48,615 nt of DNA from Paracoccaceae bacterium. GTDB lineage: Bacteria; Pseudomonadota; Alphaproteobacteria; Rhodobacterales; Rhodobacteraceae. Below are positions 1-48,615 of the stretch, piece by piece; within the stretch, counting starts at the first letter, position 1; each line of letters starts with the position of its first letter. The translations under genes and the position numbers were made by a program. The notes below the pieces were generated by a model that saw only the letters and a program-made list of their open reading frames with translations, was not told the origin of the DNA and did no database searches. The DNA is taken from contig JAAXIY010000070.1 of the NCBI GenBank assembly GCA_012270125.1, forward strand, positions 56,872 through 105,486, given 5' to 3'.

Positions 1-84
1 AGATGTTTCATAGAAATCCAAGTATGCGATCCAGAGCTTTCGCCATTCCACATAATCGACTTTAGCTAGAGGTCTTATATTCAT
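1..84 (-). CDS. GNAT family N-acetyltransferase, 5' end only
   Basis: Only the first 28 codons lie in the window; the gene runs off the left edge on the minus strand. The translation starts MNIRPLAKVDYVEWRKLW and continues to a Tyr-Glu-Thr near residue 27. This resembles the first strand and helix of GNAT acetyltransferases, where an I-R-P-L motif is followed by a W-x-x-Y-x-x-F-Y segment. The acetyl-CoA-binding motif is not in the window, so the substrate cannot be guessed. The ATG has only a weak GCAAGAA ahead of it. It may be read from the ecm promoter, since it lies 100 bases downstream on the same strand. Confidence 0.55.
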   Translation of the reverse strand, partial: MNIRPLAKVDYVEWRKLWIAYLDFYETS

Positions 85-116
85 TTCTTGCAGCTTAAAA
101 TTATTTTTTCTAGGCT

Positions 117-153
117 ACCTGATTACATTTTAAATAATATTTTTCAATCAGGT
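117..153 (-). terminator. Weak inverted repeat after ecm
   Basis: ACCTGATT at 117-124 is perfectly complementary to AATCAGGT at 146-153, with a 21-base AT-rich loop. It lies between the ecm stop and the downstream GNAT start. No T-run follows on the minus strand, so it is at best a processing or pausing hairpin and not a clear intrinsic terminator. Confidence 0.25.
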
Positions 154-184
154 TTCGTTTCTGCTCTTTCTTGAAAATAACTTT

Positions 185-2152
185 TTACTCGGCAGCAATT
201 TCTCTTGGTTCAGCTAAATTTACTATATCCATCATTATAGTATTCATCTCAAAATCTTTTGGCGTATAGACTTTGGCAATCCCCATTTGAAGCAATTTGG
301 ATTTATCTTCCTCAGGAATAATTCCTCCAACCACTACTGGTATATTCATTAACCCCTCTTCTGCGAGTAAGGTCATCATATCTTGGACAAGTGGTATATG
401 ACTTCCGGACAAGATAGACAGTCCTATAACATGGGCTTTGCTCGTTTTTACTGTATCAACAAGTTCTTGGGGTGTCAGACGGATACCTTCATATTCAATC
501 TTCATTCCACAGTCGCGAGCTCTGGACGCAATTTGCTCAGCCCCATTAGAATGTCCGTCCAGCCCTGGTTTTCCTATTAAAAATTTAAGTCTTTCGCCTA
601 ACTTATCGCTCACAGCATCGACTGCACTACGAATTTCGTCTAAACCTTCTGTTTGATTAGAAATACCCGCTGCCACTCCTGTTGGACCACGATATTCACC
701 GTATATATTTCTCATTTCCTGTGCCCATTCACCAGTGGTGGCCCCAGCTTTTGCAGCCTCTATGCTAGCTGGCATAATATTTTTACCGGCTAACGCCGCT
801 TTTCTTAAATTATTTAAAGCGTTTTCTACGGTCGTTTGATTTCGGCTGGCTCTCCACTTATTCAGTCGATCAATTTGGTCCTTTTCAACTAATGGATCGA
901 CAACCATAATTCCCCCATCGCCTGAAACTAGTGGCGACTCTTCAGTGTTTATATATTTGTTGACGCCAACCACTGTCGTTTGTTTGCTTTCAATATTTTG
1001 CAGCCTGAGAGTGTTGCTTTCCACTAAACGTGATTTCATGTAATCTATAGACTCCAAAGCACCGCCTTGGGACTCGATCGTTTTTAACTCATATCGCGCG
1101 CTTGTTTTTAAAGCTTCTACTTTCGTATCAACGACTGAGTTGCCTTCAAATAAATCCTCGTACTCTAATAGATCTGTCTCAAAGGCCATTATTTGTTGCA
1201 TTCGCATAGACCACTGTTGGTCCCAAGGTCTGGGAAGGCCTAAAGCTTCATTCCAAGCGGGCAGTTGCACTGCTCGAGCTCGAGCCTTTTTCGATAGAGT
1301 TACTGCCAGCATTTCAATCAAAATACGGTAAACATTATTTTCAGGTTGTTGTTCTGTTAATCCGAGACTGTTTACCTGTACACCATATCTGAAGCGGCGG
1401 AATTTAGGATTTTCAATGCCGTAACGTTCTATTAAGATTTCATCCCATAAATCAACAAAAGCTCTCATTTTACACATTTCTGTAACAAACCGAATGCCAG
1501 CGTTTACAAAGAATGACAGCCGACCACATAGTTCTGGAAATTCGCCGTTTGGAACACGGGTTTTTAATTCATCCAGAACAGATATTGCCGTTGCCAGAGC
1601 ATATGCTAACTCTTGTTCGGGAGTAGCTCCTGCTTCCTGAAGATGATAGGAGCATATGTTCATAGGGTTCCATTTGGGTATGTTATGGAAACAATATTCC
1701 GCTACGTCTCCAATTAACCTCATTGAAGGTCTTGGAGGGCAGATGTAAGTGCCTCGGCTCAAGTATTCTTTTACAAGATCATTCTGAACAGTGCCTTTTA
1801 GTTTAGAAATATCGGCTCCTTGTTCCTCGGCTACGGCCACGTAGAGTGCTAAAAGCCAAGGGGCAGTCGCATTAATGGTCATCGAGGTATTCATGTCTTC
1901 TAAGGGTATTTGATCGAACAAAGTTCGCATATCTCCTAGGTGACTAATAGGTACTCCTACCTTTCCAACTTCTCCTCGAGCTAAAATATGGTCACTGTCG
2001 TACCCTGTCTGCGTTGGTAGATCGAATGCAACTGAAAGACCGGTTTGCCCTTTATCAAGGTTTGATCGATAAAGCTTATTAGAAGCTTTTGCCGTAGAAT
2101 GGCCAGCATATGTTCTTATCAGCCAAGGGCGATCTTTTTCTTTTTGTGACAC
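185..2152 (-). CDS. ecm: Ethylmalonyl-CoA mutase
   Basis: Adenosylcobalamin-dependent mutase that converts ethylmalonyl-CoA to methylsuccinyl-CoA in the ethylmalonyl-CoA pathway, a cytoplasmic route for acetyl-CoA assimilation without isocitrate lyase. At 655 residues it matches the family length. The N-terminal TIM-barrel substrate domain carries the methylmalonyl-CoA-mutase-like stretch around YDSDHILARGEVGKVGVP, and the C-terminal B12 domain has the D-x-H-x-x-G cobalt-ligand motif (GLDGHSNGAEQ, His near residue 534). Its divergent partner is ccr, whose product precedes it in the pathway. This supports Ecm over a plain methylmalonyl-CoA mutase. The start is GTG: an in-frame TAA lies immediately upstream, so no earlier start is possible, and GGGA sits 8 bases before it. 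Confidence 0.95.
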   Translation of the reverse strand: MSQKEKDRPWLIRTYAGHSTAKASNKLYRSNLDKGQTGLSVAFDLPTQTGYDSDHILARGEVGKVGVPISHLGDMRTLFDQIPLEDMNTSMTINATAPWLLALYVAVAEEQGADISKLKGTVQNDLVKEYLSRGTYICPPRPSMRLIGDVAEYCFHNIPKWNPMNICSYHLQEAGATPEQELAYALATAISVLDELKTRVPNGEFPELCGRLSFFVNAGIRFVTEMCKMRAFVDLWDEILIERYGIENPKFRRFRYGVQVNSLGLTEQQPENNVYRILIEMLAVTLSKKARARAVQLPAWNEALGLPRPWDQQWSMRMQQIMAFETDLLEYEDLFEGNSVVDTKVEALKTSARYELKTIESQGGALESIDYMKSRLVESNTLRLQNIESKQTTVVGVNKYINTEESPLVSGDGGIMVVDPLVEKDQIDRLNKWRASRNQTTVENALNNLRKAALAGKNIMPASIEAAKAGATTGEWAQEMRNIYGEYRGPTGVAAGISNQTEGLDEIRSAVDAVSDKLGERLKFLIGKPGLDGHSNGAEQIASRARDCGMKIEYEGIRLTPQELVDTVKTSKAHVIGLSILSGSHIPLVQDMMTLLAEEGLMNIPVVVGGIIPEEDKSKLLQMGIAKVYTPKDFEMNTIMMDIVNLAEPREIAAE

Positions 2153-2170
2153 TTAGAGTTTCCCAGATAA

Positions 2171-2179
2171 TAATATTAC
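2171..2179. promoter_or_regulatory. TAATATTAC copy near the ecm start
   Basis: The 9-mer TAATATTAC occurs here, about 20 bases upstream of the ecm GTG, and again at 2379-2387 inside the ccr promoter. The ccr copy belongs to a perfect 10-base palindrome; this one has a mismatch at one end (ATAATATTAC). The two may be binding sites for a shared regulator of the divergent pair, but in AT-rich DNA the match could be chance. Confidence 0.25.
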
Positions 2180-2194
2180 GCATTTTCACGCCTT

Positions 2195-2221
2195 TATTTA
2201 GAAATTTAAATAAAAAGTCAA
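2195..2221 (-). promoter_or_regulatory. Possible ecm promoter
   Basis: On the minus strand TTGACT (2221-2216) is followed after 15 bases by TAAATA (2200-2195), which would start the ecm transcript near 2188 with a leader of about 35 bases. The spacer is short and the region is very AT-rich, so chance matches are likely. Confidence 0.3.
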
Positions 2222-2375
2222 TTTTCTGCGGTGCAGAGTAGAGAAATTGCTGATAAATCTTCATTATTTTCAATAAGAATACGAATTTTGAAAAAAAAAT
2301 TAGTATAAAAAACAATAAATTATAATATTTTTAATTTCCTTTTGAAATAAAATTACTAAAATATATAAAAATAGG

Positions 2376-2402
2376 TTGTAATATTACCCTATAAATTATA
2401 AT
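2376..2402 (+). promoter_or_regulatory. Likely ccr promoter with overlapping palindrome
   Basis: A perfect -10 hexamer TATAAT lies at 2397-2402, with TTGTAA at 2376-2381 as a possible -35 (15-base spacer). The palindrome GTAATATTAC at 2378-2387 overlaps the -35 region and would suit an operator. Transcription would start near 2409. The ATG at 2401 falls inside this -10 box, which argues against it as the ccr start. The whole gene-free stretch 2153-2454 is otherwise very AT-rich and shows no further gene. Confidence 0.45.
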
Positions 2403-2454
2403 GCTTTTGCGGCGAAATAATATTTCGCTTTATTTTGAATTGATGGAGAAACTA

Positions 2455-3735
2455 ATGGCTTTAGATGCAAACGATTCTTTACTTCGCTATAATGCACCTG
2501 AAAAAGAACTTTATGAGATAGGGGAAATTCCTCCTATTGGCTATGTTCCTCCAAAGATGTTGGCTTGGACGATACGCCGTGAGCGACATGGTGAGCCCGA
2601 CCAATCTTTCAAAGTTGAGATTGTCGATACACCTAAGCTTGATAGTCATGACGTTTTAGTTTTGGTGATGGCTGCTGGTGTAAATTATAATGGTGTCTGG
2701 GCCGGGTTGGGTGTTCCCATTAGCCCATTTGACGTGCACAAAGCTGAATATCACATTGCTGGTTCGGATGCATCAGGAATTGTATGGGCCGTGGGCGATA
2801 AAGTCACTCGTTGGAAAATTGGTGATGAAGTGGTGATACACTGTAATCAAGATAATGGCGATGACGAGGAATGTAATGGCGGTGATCCAATGTACTCTAA
2901 TAGCCAGAGAATTTGGGGCTATGAAACCCCTGATGGCTCCTTTGCCCAATTTACAGCTGTACAAAGCCAGCAATTGATGCCCAGGCCTAAGCATTTAAGT
3001 TGGGAGGAAAGTGCTTGCTACACCCTGACCTTGGCGACGGCTTATAGAATGTTGTTTGGCCACCAGCCTCATGATTTAAAACCTGGACAAAATGTTTTAG
3101 TTTGGGGAGCTTCAGGCGGCTTAGGTTCATATGCTATTCAATTGATCAAAACCGCTGGGGCAAATGCAATCGCTGTCATATCTGATGAGGATAAGAGAGA
3201 GTTTGTGACTAAGTTGGGTGCAAAAGGGGTTATAAACCGAAAGGATTTCAACTGTTGGGGGCAGTTACCGACAGTAAATAGTCCTGAATTTAAGGAGTGG
3301 TTTGCTGAGGCTAGAAAGTTTGGTAAGGCGATTTGGGATATAACTGGTAAGGGTGTAAATGTAGACATGGTGTTTGAACACCCTGGTGAAACGACGTTCC
3401 CTGTGTCAACCTTTGTATGCAAGACTGGTGGGATGGTAGTAATATGTGCAGGCACCACTGGATATAATCTAACTATGGATGCACGTTATGTTTGGATGAA
3501 CCAAAAAAGAATACAGGGAAGTCACTTTGCCCATCTTAAGCAAGCTTCCGCCGCCAATCAACTAATGATAGAACAAAGGCTTGATCCATGTATGTCAGAA
3601 GTTTTTACTTGGAATGAAATACCAGAAGCACATATGAAAATGCGCAGAAACGAACATAAACCAGGAAACATGGCTGTATTGGTTCAATCGCCCCGTAAAG
3701 GCCTGAGCACATTATCTGAGGCACTGCTAAATTAA
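2455..3735 (+). CDS. ccr: Crotonyl-CoA carboxylase/reductase
   Basis: Reductive carboxylase that turns crotonyl-CoA, CO2 and NADPH into ethylmalonyl-CoA, the committed step of the ethylmalonyl-CoA pathway. It belongs to the medium-chain dehydrogenase/reductase superfamily. Visible features are the family N-terminus LYEIGEIPPIGYVP, the HCNQDNGDDEECNGGDPM stretch, RIWGYETPDGSFAQF, and the NADPH-binding WGASGGLGSYAIQL near residue 225. The 426-residue length from this start fits the family. I chose ATG 2455 because GGAG lies 6 bases upstream and the product then begins MALDAN like characterised homologues. The longer reading from 2401 would add 18 unrelated residues and start within the promoter. 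Divergent from ecm, with which it shares the pathway. Confidence 0.96.
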   Translation: MALDANDSLLRYNAPEKELYEIGEIPPIGYVPPKMLAWTIRRERHGEPDQSFKVEIVDTPKLDSHDVLVLVMAAGVNYNGVWAGLGVPISPFDVHKAEYHIAGSDASGIVWAVGDKVTRWKIGDEVVIHCNQDNGDDEECNGGDPMYSNSQRIWGYETPDGSFAQFTAVQSQQLMPRPKHLSWEESACYTLTLATAYRMLFGHQPHDLKPGQNVLVWGASGGLGSYAIQLIKTAGANAIAVISDEDKREFVTKLGAKGVINRKDFNCWGQLPTVNSPEFKEWFAEARKFGKAIWDITGKGVNVDMVFEHPGETTFPVSTFVCKTGGMVVICAGTTGYNLTMDARYVWMNQKRIQGSHFAHLKQASAANQLMIEQRLDPCMSEVFTWNEIPEAHMKMRRNEHKPGNMAVLVQSPRKGLSTLSEALLN

Positions 3736-3840
3736 TTTTATGATCTTGTTTATATCGTCGTCGTCAATTAACGAGATATGAAGTTGCAATTACTTATCAG
3801 CGTTAGTTGCGTTTAGACAAAAAAATTTAAATTAATAATT

Positions 3841-3874
3841 AAGGCCACTGAAAATAGTTAAATGTAGTGGTCTT
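3841..3874 (+). terminator. Hairpin after ccr, weak
   Basis: AAGGCCACT at 3841-3849 pairs with AGTGGTCTT at 3866-3874 (9 pairs including one G-T) around a 16-base loop, about 105 bases after the ccr stop and just before the helicase gene. No T-run follows, so it may be a transcript-end or leader structure instead of a classical terminator. Confidence 0.3.
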
Positions 3875-3885
3875 AATAAATTGAA

Positions 3886-5391
3886 GTGTATAGACCTTGG
3901 TTTATGACCAATGACTTAGAAAATTTCTCAAAAGATCAAATATCTGCCTATGATGCTGTTACTGAAACGTTAAAATTTGCAGGCGTAGATCTTACTCAAG
4001 AACTTCTATCCCCAAAAGCTACCAAAAATTCTTTCGTTCTGGGCGTTATTGGCAGAGCAGGAACAGGAAAGACCTTATTGATTTCAAAGCTTTTTCACGC
4101 TTTGGAATTATTGGGCGTAAATATTATAACTGGTGATTACGAAAGTAGAAAAGTAAGGGAAGAACGTTCTCTTGCCATTTTGGCACCTACAAATAAGGCA
4201 GCAAGCGTTCTTAGAAATAAAGGTGTTCCAGCCACAACGCTTCATCGTATTTTATATACCCCAATATACGATCCTGAGTATGAAAAAATAGCTGAGTGGT
4301 TGCTTGGTAATACTGAGCGTCCAGACAATGATAGTTTTGAAAAATCAATTCTGGATCGAATTATTGAATTTTATAAAGTGAACAAATCTATTCCAGGTGC
4401 TTTGGCCTCTGCGGGCTTAAAAGGTTCTGATTTTATAAAAGGTTGGAAACGAAGGGATGAGCCTCTTGATATTGGTTTTGTCGATGAGGCTTCAATGCTG
4501 GATAATCAGCAATTTGAAGATTTGAAAGAAATTTTTTCTTACTTAATTTTATTTGGTGATCCTGCTCAATTAGCTCCCATAAATCAATCTGAGAAGATGA
4601 TTTTTGATGCAATCCCGGAAGATAATAAATATTTTCTTAGCCAGATTCATCGTCAAAAAAACGATAATCCTATTTTAGAATTGGCAAATAAATTACAAGA
4701 TCCAGATGTGGATTTTCACTTATTTGATCAATTAGTCAAAGAAGCCTCAATTATAGATGATAGAATTATTTACAGCCAAAGAGTAAATATTGATCTAATG
4801 GCGTTAAGCCCGGTCTTAGTATGGCGTAATTCCACCCGTATTCGTCTTATTAATGCGTTTAGAGAAGCACACATGATAAATGAAACTGAATTATTAGTAG
4901 GGGAGCCACTAATCTGTGACGGGATCGAATTACCTCTTAAACACAGGAAAAAAAGAATAGACTTGGAAGCGAGGGGACTCGTTAAAGGTGCACATGTCAT
5001 TTATTTAGGACCTGGGAGGAAGCCGGGATTTTCCAGGCTTCACATCCTTGGTTCGGAGGACCCACAAGTTTCGGCTGCGTCAATTGTGAAAATCGAAAAG
5101 CCTGATATTGAGGAGCCATTCATACCATTTGCTGCTAGAATGGGAGCTATATTCTTACACGGGGCAGCTGTTACGATTCATAAATCGCAAGGATCTCAAT
5201 GGGAGCAAGTACAGGTTATTGCGAATGATTTAGCTGTTGCAGCAAATACTGGGAGAATTGAATCGGGTCAGCCTCTTTGGAAGCGTTTAACTTACGTTGC
5301 AATCACAAGGGCACAACATCGACTTCATTGGGTGACAAGAAACCGTCTATCAAAGCCACAAATTGCACTAGACACTATTAAATTAATATAA
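3886..5391 (+). CDS. RecD-like superfamily 1 DNA helicase / AAA ATPase
   Basis: Predicted ATP-dependent DNA helicase of the RecD/Pif1-like part of superfamily 1. Walker A is GRAGTGKT at residues 56-63, motif Ia is around LAPTNKAA, the DEAS Walker B lies in DIGFVDEASM, and GDPAQLAP is motif III. The C-terminus has the UvrD_C_2-like motifs VTIHKSQGSQWEQV and LTYVAITRAQHRL. At 501 residues it is a stand-alone helicase without RecD's N-terminal RecB-binding domain. No recB or recC is nearby. Neither start has a good ribosome site: GTG at 3886 is the longest reading, and ATG at 3904 (MTNDLENF) is equally plausible. Its place between ccr and fatty-acid genes gives no functional hint. Confidence 0.8.
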   Translation: MYRPWFMTNDLENFSKDQISAYDAVTETLKFAGVDLTQELLSPKATKNSFVLGVIGRAGTGKTLLISKLFHALELLGVNIITGDYESRKVREERSLAILAPTNKAASVLRNKGVPATTLHRILYTPIYDPEYEKIAEWLLGNTERPDNDSFEKSILDRIIEFYKVNKSIPGALASAGLKGSDFIKGWKRRDEPLDIGFVDEASMLDNQQFEDLKEIFSYLILFGDPAQLAPINQSEKMIFDAIPEDNKYFLSQIHRQKNDNPILELANKLQDPDVDFHLFDQLVKEASIIDDRIIYSQRVNIDLMALSPVLVWRNSTRIRLINAFREAHMINETELLVGEPLICDGIELPLKHRKKRIDLEARGLVKGAHVIYLGPGRKPGFSRLHILGSEDPQVSAASIVKIEKPDIEEPFIPFAARMGAIFLHGAAVTIHKSQGSQWEQVQVIANDLAVAANTGRIESGQPLWKRLTYVAITRAQHRLHWVTRNRLSKPQIALDTIKLI

Positions 5392-5412
5392 CATAAATTT
5401 TTTTTATTTTAT

Positions 5413-5453
5413 TTCGCTTACGCAAGAAATTTCCTGAAAAAGGAATAAGCGAA
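5413..5453 (+). promoter_or_regulatory. Nested inverted repeat in the acyl-CoA ligase leader
   Basis: TTCGCTTA (5413-5420) is perfectly complementary to TAAGCGAA (5446-5453). Inside it, TTCCT (5431-5435) pairs with AGGAA (5441-5445) around a GAAAA loop and stacks directly on the outer right arm. The Shine-Dalgarno of the next gene begins 5 bases later. It could be a terminator remnant of the helicase gene, an operator, or a leader RNA structure; the missing T-run and closeness to the ribosome site favour the last two. Confidence 0.4.
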
Positions 5454-5470
5454 CTTTGGAGGAAAATATA

Positions 5471-7096
5471 ATGCTTGGCCAGATGATGCATCGAGATCTC
5501 TCAATCATTGATATTTTAAAATTTGCATCTGAAAATCATTCTTTGAGTGAAGTTGTGTCACTACGAACGGAAGGTGATATGCATCGCTATAACTATACAG
5601 ACTGTTTATCCCGAGTTTGTAAATTAGCTAATGCCTTGGTCGGTTTAGGGATCAAAAAAGGCGATCGTGTCGCCACCTTGGCATGGAACGGCTATCGGCA
5701 TTTGGAGTTGTATTATGGGATAAGCGGCATTGGTGCTGTCTGTCACACCATTAACCCACGTTTAAGCCCTGAGCAAATGTTGTACATCATCGAGCATGCT
5801 GGAGATCGTTTATTATTTGTCGATACAACTTTTGTACCGATCATAGAAAAGCTTATTCCTAAGTTACCCAAAAATTTGGTGATTATTGTTATGGCTAGCA
5901 GTGATGATAGTTCCACATTAAGTGATAACTTTTTAAACTATGAACAATTAATTTTGGAGAGTTCTCACGACATTATTTGGCCAGAATTGCCCGAGAATAC
6001 AGCGGCGGGTCTGTGTTATACTTCTGGAACTACTGGAAATCCAAAGGGCGCACTTTATTCTCACCGCTCAACTGTGCTGCATGCGCTTACTACTTCATTA
6101 AATTTGGGTCCTTCTCTTGGCGATGGAATGAAAGTTTTGCCAGTTGTTCCTTTATTCCATGTCAACGCTTGGGGCCTTCCTTATGCGGCTCCTTTAACGG
6201 GCACATCTTTGATTTTCCCGGGACCAAATTTGGACGGTGCATCGTTATTTGATCTGATGGATCAAGAAAATGTTAATTCTGCCTGGGGCGTCCCAACAGT
6301 ATGGCTGGGACTTCTTGAAGAAATTCGCAAACAGGAAAGAGTTCCTTCTCAATTCCAAAATGTAGTTATTGGCGGGTCTGCAGCGCCTAAATCAATGATT
6401 GAAGAATTTGAGAGTCTTGGAATTACTGTCTGTCATGCCTGGGGTATGACTGAAATGAGCCCAGTTGGCACCCAAGGTTTTTTACCTGGCTCCATGAAAA
6501 AGGCTCTCTCCCAAGATGAGCAAATTTCAAAAAAATGCTATCAAGGTCGTAGAGTTTTCGGAGTTGATTTAAAAATTGTAGACGAAAATGATAATTCTTT
6601 GCCGCATGATGGAATAGCTTCAGGAGAACTCTACGTTCGAGGGAATGCAATAATATCAGGTTATTATAAAAATAATGAAGCTACTGAGGAAGCCTTTGAT
6701 AAAGAGGGATGGTTTGGAACAGGTGACATTGCCTCAATAACTACTGATGGATTTCTTAATATTCAGGATAGAGCTAAAGATCTCATTAAGTCAGGTGGTG
6801 AGTGGATTAGTTCAATTGATATTGAAAACATTGTTATGGGTCATCCTAAAGTTGCGAATTGTGCGGTTATTGCCGTGCCTCATCCGAAATGGGAGGAGAG
6901 GCCGCTTCTTGTAATAGTTTCAAATGGAGATACCTGTGTTACAAAGAAAGAGATTGATGAGCTACTACTCACTCATATTGCGAAATGGCAGCTACCAGAT
7001 GCTATAGAGTTTTTAGATGCTTTACCACTTACAGCCACTGGTAAAGTTTCTAAACTTACGCTTAGAAAAAAGTTTTCAAATTATAAATTAAATTAA
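5471..7096 (+). CDS. AMP-forming acyl-CoA ligase, DmdB/FadD-like family
   Basis: Activates a carboxylic acid to its CoA thioester using ATP through an acyl-adenylate. The P-loop-like signature YTSGTTGNPKG begins near residue 183, AWGMTEMSPVG follows in the middle, and the C-terminal GWFGTGDIA, DLIKSGGEWIS and final TATGKVSK lysine motif are all present. From memory, the sequence resembles the alphaproteobacterial group that includes the 3-methylmercaptopropionyl-CoA ligase DmdB, which also begins MLGQMM, and related medium-chain ligases; the substrate cannot be read from sequence. ATG 5471 is chosen because GGAGGA precedes it by 7 bases; the longer TTG start at 5456 would overlap that site. 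An acyl-CoA dehydrogenase follows 13 bases later, so they likely form one operon. Confidence 0.88.
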   Translation: MLGQMMHRDLSIIDILKFASENHSLSEVVSLRTEGDMHRYNYTDCLSRVCKLANALVGLGIKKGDRVATLAWNGYRHLELYYGISGIGAVCHTINPRLSPEQMLYIIEHAGDRLLFVDTTFVPIIEKLIPKLPKNLVIIVMASSDDSSTLSDNFLNYEQLILESSHDIIWPELPENTAAGLCYTSGTTGNPKGALYSHRSTVLHALTTSLNLGPSLGDGMKVLPVVPLFHVNAWGLPYAAPLTGTSLIFPGPNLDGASLFDLMDQENVNSAWGVPTVWLGLLEEIRKQERVPSQFQNVVIGGSAAPKSMIEEFESLGITVCHAWGMTEMSPVGTQGFLPGSMKKALSQDEQISKKCYQGRRVFGVDLKIVDENDNSLPHDGIASGELYVRGNAIISGYYKNNEATEEAFDKEGWFGTGDIASITTDGFLNIQDRAKDLIKSGGEWISSIDIENIVMGHPKVANCAVIAVPHPKWEERPLLVIVSNGDTCVTKKEIDELLLTHIAKWQLPDAIEFLDALPLTATGKVSKLTLRKKFSNYKLN

Positions 7097-7109
7097 TCAA
7101 GGTCAGAAA

Positions 7110-8345
7110 ATGGATTTAGGTATTACAAAAAAAGTAGCGCCACTCATCGATGCTGTTCGAGATATGGTGTCGAATGAAATAGAACCGTTGGATGCTGAGT
7201 TTCATGCTGAGGTTGGCAAACATCCAAGTGGAGATAGGTTTCAGCATACTGATCGGCAGCTTGAAATTCTTGATCAACTAAAAGCCACAGCTCGTGAGCG
7301 TGGCTTATGGAATTTTTGGCTTACTGACAGTGAAAAGGGCTATGGTTTGACAACTGTAGAGTATGCTTATTTAGCCGAAGAAATGGGGAAAGTTAGCATA
7401 GCTGCGGAAATTTTTAACTGCAACGCTCCGGATACCGGAAACATGGAAGTTCTTGAACGCTATGGCACTGACGAACATAAAAATCGATGGCTTTATGATT
7501 TATTAGATGGAAAAATTCGGTCAGCCTATGTGATGACAGAACCCAATACTGCATCGTCTGATGCTGCTCAGTTGGCTTTCAGCGCTGTTAAGGAGGGTGA
7601 TGACTGGCTTTTGAATGGCGAGAAATGGTGGATTTCTGGGGCTGGAGATCCCCGTTGTGGATTGTATATTTTATTAGCTTGCACAGATCCGGCTGCGACT
7701 AAGCACAGTCGTCATACTATGTTTGTTATTGATCCAAAAACACCAGGTATTGAGGTTTTAAGGCCTATGCAAGTTTTTGGAAATGATGATGCCCCACATG
7801 GGCATATGCACTTGAGGTTTAAGAACGTTCGTATTCCAGCTTCAAGTATCGTGCTTGGAGAAGGTAGGGGATTTGAAGTTGCACAAGGAAGACTTGGCCC
7901 TGGTCGTATACATCACTGCATGCGTGCAATTGGACAGGCCGAAAAGGCCTTAGAAATGATGTGTCGCCGTGGTCTGTCACGTGAGGCTTTCGGAAAAAGG
8001 CTTACTGATTTAGGGGGAAATTATGATATTATTGCAAATGCTAGAATGGAGATTGAAATGTCTCGATTGCTGTGCCTCAAAGCAGCGTTCATGATGGATA
8101 CAGCGGGTGTAAGGGCTGCACAGCCTTGGATTTCAAAAATTAAAGTTGTTGCTCCACTGATGGCTGGCAAAGTAGTAGATGAAGCCATGCAATTGCATGG
8201 TGCTGCTGGAATAAGTCAAGATTTTGATTTGGCAAATATGTGGACACACATTAGAACTCTAAGATTTGCAGATGGCCCAGATGCCGTGCACCGAAGACAG
8301 GTTGCACGTGCTGAATTAAAAAAATACACAAATTCGGTAAAATGA
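7110..8345 (+). CDS. Acyl-CoA dehydrogenase family protein
   Basis: FAD-dependent dehydrogenase that would introduce an alpha-beta double bond into an acyl-CoA. The flavin-contact motif YVMTEPNTASSDAA and the following GEKWWISGAGDP are present. So is a C-terminal segment typical of the ACAD10/11-like subgroup (LHGAAGISQDFDLANMW, then RFADGPDAVHRRQVAR). Length is 411 residues, a normal short ACAD, so it is not DmdC, which is much longer. AAGG lies a few bases before the ATG. The pairing with the upstream ligase suggests the two act in sequence on one substrate, perhaps a branched or medium-chain acid. The 3' end faces dtd with a 43-base gap and no visible terminator. Confidence 0.9.
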   Translation: MDLGITKKVAPLIDAVRDMVSNEIEPLDAEFHAEVGKHPSGDRFQHTDRQLEILDQLKATARERGLWNFWLTDSEKGYGLTTVEYAYLAEEMGKVSIAAEIFNCNAPDTGNMEVLERYGTDEHKNRWLYDLLDGKIRSAYVMTEPNTASSDAAQLAFSAVKEGDDWLLNGEKWWISGAGDPRCGLYILLACTDPAATKHSRHTMFVIDPKTPGIEVLRPMQVFGNDDAPHGHMHLRFKNVRIPASSIVLGEGRGFEVAQGRLGPGRIHHCMRAIGQAEKALEMMCRRGLSREAFGKRLTDLGGNYDIIANARMEIEMSRLLCLKAAFMMDTAGVRAAQPWISKIKVVAPLMAGKVVDEAMQLHGAAGISQDFDLANMWTHIRTLRFADGPDAVHRRQVARAELKKYTNSVK

Positions 8346-8388
8346 GCCAAACTACATTATTTACAGGCTCCAGTAAGCGCATCATATT

Positions 8389-8835
8389 CTAAAATTGGTC
8401 TGTATCCAAACAAATGGTTACTGGTCCGTCATTAGTTAGATCCACAAGCATTTCACTGCCAAATTTTCCGGTTTCAGTGGATATTCCAGCTTGCTCAAGA
8501 CATGAAACAAAATGATTATAAAGTAATTTCGCATTTTCTGGCGATGCAGCTTCTGAAAATCCTGGACGATTTCCCCGCTTTAAATCAGCAGCTAGAGTGA
8601 ATTGGCTTATAACCAAAGCTGATCCTCCAACATCTAATAAAGAGCGGTTCATTTTTTGCTCATCGTCTTGGTAAATTCTCATTTTGGTAATTTTACTTGC
8701 AAGTTTTTCTGATTCAATCAGGCTGTCGTTTTTCATTGCGCAGACAAGTATTAAAGCTCCAACTCCACATTTACCTACTGTTTTTTCTGATACGGAAACA
8801 TTGGCTTTTTTAACTCTTTGGATAACGGCTCTCAT
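8389..8835 (-). CDS. dtd: D-aminoacyl-tRNA deacylase
   Basis: Hydrolyses D-amino acids wrongly attached to tRNA (and glycine from tRNA-Ala), protecting translation in the cytoplasm. The family's two active-site motifs are clear: SQFTLAADLKRGNRPGFS (the S-Q-x-x-L motif) and TNDGPVTICLD (the N-x-G-P-x-T motif). The N-terminus MRAVIQRVKKANVSV is also typical, and 148 residues is the normal length. AAGGAAAACCTTA precedes the ATG. It lies downstream of an RNA pseudouridine synthase on the same strand (68-base gap), with tadA and ileS beyond, so the neighbourhood concerns translation fidelity. Confidence 0.95.
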   Translation of the reverse strand: MRAVIQRVKKANVSVSEKTVGKCGVGALILVCAMKNDSLIESEKLASKITKMRIYQDDEQKMNRSLLDVGGSALVISQFTLAADLKRGNRPGFSEAASPENAKLLYNHFVSCLEQAGISTETGKFGSEMLVDLTNDGPVTICLDTDQF

Positions 8836-8903
8836 TAAGGTTTTCCTTTCCAGGTTTTGGAATTGAAAGTTTTTAAGTTAATACGATCGCTTAAATCTAT
8901 ATT

Positions 8904-9731
8904 TTATCTTTTATTAGAAGTTTTTCTTGAGACAGCCGAAAATTTTTTTTGCTCAGTTGATTGTCTAATGTTTTCTCTGGCCACATTAATATTTACGCTT
9001 TTTAAAGAGCGTCTCATAGACTTTTTGTTAATTTCTATTATTTCACCTTTTTTAATATTTCCCAATTTAAATGGGCCATATTCGACTCTTATCAGGCGAT
9101 TTACTTGCATCCCAATTTCGCTCAAAGCGCGCCTTATTTCTCGATTTTTACCTTCTTTTATTTCAATAGTCATCCAAGCATTAGCACCCTGCTGGCGGTC
9201 AATTGAAACTTTCATGGGTTTAAAAAAATCTTTTTCTACAGAAATACCAGATCTCAACAAATCTAAGTCAGATTCCTTAGGTTGGCCTTTGACACGTACT
9301 CTGTATATCCGACCTAACTGGGAACTTGGCAGTTCTAGTTTTCTTTTTAATTCACCACTGTTTGTTAAAAGTAATAATCCTTCAGAATTTATATCTAACC
9401 GGCCAATTGGCATCATACGGGGTAAACTTGAAGGAAAATAATCATAGATTGTCTTTCTGTTTTTATCATCTCTTGCAGTAGTTATTGCACCTACTGGTTT
9501 ATGAAAGCACCACAGTCTGTCGTCCTCTGGCTTTGCAATGGGATTATCGTCGATCAGAATAATATCACTTTCGCTAACATTGAAAGCTGGGGAGGTAAGT
9601 ATTTCTCCATTTACTTTCACGCGTCCCTTCAAGATTATTTTTTCGGCATCTCGACGACTTGCAACGCCTGAACGCGAAAGGACTTTAGCAATACGGTTGC
9701 CTTTAGGTGATTGATTATTCATATCTGTCAC
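8904..9731 (-). CDS. rRNA pseudouridine synthase, RsuA/RluB family
   Basis: Isomerises a uridine in ribosomal RNA. An N-terminal S4 RNA-binding domain (about residues 12-60, RIAKVLSRSGVASRRDAEK) is followed by the catalytic domain with the family's aspartate in PIGRLDINSEGLLLLTN and the late motif EGKNREIRRALSEIG. The tail after about residue 235 is basic and probably RNA-binding. The layout fits RluB (23S) at least as well as RsuA or RluE, so no gene symbol is given. The longest start is GTG at 9731; ATG at 9722 (MNNQSPKG) is an alternative, and neither has a strong ribosome site. Divergent from tadA with a 53-base gap. Confidence 0.9.
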   Translation of the reverse strand: MTDMNNQSPKGNRIAKVLSRSGVASRRDAEKIILKGRVKVNGEILTSPAFNVSESDIILIDDNPIAKPEDDRLWCFHKPVGAITTARDDKNRKTIYDYFPSSLPRMMPIGRLDINSEGLLLLTNSGELKRKLELPSSQLGRIYRVRVKGQPKESDLDLLRSGISVEKDFFKPMKVSIDRQQGANAWMTIEIKEGKNREIRRALSEIGMQVNRLIRVEYGPFKLGNIKKGEIIEINKKSMRRSLKSVNINVARENIRQSTEQKKFSAVSRKTSNKR

Positions 9732-9784
9732 TTATGATAAAAAATTAGATCGTTAAACCCCTTCTTAAAATATGAAAAAATATT

Positions 9785-10240
9785 ATGTTTACAACGTACA
9801 TGAACGAAGCCCTTGCTGAAGCTACTAAAGCTTTAGAAAGAGGGGAAATACCCGTTGGTGCTGTTGTTGTTGGAAGTTCAGGAAATATCATTGCCCGCGC
9901 TGGTAATGAAACACGTAGTCGACTAGATCCATCTGCCCACGCCGAAGTTTTGGCTATCCGACAAGCCTGTGAAATCTTAGAAACGGAGAGGCTTGTTGGC
10001 TGTGATCTTTATGTGACTCTCGAACCTTGTGCAATGTGTGCAGCTTTAATTGCTAACGCTAGGATACGGCGGGTTTACTTTGGTGCCTCAGATCCTAAAT
10101 CTGGTGGAATACAGCAAGGTGCTAGAATCTTTGAACATAAACAGACGCATCATGCACCTGAAATTTATTCGGGAATAGGTGAAGAAAAAGCCGCTAAACT
10201 TTTAACAAACTTTTTTGCAAATAAACGTAAACAAAAGTAA
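9785..10240 (+). CDS. tadA: tRNA-specific adenosine deaminase TadA
   Basis: Deaminates A34 of tRNA-Arg(ACG) to inosine, which lets one tRNA read several arginine codons. The zinc and catalytic motifs are complete: H52-A-E54 in AHAEVLAIRQ and P81-C-A-M-C85. The 151-residue length is normal. The N-terminus YMNEALAEATKALERGEIPVGAVVV matches the family. Zinc-dependent nucleobase deaminases are similar among themselves, but PCAMCAALI and this N-terminus point to TadA over guanine or cytosine deaminase. Its stop codon lies only 3 bases from that of ileS on the opposite strand, with no room for a terminator between them. Confidence 0.95.
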   Translation: MFTTYMNEALAEATKALERGEIPVGAVVVGSSGNIIARAGNETRSRLDPSAHAEVLAIRQACEILETERLVGCDLYVTLEPCAMCAALIANARIRRVYFGASDPKSGGIQQGARIFEHKQTHHAPEIYSGIGEEKAAKLLTNFFANKRKQK

Positions 10241-10243
10241 TTT

Positions 10244-13177
10244 TTAAAAGCTTAGGTTCTTAAAGTTTTCTTGGGCCTTTAAAGCATTGTTACATCGACC
10301 ACAAATTGGCTTTGTTGTGTTAACTTCAGGAAGTATTTTCCAACATCGTTGGCACTTTTCTCCAGAGGCTACTTTGAAATCGACAGCAATTCCTTTAACT
10401 TCGTCAGAGGAAAATGCCGATTTTGGAGCTTTGTCGAGAGAAAGTGTAATCGATGAAGTTATGCAGATGTCTGCAAATGGGATACTGTTTAATATATCAA
10501 AGGTTGTTTGATCTTCTAAATAAACCACTGGAGAGGCTTCGAGGCTTGAGCCTATAATTTTATCAGTGCGTTTGAGCTCGAGTGCTGCAGTTACAGCTCT
10601 CCTTGCTTGTCGAACTGTAGCCCATTTTATTGCTAAACTTTCATCTCTCCAAGTTCTTGGTGTTTCAGGTATATCGATTAAATGGACTGAGCTTTCATCA
10701 CCTGGATATCTTTCTAGCCATACCTCTTCCATTGTAAATACAAGCACAGGAGCAAGCCAAGATGTTAATCTATGAAATATCAGGTCAAGTACAGTTCGCG
10801 CCGATCGCCTTTCCGGTGTATTTCCATCACAATAAAGAACGTCTTTTCTTATATCAAAATAGAAAGAGGACAGTTCGACGGTTGCAAATGTGAACACAGA
10901 TTGAAAGACTCCTTGAAAGTCATATTCACTGTACCCTTTGCGAACTTTTTCATCGAGTTCAGATAAACGATGTAAAACCCATCGCTCTAATTCTGGCATA
11001 TCTTCAGGATCCATCCGTTCATCCTCTGAAAGCTCAGAGAGTGAACCCAAAATAAATCGCATTGTATTTCGTAATCTTCGGTAGCTGTCTGAAACACCTT
11101 TTAAAATTTCTGGGCCTATACGAAGATCTGCTGTGTAGTCAGCTTGTGCAACCCAAAGGCGTAGAATATCTGCTCCATATTGTTTTACAACTTGCTCTGG
11201 AGCGATGGTATTTCCTAAAGATTTGGACATTTTCATGCCTTTTTCATCCAAAGTGAAACCATGAGTTAAAACACCTCGGTAAGGAGCTCTTCCATTTGTT
11301 CCGCAAGACTGAAGCATAGATGAATGAAACCAGCCTCGATGTTGATCTGTGCCTTCCAAATACAAGTCAGCAAGTCCATCATCAGAACCATCCTTACGTT
11401 CTTTCAAAACGAATGCATGAGTGGAGCCACTATCAAACCAAACATCAAGAATGTCATACACTTGTTCATAGTCAGCAGGATCTACAATACCCTCTAAAAA
11501 ACGCTCCTTGGCATTTTCAAGATACCATGCATCTGCGCCTTCACTCTCGAATGCCTTCGCTATCCTGTCATTCACAGCATCATTTTTTAAAAGAAAATCT
11601 TTATCAGTAGGTGACGCTCCTTTTTTCGTAAAGCAAGTTAAGGGCACCCCCCAAGCTCGTTGTCTCGATAAAACCCAATCAGGACGTGTTTCAATCATAG
11701 AATATAATCGATTTCTTCCTGTTTGAGGCGTCCATGAAACCAACTTATCAATAGAATTTAAGGCGCGTTCTCTTATCGTGCTCCCAAATTCATCTTTATT
11801 ATCACCAACAGCTCGATCTATTGATGCAAACCATTGCGGTGTGTTTCGGTAAATGACTGGAGCCTTTGAACGCCATGAATGGGGATAGCTATGTTTGATT
11901 TTACCACGAGCCAATAGGCCCCCAACTTCTATCAATTTATCTATAACAGCCTTGTTTGCATCGCCTTCACCGCCTTTTCTGCTGAGGATATATTTCCCAC
12001 CAAAGAACGGCAGATTGTCTCTAAAGCTTCCGTCATCTTTTACGTTGTACGTTATGACTTCATCCAACATACCCAATTCGCGGTATAGTTCATACTCTTC
12101 CATCCCATGAGAGGGAGCACAATGAACAAATCCTGTGCCTTCGGTATCAGTTACAAAATCTGCAGGTCTGAAATCTCTAATTTCATCCCACTCGCCATTG
12201 GCTTCTTTGGCTGAAAATAACGGATGTCTTAACTTAATTGTTGTAAGACTTTCTACTGAAACATCACGAAGGCGACGATACATAGTTTCGTCTAGCCTTG
12301 CCTTTTCCATAACACCGGCAGCTAGATTGTCAGCTAGTATATATCTATCACCTATATTTGCCCAACATTCATCAGGCCGCGCAATTACTTCATACAAACC
12401 GTATTTTATATCTGGACCGAAAACGACGGCCTTGTTTGATGGAATAGTCCATGGTGTAGTTGTCCATATAACCACGTCAGAGCCATTGAGTTCCGTATCT
12501 TCATTGTCAGTTACTTTGAACTTGACCCAAATAGTGAAACTTTCTTTATCGTGGTACTCAATTTCAGCTTCAGCCAATGCCGTCTTTTCAATAGGTGACC
12601 ACATAACTGGTTTTGAACCTTGGTAGAGAGTACCATTCATTAAAAATTTCATGAATTCGCGGGCAATGGTCCGCTCTGCCTTAAAATCCATTGTTAGGTA
12701 CGGATTTTCCCAGTTACCGGTTACACCCAGCCGTTTAAACTCTTCTCTTTGGATGCTGATCCAACCATCTGCAAATTTTCGACATTCCTGACGAAAATCC
12801 ACGATAGGTACATCATCTTTATTTTTACCCTTCTTACGATATGTTTCTTCAATTTTCCACTCTATCGGTAATCCGTGACAGTCCCAACCTGGTATGTATC
12901 TTGCGTCATGGCCCATCATTTGTTGGCTTCTAACCACCATATCCTTTAAAATTTTATTTAAAGCATGTCCGATGTGAAGATTGCCATTTGCATACGGTGG
13001 CCCATCATGCAGTATGAACGGTTTTCGAGAGGCTTTTTCTCGCAATTTTTGGTAGATTCCAATATTTTCCCATCTCTCTAGCCAAAAAGGTTCTCGATTT
13101 GGCAAACCCGCTCTCATTGGAAAATCGGTCTTTGGAAGGTTTAAAGTATCTTTGTAGTCGGGTGCTTCAGCAGTCAT
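10244..13177 (-). CDS. ileS: Isoleucyl-tRNA synthetase
   Basis: Class I synthetase charging tRNA-Ile with isoleucine, with CP1 editing of valine. The HIGH motif is at residues 68-71 (GNLHIGHALN) and KMSKS lies near residue 645 (GMKMSKSLGNTI). A C-terminal zinc-finger pair (CQRCW and CGRCN) marks the bacterial type I enzyme, and 977 residues is full length. GAGGA precedes the ATG by about 9 bases. A 208-base leader separates it from ptsP and contains a small isoleucine-rich ORF plus GC-rich hairpins (described separately), so expression is probably attenuated by Ile-tRNA charging. It converges with tadA at a 3-base gap. Confidence 0.97.
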   Translation of the reverse strand: MTAEAPDYKDTLNLPKTDFPMRAGLPNREPFWLERWENIGIYQKLREKASRKPFILHDGPPYANGNLHIGHALNKILKDMVVRSQQMMGHDARYIPGWDCHGLPIEWKIEETYRKKGKNKDDVPIVDFRQECRKFADGWISIQREEFKRLGVTGNWENPYLTMDFKAERTIAREFMKFLMNGTLYQGSKPVMWSPIEKTALAEAEIEYHDKESFTIWVKFKVTDNEDTELNGSDVVIWTTTPWTIPSNKAVVFGPDIKYGLYEVIARPDECWANIGDRYILADNLAAGVMEKARLDETMYRRLRDVSVESLTTIKLRHPLFSAKEANGEWDEIRDFRPADFVTDTEGTGFVHCAPSHGMEEYELYRELGMLDEVITYNVKDDGSFRDNLPFFGGKYILSRKGGEGDANKAVIDKLIEVGGLLARGKIKHSYPHSWRSKAPVIYRNTPQWFASIDRAVGDNKDEFGSTIRERALNSIDKLVSWTPQTGRNRLYSMIETRPDWVLSRQRAWGVPLTCFTKKGASPTDKDFLLKNDAVNDRIAKAFESEGADAWYLENAKERFLEGIVDPADYEQVYDILDVWFDSGSTHAFVLKERKDGSDDGLADLYLEGTDQHRGWFHSSMLQSCGTNGRAPYRGVLTHGFTLDEKGMKMSKSLGNTIAPEQVVKQYGADILRLWVAQADYTADLRIGPEILKGVSDSYRRLRNTMRFILGSLSELSEDERMDPEDMPELERWVLHRLSELDEKVRKGYSEYDFQGVFQSVFTFATVELSSFYFDIRKDVLYCDGNTPERRSARTVLDLIFHRLTSWLAPVLVFTMEEVWLERYPGDESSVHLIDIPETPRTWRDESLAIKWATVRQARRAVTAALELKRTDKIIGSSLEASPVVYLEDQTTFDILNSIPFADICITSSITLSLDKAPKSAFSSDEVKGIAVDFKVASGEKCQRCWKILPEVNTTKPICGRCNNALKAQENFKNLSF

Positions 13178-13226
13178 TGCCGCTTTTCCTCAATTTTTAA
13201 TGTTCTTTAGTTCTGGAGAGTAAGTC

Positions 13227-13246
13227 GGTGCGCGACTGCGATCACC
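13227..13246 (-). promoter_or_regulatory. Second hairpin of the ileS leader, with an exclusive alternative
   Basis: On the minus strand GGTG (13246-13243) plus CGC (13240-13238) pair with GCG (13233-13231) plus CACC (13230-13227) around an AGTC loop. An alternative stem AGTCG (13237-13233) with CGACT (13227-13223) uses the same bases, so only one of the two can form. Mutually exclusive stems after a leader peptide are typical of attenuators. No T-run follows either stem. Confidence 0.45.
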
Positions 13247-13250
13247 TTGA

Positions 13251-13277
13251 CCCGGCTCCTCTTATCAGAGTGCCGGG
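13251..13277 (-). promoter_or_regulatory. GC-rich hairpin spanning the end of the ileS leader ORF
   Basis: On the minus strand CCCGGC (13277-13272) pairs with GCCGGG (13256-13251). An inner CTCT (13270-13267) / AGAG (13262-13259) stem closes a four-base loop. The left arm lies in leader codons 13-15 and the leader stop codon falls in the hairpin interior, so a ribosome finishing the leader must open the stem. The GC content stands out from the AT-rich surroundings. Confidence 0.55.
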
Positions 13278-13315
13278 CTAATAATTCGTATTATTAGATT
13301 TACTATCAAATTCAT
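13265..13315 (-). CDS. Putative isoleucine-rich leader peptide of ileS
   Basis: A 16-codon ORF reading MNLIVNLIIRIISPAL, with the Shine-Dalgarno AAGGA 4 bases before its ATG. Five of its 16 codons are isoleucine (ATA, ATA, ATA, ATT, ATT), three are leucine and one is valine. The stop lies 87 bases before the ileS start, within the interior of a GC-rich hairpin. The last Ile codon ends two bases before that stem's left arm. Leader peptides rich in the regulatory amino acid control biosynthetic operons and pheST in proteobacteria by ribosome stalling; an equivalent for ileS is my inference from position, composition and RNA structure. It is too short for ordinary gene finders, and chance cannot be excluded in AT-rich DNA, where ATA and ATT are common. 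Confidence 0.6.
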   Translation of the reverse strand: MNLIVNLIIRIISPAL

Positions 13316-13385
13316 AACGTCCTTATAGGCTAGAGACATGATGCGGTCTAGTGCCAGAATTAAATTTTGTTTTGTCCAAAAAATA

Positions 13386-15626
13386 TCAACGCGAAGCCAA
13401 ATATTGAATGATTTTTTCTCGTACTGAGTTATCGTTGTCCACTTTTGCTTTATCTATAAGTTTCTGAACTTCACTTAAATCGCTTTTCAGTAAAATATTT
13501 TTTACTGGGCCGATTGAAGCCGGTCTCATAGACAAGGTTTTTATTCCAATTGCAGCCAAACAAAGTGCCTCGATCGGTCTACCCGCATCCTCTCCACAAA
13601 AAGATAGCTTGGTGCCATTTTTTTCGCATTTTTCAACAACTGTTTTCAAAAAATCTAGGAATGAAAGATTAAGTGTATCATATCGCTTACGAACCAACTC
13701 ATTTTCACGATCAGCTGCGAAAAAAAATTGCTTTAGATCATTCCCGCCAATAGACAAAAAATCAACTTGCTTAAAAAAATCATCAGATGAAAATGCCAAG
13801 GATGGGGTTTCGAGCATTGCTCCAATGTTAATTTCATTGGGTATTTTATGACCTAACTTTAGTTCTCTCTCTTTAACTTTTTCCATTTCACGTTTTGCGA
13901 AATCAAATTCACTCGTTTGAGCAATAAAGGGGAACATAACTGATAATGGCCGCCCCTCCGCCGCCCGCAACAGGGCTTGAAGTTGCATACGCAACACACC
14001 GGGTTTGTCGAAGCCTACTCTAATCGCTCGCCAGCCTAAAGCAGGGTTTGGTTCTTCTACGTTTGGCATGTAAGGTAATACTTTATCTGAGCCAATATCT
14101 AAAGTTCTGAAAACCACTGTTTTCCCGCCAGCTGCGTCCATCACCCTTTTGTACATTGCGCTTATTTCGGACCTTTTCGGCATTTGGTTGCGAACAAGAA
14201 ACTGCAACTCTGTTCGAAAAAGCCCCACGCCTTCGGCACCTGAACTATCAAGGCTGGGCAAGTCTGCCATTAATCCAGCATTCATTAGAAGTTGAATTCT
14301 ACTTTTATCTAAAGTTTTTGCCGGCAAATGTCTTATTGCGGAATAACGCTCTTGCGCTTTGGCTTCCATCGCGATTTTGTCTTTGAAAGCTGAACTGACG
14401 CTTTCATCTGGTCGCAAATGGACGAGCCCTTGTTCTCCATCTACTAATATTTCATCGCCATTTAAAGCCTCAGCGGTAATATTTTGAGCATGGATAACAA
14501 GCGGGATTGCAAGTGCTCTCGCCACTATTGTTGCATGGCTACCTACCGACCCTTCCTCAAGAACAATACCTTTTAGTGATTTTCCATAATCTAATAATTC
14601 TGCAGGTCCAATATTACTCGCGACCAATATTGGATTTTGTGGCATTGACGCACCGGTCTCTTTGCCTTGGCCTGTTAATATGCGCAGAAGGCGATTTGAT
14701 AAATCGTCTAAATCATGAAGCCGATCTCTCATATAGGGATCAGTTACTTGCCCCAGCCGTGCTCTTGCAGATGATTGTTCTTTATCAACTGCCGCTTCTG
14801 CACTTAGCCCAGAATTGATGTCGGTCACCATGCGTTTCATCCAGCCTCTAGAATTGGCAAACATTTTATAAGCCTCAAGGATTTCAGCTTGTTCTTTATC
14901 CATCTGCTTATTTTGCTGCAGCATAACGTCGACATGGTTCTTGAGTTCTTGTACGGCTTCTTCAAGTCGAGATATTTCAGCTTCTGGATCATCTGTTACA
15001 AGGTTAGTAACCAACACACGAGGCTCATGTAGCCAAACATTACCTTTAGTTGCACCTTCTTGGGCAACTGATCCTCGAATAAGTACAGATTGCTGGTGCA
15101 AAGCTTTTAGGCCACTTTCTTCACTGACAAACGCGCCTAGCTCTGCCATTTCTGCCAAAACCATGGCTACAACTTCTAACGCGTAGATTTCATCCGAATT
15201 AAATTCCCTAGCTGTTTTGGACTGGACGACTAAAACGCCTAAAAGTTCGCCTAATCTTTGTATTGGAAGACCTAAAAAAGAGGAAAACCGCTCTTCTCCT
15301 GTTTCTGGCATATAACGGAAACCAGGGAACGAGGGAGCATCGGCAGTATTTATTGCTTTATTTGTCTTTGCTACGCGACCAACCAAGCCCTCACCAATTC
15401 TCATTCTTGTTTGGTGAACAGCTTCAATTTCTAACCCTTCTGTAGCGCATAATTCCAACGTTTCGGGATCGCGAAGTAAATAAATAGAACAAACTTCGGT
15501 CCCGGTAGTAGACGCTATGAGTTGAGTTATTTTGTCTAAGCGATCTTGCCCTTTAGCTTCCTCAGCCATTGTATCACGTAGGCGACCAAGAAGCTGCCGG
15601 CTATTGCTTTCAATTTTGTTCGGCAT
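13386..15626 (-). CDS. ptsP: Phosphoenolpyruvate-protein phosphotransferase, EI-Ntr
   Basis: First enzyme of the nitrogen phosphotransferase relay: it autophosphorylates from PEP and passes phosphate to NPr. It has an N-terminal GAF sensory domain (about residues 15-165), a linker helix region, the swivelling phosphohistidine domain with GSVGSHATIVARALAIP (active His near residue 360), and the PEP-binding barrel with FRTLDIGSDKVLPYMP and the late FCGEDAGRPIEA. The GAF domain separates it from sugar-type EI, and 746 residues is the expected size. It lies 45 bases downstream of lysC on the same strand, an order I recall from other Rhodobacterales, so the two are probably cotranscribed. Confidence 0.96.
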   Translation of the reverse strand: MPNKIESNSRQLLGRLRDTMAEEAKGQDRLDKITQLIASTTGTEVCSIYLLRDPETLELCATEGLEIEAVHQTRMRIGEGLVGRVAKTNKAINTADAPSFPGFRYMPETGEERFSSFLGLPIQRLGELLGVLVVQSKTAREFNSDEIYALEVVAMVLAEMAELGAFVSEESGLKALHQQSVLIRGSVAQEGATKGNVWLHEPRVLVTNLVTDDPEAEISRLEEAVQELKNHVDVMLQQNKQMDKEQAEILEAYKMFANSRGWMKRMVTDINSGLSAEAAVDKEQSSARARLGQVTDPYMRDRLHDLDDLSNRLLRILTGQGKETGASMPQNPILVASNIGPAELLDYGKSLKGIVLEEGSVGSHATIVARALAIPLVIHAQNITAEALNGDEILVDGEQGLVHLRPDESVSSAFKDKIAMEAKAQERYSAIRHLPAKTLDKSRIQLLMNAGLMADLPSLDSSGAEGVGLFRTELQFLVRNQMPKRSEISAMYKRVMDAAGGKTVVFRTLDIGSDKVLPYMPNVEEPNPALGWRAIRVGFDKPGVLRMQLQALLRAAEGRPLSVMFPFIAQTSEFDFAKREMEKVKERELKLGHKIPNEINIGAMLETPSLAFSSDDFFKQVDFLSIGGNDLKQFFFAADRENELVRKRYDTLNLSFLDFLKTVVEKCEKNGTKLSFCGEDAGRPIEALCLAAIGIKTLSMRPASIGPVKNILLKSDLSEVQKLIDKAKVDNDNSVREKIIQYLASR

Positions 15627-15671
15627 AGGGATCAGGTCCGAATTTATATGTGATATATCTATCAGTTAAAC

Positions 15672-16913
15672 TCATTCAGCAACTTTTTCCAACTCAAACG
15701 CATCATGTAGTGACTGAACAGCCAGCTCCATATACTTCCTATCAACTAAAACAGAAATTTTAATTTCAGACGTTGCAATAACTTTTATATTAATTCCCTC
15801 GTTGGATAACGTCCGGAACATTTTAGCAGCTACACCTGATTGACTTCGCATGCCGATACCAACAGCTGATATTTTTGCCACATTGGTATCCGCAACAAGT
15901 TGCGAAAAATTAATTTCGCCTTCACTCTTTGCATCATTGAGTGCTTTTTCCGCCCTTAATACTTGGTCAGTGGGGCATGAAAATGTCATATCAGTTCGAC
16001 CTTCTTCCGCAATGTTTTGGATAATCATATCAACATTAATCCCAGCTTCTGAAAGAGGTCCAAATATCGCTGCTGCAATTCCTGGACGATCAGCCACTGA
16101 AATTAATGTCATTTTTGCCTCATCTCTTGAATATGCAATGCCTGAAACAACATTTGACTCCATAATTTCCTCCTCACTACATACGAGTGTTCCTGAACCA
16201 ATTTCTGGTGAATCAAAACTTGAAAGAACACGCAGTTTGACATTAAAGCGCATTGCCAATTCAACAGATCGCGTTTGCAAAACTTTCGCTCCTAGGGAAG
16301 CCAATTCTAGCATTTCTTCGAACGAAATTTTATTTAATTTTTTAGCTTTCTCGGTTATCCGCGGGTCAGTCGTATAGATACCATCCACGTCGGTGTAAAT
16401 ATCGCACCTGATAGCATCAAAAGCTGCAGCAAATGCAACAGCCGTCGTATCGGAGCCGCCACGACCAAGAGTTGTGGTGCGGTCTGTATCACTTACACCT
16501 TGAAATCCTGCCACTACAGCAACGCGCATTCCTTCTTTAAATTTGCTTGTTATGTTTTCAGTCTGAATTTCTTCAATTCTGGCTGCAGAGTGTGCTGATG
16601 TTGTTATGACTGGTACTTGCCAACCTTGCCAGCTGCGAGCCGGGATGTCCATTTCTTGTAAGGTAAGAGCCATAAGCCCAGCGGTCACATTTTCACCAGA
16701 GGAAACAATAGCATCATATTCTCGAGCATCATAAAGTGGTGATGTCTCATTAACCCACCCCACGAGTTCATTTGTTTTTCCAGCCATAGCTGAAACAATG
16801 ACAATAACCGAATGGCCTGCTGATACTTCTGAAGCAACACGTTCTGCAGCGCTCTTTATTTTATCAAGGGACGCAACAGACGTTCCGCCAAATTTCATGA
16901 CCAAAACAGGCAT
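15672..16913 (-). CDS. lysC: Aspartate kinase
   Basis: Phosphorylates aspartate, the entry to lysine, methionine, threonine and diaminopimelate synthesis. The kinase domain begins with VMKFGGTSVASLDKI and includes GFQGVSDTDRTTTLGRGGSDTTAVA and the YTDVDGIYTTDPR segment. Two C-terminal ACT domains (about residues 265-410) provide feedback control by lysine and threonine. The 413 residues match the monofunctional alphaproteobacterial enzyme, and no homoserine dehydrogenase domain is fused. AAGG precedes the ATG by about 8 bases. ptsP follows. No lysine riboswitch or leader peptide is visible in the 118 bases to the DUF1178 gene; an extended -10 (TGCTATCAT, 16969-16961) may be its promoter. Confidence 0.96.
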   Translation of the reverse strand: MPVLVMKFGGTSVASLDKIKSAAERVASEVSAGHSVIVIVSAMAGKTNELVGWVNETSPLYDAREYDAIVSSGENVTAGLMALTLQEMDIPARSWQGWQVPVITTSAHSAARIEEIQTENITSKFKEGMRVAVVAGFQGVSDTDRTTTLGRGGSDTTAVAFAAAFDAIRCDIYTDVDGIYTTDPRITEKAKKLNKISFEEMLELASLGAKVLQTRSVELAMRFNVKLRVLSSFDSPEIGSGTLVCSEEEIMESNVVSGIAYSRDEAKMTLISVADRPGIAAAIFGPLSEAGINVDMIIQNIAEEGRTDMTFSCPTDQVLRAEKALNDAKSEGEINFSQLVADTNVAKISAVGIGMRSQSGVAAKMFRTLSNEGINIKVIATSEIKISVLVDRKYMELAVQSLHDAFELEKVAE

Positions 16914-16960
16914 AGTAACACCTTATTAAACGAATATGCTCTCCGTGTATTTCACCTAGA

Positions 16961-16969
16961 ATGATAGCA
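16961..16969 (-). promoter_or_regulatory. Possible extended -10 of lysC-ptsP
   Basis: TGCTATCAT on the minus strand has the TGn extension and a TATCAT -10 hexamer about 48 bases upstream of the lysC ATG. No good -35 hexamer accompanies it, which extended -10 promoters can tolerate. Confidence 0.3.
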
Positions 16970-17030
16970 CAAGTCTGAAAGACAAAGGAAATAACCAGTA
17001 AAATTATGGAAATTCAACTGACAAAAGTTA

Positions 17031-17444
17031 CTAGTTAGTCTTCCTGTTTGGAGTGAAGGGTAAAGGTGTTACAGGGATGCCATCATCTATAAGCGACTTG
17101 GCTTCGTCTGCTTTAGCTTCACCATAGATTGGCCTTTCGGGCAGATCCCCAAGGTACATTGCTCTGGCTTCTTTTGCAAAATTGGCTCCAACATAATCAG
17201 AATTTTGTTCAACGTGCTTTTTCAGTTCTGCTATTGCCTTTTCTGCAGCATTCTTTCTTTTCTTTACATTTATCTTCTGATTTTTATTTACTCTAGGAGC
17301 CATTATGGCTTTCTCAACGTTTGAGCTACCACAGACCGAGCAAACGACCATTTTAGCAGATTTCAGTTTTTCAAACGCAGAGCTAGATTGAAACCAGCTA
17401 TCAAAGGTATGTTCCTTTTCACATTTTAATGTGTATTGGATCAT
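17031..17444 (-). CDS. DUF1178 family protein
   Basis: Small conserved alphaproteobacterial and betaproteobacterial protein of unknown function. It begins MIQYTLKCEKEHTFDSWFQSS and carries two pairs of ligand-type residues, a CEKEH motif near residue 8 and CSVCGSSNVEKAIMAPRV, which suggest a zinc ribbon. The middle is lysine-rich with possible coiled-coil character, followed by YVGANFAKEARAMYLGD, the conserved family core. I placed the start at 17444 because the product then begins like its family and AGGAA lies upstream; the longest ORF would add nine atypical residues. The gene stands between lysC and the TRAP operon (divergent). Confidence 0.85.
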   Translation of the reverse strand: MIQYTLKCEKEHTFDSWFQSSSAFEKLKSAKMVVCSVCGSSNVEKAIMAPRVNKNQKINVKKRKNAAEKAIAELKKHVEQNSDYVGANFAKEARAMYLGDLPERPIYGEAKADEAKSLIDDGIPVTPLPFTPNRKTN

Positions 17445-17635
17445 TTTTTCAAAAATTCCTAAATTTATCAAACACCTGATGGAGCCTATCTAGATATATA
17501 TCAGATTTGCACGACTATTTTGTTACCTAAAGCCTCTGGTAAAATAAATAGGTAATTTATGAAGAATTTCAATCAGTATGAAAGACATAAAACTACTTTA
17601 TAGATAAATAAAACGAATTTTTATTACGTTTTCGC

Positions 17636-17663
17636 TTGCCGCTAGCATTTTTTAAGCTAAATA
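17636..17663 (+). promoter_or_regulatory. Possible TRAP operon promoter
   Basis: TTGCCG (17636-17641) and TAAATA (17658-17663) are spaced by 16 bases, which would start transcription near 17670. The -10 match is poor, so this is tentative. The rest of the 277-base gap from 17445 shows no gene. Confidence 0.3.
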
Positions 17664-17675
17664 CAGCGCACCTGT

Positions 17676-17693
17676 ATTCGATAGGAATCGAAT
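17676..17693. promoter_or_regulatory. Inverted repeat upstream of the TRAP operon
   Basis: ATTCGAT (17676-17682) and ATCGAAT (17687-17693) form a perfect 7-base inverted repeat around AGGA. It sits just downstream of the candidate start point and 28 bases before the solute-binding protein gene. Symmetry, size and position fit an operator for a dimeric repressor (for example GntR or LacI type), although a small leader hairpin is also possible. Confidence 0.45.
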
Positions 17694-17721
17694 TATAATT
17701 TTAACGACTGGGAGACATTTT

Positions 17722-18804
17722 ATGGAACGTCGTAATTTTCTTAGAGGTGCTGCGTTAGCGGGAACCGGCGCTGCCCTCGCAACACCTGCTGTGTCTGGTG
17801 GACATGGCACTGTATTAACAATGGTGCAATCATGGCCTCGCGGTTTTGCTGTTCTTGATGACGCTGCGCGCTACTTTGCTGACATGGTTTCACAAATGTC
17901 AGAGGGATCTTTGACAATCGACAGAAAAGCTCCAGGAGAGCTTGTTGGTGCTTTGGAAGTGTTTGACGCTGTGACTTCAGGTCAAGCCGATATGTACCAC
18001 TCAGCAGACTATTATTTTATCGGTCAGCATCCTGCATTAGCTTATTTCACAGCGGTACCTTTTGGCGGAACTGCTCAGGAAGTGACTAACTGGTATTATC
18101 ATGGTGGTGGAGAGCAGATCCATGATGAAATCGGTCAAATCTTTAACTTTAAAGGTCTACTTGCTGGAAATTCAGGTGGTCAGTCTGGCGGTTGGTTCCG
18201 TAAAGAAATGACTTCGCCCGACGACTTTAACGGTTTGAAGTATCGTATGCCTGGCCTAGGCGGTAAAGTTTTGGGTAAACTTGGCGCATCTGTGCAAAAC
18301 ATTCCAGGTGGCGAGTTATACCAAGCTCTATCTTCAGGCGCTCTAGACGGTCTTGAGTGGGTTGGTCCTGCAGCGGATGAAAGAGCAGGCTTCTACGAAG
18401 TTGCAAAAGTATACTACACAGCGGGTTTTCACGAGCCTGGCTCAGCGCTTGCTGCAAACATCAATTTGGATAAGTGGAACACTTTGTCAGATACGCACAA
18501 AGCTATTTTGCGATATGCGTCTATGGCGACCACACTGTATCAGTTAGCTGAAACTTTTTCTGCGAATGGTGCAGCTCTTCAAAGAATGCAGGCGCAAGGC
18601 GTTAAAGCTGTTCAGTTCTCAGATGAAATCTGGGACGCATTTGGTGCAGCTTCTGCTGAAGTTATGAACGAAAATATGGATGACGAGTTGTTCAGAACAA
18701 CCCGTGCGAGTTTTGAAGCTTCACTAGCAGACTCTGCAGCGTGGATTAGTAAGTCGGACGGTTATTACGTGCAACAACGTGTTCGCGTTCTAGGCGGATC
18801 ATAA
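17722..18804 (+). CDS. dctP: TRAP transporter solute-binding protein (DctP family)
   Basis: Periplasmic receptor that captures an organic anion and delivers it to a TRAP membrane complex. The N-terminus MERRNFLRGAALAGTGAALA is a twin-arginine-type signal (R3-R4) with cleavage expected near residue 26, so export is probably by Tat. The mature part has the DctP fold with KYRMPGLGGKVLGKLGASVQ, including the conserved arginine that binds carboxylates, and GALDGLEWVGPAAD. It most resembles the TakP-like group that binds 2-oxoacids, but the ligand is not certain. GGGAGA precedes the ATG. A strong hairpin follows the stop before dctQ, which probably stabilises this cistron. Confidence 0.9.
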   Translation: MERRNFLRGAALAGTGAALATPAVSGGHGTVLTMVQSWPRGFAVLDDAARYFADMVSQMSEGSLTIDRKAPGELVGALEVFDAVTSGQADMYHSADYYFIGQHPALAYFTAVPFGGTAQEVTNWYYHGGGEQIHDEIGQIFNFKGLLAGNSGGQSGGWFRKEMTSPDDFNGLKYRMPGLGGKVLGKLGASVQNIPGGELYQALSSGALDGLEWVGPAADERAGFYEVAKVYYTAGFHEPGSALAANINLDKWNTLSDTHKAILRYASMATTLYQLAETFSANGAALQRMQAQGVKAVQFSDEIWDAFGAASAEVMNENMDDELFRTTRASFEASLADSAAWISKSDGYYVQQRVRVLGGS

Positions 18805-18815
18805 GAAAAATAATT

Positions 18816-18838
18816 CCTGGGGTCGAATAGACCCCAGG
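18816..18838 (+). terminator. Intercistronic hairpin between dctP and dctQ
   Basis: CCTGGGGTC (18816-18824) and GACCCCAGG (18830-18838) form a perfect 9-bp stem with a GAATA loop. It lies 11 bases after the dctP stop and 22 bases before the dctQ start. No T-run follows, so it should mainly protect the dctP message end from 3' decay or cause partial attenuation, giving more receptor than membrane subunits. Confidence 0.7.
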
Positions 18839-18860
18839 ACTTCCAATTCAGAGTTTTTCT

Positions 18861-19796
18861 ATGGAAAATGAGCAAACATTAAGTGTAGCTACCACTGTTG
18901 CAGCTATTTACGACGGTGTTATTTGGTTTTTCCAAAACCTTTTATTTGCCTTTTACAATATTGGATATGCAGCTTTAAATCCGGGCCTCTGGCTGGACTG
19001 GAGCGAAAAAAAGTCAATTATGAGGTTTGTTTATTACGGTGGGTCTGTTGAGTTTTTTTTCGCCGTATTACTAGTTATATTAGTTTTATTCTTTATCGGT
19101 GTTTTAAGACCGTCCTTCATGTGGGGACAAATTAGAGTTCTTGAGGGTTTTGCAAATACCGTAGGGCGCTTTTTTGCTTGGGCCGGCCTCATAATGGTTT
19201 TGCAGCAAGTATTAATCGTTGTAATGCAGCGTATATTTACTAGACCCGACATTGTTCTTAGTTTTGGAGTCCCTCTAAGCTATGACATTAGTTGGTATGC
19301 TGAAGAGTTGAAGCTTTATAATGCGTTGGTCGTTAGCCTTTGTGCCACTTATACATTTGTTCAAGGTGGGCATGTTCGCGTAGATTTGTTTTACGCCGGT
19401 GCGAAATTTCGGACAAAAAAAATCGTCGATATGTTTGGTTCAATAGTGTTTATGCTTCCAATGGCAGTAATTATTTGGATGTATGGTTGGTACTTTTTAT
19501 GGCGACATCTAATTGTGCCCAAACCTTCTGCATCAGATGCTTTAGACAGACTACTAGCTAAATCAAGAGTTTTAAAATGGAATGTTGAGACAATTGGTTT
19601 TTCACCCAACGGGTTCACTGGATACTTTATTTTCAAGATCTTGCTAGTCGCGTTTGCGGGAATGGTATTTATTCACGCAGTGGCCTTTTTTATGAGGTCT
19701 TTTCAGGAACTTCGAGAAGGTCAAGCGAGCGAAAACAAATACAGAGATCTCGATGAACTTCCAGATTTAACTGAAGTTGCAAAAACCAATAATTAG
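18861..19796 (+). CDS. dctQ: TRAP transporter small membrane subunit (DctQ family)
   Basis: Small integral membrane subunit of the TRAP complex. DctQ proteins usually have four transmembrane helices in about 170-200 residues; this one has 311, with an extended N-terminus that contributes an extra hydrophobic stretch (about residues 15-40) and a loop before the core. Hydrophobic segments are visible around residues 65-85, 100-120, 155-170, 190-210 and 260-280. The core shows VSLCATYTFVQGGHVRVDLFY, where the H-V-R-V-D pattern is typical of DctQ. The tail after about residue 285 is charged and cytoplasmic. dctM starts 12 bases after its stop, consistent with one operon. Confidence 0.85.
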   Translation: MENEQTLSVATTVAAIYDGVIWFFQNLLFAFYNIGYAALNPGLWLDWSEKKSIMRFVYYGGSVEFFFAVLLVILVLFFIGVLRPSFMWGQIRVLEGFANTVGRFFAWAGLIMVLQQVLIVVMQRIFTRPDIVLSFGVPLSYDISWYAEELKLYNALVVSLCATYTFVQGGHVRVDLFYAGAKFRTKKIVDMFGSIVFMLPMAVIIWMYGWYFLWRHLIVPKPSASDALDRLLAKSRVLKWNVETIGFSPNGFTGYFIFKILLVAFAGMVFIHAVAFFMRSFQELREGQASENKYRDLDELPDLTEVAKTNN

Positions 19797-19807
19797 GAAA
19801 TGTAGTT

Positions 19808-22165
19808 ATGTTGTTTGGTCTTGATGGCGTAGAAATTGGTTTAATAATCGTATTCGTATGCCTTTTTGGAGGCATACTTTCTGGGTTTCCAGTTGCATTT
19901 GCCATCGGTGGCGCTGGCGTTGTTGCTTTTGGTATTATAGCCGTTTTGGACAGCGCTGGTATATTAGTCCATCAAGCTATCGATACGACGTCCCAGATGT
20001 ATAGGGAGTTATTGGCTTCGGGAGTGAAGGCTGACCAAATCTCTACTTTTCGGTATCCAGACTTGCCAAGAATTATTGAACCGCTGTTTAAAGGCGGCTG
20101 GGAAACTGCCTTAGAAAGGACTATTTCATTCATTGTAAATCGGATCAATGAACGAGTTTTAGCGGGACAGTCCATTGAAGTTCTTCTTGCAGTTTTGATG
20201 TTCGTTTTGATGGGCATCACTTTAGAAAGATCGAAGATAGCAAACGACTTACTTACCACGATGGCGAGAGTTTTTGGACCTCTGCCTGGTGGCCTGGCTG
20301 TTTCTGTTGTAGTTGTGGGCGCTTTTTTAGCAGCATCAACGGGTATCGTTGGTGCCACGGTGGTTACAATGGGTTTGTTGTCCCTGCCTACAATGCTTAG
20401 GAATGGATATTCGCCTGAGCTTTCTACTGGTGTGATAGCTGCCTCCGGGACGTTAGGTCAAATTATACCACCGTCAATTGTGATCGTTCTATTGGGGACG
20501 CTAACTGGTGATTTATATTCTGCCGCTCAGGAAGCGAGGGCACAGAGCATGGGTTGTACAGATGCTCTAACCTATCTTGGAAAGCCAGCTGTTGTTTCTG
20601 TTGGTTCTTTATTCCAAGCAGCTCTCCTTCCAGGTATAATGCTTGCTCTTTTATATGCAATATACGCATTTGGATACGCTTTATTAAATCCTTCAAAAGC
20701 TCCTGCCGTCGCTGGCGAGGTTATGGATACCAAAACGGGCACAGCCCAACAGTCGCTGACTTGGTTTGTTTATGTGCCTGTGGGAATTATTGGTGCATCA
20801 ATTTTGTTAAACATGGGGGGCTTAGCAGGTAGTCAATCTATTTATGTTGAATCCTACTCAGATATCGGTCAGGAGGCGAGTTTAAGGACAAACGTTTCCG
20901 AAGAATGTCAGCAATCCATGATCGAGCTTCATGGACAGGAAGCTTGGGATAAAGCGGTTGCGCAGCAACAAGCTATTGATGCGTCAGGTGGTGTTGCAGA
21001 AAGTGAGAAACGTTCTGATGAGGAGATAGCTGCTTTAGTTGCTGAGAAAATTGCATCTGCTCCTCCTATTGGTACCGGTATACTTGTGCTTTTCGTATTA
21101 TCGGGAGTTGTCCTATCTTTTGCGAAAGGTGTTGCACCTAACTTGGATCAGAGAGTTTTGCTCATTGGTGGTCTAGGAACAGCACTTTTATTAGTCTCTG
21201 ATATTTTACTTATTCAACCTGATGCTTCAGCTTCATTGACGTGGGCACTTTTAGCCGTACCTGTAGTTTTAATTCTCTACTCTTCTAAGACCGCGGTTTC
21301 ACGACTTGCAGATAATGAACTTTTGAGAGTGGTTTTTCCTCCTCTTGTACTTATCGTTGCAGTGTTAGGGTCTATCCTTGGTGGAATTACTAACCCCACA
21401 CCTGCGGCTGCTCTTGGCGCTGCCGGAGCAATCATGCTGGCAGCATATCGAAAGCTAAAAGAAACGGACCGGTCGGGAAAATTTATAATTAATGCCACAT
21501 TCGCTTTGATTATTATGTTGCTTGTTGGGATTAATTTTGATTTGCGGATCAACACTGAACAAGTGTCCCTAGAAAGCTGGGTAGCGTTTTTCGTTGCCTA
21601 TGGCGCGTATTTAACCGCAATAATTGGTCTAATCTATGCCTGTTGGGTTTTGTATGCCGCAGGTGTCATGACGTCAGTCGTTCAAGAGACCAGTAAGGTG
21701 ACAACAATGGTATTTGCGATCTTAATTGGTTCGCAGTTACTAAACTTAGTTGTGATTTCGTTTGGTGGTGAACATTACATCCAGCAATTCCTTCGCTCTT
21801 TCGATAGCGAAGTGACAGTATTCTTAATAGTGATGCTCGTTTTATTTATTTTAGGATTTGTTTTAGACTTTCTTGAGATTATTTACATTGTGATACCAAT
21901 TGTTGGGCCAGTAATATATGGTGGAACTTTTGATCCTCTTTGGGTCACCATTATGGTTGCGATTAATCTTCAAACATCTTTTCTAACCCCACCTTTTGGG
22001 TTTGCATTGTTTTATTTAAGGGGTGTTGCGCCAAAATCTGTCACGACTGGGCATATTTATAGAGGAGTTATTCCATTTGTTTTAATTCAAATTATTGGAC
22101 TAACCATGCTCTACTTTGCTCCTTCTATCGTGACGATTGTTCCTCAACTGCTCGGTGGAAACTAG
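19808..22165 (+). CDS. dctM: TRAP transporter large membrane subunit, oversized (DctM family)
   Basis: Large transport subunit driving Na+- or H+-coupled uptake. The conserved DctM core is split: ASTGIVGATVVTMGLLSLPT and SGTLGQIIPPSIVIVLLG in the first half, and LGFVLDFLEIIYIVIPIVGP plus NLQTSFLTPPFGFALFYLRG in the second. DctM is usually about 430 residues; this protein has 785. The extra length consists of an insert near residues 55-115 and a larger one near residues 290-520, which holds a hydrophilic domain (around the EEIAALVAEKIAS segment) and additional hydrophobic segments. AGGA precedes the ATG. No frameshift is apparent, so the long form appears real. Substrate unknown. Confidence 0.88.
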   Translation: MLFGLDGVEIGLIIVFVCLFGGILSGFPVAFAIGGAGVVAFGIIAVLDSAGILVHQAIDTTSQMYRELLASGVKADQISTFRYPDLPRIIEPLFKGGWETALERTISFIVNRINERVLAGQSIEVLLAVLMFVLMGITLERSKIANDLLTTMARVFGPLPGGLAVSVVVVGAFLAASTGIVGATVVTMGLLSLPTMLRNGYSPELSTGVIAASGTLGQIIPPSIVIVLLGTLTGDLYSAAQEARAQSMGCTDALTYLGKPAVVSVGSLFQAALLPGIMLALLYAIYAFGYALLNPSKAPAVAGEVMDTKTGTAQQSLTWFVYVPVGIIGASILLNMGGLAGSQSIYVESYSDIGQEASLRTNVSEECQQSMIELHGQEAWDKAVAQQQAIDASGGVAESEKRSDEEIAALVAEKIASAPPIGTGILVLFVLSGVVLSFAKGVAPNLDQRVLLIGGLGTALLLVSDILLIQPDASASLTWALLAVPVVLILYSSKTAVSRLADNELLRVVFPPLVLIVAVLGSILGGITNPTPAAALGAAGAIMLAAYRKLKETDRSGKFIINATFALIIMLLVGINFDLRINTEQVSLESWVAFFVAYGAYLTAIIGLIYACWVLYAAGVMTSVVQETSKVTTMVFAILIGSQLLNLVVISFGGEHYIQQFLRSFDSEVTVFLIVMLVLFILGFVLDFLEIIYIVIPIVGPVIYGGTFDPLWVTIMVAINLQTSFLTPPFGFALFYLRGVAPKSVTTGHIYRGVIPFVLIQIIGLTMLYFAPSIVTIVPQLLGGN

Positions 22166-22220
22166 AATAAAGTTCACCCATTGATAGTTTTAAGGGTATT
22201 AAGCCTTAGAATCTTTGCAA

Positions 22221-22240
22221 ATATTAGCTTATATTAGCCT
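22221..22240 (+). repeat. 10-bp tandem direct repeat before the racemase gene
   Basis: ATATTAGCTT (22221-22230) is followed immediately by ATATTAGCCT (22231-22240), differing at one base. The one-helical-turn period is what a response-regulator-type dimer would bind head to tail. It lies 40 bases upstream of the chosen start of the next gene. The match may be chance in AT-rich DNA. Confidence 0.3.
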
Positions 22241-22280
22241 TATAACTTAGTTGATAGTTTTTTTGGGTGGGAAGACGGCA

Positions 22281-23351
22281 ATGCTTTTGGGCGTTAAAAT
22301 CATTGAGTTTGAAGGTTTAGGACCAGCCCCTTTTGCAGGACGCATGCTAGCAGAGCTTGGTGCAGATGTTCTTGTAATAAAAAATGCCGGTCAAAAAGAA
22401 AAAACGCCCAAAAATAGTTTATTAAATGCTGGAAAAAAATCAGTATTCCTAAATCTGAAATATGATAATGATTATTCTATTGCTTTGGACCTGATAAAAA
22501 ATAGTGCTGCTATCATTGAGGGTTTCCGTCCTGGAGTAATGGAACGTTTAAAACTTTCTCCTGATGATCTAAAAAAAATCAATAAAAAATTGATCTATGG
22601 GCGGATGACTGGTTGGGGTCAAAGTGGTCCTCGTTCTAAGCAGGCTGGTCATGATCTTAACTATATTGGTTTAAGTGGTGCTCTTCATTACGCTTCACAA
22701 GCAGGTAATATACCGCAAACCCCACCGACATTATTAGGTGATATCGGAGGAGGCGCTCTTTATTTGGTCATTGGAATTTTATCTGGGCTCTTGCGCGTAA
22801 AAGAAACAGGTGAAGGCAGTGTAGTTGATGCAGCTATTGTTGACGGTTCAGCTCATTTGATGAATCTTTGGATGTCTATGCAGGAAACTGGTTCAGTTGA
22901 AATGAAAAGAGGACAAAGTTTGTTAGATGGGCCTCACTGGTCGCGCTGTTACATTTGTTCTGATGGAAAATATATTTCTGTTCAATGTTTGGAGCCTAAA
23001 TTTTATTCCATATTTCTGGAAACCTTAGGGATTAATAAGGATCCTTTATTCCAATCACAGCATGAAAAAGATCAATGGAGAGCACAAACTGATTATTTAA
23101 GTAAGATATTCAAAAAAAAGCCTCTGGCTTACTGGGTTAATCGTTTTTCTGATTTAGACGCGTGTGTTGCACCGATTTTAGATCCAGAAGAAGCTGAAAG
23201 TGATCCTCACATGAAATCAAGAAAAATTTGGGCTAGAGAAAACGGATATTTAATGGCCTCTCCAGCTCCGCGGTTTGATAACAACAAGCCCAAGACACTA
23301 CAACCTGAAGCAATCGTTGATAAAAAAGATATTGTTTCTACTTGGACCTGA
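22281..23351 (+). CDS. Alpha-methylacyl-CoA racemase
   Basis: CoA-transferase family III protein that most likely interconverts (R)- and (S)-2-methylacyl-CoA, needed before beta-oxidation of branched acids. The segment RMTGWGQSGPRSKQAGHDLN, then LLGDIGGGALYLVIG, places His124 and Asp154 where the mycobacterial racemase has His126 and Asp156, and VDAAIVDGSAHLM follows. These fit racemase better than formyl- or succinyl-CoA transferases of the same fold. ATG 22281 is preferred to the in-frame TTG at 22251 because GGGAAG precedes it and the product then starts directly with the family N-terminus (LLGVKIIEFEGLGPAPFAG). A nitroreductase starts 12 bases after the stop. Confidence 0.88.
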   Translation: MLLGVKIIEFEGLGPAPFAGRMLAELGADVLVIKNAGQKEKTPKNSLLNAGKKSVFLNLKYDNDYSIALDLIKNSAAIIEGFRPGVMERLKLSPDDLKKINKKLIYGRMTGWGQSGPRSKQAGHDLNYIGLSGALHYASQAGNIPQTPPTLLGDIGGGALYLVIGILSGLLRVKETGEGSVVDAAIVDGSAHLMNLWMSMQETGSVEMKRGQSLLDGPHWSRCYICSDGKYISVQCLEPKFYSIFLETLGINKDPLFQSQHEKDQWRAQTDYLSKIFKKKPLAYWVNRFSDLDACVAPILDPEEAESDPHMKSRKIWARENGYLMASPAPRFDNNKPKTLQPEAIVDKKDIVSTWT

Positions 23352-23363
23352 AAGAAAATCATT

Positions 23364-24035
23364 ATGTCACCAAAGCTCAAAAACCTTAACGAACTAATGG
23401 ACAATCGCTTTTCCTGTCGTGGATTTTTAAAGAAAGAAGTTGAACAAAAATTTATTGAGCAAATAGTTCAGGTCGCTCAAAAAGTCCCATCTTGGTGTAA
23501 CTCGCAACCATGGGAAGTAACTTTGCTCCGGCCAGAGACAAGAAGGTTACTTTGTGAAAAGTTGAGTTTATCATCCGATCAAGCTTTTGAAACTCCTGAC
23601 ATCGATTTCCCTAAGCGTTATGCCGGTGTTTACAAAACCCGTCGATCTATTTGTGGGTGGCAGTTGTATAATGCCGTTGGCGTTGAAAAGGGTGATAGAA
23701 AAGGTGCAAGCCAACAAATGGCAAAAAACTATGAATTTTTTGGGGCTCCCCACGTTGCTGTAATAACAACACCAAAAGACCTAGGAGCTTATGGAGTTTT
23801 AGACTGTGGAGCTTTCATCACTGCCTTTACTTTGGCAGCTGCTGCACTTGGGGTATCATCAATACCACAAGCAGCGATTGCTGGTCGCGCACCTATTGTT
23901 CGAGAAGTCTTGAACATTGGAGAAGATCGGGATGTCTTATGTGCCATTTCATTCGGTTTTGCTGATACAGATCACCCGGCAAATAGCTTTAGGACTGAAA
24001 GGGCTGATTTAGCTGAATTTGTAGAATGGGTATAA
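23364..24035 (+). CDS. Nitroreductase family FMN-dependent oxidoreductase
   Basis: Soluble flavoprotein of the NfsB/FRase fold using NAD(P)H. The FMN phosphate-binding NRFSCRGFL motif is near residue 14, VPSWCNSQPWEV near residue 40, and a late ALGVSSIPQAAIAG segment and CAISFGFAD complete the usual pattern. The 223 residues are typical. The substrate cannot be told from sequence: members reduce nitroarenes, quinones, enones or flavins. It follows the racemase by 12 bases on the same strand and probably shares its transcript, so a role in processing an unusual acyl or enone compound is possible. Confidence 0.85.
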   Translation: MSPKLKNLNELMDNRFSCRGFLKKEVEQKFIEQIVQVAQKVPSWCNSQPWEVTLLRPETRRLLCEKLSLSSDQAFETPDIDFPKRYAGVYKTRRSICGWQLYNAVGVEKGDRKGASQQMAKNYEFFGAPHVAVITTPKDLGAYGVLDCGAFITAFTLAAAALGVSSIPQAAIAGRAPIVREVLNIGEDRDVLCAISFGFADTDHPANSFRTERADLAEFVEWV

Positions 24036-24075
24036 AATTGCTCATTTTTCAACGTTAGTTTTTCTTAGAATGTAG

Positions 24076-24732
24076 ATGGATTTAACCAAACCAATTGATA
24101 TTTACTGTGAACGGCTGGACAGCAGTATATGGGCCGAACCAATAAACGCGGTTACCAATTTTGCTTTCGTTTTAGCCGCTATCATTATGTGGTTTAGATG
24201 TAAAAATTTAGTTGAGGGCAAGGTGTTAGCCGTTCTGTTGTTCTCAATTGGTTATGGATCTTTTCTGTTTCATACTTTTGCGCAAACCTGGGCTGCCATA
24301 TTGGACGTTACATCAATTCTTATTTTCATATTAGCGTATATCTTTGTAGCAAATCACAGGTTCTTGGTTTGGTCAAAATTGGCTAGTATTATTGGCGTAA
24401 TATTATTTTTTCCTTATCAGTTTCTGCTGGTAAGTATGTTATCAAATTTCCAACTTTTTGGTTCTTCTGTACAATATATTCCCATTGCAATTTTGATATT
24501 TATTTACGCGGCGCTTTTGCGTAAATCTGAACAAAATTTATCTGATGGATTATTTATCGGTGCGACTATTCTCTGTGTATCTATTTTTTTTAGAACTATT
24601 GATGAGCCAATATGCCAAGTGGTTTCGACGGGAACTCATTTTGTTTGGCATATATTGAACGCTGTAATGTTAGCGTGGATGATTGAAGTTTTAAGAAGAC
24701 ATATGCTTGCGGGTCACTTGATAGGGCGTTAA
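24076..24732 (+). CDS. Ceramidase-like (CREST superfamily) membrane protein
   Basis: Polytopic membrane protein of 218 residues with about seven hydrophobic segments. The conserved polar residues of the alkaline ceramidase / CREST fold are recognisable: SIGYGSFLFHTFAQTWAAILD supplies the Ser, His and Asp after the second helix, and GTHFVWHILNA near the C-terminus supplies the two further His ligands of a membrane metal site. The opening DIYCERLDSSIWAEPINAVTN matches bacterial members of the family. Their substrate is not established; a hydrolase acting on a lipid amide is the family-level guess. No strong Shine-Dalgarno is visible. gatC follows 26 bases later on the same strand. Confidence 0.7.
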   Translation: MDLTKPIDIYCERLDSSIWAEPINAVTNFAFVLAAIIMWFRCKNLVEGKVLAVLLFSIGYGSFLFHTFAQTWAAILDVTSILIFILAYIFVANHRFLVWSKLASIIGVILFFPYQFLLVSMLSNFQLFGSSVQYIPIAILIFIYAALLRKSEQNLSDGLFIGATILCVSIFFRTIDEPICQVVSTGTHFVWHILNAVMLAWMIEVLRRHMLAGHLIGR

Positions 24733-24758
24733 ACGGGTTTAGGAAATGGAGTGTTGAT

Positions 24759-25046
24759 ATGTCAATTGATGCAAATACTGCAGCCAAGGTTGCGAAACTT
24801 GCCCGCATTGAGGTTGAAAATCAGGATTTAACAGCTCTGGCGAAAGAGTTTAATGACATCTTGGGTTTCATTGAACAATTGAACGAAGTTGACGTTAGTG
24901 GTGTGGAGCCAATGACATCTGTGACACCACAAAAGCTAATTAGACGCAGTGACAATATTACGGATGGAGATAGGCAGGCTTCCGTTTTGAAAAACGCGCC
25001 TTTGTCCAGAGAAGGGTTTTATGCTGTTCCAAAGGTTGTAGAATAA
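24759..25046 (+). CDS. gatC: Asp/Glu-tRNA amidotransferase subunit C
   Basis: Small subunit of GatCAB, which converts Glu-tRNA-Gln and Asp-tRNA-Asn to the amidated forms; GatC wraps around GatA and stabilises it. It begins [19 protein letters not shown] and has the [12 protein letters not shown] loop and a C-terminal [12 protein letters not shown], all characteristic of the family. At 95 residues it is full length. GGAG precedes the ATG by 7 bases. Its stop overlaps the gatA start by one base (TAATG), so the two are translationally coupled. gatB is not in this window. Confidence 0.95.
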
Positions 25047-26527
25047 TGGGAGAGTTAAACAAACTTACGATTTCTGAGGCACGAGATCGTCTGCGATCGA
25101 AGGAGATATCTTCAGTTGAGTTAACCAATAGCTGTCTTGCAGAAATAGATGCGGCGGATCCTTTGGGGGCTTTTGTGCACAAGACCCCTGAACTTGCTTT
25201 AGCACAGGCAGAGAATGCTGATGAGCGGCTGTCTCAAGGAAATGCACCCGATATGTGTGGCATACCGCTAGGTATAAAAGATCTTTTTTGTACGAAAGGT
25301 GTTGAGAGCCAAGCAGCCAGTAGAATTTTAGAGGGCTTCAAACCAGAATATGAGAGCACAGTTAGCCAGAATCTTCTTGATAATGGCACTGTAATGTTAG
25401 GCAAACTTAATATGGACGAGTTTGCCATGGGGAGCTCAAACGAAACGTCAGTTTATGGGGATGTAATTAACCCCTGGAAAATTGATGAACGTAATTTAAC
25501 CCCAGGCGGGTCATCGGGTGGTTCAGCAGCGGCCGTTGCTGCTGATTTATGCTTGGCTGCTACTGGCACTGATACTGGTGGATCAATTAGACAGCCGGCC
25601 GCATTCACGGGTATTGTTGGGATCAAACCAACATATGGGCGGTGTTCGCGTTGGGGAGTAATTGCTTTTGCCAGTTCGCTTGATCAAGCAGGTCCAATGA
25701 CAAAAACTGTTCGAGACGGTGCAATTATGTTGGAGGCTATGGCGGGACATGATCCCAAAGATAGTACTTCTGTCAGTCTGCCTGTTCCAAACTTCGAAGC
25801 AATGTTAACAGGTAATATCAAAGGTAAAAGAATTGGCATTCCCAAAGAGTACCGATTAGAGGGCATGCCCAGTGAAATAGAAAAATTATGGTCAGACGGA
25901 ACCGAAATGCTGCGGCTCGCTGGTGCTAAGATTGAAGATGTTTCTTTGCCGCACACGAAATACGCTTTACCGGCCTATTATGTTATTGCGCCAGCAGAGG
26001 CTTCTTCAAATTTAGCCAGGTATGATGGAGTCAGATATGGAAGAAGGGCAGCTTTATCATCGGGAGACGGCATAAATGAAATGTATGAGCGTACGCGCGC
26101 AGAAGGTTTTGGATCGGAAGTAAAGCGACGTGTAATGATTGGCACTTACGTTTTATCTGCTGGTTTTTACGATGCTTACTACAATAGAGCTCGTCGAGTT
26201 AGAGCATTAATTAAAGAGGACTTTGATAAGGTTTTTTCTACTGGAATAGATGCTATTTTGACACCAACCACACCTTCAGCTGCATTTGGTTTGGGTGAAA
26301 TGTCTGATGCGGACCCCGTGCAAATGTACTTAAATGATGTATTTACCGTCACTGTAAATTTAGCGGGTTTACCTGGCGTCTCAGTGCCCACTGGATTTGA
26401 CAAATCAGGTTTGCCACTTGGGTTGCAAGTCATAGGCAGGCCATGGGAGGAAGCTGATATGCTGAACATTGCTTATTCATTGGAGCAATCTGCAGATTTC
26501 TCTGCTAAGCCATCCAAATGGTGGTAG
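25046..26527 (+). CDS. gatA: Asp/Glu-tRNA amidotransferase subunit A
   Basis: Amidase subunit that releases ammonia from glutamine for transamidation of mischarged tRNA. The Ser-cisSer-Lys triad is clear: Lys78 in [10 protein letters not shown], Ser156 in [15 protein letters not shown] and Ser180 in [12 protein letters not shown]. The 493-residue length is normal. The pairing with gatC shows it is the GatCAB subunit and not a free amidase. It implies that this organism makes Gln-tRNA or Asn-tRNA indirectly. A lipoprotein gene begins 4 bases after the stop. Confidence 0.97.
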
Positions 26528-26531
26528 TTAT

Positions 26532-27269
26532 ATGTTAAAAATGCAAAAATTGAGTTTCATTTCATTAATTTTAATGGCTTTTATTGGTTGTGAACCCAAT
26601 ATTGATACCCAACAAATTGCACAAAGCGCCCAAAACTTGAGAGAAAATGTTCGAAATATTGACACTCAGAGAATTACGCAAGGTGCGCAGAATTTGAGAG
26701 AGAACCTTCAGAATTTGTCACCGTCTTCACCGTTAAAGAAACAAAATCAAGAATCTACTCCAGAAAGTTTAAAAAATACGGATCCTGTGTTAGCAGAAAT
26801 TTTGGGTGATGTGCTAGAGGAAGAGCCATTAAATGATACTCAGGCAAATCAAAGCGTAGGAGAATTAGATACAACAAGGCTATCTGATGAGAATGATTTT
26901 GAAGCTGTTTCTGAGCGCCAATCTATCGAGAGTGATGCTGAGCGCATAGAAAGTAATCGCGCCAAATATGTTCTTATTGAGCCTACATCGCTTCCTCGAC
27001 GGCCTGGTTCTAACGTTCCTAGTATTGTTGAGTTTGCTATAAAAACAACTAACCCGATCGGAACTCAGCTGTACGCAAGGCCATTTGCAAGTAAAACGCG
27101 TTTTGATTGGAATTGTGCAAAATATTCTTCGCAAAGCGCGGCTCAAGAAGCATTTCTTGTTTGGGGTGGTCCAAAAGTCGACCCTAAAGGTATTGATCCG
27201 GACGGTGATGGGTTTGCCTGTTATTGGGACCCCAAACCTTTCAGAAGTGTTTTAAAAGATAATAATTAA
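26532..27269 (+). CDS. Lipoprotein with C-terminal Excalibur-like calcium domain
   Basis: Predicted outer-membrane or periplasmic lipoprotein of 245 residues. The signal MLKMQKLSFISLILMAFIGC ends in a lipobox cysteine at residue 20. Next come two imperfect 20-residue repeats (NIDTQQIAQSAQNLREN and NIDTQRITQGAQNLREN), an acidic low-complexity middle, and a C-terminal Excalibur-like domain: WNCAKYSSQSAAQEAF followed by the calcium-loop motif DPDGDGFACYWDP, with two cysteines that could form a disulphide. The start is set at 26532 so the signal peptide is intact; the longer reading overlaps gatA and masks it. Function unknown; the neighbouring amidase suggests a cell-envelope role. Confidence 0.75.
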   Translation: MLKMQKLSFISLILMAFIGCEPNIDTQQIAQSAQNLRENVRNIDTQRITQGAQNLRENLQNLSPSSPLKKQNQESTPESLKNTDPVLAEILGDVLEEEPLNDTQANQSVGELDTTRLSDENDFEAVSERQSIESDAERIESNRAKYVLIEPTSLPRRPGSNVPSIVEFAIKTTNPIGTQLYARPFASKTRFDWNCAKYSSQSAAQEAFLVWGGPKVDPKGIDPDGDGFACYWDPKPFRSVLKDNN

Positions 27270-27278
27270 TATTCATTC

Positions 27279-27965
27279 ATGGAAATTTTAAAGTATCCAT
27301 CTCCAAATTTTGGTTCACGCAGAGAGGATACAAAAATACAATTTATCATTTTGCACTATACAGCTATGGATAAGCAATCTTCTCTAGATAGACTATGCAG
27401 TCCCGACTATGAAGTGTCCTGCCATTATTTAATAGATTCAGGTGGCACTTGTTACCAACTTGTAGATGATAACAAACGGGCTTGGCATGCAGGAAAATCT
27501 TTCTGGCGTGGGTTGCGAGATATCAATTCAAGGTCACTTGGAATAGAGCTAGTGAATTCGGGCAATGAGGCCTACCCAAAAGCTCAGATGGAAAGTCTAA
27601 TGGTTCTTTTACGAGACCTTTTAGCTATACACAAAATTAGTCCACAAAACGTTTTGGGACATTCTGATATAGCACCGTCTCGCAAAACTGATCCTGGGAA
27701 ATGGTTTGATTGGCGATTACTTTCGGAAAATGGTTTAGCAATTTTGCCAAAAGTAAGTTTGCCAATAGACACTGATAAACAATCATTTTTGCTAGATGCT
27801 CAGCGTGCTGGTTTTGAACCAGAAGCTACTTTTGAGCAAATTTTGCAAGCTTTTAGAAGCCGTTGTCGGACAAACTTTGAGGGGGCATTTGATGGATATG
27901 ATTGTGCCTTAATGAAAAAGTTTGCAGACATATTTGATGTTGACGAGTTGTCAAATCCGCAATAA
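27279..27965 (+). CDS. N-acetylmuramoyl-L-alanine amidase, AmpD/Amidase_2 family
   Basis: Zinc amidase that cleaves the lactyl-amide bond between muramic acid and the peptide stem, or recycles anhydro-muropeptides. Zinc ligands are visible as His26 in FIILHYTAM and the GHSDIAPSRKTDPG motif near residue 130, and LGIELVNSGNEA carries the catalytic Glu region. The C-terminal 60 residues look like a peptidoglycan-binding module (FEQILQAFRSRCRTNFEG). No signal peptide is seen, so a cytoplasmic AmpD-like recycling role is favoured over secretion. The stop codon overlaps the probable -10 of rnpB. Confidence 0.88.
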   Translation: MEILKYPSPNFGSRREDTKIQFIILHYTAMDKQSSLDRLCSPDYEVSCHYLIDSGGTCYQLVDDNKRAWHAGKSFWRGLRDINSRSLGIELVNSGNEAYPKAQMESLMVLLRDLLAIHKISPQNVLGHSDIAPSRKTDPGKWFDWRLLSENGLAILPKVSLPIDTDKQSFLLDAQRAGFEPEATFEQILQAFRSRCRTNFEGAFDGYDCALMKKFADIFDVDELSNPQ

Positions 27966-27968
27966 TGG
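27940..27968 (+). promoter_or_regulatory. Probable rnpB promoter
   Basis: TTGACG at 27940-27945 is followed by AATAAT (27961-27966) or TAATGG (27963-27968), spacers 15 and 17, placing transcription start within a few bases of the RNase P RNA 5' end at 27975. The promoter lies inside the 3' end of the amidase gene and shares bases with its stop codon. Confidence 0.5.
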
Positions 27969-27974
27969 CAAACA

Positions 27975-28351
27975 GTGCGGATGGCTGGATGGTCGCGAGT
28001 ATACTCGAGGAAAGTCCGGACTCCTTAAAGCAACGGTGCCGGGTAACGCCCGGGCGGGGTAACCCGACGGAAAGCGCAACAGAAAGTAAACCGCCCGCTT
28101 AATTCGGGTAAGGGTGAAAGGGTGGGGTAAGAGCCCACCGGGGTTTTGGTAACAAGGCCTGCATGGCAAGCCCCACCGGGAGCAATGCCGAATAGGAACC
28201 TGCAAGAAGGCATTTAATGCTTTCTACTTTGCTTTGAAGTAAGGTTCGGGTAGGCAGCTATAGGGTTTGTAGTAATACAGACTTTAGATGAATGATCATC
28301 CATAAGGTTTTAAGACCTTGGGACAGAATCCGGCTTACAGGCCATCCGCAC
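27975..28351 (+). ncRNA. rnpB: RNase P RNA
   Basis: Catalytic RNA of ribonuclease P, which trims 5' leaders from pre-tRNA. The ends are set by the P1 helix: GTGCGGATGGC (27975-27985) pairs perfectly with GCCATCCGCAC (28341-28351). The universal GAGGAAAGTCCGGACTCC core lies near 28007, and the matching ACAGAATCCGGCTTAC is just before the 3' strand of P1. The length of about 377 and the AAGGGTGAAAGGGTGGGGTAAGAG segment fit the bacterial A-type RNA of alphaproteobacteria. It has its own promoter. No clear intrinsic terminator follows, only a short T-run near 28359. Confidence 0.95.
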
Positions 28352-28480
28352 TTAAAATTTTTGTTTAACAAAGTAGATATTTTCATTGTCTAAGTGTTGA
28401 CTCGGGACGTGGCTCAGTTAAAAGGCAGATCTCATATAAGATATTCGGTCAGTTATTTGGCCCAATACAGGAGTTAAATT

Positions 28481-28648
28481 ATGGCTAAACCTACAACCAT
28501 CAAAATCCGGTTAAATTCAACCGCTGGAACTGGCCACTTTTACGTGACTAAAAAAAATGCCCGCACGATGACTGACAAGATGGTTGTTCGAAAGTATGAC
28601 CCGGTTGCTCGTAAACATGTTGAGTACAAAGAGGGAAAAATTAAGTAG
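28481..28648 (+). CDS. rpmG: 50S ribosomal protein L33
   Basis: Component of the large ribosomal subunit near the E site. The 55-residue product starts [20 protein letters not shown] and ends VEYKEGKIK, matching bL33 of alphaproteobacteria. It lacks the four zinc-binding cysteines, so it is the zinc-independent form. AGGAG stands 7 bases before the ATG. It is transcribed alone: rnpB ends 129 bases upstream and a two-hairpin end region follows. No convincing -35/-10 pair could be chosen in the gap before it. Confidence 0.96.
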
Positions 28649-28663
28649 CTTTAATTGTAAAAA

Positions 28664-28681
28664 GGCCGCTGAAAAGCGGCC
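28664..28681 (+). terminator. Hairpin with GAAA tetraloop after rpmG
   Basis: GGCCGCT (28664-28670) and AGCGGCC (28675-28681) form a 7-bp stem capped by a GAAA tetraloop, a very stable arrangement, 15 bases after the rpmG stop. No T-run follows, so it probably protects the 3' end while the next hairpin terminates. Confidence 0.6.
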
Positions 28682-28698
28682 CCTCAAGTAATATGTAG

Positions 28699-28730
28699 CG
28701 CCATCAACTTATTTGATGGCGTTTTTATTT
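28699..28730 (+). terminator. Rho-independent terminator of rpmG
   Basis: CGCCATCAA (28699-28707) and TTGATGGCG (28713-28721) make a perfect 9-bp stem with a five-base loop, followed directly by TTTTTATTT. The T-tract runs into the stop codon of the convergent gene. Confidence 0.9.
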
Positions 28731-29505
28731 ATTCAGAGTTACCCATAAACATGAGTAAAAACTGAAACATGTTTAAAAAGTCCAAATACAGACTTAATGC
28801 TCCGTGTATAGCTGACTTGTCCAACCATTCGGTATCACCGTGGTGCGCATGAGCAACGTACATGTTCTTAATATTTTGTGTATCGTACGCTGTCAGGCCA
28901 GCAAATATGAGAACTCCAAGCATGGAAATGATCATCATCATCATGCCTGAGCCAATGAAAATATTTATAATCATTGCCACAATTAGTCCGATAACACCCA
29001 TGATAAGGAATGAACCCCATCCGGAAATATCTTTCTTTGTAGTGTAACCCCAAAGTGATAAGCCGGCAAAAGCGATTGCTGTTACCAAGAATGTTTGGGT
29101 GATTGAAAATGTGGTATAAAATATGAAGATTGAGCTGAGTGAAACACCAATAAGCGTCGCAAAAACGTAGAAAAAAAGCTGTGCCGCTTGTGCTGTTGAT
29201 CTTCTCATGACCGCACCAAAGCCGAAAATCATTAGAAGAGGCGCAAACATAATCACCCAACGTAAAGGCGAGGTATAGATTGTTGCGCCCAAGCCGGTTA
29301 GCATTGTGCCATTTTGCATTTGTCCTACAGCAAGAGCTGGGTCAGTTGTTGTTGCTAAGCCCGAAATAGCCCAAGCAGCTAGCGCTGTAATAATCATACC
29401 TACGGACATAGTCCCATAGACTTTATTCATATGAGCCCTGAGGCCCTCGTCGATTTGACTAGCTCGAGCGCCTGAAATCGAACGCGTTGTTTCAAATTCT
29501 GCCAT
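28729..29505 (-). CDS. Bax inhibitor-1 / YccA family membrane protein
   Basis: Polytopic inner-membrane protein of the BI-1 (TMBIM) family, members of which act as pH-sensitive calcium leak channels or modulate FtsH. The 258-residue product has a soluble N-terminus and seven hydrophobic segments from about residue 35 onward. The family hallmark near the C-terminus, FAGLTAYDTQNIKNMYVA with its buried aspartate, is present, followed by a final segment ALSLYLDFLNMFQFLLMFMG. A textbook GGAGG lies 6 bases before the ATG. Its stop overlaps the T-tract of the rpmG terminator. Confidence 0.92.
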   Translation of the reverse strand: MAEFETTRSISGARASQIDEGLRAHMNKVYGTMSVGMIITALAAWAISGLATTTDPALAVGQMQNGTMLTGLGATIYTSPLRWVIMFAPLLMIFGFGAVMRRSTAQAAQLFFYVFATLIGVSLSSIFIFYTTFSITQTFLVTAIAFAGLSLWGYTTKKDISGWGSFLIMGVIGLIVAMIINIFIGSGMMMMIISMLGVLIFAGLTAYDTQNIKNMYVAHAHHGDTEWLDKSAIHGALSLYLDFLNMFQFLLMFMGNSE

Positions 29506-29617
29506 TAATACCTCCAGAAACAGGGATAACTTTCATTACATATAATATTGGTAAACTCGTTAGAATTTTCAACCCATTATTGAAAAAACTAATTAAAATA
29601 TTTCAAAATTTTAAATT

Positions 29618-30580
29618 TTAGTGGATTTTTACAACAACTTTCCCAGTTGCCTTCCTTTGCCTGAGTATATTTAGAGCATCCTCTGCATTTCCTAACTCAA
29701 ATACATGGCTGATGTGAGGCTTTAATTTGTTAGAACTATACCAATCAAATAGTTGCTTTAGACTTTCGATGATCACCTCAGGATTAAATCCTAAAAAACC
29801 ACCCCAATAGAAGCCGTGGATAGTAATATTTTTTACAAGTAAATGATTTGCCTTAATCTCTGGTAGCTTACCACTTGCAAAACCAATTAAAAGTATGCGT
29901 GCTTCTGGGTTGCACGATCTAAAGGCTGATTTGAACTGATCTCCGCCCACGGGATCATAAACAACGTCTACTCCACCCAGTCCCTTTAATTTGTTGACTA
30001 AATTAGGATCATTCGAGTCAAACACATGGTCTGCTCCCATTTTTTCAACTATTTCCATTTTGTTTGTGCCGCGTGCAATGCCTATAACTTGAGCGCCCAT
30101 CAACTTTCCTAGCTGTACGGCCGTTAAACCAACGCCTCCTGAAGCTCCTAAAACGAGTATAGTTTCCCCTGGTTTAACTTTAGCTTTGTATTCTAGTGCC
30201 AAATGACTTGTACCATAGGCTATCTGGAAAGCGGCAGCATCATTGAAATCCATATCATCAGGAATTTGAAAGCATTTTAACGCATCAAAGCATCCATATT
30301 CTGCTAATCCTCCATGGCCTCCGAAAACTGCAACTCTTTCACCTATTGAAAAATTTTTAACTTTAGACCCCACTTCGTCGACAATACCAGATACTTCCAT
30401 TCCAAGAACAAAAGGAAGTTCTGGTGTGTCTTGGTAACTCCCGTTTTGCATAAGCAAGTCTGCAAAGTTCAACCCGCATGCCATAATTTTAATTCTTATT
30501 TGGTTGGGAGTGGGAGTTGGCTTTGGGATATCTTCTATGGTTGGATTGCTGTCAAAATCTGTAACTTGAAATGCTTTCAA
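29618..30580 (-). CDS. Zinc-independent quinone oxidoreductase-like MDR protein
   Basis: Medium-chain dehydrogenase/reductase of the quinone oxidoreductase (zeta-crystallin) type, probably reducing quinones or enones with NADPH. Features are CGLNFADLLMQNGSYQ near residue 35, the dinucleotide motif LVLGASGGVGLTAVQLGK near residue 143 and DVVYDPVGGDQFK. No zinc-ligand cysteine pattern is seen. The start codon is TTG: AAGGA lies 7 bases upstream and the product then opens MKAFQV like the rest of the family, and no in-frame ATG is near. It is divergent from hisN across 172 bases of AT-rich DNA that includes a 7-base inverted repeat (30665-30679). Confidence 0.88.
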   Translation of the reverse strand: MKAFQVTDFDSNPTIEDIPKPTPTPNQIRIKIMACGLNFADLLMQNGSYQDTPELPFVLGMEVSGIVDEVGSKVKNFSIGERVAVFGGHGGLAEYGCFDALKCFQIPDDMDFNDAAAFQIAYGTSHLALEYKAKVKPGETILVLGASGGVGLTAVQLGKLMGAQVIGIARGTNKMEIVEKMGADHVFDSNDPNLVNKLKGLGGVDVVYDPVGGDQFKSAFRSCNPEARILLIGFASGKLPEIKANHLLVKNITIHGFYWGGFLGFNPEVIIESLKQLFDWYSSNKLKPHISHVFELGNAEDALNILRQRKATGKVVVKIH

Positions 30581-30752
30581 TATCTTATCCTTGGAATTTG
30601 CACTATAAATTAATTAAACCAAATTTTTATTATTTTTGAAAAGGTACTTTTTGCAACATTGGTTAAAGTTTAAAACTTTGTAAAGATAGTGAAATAGGCA
30701 TTTGTTATACCCTTAATTAATTGTTAATTAGCGTCTAAGGTACAGGTGCTCC

Positions 30753-31565
30753 ATGTCTAACGCTCTTCATTTTCAAACCACTGAAGGTAAAAATATAATT
30801 AACACGGCTAATGCTATGGCTGACGCAGCCAGAGAGGCTATCTTACCTCTATTTCGATCTAGGTCTCTTGTAGCTGAAAATAAAACCTTTAATGGTTTTG
30901 ACCCTGTGACTGATGCAGACAAGAGCGCTGAACGAGCCATGATAACCGAATTAAAACAACGACGCCCTAACGATGGGGTGTTTGGTGAAGAGTTTGGCGA
31001 GTTAAAAGGTGATAGTCTGTATAGATGGGTTCTAGACCCAATTGATGGTACGCGAGCATTCATGGCAGGGGCGCCAACATGGGGCGTACTGATTTCCGTT
31101 GAAAAGATTGGAAAGGGCTCAATTTTTGGGATTATAGATCAGCCTTTTATTGGAGAAAGATTTTGGGGGGGGCTCGGTATAGCAGAATATGCTAAGCAAA
31201 ATGATAAACAAATTTTGAAGACTAGTAATGTCGAAGAAATTGAGAATGCAATTTTGCTATCAACTTTTCCCGAAGTTGGAACTGATACTGAGAGAAATGC
31301 TTTTCAGAAGGTTTCTCAAAAGGCTAAGCTTACGAGATATGGACTTGATTGCTATGGATATGCTCTCGTTGCAATGGGTACGGCTGATCTTGTCATAGAA
31401 GCAGGTTTGAGCTCATATGATATTTCTGCCCCAGCATGCGTTATAGAGGCAGCTGGTGGCGTTGTCACAACTTGGGATGGAAAACCACCTTTTAATGGTG
31501 GCAGAATTGTTGCCGCCTCCAATGAGCGATTACATAAAAGTGCCCTTGATGAATTAAATTCATGA
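30753..31565 (+). CDS. hisN: Histidinol-phosphatase, inositol-monophosphatase family
   Basis: Magnesium-dependent phosphatase of the IMPase fold. The metal site motifs are present: FGEEFGE near residue 70, LDPIDGTRAFMAG near residue 91 and a late YDISAPACVIEAAGG, where the usual W-D is replaced by Y-D as in HisN proteins. The RAFMAGAPTWGVLI segment after the metal site is typical of the histidinol-phosphate branch, so HisN is preferred to a plain inositol monophosphatase. 270 residues. AGG lies 7 bases before the ATG. The next gene starts 23 bases downstream; no other his gene is nearby. Confidence 0.85.
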   Translation: MSNALHFQTTEGKNIINTANAMADAAREAILPLFRSRSLVAENKTFNGFDPVTDADKSAERAMITELKQRRPNDGVFGEEFGELKGDSLYRWVLDPIDGTRAFMAGAPTWGVLISVEKIGKGSIFGIIDQPFIGERFWGGLGIAEYAKQNDKQILKTSNVEEIENAILLSTFPEVGTDTERNAFQKVSQKAKLTRYGLDCYGYALVAMGTADLVIEAGLSSYDISAPACVIEAAGGVVTTWDGKPPFNGGRIVAASNERLHKSALDELNS

Positions 31566-31588
31566 CTGTCCTTTAAAATTTCTAACGA

Positions 31589-32164
31589 ATGGCTTGTTAT
31601 ATGAAACAAGAGTTAAAGAAAAAAATTCGAAAACTGGCTTTTAGCAAAAGGCATGCGGCCTTCACATCCGACATTGGAAATTCAGCCGCTTTGCTTTCTT
31701 CTGTACTGGCTGGTTACCGAGGAGTTCCAATTTCTGGTTATCTTCCCATAAAGACAGAAATCAATCCTCTTTCCTCTATGGAAGAAGCTTCAGCCCATAG
31801 TTTAGTGGGTGTTCCAGTTATTCAGAAAAACACATCACCACTTAAATTTTCTAAATGGGAACCAGGTTGCGCTTTGGAAAAAGGCCCTTTCAATGTTCAA
31901 GTGCCTGTGAATTCATATTATTTTGAACCAGAAGTTTTAATAATTCCTATGGTAGGCTTTGATCGAAATGGAGGTCGTTTAGGATATGGCGGGGGTTTTT
32001 ACGATCGGACTTTAGAGTACTTGCGATCAAAACAAGCAACGATGGCTATTGGTTTTGCTTATTCACAGCAAGAATTTGATACATTACCTTTGGAACCAAC
32101 GGATCAAAGGATGGATGTTATCGTAACTGAGAAAGAAATAATAGAAATAAAAATTACTAAATAA
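31589..32164 (+). CDS. 5-formyltetrahydrofolate cyclo-ligase
   Basis: Converts 5-formyl-THF to 5,10-methenyl-THF with ATP, returning stored folate to one-carbon metabolism. The diagnostic MVGFDRNGGRLGYGGGFYDR motif, holding the ATP and folate site, lies near residue 120, and FAYSQQEFDTLPLEPTDQ is the usual C-terminal segment. Length of 191 residues is normal. Two ATGs compete, 31589 (MACYMKQ) and 31601 (MKQELKK); neither has a good ribosome site, and the second matches typical family N-termini slightly better. It lies in a plus-strand run after hisN. Confidence 0.9.
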   Translation: MACYMKQELKKKIRKLAFSKRHAAFTSDIGNSAALLSSVLAGYRGVPISGYLPIKTEINPLSSMEEASAHSLVGVPVIQKNTSPLKFSKWEPGCALEKGPFNVQVPVNSYYFEPEVLIIPMVGFDRNGGRLGYGGGFYDRTLEYLRSKQATMAIGFAYSQQEFDTLPLEPTDQRMDVIVTEKEIIEIKITK

Positions 32165-32202
32165 ACTCTTGAAATATTTTTTTTCTAATGTAGTTGAAGC
32201 TG

Positions 32203-33009
32203 ATGAAAATCTTGTTCCTTGGAGACGTCGTGGGCCGTTCAGGTCGTTCGGCAGTTCTAAATCATCTCCCTTCGCTAATTAAGAAAAATAATATTGATTT
32301 CACAGTTATTAATGCTGAAAATGCAACGAGCGGTATGGGCTTGAACGTCAAACACGCAAAAGAGTTATTAGACGTTGGAGCTGATTGTATCACGCTAGGG
32401 GATCATGCTTTTGACCAAAAGGAAATGCTTTCTTTCATAGAGGAAGAAAGTCGCATATTAAGGCCGTTGAATTTCTCAAAAACAGCTCCAGGACGCGGAT
32501 CTAGAGTTTATTCAGACAAAAGGGGACGAAAGATATTAGTGTCACAAGTTCTGGGCCAGGTTTTCATGAAGCGACCCTTTGATGATCCATTTTCTGAAAT
32601 TGATGGAATATTAAGAAAAAATATATTGGGTGGTGGAGTGCAAGCATCTCTTATAGATATCCATTGTGAGGCGACTTCGGAAAAAATGGCATTGGGTCAT
32701 TTTTGCGATGGTCGCGTTTCTGCTGTTATTGGTACGCATACTCATGTCCCAACATCTGATGCAATGATATTACCAAAAGGAACGGCCTATCAATCAGATG
32801 CTGGAATGTGTGGAAGTTTTAACAGCATTATAGGCATGGACAAGTCAGAGCCTTTACGACGTTTTATAACAGGAATGCCAAAGGAGCGTTTTATGCCAGC
32901 TGATGGCGAAGGAACAATCTGTGGCGCAATCATAGAAACAGACGATAAGTCAGGATTGGCTAACTCCATAGAAATGCTGCGTTTGGGCGGCTGCCTAAGC
33001 TCAACTTAG
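32203..33009 (+). CDS. YmdB-like metallophosphoesterase (TIGR00282 type)
   Basis: Calcineurin-like phosphoesterase related to Bacillus YmdB, a 2',3'-cyclic nucleotide phosphodiesterase. Metal-ligand motifs are visible in order: FLGDVVGRSGR near residue 5, NAENATSGMGL near residue 40, LGDHAFDQKE near residue 69, DIHCEATSEKMALGHF near residue 150 and IGTHTHVPTSD. The final AGMCGSFNSIIGMDK is a family signature. I set the start at ATG 32203 because homologues begin M-K-I-L-F-L-G-D; the longer reading uses TTG at 32194. An EamA permease gene starts 5 bases after the stop, so they are likely cotranscribed. Confidence 0.88.
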   Translation: MKILFLGDVVGRSGRSAVLNHLPSLIKKNNIDFTVINAENATSGMGLNVKHAKELLDVGADCITLGDHAFDQKEMLSFIEEESRILRPLNFSKTAPGRGSRVYSDKRGRKILVSQVLGQVFMKRPFDDPFSEIDGILRKNILGGGVQASLIDIHCEATSEKMALGHFCDGRVSAVIGTHTHVPTSDAMILPKGTAYQSDAGMCGSFNSIIGMDKSEPLRRFITGMPKERFMPADGEGTICGAIIETDDKSGLANSIEMLRLGGCLSST

Positions 33010-33014
33010 TCGGT

Positions 33015-33899
33015 ATGGCTTTCATCTGGCCTTATGTTGTATTAATTATTCTTGGCTGTGGTTGGGGGTTAACCATACCCTTAACTGTAATTTCTGTAAA
33101 AACTGGTTTTGGTCATTTAGGAATAATCTTCTGGCAGTTTTTTATCATCGTGGTGGTGTTTGGTTTAAGGCAAATTTTCTTAAATAAAAAACTCTCGCTT
33201 GCAAGAAGTTCTCTCAGAGTATTCTGCGTGATCGCTTTCATTGGAACAATATTTCCTAATTCAGCTTCCCTAATTGCCGCCTCTTATTTACCAGGAGGCA
33301 TTCTTTCAATTTTGATTGCTACTGTGCCGATGTTTGCCTTTCCCATTGCCTTGTTGTTTGGAATAGATAAGTTTGGGTTTTTGCGTCTACTAGGGATTAT
33401 TTTTGGTTTTCTGGGGGTTTATCTGCTAATTGCTCCTAAAGCAGCGTTACCAGACCCCAGTGTTGCTTGGGTTATTCCAATAGCACTGATAGCGCCCATG
33501 TTTTATGGTCTTGAGGGTAATTTTGTTGCCAAGTTCGGAACGGGCAATAGTTCTCCTATTGAGGTGCTTTTAGGTGCTTCAATCATAGGGTGTTTTGTCA
33601 CATTTCCACTAGCTCTTTTGTCCAACCAATTTGTAAATCCTTTTGTCCAATGGAGTTCAGCCCACTATGCAATACTTTTTTCTTCCGTAATACATGGCGT
33701 AGTGTACGCAACTTACGTTTGGTTGGTTACCAAAGTGGGTTCAGTATTCTCGGCACAAGTCAGCTATTTTGTTACTTTAGCAGGAGTATTATGGTCCATG
33801 TTGATATTGGATGAAGTACATTCGAAGTTTATTTGGATGTCCTTAGCATGCATGATCTTAGGAATGGCCTTAGTCAAACCCAGATCGCAGCAAAATTAG
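33015..33899 (+). CDS. EamA/DMT-family permease
   Basis: Inner-membrane protein of 294 residues with ten hydrophobic segments arranged as two five-helix repeats, the drug/metabolite transporter layout. The first repeat contains PNSASLIAASYLPGGILSIL, typical of the end of helix 3 and start of helix 4, and the second repeat has VSYFVTLAGVLWSMLILDE, typical of the corresponding part of repeat two. The substrate and even the direction cannot be inferred. The gene lies 5 bases after the phosphoesterase gene and probably shares its transcript. Confidence 0.85.
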   Translation: MAFIWPYVVLIILGCGWGLTIPLTVISVKTGFGHLGIIFWQFFIIVVVFGLRQIFLNKKLSLARSSLRVFCVIAFIGTIFPNSASLIAASYLPGGILSILIATVPMFAFPIALLFGIDKFGFLRLLGIIFGFLGVYLLIAPKAALPDPSVAWVIPIALIAPMFYGLEGNFVAKFGTGNSSPIEVLLGASIIGCFVTFPLALLSNQFVNPFVQWSSAHYAILFSSVIHGVVYATYVWLVTKVGSVFSAQVSYFVTLAGVLWSMLILDEVHSKFIWMSLACMILGMALVKPRSQQN

Positions 33900-33995
33900 G
33901 TGTTAAAAAAGTAAACATTGATCATTAAAAGGTTATCGGTCTTGCTCATAAGCGATTGAGATACTAAAAAGACGAGAATTTGTTTGAGAGGTACC

Positions 33996-34742
33996 ATGGC
34001 AGGTCATTCAAAATGGGCAAATATTCAACATAGAAAAGGCAGGCAAGACGCTGCACGCTCCAAGCTTTTTTCAAAATTGTCAAAAGAGATTACTGTTGCT
34101 GCTAAAATGGGTGACCCCGACCCGGAAAAAAACCCTCGTTTGAGGCTAGCCGTTAAAGAAGCGAAACAAAATTCAGTTCCTAAAGATGTAATTGAAAGAG
34201 CTATAAAAAAATCAACGGCTGGGGATGGGGATGATTACGAAGAAATAAGATATGAAGGTTATGGACCTAATGGAATAGCAGTCATAGTCGAGGCCATGAC
34301 AGACAATAAAAATCGTACAGCGTCGAATGTTCGATCTATTTTTTCCAAAAATGGAGGAAATCTGGGTGAGACTGGATCTGTTGGTTTTATGTTTGAAAGA
34401 AAGGGTGAAATAATATTTTCATTGGAGGTTGGAGACGATGATACTGTTATGATGGCAGCTATCGAGGCTGGGGCTGAGGATGTTGAGAGCTCAGTAGATG
34501 GGCATATCATTTGGTGTATTGATACAGATTTAAGTGATGTGGCAGCGGCTTTGGAAAGTGAGTTAGGCGAGAGCCAATCCACGAAATTGGTCTGGAAACC
34601 TAATACCACAACAGAGCTAGACATAGACGGTATGCAAAAACTTATGAAATTAATTGATGCACTTGAAGATGATGATGACGTTCAGCGTGTTACGACAAAT
34701 TTTGAAATCAACGATGAGGTAATGTCTCAGATATCGCAATGA
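33996..34742 (+). CDS. yebC: YebC/PmpR family regulator or translation factor
   Basis: Conserved cytoplasmic protein of 248 residues. Members act as DNA-binding regulators, and some relieve ribosome stalling at proline runs. It opens with the invariant [19 protein letters not shown] and shows [38 protein letters not shown] and [19 protein letters not shown], all family hallmarks. The start was moved from 33984 to 33996 because of the invariant N-terminus and the GAGAGG just upstream. Its stop overlaps the LysE-family gene by four bases (ATGA), suggesting coupling. Confidence 0.95.
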
Positions 34743-35335
34743 ATACTTTTCTAGCGGGGTTTGGTTTAGGACTTTCTTTAATTGTAGCGATTGGCGCCCA
34801 AAACGCATTTATCTTAAGGGCAGGTTTGCTTAGGCAGCATGTGTTTATTTTGTGCTCCGTATGTGCTTTTTCAGATGCTTTGCTCATTATTGCTGGCGTT
34901 TCTGGTTTGGGCGTTCTTGTTAGCAAAGCCCCATTCTTTTTGATTTTTATGAAATATGCAGGCTCAGCGTTTTTATTCGTGTATGGGCTTCGATCCCTTT
35001 TAAAGTCTCTCAAAGGGGGACGCGTCCTTTTGGCTGAAGGAGAAGTGACTTCCTTGAAAGATGCAGTTCTCGTGTGTCTATTACTAACATGGTTGAACCC
35101 ACATGTTTATCTGGATACTGTTATTCTCTTAGGAATTGCTTCAACACAATATTCTGAAAATATGTATTTTGCTGCCGGTGCAATTGTTTCTAGTTTCATG
35201 TTTTTTTATTCACTTGGTTTTGGTGCTCAATTTCTATCAGACTTTTTTAAGCATCCATTTTCGTGGCGGATATTGGACGCAATTATTGGATTAATCATGT
35301 GGAGCATTGCTTTTTCTCTTGTTTATGACAGTTAA
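34739..35335 (+). CDS. LysE/ArgO family amino-acid exporter
   Basis: Inner-membrane exporter of basic amino acids by family similarity. The 198-residue protein has six hydrophobic segments and the family signature [19 protein letters not shown] in the first loop, [14 protein letters not shown] next and a mid-protein [16 protein letters not shown], the N-P-x-x-Y-x-D motif of LysE/ArgO. This favours LysE or ArgO over the RhtB branch. The start overlaps the yebC stop by 4 bases. An EamA permease follows 5 bases after the stop, so several exporters lie together. Confidence 0.9.
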
Positions 35336-35340
35336 GCTTA

Positions 35341-36255
35341 ATGAACAAAATACTTGTACAACATAAATCACAAAATCTTACCGGCGTTTTCTGGATGGTT
35401 GTAACAGGGATATGTTTCCTTGGCGTAACGGCTCTCGTTAAATTTATGGGAACACGAATACCTGCAGCTGAAGCGGCGTTTTTGCGATATGCCCTTGGTC
35501 TAGTATTGCTTTTACCGATGTTGAAAGATTTCTCACAGAATTTACCAGACCGGGGATTATTTATTTTATTTGCTGCTCGGGGAGTGGTTCATACTGTTGG
35601 GGTAGTACTGTGGTTTTTTGCTATGTCACGAATACCTTTAGCTGATGTGACCGCTATGAATTATATGTCGCCCATTTATGTTACTCTCGGTGCTGCGATA
35701 TTCTTGGGCGAAGCTTTAGCTTTGCGCCGGATTCTAGCTATTTTAGTCGCAATCTTAGGCGCATTTCTTATACTAAGACCCGGCTTCAGAGACATAAGCA
35801 TAGGTCACATTGCGATGATATTTACAGCATTATTTTTTGCTTCTTCGTATTTAATTGCCAAACATACCAGTGGAAGAACGACTGCTTCTGTTGTTGTAGT
35901 TATGCTTTCAATTTATGTAACTATTGGACTAGCTCCAATGGCATTGTTAAATTGGGTAACTCCAACTTTAGCAGAGTTATTGATACTTTTCGCCGTAGCA
36001 TGTTTTGCCACGGCAGGTCATTACACAATGACACTAGCATTCGCGGCAGCGCCAGTTTCAGTTACCCAGCCAGCTACTTTCCTTCAATTAGTTTGGGCGG
36101 TTCTTGTAGGTTCCGTTATTTTTGGTGAGGATATAGATCTTTTTGTTATAATGGGAGGAGGATTAATTTTGTGCTCTATCACATTTATGTCTTGGCGAGA
36201 GGCTGTTATTAAAAGGAAAGAAATGACACCTACGGTGCCACAGACTAAAGTTTAA
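35341..36255 (+). CDS. EamA/DMT-family permease
   Basis: Second drug/metabolite transporter in the window, 304 residues with ten predicted helices in two EamA repeats. The first repeat carries AAEAAFLRYALGLVLLLPM and MSRIPLADVTAMNYMSPIYV; the second carries VSVTQPATFLQLVWAVLVG and FGEDIDLFVIMGGGLIL. This pattern is that of the S-adenosylmethionine / RhaT-like subset of EamA proteins common in Rhodobacterales, but the substrate is not known. Its stop overlaps the start of the next gene by one base. Confidence 0.87.
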   Translation: MNKILVQHKSQNLTGVFWMVVTGICFLGVTALVKFMGTRIPAAEAAFLRYALGLVLLLPMLKDFSQNLPDRGLFILFAARGVVHTVGVVLWFFAMSRIPLADVTAMNYMSPIYVTLGAAIFLGEALALRRILAILVAILGAFLILRPGFRDISIGHIAMIFTALFFASSYLIAKHTSGRTTASVVVVMLSIYVTIGLAPMALLNWVTPTLAELLILFAVACFATAGHYTMTLAFAAAPVSVTQPATFLQLVWAVLVGSVIFGEDIDLFVIMGGGLILCSITFMSWREAVIKRKEMTPTVPQTKV

Positions 36256-36884
36256 TGAAAACAAAACTAGAAATTAATTTTGATCATTTTGCGATCGCTA
36301 CGGTAGATTTAGACGATACTGTCAAAAATCTAGAGAAGAAATTAAAGTATCCGTTTTCAAACGGTGGTGAACACAAGATATTTGGTACGCACAATCGCTT
36401 ATTTAGGTTAGATGACGTTTATTTAGAAGTCATTGCTATCAACCCGCTTGCGACACCACTACAGCAACCAAGATGGTTTAACCTTGATAATTTTAGTGGT
36501 GAGCCTCGGATTGTAACCTGGATTGCTAACACGACAAATATTTTAAGTCTTTTGCCAAACATTTGGGATAAACCTGGTGAAATTCAAAGACTCTCTAGAG
36601 ATAATCTTGAATGGGATTTCACCGTTCCAGATAAGGGAAAAATGCCCTTAGAAGGAGCTGCGCCAGCCCTTATTAATTGGGGATCTACAAGACACCCCAC
36701 TTTAAGCTTGTCTGACAATGGTTGTCGATTAGACCGTTTTGTTATCAATACACCGTTTGCTGAAGATTTAAGTTCTATTATTAAAAAAATATTATTTGAT
36801 GAAAGAATACGGGTTAAATTTTCTCAGCAAATATCATTTGAAGCTCATATAGAAACACCTTCGGGAAAGGTGATTTTAAAATGA
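36255..36884 (+). CDS. Glyoxalase-like (VOC superfamily) domain protein
   Basis: Soluble 209-residue protein of the Glyoxalase_3 type. The first beta-alpha-beta unit starts FDHFAIATVDLDDTVKNLEKK with the metal-ligand histidine, and GTHNRLFRLDDVYLEVIAIN ends with the usual glutamate. PRWFNLDNFSGEPRIVTWIA follows. Such proteins are of unknown function, often assigned to dioxygenase or lyase chemistry by fold alone. The start overlaps the EamA stop (TAATG) and the end overlaps the next GNAT gene by four bases, so it sits in a tightly coupled operon. Confidence 0.8.
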   Translation: MKTKLEINFDHFAIATVDLDDTVKNLEKKLKYPFSNGGEHKIFGTHNRLFRLDDVYLEVIAINPLATPLQQPRWFNLDNFSGEPRIVTWIANTTNILSLLPNIWDKPGEIQRLSRDNLEWDFTVPDKGKMPLEGAAPALINWGSTRHPTLSLSDNGCRLDRFVINTPFAEDLSSIIKKILFDERIRVKFSQQISFEAHIETPSGKVILK

Positions 36885-37369
36885 ACGTAAGGCCAGCAAA
36901 ATTATCAGATGTTGAGCAAATCATGGAGATTTGGAACCCGTATATAAAAAATTCTCTCGTTACTTTTAATTCATCTGAGAAAACCAAAGAAGATATTTGT
37001 GATTTAATCGAAGTTCGGCGAAAAAAAGGGCATGAATTTTGGATTGCATCTAAAAATGATAAAGTCATCGGGTTTGCCAGTTATGATCAGTTAAGAGCAG
37101 GAGTAGGGTATCGATATTCTATGGAGCACACCATTATTGTCTCTGCAGAAGCAAAAGGACTTGGGGTTGGCAAAAAATTAATGGATATATTGTGTGCTCA
37201 CGCAAAAAGCCGAGATATAAATTCAATGTGGGCAGGTGTGAGTGCACTCAATGTTGAGGCAATCAAATTTCATGAGGCTATCGATTTTAAAATTGTCGCT
37301 CGATTACCGGAAGTAGGGTATAAGTTTGATAGTTTTATCGATTTAGTTTTGATGAAAAAAAATTTGTAA
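36881..37369 (+). CDS. GNAT N-acetyltransferase, phosphinothricin-acetyltransferase-like
   Basis: Acetyl-CoA-dependent acetyltransferase of 162 residues. It begins MNVRPAKLSDVEQIMEIWN and has the acetyl-CoA pyrophosphate motif VSAEAKGLGVGKKLMDIL (the Q/R-x-x-G-x-G/A pattern) near residue 87, then SALNVEAIKFHEAIDFKIVA and LPEVGYKFDSFIDLVLM, as in Pat/MddA-type enzymes. MddA acetylates methionine sulfoximine and phosphinothricin-like amino acids; the true substrate here is unknown. The start overlaps the VOC gene stop (ATGA). Confidence 0.85.
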   Translation: MNVRPAKLSDVEQIMEIWNPYIKNSLVTFNSSEKTKEDICDLIEVRRKKGHEFWIASKNDKVIGFASYDQLRAGVGYRYSMEHTIIVSAEAKGLGVGKKLMDILCAHAKSRDINSMWAGVSALNVEAIKFHEAIDFKIVARLPEVGYKFDSFIDLVLMKKNL

Positions 37370-37396
37370 TCAGTTTTTTAGTTCTAGGACATACCA

Positions 37397-38077
37397 ATGT
37401 CGATTTGGGCCCGAATAATTAAAGCGATTGAAGCTCTTGCGAAAGGAGAGAGTTTATCAAGTGTCTTTGATAAACTCAAAGCTCCACCAGAGCGTTCAAT
37501 AGCATTTACGATCGCTGTGATTGCTCTGGGTGCCAAGATGGCCAAAGCTGACGGCTTTGTGACACCTGGAGAGGTTAAGGCATTCAGACAAGTATTTCGA
37601 ATTCCTAGTGGTGAAGAAAGCAATGCTGCTCGTGTTTTTAACTTAGCCAGGCAAGATGTTACTGGTTATGAGCTTTATGCAAAGAGAATTTCCTCTATGT
37701 TTGGCGAGGGGCATCAAACACTAGTCGATCTGTTGGAAGGGTTATTTCATATTGCTACAGCGGACAACAATTACCATCCCAATGAAGATAAATTTCTATC
37801 AAATGTTAGTTCTATTTTTGGTTTAAAAGATGCTCAATTCAAAGCCATTCGCGCGCGATGTGTTCCCAACATGGAGCCTGATCCGTATACTATTCTTGGT
37901 GTAAACATAAACGATAATTTTGAAATGATAAGAGGTGCCTGGCGTGATTTGGTACGCACCTATCATCCTGACCGTATGATTGCCCGAGGTTTGCCAGAAG
38001 AGGCAATAAATCTGGCAGAAAAAAGAATTATTCAGATCAATGAGGCTTTTGAAAGTATCAAAAAAGACTTTATTTGA
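37397..38077 (+). CDS. TerB-DnaJ domain co-chaperone (DjlA-like)
   Basis: A 226-residue protein with an N-terminal TerB-like helical domain (about residues 35-140, including KMAKADGFVTPGEVKAFRQV and a second acidic ATADNNYHPNED motif) and a C-terminal J domain (about residues 160-225) with the essential HPD tripeptide in RTYHPDRMIARGL near residue 190. DjlA of enterobacteria has an N-terminal membrane anchor; none is clear here, so it is probably soluble. It should stimulate the ATPase of a DnaK. It converges with the ppx/gppA gene, 16 bases apart. Confidence 0.88.
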   Translation: MSIWARIIKAIEALAKGESLSSVFDKLKAPPERSIAFTIAVIALGAKMAKADGFVTPGEVKAFRQVFRIPSGEESNAARVFNLARQDVTGYELYAKRISSMFGEGHQTLVDLLEGLFHIATADNNYHPNEDKFLSNVSSIFGLKDAQFKAIRARCVPNMEPDPYTILGVNINDNFEMIRGAWRDLVRTYHPDRMIARGLPEEAINLAEKRIIQINEAFESIKKDFI

Positions 38078-38093
38078 TAATTTATCAGAATTT

Positions 38094-39641
38094 TCATTTT
38101 ATGATTTTGATCGTATAGTCCTTAGCCTTCAGAGAGTTAGCTAGGGATCGATAGCGAGCCTCAGCAACTTCCCCAAATAAGCTTTTACCATAAGGATTGA
38201 GGGTTAAGGTTAAATTTTTAGCTCTTGGCTTCCAATGTAAATAAGCTGGCTGTTGGCTGTCATTTACCCACAACATTGCGCCAAGGCGCATTGCTTTTCC
38301 TAAGATTTCAGCCTTTTGAACTAAATCTGGTTCGAGAAGGTAAATTAATTTTTCAAATTGTGATCCTGCTGGCTTATTTCGGTAACGGTACATAAGTGAT
38401 ATACCAAGGAATATTCGTTCTGAGTGCTTCAAGCCTCCTAAATTTGACCTTGTAGCATTATCAAAGCAAACCTCAGCCCTGTAATCAGGATGTGCCCTCC
38501 AACTTACATCATGCAGTAAGCATGCTGCATGTATTAAACGCTTTAAGTCTGAGTTAGGGCTTGAAAATAAAGGAAGTACAAATTTGTAAAGGCGATTTCC
38601 AGAACCTGGTATGCGAGCATCTTTTGCTTCCGAGAAATAACATGCTTCTATGAGGGGATCTCTATCTCGCAACTCTTGCGGCATGTTTTCATATAATAGC
38701 CCTTCGCGAATTCCATAGCTAGAAATAGCTATGTCTTTAGGTTTAAAAGCACTTACTAAACGAGTGAGAATTTCCGAGGCAATTGGTACAAGTTTTATTC
38801 TTGCTGCCGTGATGCCACATTTGACACGAATTTCGTCAAGTTTGTTACTCTCAATGAATTTTGCTGTTTTTCTAACTGAATTTACTGAAATTCGATATTC
38901 ATGCATCACGTGGAGGGGATACCCTCTGCGTAGCATGTCTATTTTTGCAAAAGCTCTCCAAGCACCACCAACCAGAAAAAGACGGTTATGTTGTGGTCCT
39001 ATTTTAGCTGCGAGCTCAGAAATTGTCGACTTTATGTGCTGCTTTCTATTTTTTTTCCCGCCTTTCATATCTTTTAAAATGAGCGGTCCCATTTCAGAAG
39101 AGGTGCATTTGCCTACAGTTCCTCTGTTAATTTCTGCTAATTCCATGGATGATCCACCCAGATCACAAATTAACCCGTAAGCTCCAGGCCACCCTAGCAT
39201 TACTCCTTGCGCTGATAAGCGAGCCTCTTCAAGGCCATTGATAATTTTAACTTCTTTTTTAGTCTTTTTTGTAATCTCCTTACAGAAAGCTTGTCCGTCG
39301 GATGCCATTCTTACTGCAGCCGTAGCGATCAAAGTCAATTGAGGGACTTCCATAGCCTCTGCAATACTCACGAATCTTTCAATTGCTGAAATAGCCCTCA
39401 TCTTACCTTCTTCATTGAGTTTTCCAGAACTAATCAGGCCCAGACCCAGTCCACATAAAATTTTTTCATTATAGAAATATGATGGCGATCTAGCAGCGCC
39501 ATCAAATACGACCATGCGTACCGAATTGGATCCAATATCTATGACCCCTAGTTTCTGCAAATAATGTAGGGCTCCAACATCAGGGATACCCGTTTGTTTG
39601 ATCCCAAAAAAAGGTTTAAAATCTTGTAAGATTTCTACCAT
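38094..39641 (-). CDS. Ppx/GppA family exopolyphosphatase or pppGpp phosphatase
   Basis: Hydrolyses polyphosphate ends or the pppGpp gamma-phosphate. The ASKHA-fold phosphate motifs are visible: VIDIGSNSVRMVVFD near residue 35, the EARLSAQGVMLGWPG stretch containing the catalytic Glu region, and YGLICDLGGSSMELAEI. A C-terminal HD-like region contains AACLLHDVSWRAHPDYR. At 515 residues it fits the alphaproteobacterial form. I prefer ATG 39641 to ATG 39650 because AGGA then sits 8 bases upstream, whereas it overlaps the first ATG. It is the last of three minus-strand genes, after the AI-2E permease and hdaA. Confidence 0.88.
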   Translation of the reverse strand: MVEILQDFKPFFGIKQTGIPDVGALHYLQKLGVIDIGSNSVRMVVFDGAARSPSYFYNEKILCGLGLGLISSGKLNEEGKMRAISAIERFVSIAEAMEVPQLTLIATAAVRMASDGQAFCKEITKKTKKEVKIINGLEEARLSAQGVMLGWPGAYGLICDLGGSSMELAEINRGTVGKCTSSEMGPLILKDMKGGKKNRKQHIKSTISELAAKIGPQHNRLFLVGGAWRAFAKIDMLRRGYPLHVMHEYRISVNSVRKTAKFIESNKLDEIRVKCGITAARIKLVPIASEILTRLVSAFKPKDIAISSYGIREGLLYENMPQELRDRDPLIEACYFSEAKDARIPGSGNRLYKFVLPLFSSPNSDLKRLIHAACLLHDVSWRAHPDYRAEVCFDNATRSNLGGLKHSERIFLGISLMYRYRNKPAGSQFEKLIYLLEPDLVQKAEILGKAMRLGAMLWVNDSQQPAYLHWKPRAKNLTLTLNPYGKSLFGEVAEARYRSLANSLKAKDYTIKIIK

Positions 39642-39714
39642 ATGGTGCATCCTGAAAATTTAAAATTCCCAACCATTACTAAAAGGTGATTTTGAGGAAA
39701 TGAAAAGAATTTAT

Positions 39715-40383
39715 TTACAAATTTTTTAATATTTTACTTACAAGTGATCTGGTTATGGGTCGCTTTTCTTCTATTGAGATCTGATCAATTTTCTCAACGA
39801 TAATATTAATAGACGAAAAAGACCTATCAATTCGCCTGTTCAGATATTCAAAAACATCGGGGCTTGGATACATTTGCCTATCTGCGAAAAGTTTTGCCAT
39901 AAGCAACGGAAATAGCTTTTCGTCTATTTCATTAATTTGTGCGTTTCTAGCACCTTGTATTCTCGAGTTTAAATCTGAAAGAGAAATATTCCAGAATTGT
40001 GGAGACCCTGTTCCAATAAGCAGAAACGGAAGTTTTCTTTCTTGCAAAAGATTATGCACATGGAAAAGTGCTTCTTCCAGTTCACTTACTGCCTTCATTT
40101 CTGATACATTATCTATCGCTAAGGGAGTTGTTGCTATCCTATCAACATCACTAATTTTAAGAGTTTTTGCATCGAGGAAAAAAGCATTAGTTTGTTTCGC
40201 CCAAATGCGACCTAAATGAGTTTTCCCTGATGCTGCAGGACCAGAAAGTGTATGCTTTAAATTTGGCCAATTTTCCCAATCTTCTAGTAGACTTACGGCC
40301 ATTGAATTGCAGTCTGATAATAAAAAATCATCAATACCACTAGAAGATTGAACTGGTAGGCTCAGACCAATTTGCTCCGCCAT
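39715..40383 (-). CDS. hdaA: DnaA-related replication regulator HdaA
   Basis: AAA+ protein homologous to domain III of DnaA, which with the sliding clamp stimulates ATP hydrolysis on DnaA to prevent re-initiation. The N-terminus EQIGLSLPV holds the clamp-binding Q-x-x-L-x-L-P motif. Walker A is GPAASGKTH at residues 48-55. Walker B is degenerate, LAIDNVSE, with Asn where many members have a second acidic residue. The product is 222 residues, typical for the alphaproteobacterial protein, and lacks DnaA's DNA-binding domain. It lies 15 bases after the AI-2E permease gene, a gene order I recall from other Rhodobacterales. Confidence 0.88.
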   Translation of the reverse strand: MAEQIGLSLPVQSSSGIDDFLLSDCNSMAVSLLEDWENWPNLKHTLSGPAASGKTHLGRIWAKQTNAFFLDAKTLKISDVDRIATTPLAIDNVSEMKAVSELEEALFHVHNLLQERKLPFLLIGTGSPQFWNISLSDLNSRIQGARNAQINEIDEKLFPLLMAKLFADRQMYPSPDVFEYLNRRIDRSFSSINIIVEKIDQISIEEKRPITRSLVSKILKNL

Positions 40384-40398
40384 AAAGTTAATACCCTA

Positions 40399-41454
40399 TT
40401 ATTTACTTTTGCCAATATAAACTTGGCTCTTTAAGTATTGATTAATAAGGAACTTTAGCAACACACCGATAGATGCTGCTATTGGAACTGCAACCAGCAT
40501 ACCGATTAAACCAAATAGAGAACCAAATATGGACAGAGCTAAAAGAAGTGCGACAGGATGGAGACCAACTGAACCTCCTACAAGTCTGGGAGTTAAAAAA
40601 TTTCCTTCAACAATTTGACCAACTGCAAAAACTCCAATTACGAATAAGATGGTATTCCATTCACCCCAGAATTGAACCAAAGAAAGCCCGATTGCGAGAA
40701 CTCCGCCTAGAATAGCTCCCAAATATGGTATGAAGGTTAGTAAACCTGCAAAAACACCAATAATTAAACCAAAATCTAGACCCAAAAACATTAGCGAGAT
40801 AGCATAATAGGCGCCAAGAATACAGCAAACAGAGCCCATTCCTCGAATAAAACCAGAGATAACTTCATGCACTTCACGAAATAAATTTCTAATTGTATCT
40901 GCGTGATCTAGTGGAAGCAGCGCGTTGATTTTACCTGTCAGTCTATCCCAGTCTATCAATAAATAAATTGTAACAATAGGGGTTATTAAAACTAAGCCAG
41001 CGATGCTTACAAGCGATGAAAAGGATTTAACTATACTCGACATTAGTACAATAATTGTGGAATTTAAAAACTCACCTAAAGGTAAATTGGTTTCATCTAA
41101 ATTGAATGACTGGCTGAATTTTGAGGGCAATGTTCCATTGATTACTGCAGTGAGTTTTTCTGAGATTGCGGGGGCAGCGGTTACCAGTTTTGTAAGTTGA
41201 TCAACCAAATTTATAAAAATGAATACTGCTATCGGAGCAAATAGAAGAACAAAAATAGCCGATATTAAAATTACCGCCCATATTCTACTAAATCCAATAT
41301 GTTGCAATCGATCTGCTAATGGGTCAAGTAGGTAGGCCAGAGCTGCTCCAGCTATAAATGGTAACAAAATATTCCCTAGGTAAGTGAGCAGAATAACTGC
41401 AGATAACAATAAAACTCCCCAAAAAATCATTTGTTGGCGAACTGAAAAGCTCAT
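40399..41454 (-). CDS. AI-2E transporter family membrane protein
   Basis: Inner-membrane protein of 351 residues from the PerM/AI-2 exporter family. Two hydrophobic segments at the N-terminus (about residues 10-70) precede an amphipathic central region, and the conserved second half includes GFIRGMGSVCCILGAYYAIS, GLLTFIPYLGAILGGVLAIG and LVGGSVGLHPVALLLALSIFG. Members are proposed to export AI-2 or to act as Na+/H+ or general permeases, so the function here is open. GGAGGGATT lies just before the ATG. hdaA follows directly. Confidence 0.88.
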   Translation of the reverse strand: MSFSVRQQMIFWGVLLLSAVILLTYLGNILLPFIAGAALAYLLDPLADRLQHIGFSRIWAVILISAIFVLLFAPIAVFIFINLVDQLTKLVTAAPAISEKLTAVINGTLPSKFSQSFNLDETNLPLGEFLNSTIIVLMSSIVKSFSSLVSIAGLVLITPIVTIYLLIDWDRLTGKINALLPLDHADTIRNLFREVHEVISGFIRGMGSVCCILGAYYAISLMFLGLDFGLIIGVFAGLLTFIPYLGAILGGVLAIGLSLVQFWGEWNTILFVIGVFAVGQIVEGNFLTPRLVGGSVGLHPVALLLALSIFGSLFGLIGMLVAVPIAASIGVLLKFLINQYLKSQVYIGKSK

Positions 41455-41593
41455 AATCCCTCCAAATTGGTTTTATACGGTTAATGTGAGCTACTAATGA
41501 ATGGCATGCAAGTATGAAAACGTGATCTGAGGCTTGTACAGGTTTTATGATGCCGTTACATGTTCTGTAATTAAGAAATAGTTTGGAAAATTT

Positions 41594-42931
41594 ATGCGTC
41601 TATCTCGATACTTTATTCCCGTATTGAAGGAAAACCCGGCAGAAGCCCAAATTGTTAGTCATAGGTTGATGCTGCGGGCTGGATTAATAAAGCAGGCTAC
41701 AGCTGGAATATATTCATGGCTACCTTTGGGTTTTAAAGTTCTTCGACGTTTAGAGAATATAATTCACGAAGAGCAACAACGTGCTGGGCATCAAGCCATC
41801 CAAATGCCAATACTTCAATCAGCTGAATTATGGCGGGAAAGTGGCCGTTATGATGATTATGGTCAAGAGATGCTCAGAATGAAGGATCGGCATGATCGTG
41901 ACTTATTGTTCACCCCAACAGCAGAAGAATTAGTGACGGATATCTTTCGAAGCCACATAAGCAGTTACAAAGATTTGCCGCTCACCTTATATCAAATTCA
42001 ATGGAAGTTTAGAGATGAAATACGCCCCAGATTTGGGGTTATGAGAGGTCGAGAATTCTATATGAAAGATGGTTATAATTTTGATTTGACCAAAGAGGAT
42101 GCTCTTCATTCTTATAATCGTCATCTTGTCAGTTATTTAAAAACATATGAGCGAATGGGATTGAGAGCTATTCCCATGCGTGCCGATAGCGGTCCAATAG
42201 GCGGCGAGGACACGCATGAGTTTTTAGTTTTGGCTGAAACAGGAGAGTCTGAAGTATTTTATGACAGCCAAGTTACCGACTTAAAGTTTGGAAATCGTGA
42301 AATTGATTATGATGACCACTCAGCATGCCAGTCGGTACTAGATGAATTTACTTCTCTGTATGCCAGAACGGATGAAACCCATGAGCCTTCGGTATTTGAA
42401 AAAATTCCACCGGAAAGACAGCGTAAGGCACGAGGCATTGAAGTTGGGCAAATATTTTATTTTGGAACAAAATATTCGGAAGCAATGGGGGCCACTGTAA
42501 CAGATGCCAATGGAGATAATTCGCCGGTACATATGGGCAGCCATGGAATAGGTGTGAGCCGCTTAGTTGGAGCGATTATAGAGGCTAACCATGATGAGAA
42601 AGGTATTATGTGGCCCGAAGGTGTTACGCCTTTCCATTGCGGCATAGTAAATTTAAAACAAGGTGATTTAGAAGCGGATGACGCTTGCCAGGATATTTAC
42701 CAAAGACTAACAAACGCTGGCCTTGATCCTTTATATGATGATCGAAATGAAAGGGCAGGAGGAAAATTTGCCACTATGGACTTAATCGGTCTTCCTTGGA
42801 GAATAACTGTTGGGCCCCGCGGATTGAAAAACGGTGTAGTTGAGCTTACCTCCAGACGAGAAGGGGTTAGTGAAGATCTTACCCCAGAAGAGGCGGTCAA
42901 TAAGTTGATATCGATTTATCAGTCTGTGTGA
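41594..42931 (+). CDS. proS: Prolyl-tRNA synthetase, alphaproteobacterial short type
   Basis: Class II synthetase charging tRNA-Pro. Motif 1 lies in the N-terminal region ([20 protein letters not shown]), motif 2 is [20 protein letters not shown], and motif 3 is [17 protein letters not shown]; the anticodon-binding domain is the last 110 residues. At 445 residues it lacks the editing insertion of the 570-residue E. coli type, as expected in Rhodobacterales and Rickettsiales. GGAAAA lies 4 bases before the ATG. No proline-rich leader ORF is visible upstream. Confidence 0.97.
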
Positions 42932-42978
42932 AAAATATCTAATTGATAAAAGAGCTGTATGATACTTTTGTTAAGGGC

Positions 42979-43356
42979 TTATATCGAGCCATCATATATT
43001 TCTAATATTTCTAGTGGAACAATTTCAGTCGCTCTTTTATGGGTGCTTTTTAGGTTAACTTTAGGAGCACAACCTTCATAATGAGCCTGTAGAAATCTAC
43101 TCGCGCATAGACACCAACTGTCACCTGCCTTTAATCCTGGGAATTCAAATTCAGGCCGTGGTGTTGATAAATCATTTCCCACATATTTCGAAAAAGCCAA
43201 AAATTCTGCCGTCATTATAGCGCATACTGTGTGGCTTCCTTGATCAGCGTCGCAGGTATTGCAGAAACCATCGCGAAAAAAACCAGTTTTTGGACTTTCT
43301 GAACAGGTTTCTAAAGCCTCCCCAAGAACATTCTCTGATTTATCTTTTGCAAACAA
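42979..43356 (-). CDS. DUF2237 family protein
   Basis: Small conserved protein of unknown function, 125 residues. It contains the family core NVLGEALETCSESPKTGFFRD, CNTCDADQGSHTVCAIMTAEF, GNDLSTPRPEFEFPG and GDSWCLCASRFLQA. The conserved cysteines and histidines suggest a metal or redox site, but I know of no assigned activity. The start is TTG at 43356: AGGAAG lies 8 bases upstream, no in-frame ATG is near, and the family starts close to this point. It follows pth by 5 bases, and its ribosome site lies within the last codons of pth. Confidence 0.85.
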   Translation of the reverse strand: MFAKDKSENVLGEALETCSESPKTGFFRDGFCNTCDADQGSHTVCAIMTAEFLAFSKYVGNDLSTPRPEFEFPGLKAGDSWCLCASRFLQAHYEGCAPKVNLKSTHKRATEIVPLEILEIYDGSI

Positions 43357-43361
43357 ATGAC

Positions 43362-44063
43362 TTACTTCCTATTAAATTTATCTAATAACTTCTGCAGTGT
43401 GGATTTTTGCTCATCTTTTGTCTCCTGGTTGAAGTTATTTTTTATCGATGTTTTTTCAACTTTTATTTCGTTACTTTTCTCGCCTGCTCCTTTTTTATTT
43501 CCAAGTGTTGAAGCAATTTGATTGATAAACTTATCTGGTTTGTTATTGGCTAAGTGAATGCAGCTTTCTGAAATTTTTGCTAATAACTCTCTTAGCCATT
43601 TCTGATCCTCATTAGAAAAGTTGTTTAAAACATATTTTGATACAAGGTCTTTATGACCTGGATGCCCAATTCCTAGTCTTACACGTTGGTAATTGTCACC
43701 TATGTGACTATGGATTGATTTTAGTCCATTATGCCCGGCGTGACCTCCACCTGATTTAAAGCGGCATTTGCCAGGGGCAAGATCCAGTTCATCATGAAAA
43801 ACAATTATATTTTTGGGGTCAATTTTGTAGAATCTAGATAATTCACCAACCGATTGGCCCGATAGGTTCATAAAAGTTGATGGTTTGAGTAGTAACGTTT
43901 TTTTGTTTCCGAGTAGACCCTCAGAAAAATGACCGCTGAATTTGGATCGCCAAGGACCAAAAGAGTGAGTATTTGCTATTTCATCTAGCACCATAAAACC
44001 AATGTTATGGCGGTTCATCTGGTACTGTTGTCCCGGATTTCCTAGACCAACGAATAATTTCAT
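43362..44063 (-). CDS. pth: Peptidyl-tRNA hydrolase
   Basis: Releases tRNA from peptidyl-tRNA that drops off the ribosome. The catalytic His19 is in GQQYQMNRHNIGF, the FMNLSGQSVGEL loop follows, and the Asp of VFHDELDLAPGK and the GGGHAGHNGLKSI segment complete the active site. The core ends near residue 188. An extra 45 residues at the C-terminus are rich in Lys, Glu and Asn (about residues 190-233) and have no counterpart in E. coli Pth, though alphaproteobacterial enzymes often carry such tails. The rplY gene lies upstream with its own terminator between, so pth probably has a separate promoter. Confidence 0.95.
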   Translation of the reverse strand: MKLFVGLGNPGQQYQMNRHNIGFMVLDEIANTHSFGPWRSKFSGHFSEGLLGNKKTLLLKPSTFMNLSGQSVGELSRFYKIDPKNIIVFHDELDLAPGKCRFKSGGGHAGHNGLKSIHSHIGDNYQRVRLGIGHPGHKDLVSKYVLNNFSNEDQKWLRELLAKISESCIHLANNKPDKFINQIASTLGNKKGAGEKSNEIKVEKTSIKNNFNQETKDEQKSTLQKLLDKFNRK

Positions 44064-44143
44064 TTTTTACTTTCAGTAACACAATTTCTTGCTCAAGATC
44101 AGTATAAGGCAAATAAAAAATAAAGTTAAAATTATTTATTTAC

Positions 44144-44173
44144 AAAAAAGGCCCCGATTAAGACGAGGCCTTT
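44144..44173 (-). terminator. Rho-independent terminator of rplY
   Basis: On the minus strand AAAGGCCTCG (44173-44164) pairs with CGGGGCCTTT (44056+100-44147, that is 44156-44147) as a 10-bp stem with one T-G wobble and a seven-base loop, and the T-run continues after it. It lies 21 bases after the rplY stop codon, so it ends the rplY transcript before pth. Confidence 0.92.
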
Positions 44174-44194
44174 AACAAACATATGTCGTTGACT

Positions 44195-44857
44195 TTATTC
44201 CTCAGAAGCCTCTTCTTCAGTGGTTTCAGTAGTCTCTTCAACTTGATCTTCAGTCTCCTCAGAACCTTCATCATCAGCTGATTTCAAGCTTGAAGGAGCA
44301 GAAATATTTGCAATAACAAAGTCTCGGTCGATAGTAGGTTTAGCTCCCTCAGGGAGAGTGACGCTCGAAATAGTAATAACATCACCAACGTTCAGGCCTG
44401 TAAGATCTATTGTTATATTTTCTGGAATTTCACTCGCTGTCACAATAAGCTCGACCTCTGGTCTTACGACAGTTAAAACACCACCCCGCTTTAGGCCAGG
44501 TGCATCGTTTTCGTTAATAAATTCAACCGGTATAAATAAATTAACTTTTGAAGCTCTTCTCAATCTCATTAAGTCAAGGTGAGTTGGTAGATCCTTTACA
44601 ACATCGCGTTGAACGTCTCTACATATAACGCGTACGTCATCGTGGCCTTCTACTTTTAGATTGAAGAGCGTCGATAGAAAACGCCCCGCCTTAAGCCTTT
44701 TAAGCAAGTCGTTAAAAGGTATTTGAATTGAAACAGGGTCAACCCCGCCTCCATATACGACGCCTGGAACCATGCCATTGCGTCTTGCTTGACGAGCGGC
44801 GCCCTTGCCTGTCCCCGTACGTTCATGAGCTATAAGATCAGGTATCTCACCAGCCAT
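44195..44857 (-). CDS. rplY: 50S ribosomal protein L25/CTC family
   Basis: Binds 5S rRNA in the large subunit. It is the long CTC form of 220 residues: the L25 domain (about residues 1-95) has [20 protein letters not shown] and the RFLSTLFNL strand, and the TL5/CTC C-terminal domain (about 100-190) follows. A very acidic tail of some 25 residues, rich in Glu and Thr, ends the protein. I place the start at ATG 44857, with GGAG 6 bases upstream, so the product begins [15 protein letters not shown]; the longest ORF adds four residues. Its leader contains an 8-bp GC-rich hairpin, and a terminator follows. Confidence 0.95.
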
Positions 44858-44878
44858 TTGTATCTCCATTTAATTAGG

Positions 44879-44907
44879 GCGAGGCTCCTCCAAGGCTGTA
44901 GCCTCGC
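44879..44907 (-). promoter_or_regulatory. Hairpin in the rplY leader
   Basis: On the minus strand GCGAGGCT (44907-44900) pairs perfectly with AGCCTCGC (44886-44879) across a 13-base loop, ending 21 bases before the rplY ATG. No T-run follows, so it is not a terminator of the upstream dehydrogenase gene. Ribosomal protein genes often carry such leader structures for autoregulation, and an L25 leader has been proposed in gammaproteobacteria; relation to that is untested. Confidence 0.5.
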
Positions 44908-44982
44908 GTGAATGACGCTCTATAGACTTAAAAATTCAGATTGAAAAGACTTTGATTAATGTTTTTGATTTGCTCTTGGCTA

Positions 44983-46152
44983 TTATAGCCATTCTGGAAT
45001 AAAGTCCTTTGGAATAAGTAAATTATTTCTATTTACATTCAAAATGTCTCGCTCTCCGCACAAGGCCATTGTTACATCCAATTCTTTTTGAAGAATTTCC
45101 AGCGTTTTTGTAACGCCTTGTTCGCCTAGAGCCCCCAAACCATAAGTGTAAGCACGACCAATATAAGTACCTTTTGCTCCCATAGCCATACACTTGAGAA
45201 TATCTTGGCCCGTTCTTATACCACCGTCTATGTGAACCTCAATTTTGTTTCCCACTGCGTCGAGTATTGAAGGCAGTGCTTTAATTGAACTAATCGCACC
45301 GTCTAATTGACGTCCTCCATGGTTAGATACAACTATTGCATCTGCACCGACATTGAGAGCCATTTTGGCATCCTCTGCATCCAAAATACCCTTTAGGATA
45401 ACTTTCCCACCCCACTCATCTTTGATTTTCTTAACTTTTTCCCAGTCTAAACTTGGGTCAAATTGTTCTGCGGTCCAAGAAGATAAACTGGTTGTGTCTG
45501 TTACATTCGTAGCATGGCCAACAATATTTCCAAAAAAACGTCGCTTGGTGCCTAACATACCCCAGCCCCAACGCCATTTTGTTGCCAGATTAGCCATCGT
45601 TTTCAATGTTAATTTTGGTGGTGTGGATAAACCGTTTTTTAGATCCTTATGACGCTGCCCAAGGATTTGTAAATCAAGTGTTATAACAAGGGCTGATACT
45701 TTGGCATCTTTAGCACGTTGAATAAGTCTTGAAATGTAATCTGTGTCTTTCATCATGTATAATTGAAGCCAAAAAGGTTTGCTTGTGTGTTCCGCCACAT
45801 CTTCGATCGAACAAACTGACATTGTTGAAAGTGTGAAGGGCACTCCAAACCTTTCTGCTGATCGAGCTGCCAGAATTTCCCCATCAGCATGCTGCATTCC
45901 AGTTAGCCCAACCGGAGCCAGTGCTACAGGAATGGTTACATCTTCACCAACCATTTTAGTAGCGGTGCTTCTGCCAGTCATGTCAACGGCAACGCGCTGT
46001 CGAAATCTTAACTTCTCAAAGTCGCTAACATTATCTCTAAAGGTTTGCTCTGTCCAACTACCACTTTCAGCATAGTCATAAAACATTTTTGGCACACGGC
46101 GCTTATAAATTTTTTTTAAATCTTCAATATTTGTAATAGTAGCCATAATCAT
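44983..46152 (-). CDS. FMN-dependent alpha-hydroxyacid dehydrogenase, L-lactate dehydrogenase-like
   Basis: Flavoprotein of the glycolate oxidase / L-lactate dehydrogenase (LldD) family. Motifs are YDYAESGSWTEQTFRDN near residue 26, APVGLTGMQHADGEILAARS, a LVITLDLQILGQRHKD segment, and the catalytic-histidine motif VVSNHGGRQLDGA near residue 277, followed by DGGIRTGQDILKCMAMGA. The 389 residues and the wide match to the lactate branch favour L-lactate oxidation feeding the quinone pool, but mandelate or glycolate cannot be excluded. The start may be either of two ATGs six bases apart (46152 or 46146). It follows trpA by 14 bases on the same strand, an unusual pairing. Confidence 0.88.
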   Translation of the reverse strand: MIMATITNIEDLKKIYKRRVPKMFYDYAESGSWTEQTFRDNVSDFEKLRFRQRVAVDMTGRSTATKMVGEDVTIPVALAPVGLTGMQHADGEILAARSAERFGVPFTLSTMSVCSIEDVAEHTSKPFWLQLYMMKDTDYISRLIQRAKDAKVSALVITLDLQILGQRHKDLKNGLSTPPKLTLKTMANLATKWRWGWGMLGTKRRFFGNIVGHATNVTDTTSLSSWTAEQFDPSLDWEKVKKIKDEWGGKVILKGILDAEDAKMALNVGADAIVVSNHGGRQLDGAISSIKALPSILDAVGNKIEVHIDGGIRTGQDILKCMAMGAKGTYIGRAYTYGLGALGEQGVTKTLEILQKELDVTMALCGERDILNVNRNNLLIPKDFIPEWL

Positions 46153-46166
46153 TACTCATTTTGAAA

Positions 46167-46958
46167 TTATGCTGAATGCGCACCATCAGCTAGTGACTTG
46201 ACGAACCCTAAAACTTCAGACACTTTTTTGCCTTTGGCTAGTTCTGATACAATAGCAGAACCTACCACAGCACCGTCAGCAACTTCTGCAATTGCTTTTG
46301 CTTTTTGTGGGGTGTTAATGCCGAATCCAACGACTACTGGCAAACCACTATTTTCTTGAATTCTGGCAACCTCAGGTCCAACGTCTCTAGCCTCAGCTTC
46401 AGCAGCTCCTGTTATGCCAGTAATCGAAACATAGTAAACGAAGCCAGAGGTATTTTGCAGAACTTTAGGTAATCGGTGCTCGTCAGTAGTAGGGGTGGCA
46501 AGCCTAATAAAATTTATACCAGCTGCTTGAGCGGGTATGCAAAGTTCATCATCCTCCTCAGGTGGAAGATCAACAACTATAAGTCCGTCTACTCCTGCTG
46601 CCTTTGCATCAATCAAAAATTTTTCGACACCGTGACTATAAATTGGATTGTAGTAGCCCATTAAAACGATAGGCGTGCTATCATTTTTCTCTCTAAATTT
46701 TTTTGCTAATTCCAACGTCTTCAAAAGTGTCATTCCGTTATCGAGCGACCGGCCGCCAGCTAGTTGTATAGTTGGGCCATCTGCCATTGGATCAGTAAAC
46801 GGGAGACCTAATTCAATAATATCAACTCCTGCATCCGGGAGTCCCATAACTAATTCCAAAGATGTTTTAAAATCAGGATCACCAGCCATGATATAAGAGA
46901 CAAAAGCTTTCTTATTGTCAGCTTTTAACTTTTTGAAAGTTTGCTCAATTCTAGTCAT
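46167..46958 (-). CDS. trpA: Tryptophan synthase alpha chain
   Basis: Cleaves indole-3-glycerol phosphate to indole and glyceraldehyde 3-phosphate and passes indole to TrpB. Catalytic residues align with the classical enzyme: Glu49 in [12 protein letters not shown] and Asp60 in PMADGPTIQ. The phosphate-binding [17 protein letters not shown] segment is near the C-terminus. From the start chosen the protein has 263 residues, a normal length; ATG 46958 has GGAG 7 bases upstream, while the longer GTG reading at 46976 lacks a usable site. No trpB or trpF is adjacent, so this trpA stands alone, followed by a lactate-dehydrogenase-like gene. Confidence 0.96.
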
Positions 46959-47148
46959 CTTGGATCTCCAATGCACTCCTTTTCCAATTGCCTAAAATTT
47001 TTGAAGAAATCAATCCTTACCTTGTTTGAAGGCAAATTTAATCGTTACGAACTTTTGGCCTAGGAGAGCTCAATAACTCTCTATTTTGCTTGCTTTGGCA
47101 TGAGACAAGATTTAGAAGCTGGCCGAACAGGTAAAGTAAGGTTTTTCA

Positions 47149-48246
47149 ATGGGCTTCAAAATGGGAATAGTGGGCCTTCCAAATGTAGGAAAGTCTACAC
47201 TATTTAATGCACTCACAAAGACAGCAGCTGCTCAAGCCGCTAATTTTCCATTTTGCACTATAGAGCCGAATGTGGGTGAAGTTGCGGTTCCAGACAACCG
47301 TCTCGATACGTTGGCGCAAATTGCTAAGTCTAGTCAAATTATCCCCACCAGGATGACGTTTGTAGATATTGCTGGCCTTGTAAAGGGCGCATCTAAAGGT
47401 GAAGGTTTGGGTAATCAATTCTTGGCAAATATTCGAGAAGTTGATGCCATAGCTCATGTTTTGAGATGCTTTGAAGATGACGACGTGACCCATGTGGATG
47501 ACCGAGTTGATCCTGTGGAAGATGCTGAGACGATTGAGACAGAGCTTATGCTTGCCGATATGGAAAGTATTGAAAAAAGAAAAGAGGGTCTTGTTCGAAA
47601 AATAAGAGGTGGTGACAAAGAAGCCATTGAGCAAGAACGCCTTTTACAACTGGCAATGAATGCACTTGAACAAGGAAAGCCAGCGCGTTCTGTTGCAATT
47701 GTTGAAGAAGATAAGAAAGCTTGGAAAAACCTTCAGTTACTGACATCTAAGCCAACTCTATATGTTTGCAATGTTGATGAAGACAGTGCCTCTAATGGTA
47801 ATTTATTTTCTGAAAAAGTAGAGAAAATGGCCATAAAACAAGGTGCTGGTACGGTTATAATTAGTGCGCAAATTGAGGAAGAAATTAGTCAACTAGAAGA
47901 TGATGAGGCTGAGCTTTTTCTGGGAGAAATGGGATTATCTGAGGCTGGATTAGACAGGTTAATTCGAGCAGGATATAATTTGTTGCAGCTAGAAACATAT
48001 TTTACTTGTGGCCCAAAAGAGGCAAGAGCATGGACAGTCAAAAAAGGAACTCTCGCACCGCAAGCCGCTGGAGTTATCCATGGGGATTTTGAACGCGGCT
48101 TTATAAGAGCAGAAACGATATCTTATGATGACTATGTAACTTGCCAAGGAGAAAGCGGCGCCAAGGAGGCAGGAAAGATGCGTGTCGAAGGTAAATCCTA
48201 TTTAGTGCAGGACGGAGATGTCATGCATTTTTTATTCAATACTTGA
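47149..48246 (+). CDS. ychF: Redox-regulated ATPase YchF
   Basis: Obg-like P-loop NTPase that prefers ATP and associates with ribosomes; E. coli members act in oxidative-stress control. The G1 motif is GLPNVGKST at residues 9-17, and DIAGLVKGASKGEGLGNQFL carries the G3 region. A coiled region follows, and a C-terminal TGS domain (about residues 280-363) ends MHFLFNT. The usual guanine-specific N-K-x-D motif is replaced by N-V-D-E (YVCNVDEDS), consistent with ATP use. At 365 residues it is full length. AAGG lies 7 bases before the ATG. A tRNA gene follows on the same strand. Confidence 0.97.
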   Translation: MGFKMGIVGLPNVGKSTLFNALTKTAAAQAANFPFCTIEPNVGEVAVPDNRLDTLAQIAKSSQIIPTRMTFVDIAGLVKGASKGEGLGNQFLANIREVDAIAHVLRCFEDDDVTHVDDRVDPVEDAETIETELMLADMESIEKRKEGLVRKIRGGDKEAIEQERLLQLAMNALEQGKPARSVAIVEEDKKAWKNLQLLTSKPTLYVCNVDEDSASNGNLFSEKVEKMAIKQGAGTVIISAQIEEEISQLEDDEAELFLGEMGLSEAGLDRLIRAGYNLLQLETYFTCGPKEARAWTVKKGTLAPQAAGVIHGDFERGFIRAETISYDDYVTCQGESGAKEAGKMRVEGKSYLVQDGDVMHFLFNT

Positions 48247-48326
48247 TGATATTTAATTTAAAAAATTTGTTCTAAATTTAATTTGAGACCTTGTCCTTAC
48301 TTCAACACCTAGGTAAACCGGTCGGT

Positions 48327-48416
48327 GGAAACGTGGCCGAGTGGTCGAAGGCGCTCCCCTGCTAAGGGAGTAGGCGGGGAACCGTCTCGAGGGTTCGAAT
48401 CCCTTCGTTTCCGCCA
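48327..48416 (+). tRNA. tRNA-Ser, anticodon GCU
   Basis: Acceptor arms GGAAACG (48327-48333) and CGTTTCC (48406-48412) pair perfectly. The anticodon stem CTCCC/GGGAG (48354-48358 and 48366-48370) holds the loop CTGCTAA with anticodon GCT at 48361-48363, reading AGC/AGU serine codons. A long variable arm follows, as in class II tRNAs, then the T-arm with GGTTCGAAT. CCA is encoded (48414-48416). The sequence downstream resembles an integration junction. Confidence 0.97.
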
Positions 48417-48471
48417 CCAACCTTTAAATAAGTAAATGATAACAAAGATTTGAGAGGTCAGGGGTAAACTG

Positions 48472-48492
48472 TATTCCCCATTTTATCCCCCA
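48472..48492. repeat. C-rich direct repeats downstream of tRNA-Ser, possible integrase arm sites
   Basis: TATTCCCCA (48472-48480) and TATCCCCCA (48484-48492) are near-identical 9-mers with starts 12 bases apart. Similar G/C-run repeats are often found beside tRNA 3' ends at the edge of integrated islands, where tyrosine recombinases bind. No integrase gene is in the window and no second copy of the tRNA end can be seen, so this is only suggestive. Confidence 0.35.
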
Positions 48493-48498
48493 ATAGGG

Positions 48499-48612
48499 TT
48501 AAGCCCAATATTCGCCAACAAATGTGCCATCAGCCCAGTAAATCTTATACAGCTTCTTTCTGGGCTTAATGTTCTTTTCTAGCTTACTTATTCTTGCTTT
48601 GAAGTTACGCAT
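48499..48612 (-). CDS. Small hypothetical ORF, possibly partial
   Basis: A 37-residue ORF on the minus strand starts MRNFKARISKLEKNIKPRKK and ends WADGTFVGEYWA. It is basic and aromatic, with no family I recognise. The window ends 3 bases before the ATG, so its ribosome site is unseen and the true start may lie further upstream, making this the C-terminus of a longer protein. It faces the tRNA-Ser gene from what could be an integrated element. Confidence 0.35.
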   Translation of the reverse strand: MRNFKARISKLEKNIKPRKKLYKIYWADGTFVGEYWA

Positions 48613-48615
48613 GGG

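Follow-up and report, generated by a model that had tools for sequence, protein, structure and literature searches.

We consider it probable that the 208-base gap upstream of ileS in the window (the whole 48,615-nucleotide stretch of DNA analysed here) combines a promoter with a ribosome-mediated, attenuator-like leaderless leader that reports the charging of isoleucine tRNA to ileS. Sequence comparison reveals promoter-like boxes, a short ORF whose frame is kept, two predicted hairpins (hairpins 1 and 2) and the placement of this element before ileS. Read along the minus strand, an aspartokinase-like gene is followed by ptsP, then by the gap and ileS; the sequence-only reading of this DNA had named ptsP and ileS as the flanking genes, and both names are backed by Pfam. 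The features of the region are as follows.

13386, minus strand: end of the ptsP gene (from ORF coordinates; Pfam agrees with the name)
13346..13351, minus strand: -35-like hexamer CTAGAC, 18 nt before the -10 box (from conservation over 146 promoters)
13322..13327, minus strand: putative -10 box TATAAG (in most relatives a TATA hexamer precedes the ATG by 6 or 7 nt)
13315, minus strand: predicted transcription start, the A of the leader AUG (from the -10 spacing; base -1 is a pyrimidine)
13265..13315, minus strand: leader ORF, MNLIVNLIIRIISPAL followed by a stop codon, probably leaderless (frame kept in 146/146)
13283..13288, minus strand: Arg-Ile codon pair CGA-ATT, whose spacing to hairpin 1 is fixed
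13251..13277, minus strand: hairpin 1 (CCCGGC...GCCGGG), which holds the leader stop codon (from the fold and from conservation)
13227..13246, minus strand: hairpin 2 (GGUG-AU-CGC AGUC GCG-CACC; from the fold and from compensatory changes)
13192..13225, minus strand: spacer from hairpin 2 to the ileS Shine-Dalgarno sequence (pooled C 0.35, G 0.15, 124 loci)
13186..13191, minus strand: probable ileS Shine-Dalgarno sequence GAGGAA (read from the sequence)
10244..13177, minus strand: ileS, isoleucyl-tRNA synthetase (PF00133, E 4.1e-127)

Promoter and leader ORF

The sequence-only reading described a 16-codon ORF with five isoleucine codons at 13315-13265, and this ORF is present with the translation MNLIVNLIIRIISPAL. 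The Shine-Dalgarno sequence AAGGA that it had assigned to the ORF is actually the tail of the conserved -10 box, the end of TATAAGGA. The -10 box of the window lies 6 nt before the leader ATG, and a TATA-type hexamer was found 6 or 7 nt before the ATG at 110 of 119 loci among the matches listed (6 nt, 59; 7 nt, 51; 9 nt, 3; 10 nt, 3; none found, 3); the script considered spacings of 3-10 nt and gave preference to ATGs in frame that had this kind of box. The positions of the -35 and -10 boxes are conserved over 146 similarly chosen promoters, the -35-like hexamer reads CTGGAC or TTTACC in many relatives, and base -1 is a pyrimidine in 136/146 promoters (C in 111, T in 25). If the spacing from the -10 box is normal, transcription would start on the A of the AUG; and since the supposed Shine-Dalgarno sequence belongs to the -10 box, the leader ORF is probably leaderless, with transcription starting at the AUG or within a base of it. 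A sigma-70 match within the ORF (TTGATA-17-AATTAT) was set aside, one such match having been found where 0.9 was expected in shuffles.

The reading frame of the leader is preserved among relatives. An ATG chosen only for lying 4-13 nt downstream of a TATA or TACAA hexamer, whatever its frame, was in frame with CGA-ATT at 146 of 146 loci, which are mutually related; one further locus of 147 had no such ATG. The distances from ATG to CGA-ATT at the 146 loci were 21, 24, 27, 30 and 39 nt, so that the frame survives changes in length, all of them multiples of three. The leader consensus in relatives is typically M-x4-A-III-R-II-x-PAL* (asterisk, stop), with wide variation in the N-terminal part. 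In frame, isoleucine occupies codons -1, -2 and -3 relative to CGA at 89, 86 and 76% of the 147 loci, compared with at most 5% at these positions in the other two frames, and ATT, ATC and ATA swap among the leader isoleucine codons. Most of the 147 loci had been chosen by a pattern that starts at CGA, so their upstream codons were unselected; the rest came through the covariance model R1, which covers the upstream codons, through DNA likeness or through ileS.

A set of 68 ileS loci was fetched regardless of leader (15 from the genus, 24 from model-negative genomes of the family and 29 from elsewhere in the class). Parsing yielded 42 leaders; the script left out L279, L285 and L287, though the core is visible in all three. 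The key codon was ATT in all 42 and the preceding codon CGA in 35, whereas in the accompanying ileS genes ATT makes up 28% of isoleucine codons and CGA 10% of arginine codons. The gap from ATT to CCCGG was 5 nt in 45 of 46 matches, with 2-10 nt allowed, over 69 leader-independent ileS loci. A single isoleucine codon was present in 8 of the 42 parsed leaders, and many leaders of the model-negative genomes read RITGPAL, RISGPAR and similar. The run III-R-II is found in many Roseobacter-like genomes, whose leaders carry up to three extra isoleucine codons, and is often lost outside them, many of the relatives concerned being GC-rich. Together, the near-invariant pair, its spacing and the single-isoleucine leaders argue that the fixed feature is a codon pair at a set distance from hairpin 1 and not the number of isoleucine codons. 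As to the proposed conservation of the isoleucine codons, the run is kept in many Roseobacter-like genomes, and the single-isoleucine leaders lack it. These observations support the view that a conserved, translated-looking ORF with isoleucine codons precedes ileS.

Hairpins and occurrence in Rhodobacteraceae

The GC-rich hairpin that the sequence-only reading had placed at 13277-13251, overlapping the end of the ORF, was found there and is conserved. In 96 distinct aligned rows, 98.8% of the cells of hairpin 1 were paired. Outside the family, 38 distinct versions of it (41 loci) averaged 9.9 bp; above the base of the stem, which the search pattern fixed, C-G, U-A and G-C replace one another, and pairs 6-9 were complementary at 0.82, compared with 0.66 for arms taken from different hairpins. 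Hairpin 2 is marked by compensatory changes: among the 96 distinct rows its third pair appears as C-G 47 times and as U-A 39 times, and in a block alignment made separately, with 118 distinct rows, no pairs covaried more strongly than this one and the inner pair. The strict hairpin 2 motif was missing at 22 of 146 loci, of which 7, forming a sub-clade of the genus, were without hairpin 2 altogether. For hairpins 1 and 2 together, 97.8% of cells were paired (96 distinct rows from 100 chosen sources), and all whole-structure pairing measures were reached by 0 of 500 shuffles, in an alignment that had been fitted to the covariance model. The MAFFT alignment A2 of a wider set was left out, its 3' arms being misaligned. 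The fold of the window's sequence by itself only mildly beats shuffles (z -1.93), of which 9 in 200 did as well. What lifts the element above chance is its conservation (16/16 genomes of the genus, 301/394 of the family, frame kept in 146/146) and not the single-sequence fold. The sequence-only reading had proposed aligning the regions upstream of ileS, and that alignment shows a conserved ORF frame and stems with compensatory changes in hairpin 2.

Of the two mutually exclusive hairpins that had been suggested, the one at 13246-13227 is hairpin 2 and is conserved; its named competitor at 13237-13223 is not supported. The competitor can form in the window, all five of its pairs are kept only there (1 of 124 aligned loci), and it is absent from the predicted fold of the window. 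A different alternative is a 2:3 pairing, in which the 3' arm of hairpin 1 would pair with the 5' arm of hairpin 2 (CGCC with GGYG), a topology equal to that of trp-type attenuators. This pairing folds in 98 of 102 distinct isolated segments, with median energies over the 102 distinct sequences of -17.9 for hairpin 1, -8.2 for the 2:3 segment and -5.9 for hairpin 2. Shuffled controls of the 2:3 pairing fold too (mean -6.0 vs -7.7), in the window it is weak (-4.1 kcal/mol), and no covariation specific to it was observed.

The element was found before ileS in 16 of 16 genomes of the genus, the window's own included. A DNA search with the gap matched 14 of 295 family genomes, and 13 of the matches adjoin ileS; the fourteenth, L040, aligns with another part of the query and was discarded. 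A set of 20 sequences served to build model R1, which has matches in 301 of 394 family genomes, the position before ileS having been checked on fetched loci only, and in 207 of 244 genomes of the order, where all matches listed belong to Rhodobacteraceae. In 24 genomes drawn from those listed as R1-negative in the family, the core was present before ileS in 21 and missing at L276, L282 and L290; by script, 17 had a layout of the leaderless type. An exact pattern search of named genomes returned at least 119 loci, with hosts among the matches listed that include Ruegeria, Sulfitobacter, Leisingera, Roseovarius, Shimia and Celeribacter. Among the 119 matches listed, the pattern ends 69-129 nt from the ileS start at 114; four others run off the fetched piece, and three of these four show an ileS-like start. 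The remaining match, L143, precedes a different gene. Nucleotide conservation is strong at CGAATTA and CCCGG. Thus, among the genomes examined, most Rhodobacteraceae and some further alphaproteobacteria have the element before ileS.

Other alphaproteobacteria and other downstream genes

Searched against 289 genomes of the class, R1 gave six matches, five in the family and one outside it (G770), also next to ileS. Read by eye, the CGAATT...CCCGG core was present in 9 of 30 ileS loci of other alphaproteobacterial families (from a search of 34 genomes; one of the 30 fetched loci had no upstream region). A pattern search of the 289 class genomes matched 29 genomes, and the reversed-pattern control gave none among the matches listed; of the 30 loci fetched, ileS follows at 19, three of them from the window's family, and a small ACT-like protein at 10; the remaining one (L262) is followed by neither and was taken as a chance match. 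A relaxed pattern run on 219 genomes of the phylum matched 24, the family contributing 13 of its 14 genomes, the remainder of the class 10 of 59 and genomes outside the class 1 of 146; this last (L323) has no leader and was also attributed to chance. The ten rest-of-class matches comprised six before ileS, one before the ACT-like gene, two before AAA_33 ATPase genes (L309 and L322) and one before an unnamed gene (L306). In the family of genome G968, 11 of 94 genomes match, with eight matches before ileS, two of these at about 470-500 nt. As these patterns see it, the element is a minority feature outside Rhodobacteraceae.

The small ACT-like protein follows the leader at ten loci (L245, L247, L251, L256, L257, L263, L267-L269 and L273), the gene having been identified by tblastn at L267-L269. 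The protein has 98-137 residues as called, its copies match each other by tblastn, and its leaders are of the RI[I/M]xP type. Likeness to the acetolactate synthase small subunit was weak and confined to two of seven proteins scanned (E 7e-4 and 0.03, far under the cut-off); no Pfam family reached its cut-off in these seven, and a PDB sequence search with one of the proteins found nothing. At L245 a citramalate synthase gene (450.6 bits against a cut-off of 450) comes after the ACT-like gene. In Azospirillum agricola (L143, 7528-7585), a leader reading MTYLHTMRMRIIGPAL followed by a stop codon, with an 8-bp hairpin, lies before a gene for a threonine ammonia-lyase-like enzyme (PALP), whose best NCBIfam match, E 7e-101, stays below the cut-off of the model concerned. 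These loci support the suggestion that related leaders precede some other genes that look isoleucine-linked. In total, 15 non-ileS loci in other alphaproteobacterial families comprised ten with the ACT-like gene, two with AAA_33 and three with nothing recognised; L328 and L333, without a recognised target, were taken as chance pattern matches. The leader-bearing loci L309, L322 and L306 precede genes without a known isoleucine link. At L309 and L322, in two other alphaproteobacterial families, a similar leader and hairpin stand before the AAA_33 ATPase gene.

Mechanism, output and alternative readings

In the preferred reading, transcription would start at the AUG of the 16-codon leader and the leaderless message would be translated, the position of the ribosome relative to the CGA-ATT codons deciding whether hairpin 1 folds. 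The ribosome footprint extends about 12 nt beyond the A-site codon. Counted from the sequence, a ribosome paused with ATT in its A site would extend into the base of hairpin 1, and a ribosome reading through would stop within it. Hairpin 1 may compete with, or yield to, the trp-type 2:3 pairing described above. Where charged isoleucine tRNA is scarce, the ribosome would be held on the isoleucine codons and ileS expression would rise; we infer both isoleucine as the signal and this direction of the response. Conservation at the level of the codons CGA and ATT speaks against a simple sensor of an isoleucine run, since counting isoleucines alone does not explain it. Of the isoleucine leader attenuator originally proposed, the conserved leader with isoleucine codons and hairpins 1 and 2 are retained; the Shine-Dalgarno sequence and the named hairpin pair are not, and the isoleucine run is often lost.

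As the sequence-only reading had remarked, no T-run follows any stem in the window, and a terminator scan of the gap found no intrinsic terminator. Over 124 loci, U-rich windows downstream of hairpin 2 occurred at 15 compared with 6.9 expected, a mild excess absent from the other 109, and downstream of hairpin 1 at one. An intrinsic terminator after either hairpin is thus unsupported, there being no consistent U-tract in the window or in the 124 relatives. Sequestering of the ileS Shine-Dalgarno sequence is argued against by its flat accessibility over 107 loci (0.49 with no ribosome, 0.51 with the ribosome stalled and 0.51 with it at the stop) and by a Shine-Dalgarno-spacer duplex weaker than in shuffles (96 loci). 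The pooled spacer is C-rich and G-poor, which fits a Rho loading site without demonstrating one. Because of this composition and the missing U-tract, Rho-dependent termination is the first candidate for the output.

The conserved codon pair could also belong to a pause device that is not specific for isoleucine, in which CGA-ATT before a strong hairpin sets where the ribosome stands with respect to RNA polymerase, general translation capacity or tRNA supply being what the leader reports. The enrichment of CGA and ATT over their use in the ileS genes, the single-isoleucine leaders with their fixed hairpin spacing and the leaders before AAA_33 ATPase genes would all suit such a device. We nevertheless regard it as unlikely, because 10 of the 15 non-ileS loci in other families adjoin an acetolactate-synthase-small-subunit-like gene and Roseobacter-like leaders hold as many as three additional isoleucine codons. 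Fixation of arginine and isoleucine as codons, not merely as residues, speaks against a regulatory arrest peptide, in which a nascent R-I-x-x-P would stall the ribosome upon a ligand in the manner of SecM or TnaC. The motif R-I-[I/T/S/M]-x-P-[A/V] does recur in many leaders from several families; its P-A part, however, has another cause, as these codons double as the 5' arm of hairpin 1. RAGP is the SecM-type arrest motif. No RAGP or RAPP-like C-terminal motif was found in the leaders, whose R-I-x-x-P differs from both as far as the available text of the source describes RAPP, and an arrest peptide appears improbable.

Two further readings are a DNA operator and a leader product that acts in trans. 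Strong nucleotide conservation of CGAATTA and CCCGG would be expected of a DNA operator, with the inverted repeat of hairpin 1 plus AATTA serving as a transcription factor site downstream of the promoter; yet the hairpin arms vary in sequence with complementarity kept, and the ORF frame survives length changes in multiples of three, which makes an operator very improbable. We give still less credence to a leader whose main product is a free small RNA or peptide with its action elsewhere, like rnTrpL/peTrpL of Sinorhizobium. Such roles are described for the leaderless trpL in the accessible portions of PMC7298713 and PMC10117765, but here the N-terminal part of the peptide is highly variable and the element is tightly linked to ileS.

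The preferred reading, a leaderless attenuator-like leader, has its closest described parallels among known leader systems as follows. According to the portions available of PMC10117765 and PMC7298713, trpL of Sinorhizobium meliloti is a leaderless leader ORF, its transcript beginning with the AUG itself. It resembles the ileS leader in being alphaproteobacterial, in having a short leader ORF, which for ileS is probably leaderless too, and in placing control codons before structures that for ileS may be alternative, and differs, on the same partial accounts, in its Trp codons, its biosynthetic gene and its transcription terminator, the ileS leader being without a consistent U-tract terminator. 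Attenuators of the pheST type have a leader peptide with cognate codons and alternative hairpins before a synthetase or biosynthetic gene. The ileS leader shares with pheST and other proteobacterial attenuators the putative leader peptide before the gene, cognate codons and possibly the alternative hairpins; it differs in its amino acid, its probably leaderless start, its conserved CGA-ATT, the single isoleucine codon of some relatives and the lack of an intrinsic terminator. T-boxes read tRNA directly, and no T-box covariance model matched the gap at gathering or at E up to 10. In the available part of PMC1262725, pheST is named among proteobacterial attenuators and isoleucine T-boxes are placed before ileS in Actinobacteria; on that account, RNA-level control of ileS would be common to the actinobacterial T-boxes and the gap, which has no T-box match. 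An ilvB leader peptide is known in alphaproteobacteria from the portion available of PMC1273637; by its description there, it comes from the same class of bacteria and is a branched-chain amino-acid leader, before a different gene.

Among the papers listed, literature searches found no ileS leader in alphaproteobacteria by title or start of abstract, though Vitreschak et al. 2004 may hold an ileS entry, and none on a leaderless ORF with isoleucyl-tRNA synthetase or on an ileS leader peptide with attenuation. The gene ileS is absent from the main texts of PMC2965389, PMC3616915, PMC10117765 and PMC1273637.

Only tentatively do we suggest a wider reading: the leaderless micro-ORF with CGA-ATT locked to a stop-codon hairpin of about 10 bp might be a distinct ribosome-position switch of alphaproteobacteria, present in nearly all Rhodobacteraceae and scattered through other groups, that needs neither a run of control codons nor an intrinsic terminator and is set before ileS, before other isoleucine-linked genes and, in some families, before an AAA ATPase. 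The single-isoleucine, codon-locked leaders would offer a test of the minimum number of control codons for an attenuator. If correct, the attenuator-like reading would mean RNA-level control of an essential tRNA synthetase in alphaproteobacteria, would explain how ileS could track isoleucine supply in roseobacters and would define a cis-regulatory family without an Rfam match. No Rfam family matched the gap at gathering, and searching at E up to 10 gave only FourU (E 4), so that no known RNA family is convincing for it. Elsewhere in the window, on the plus strand, lie a class A RNase P RNA gene (27977-28353) and a tRNA-Ser (gct) gene (48327-48416).
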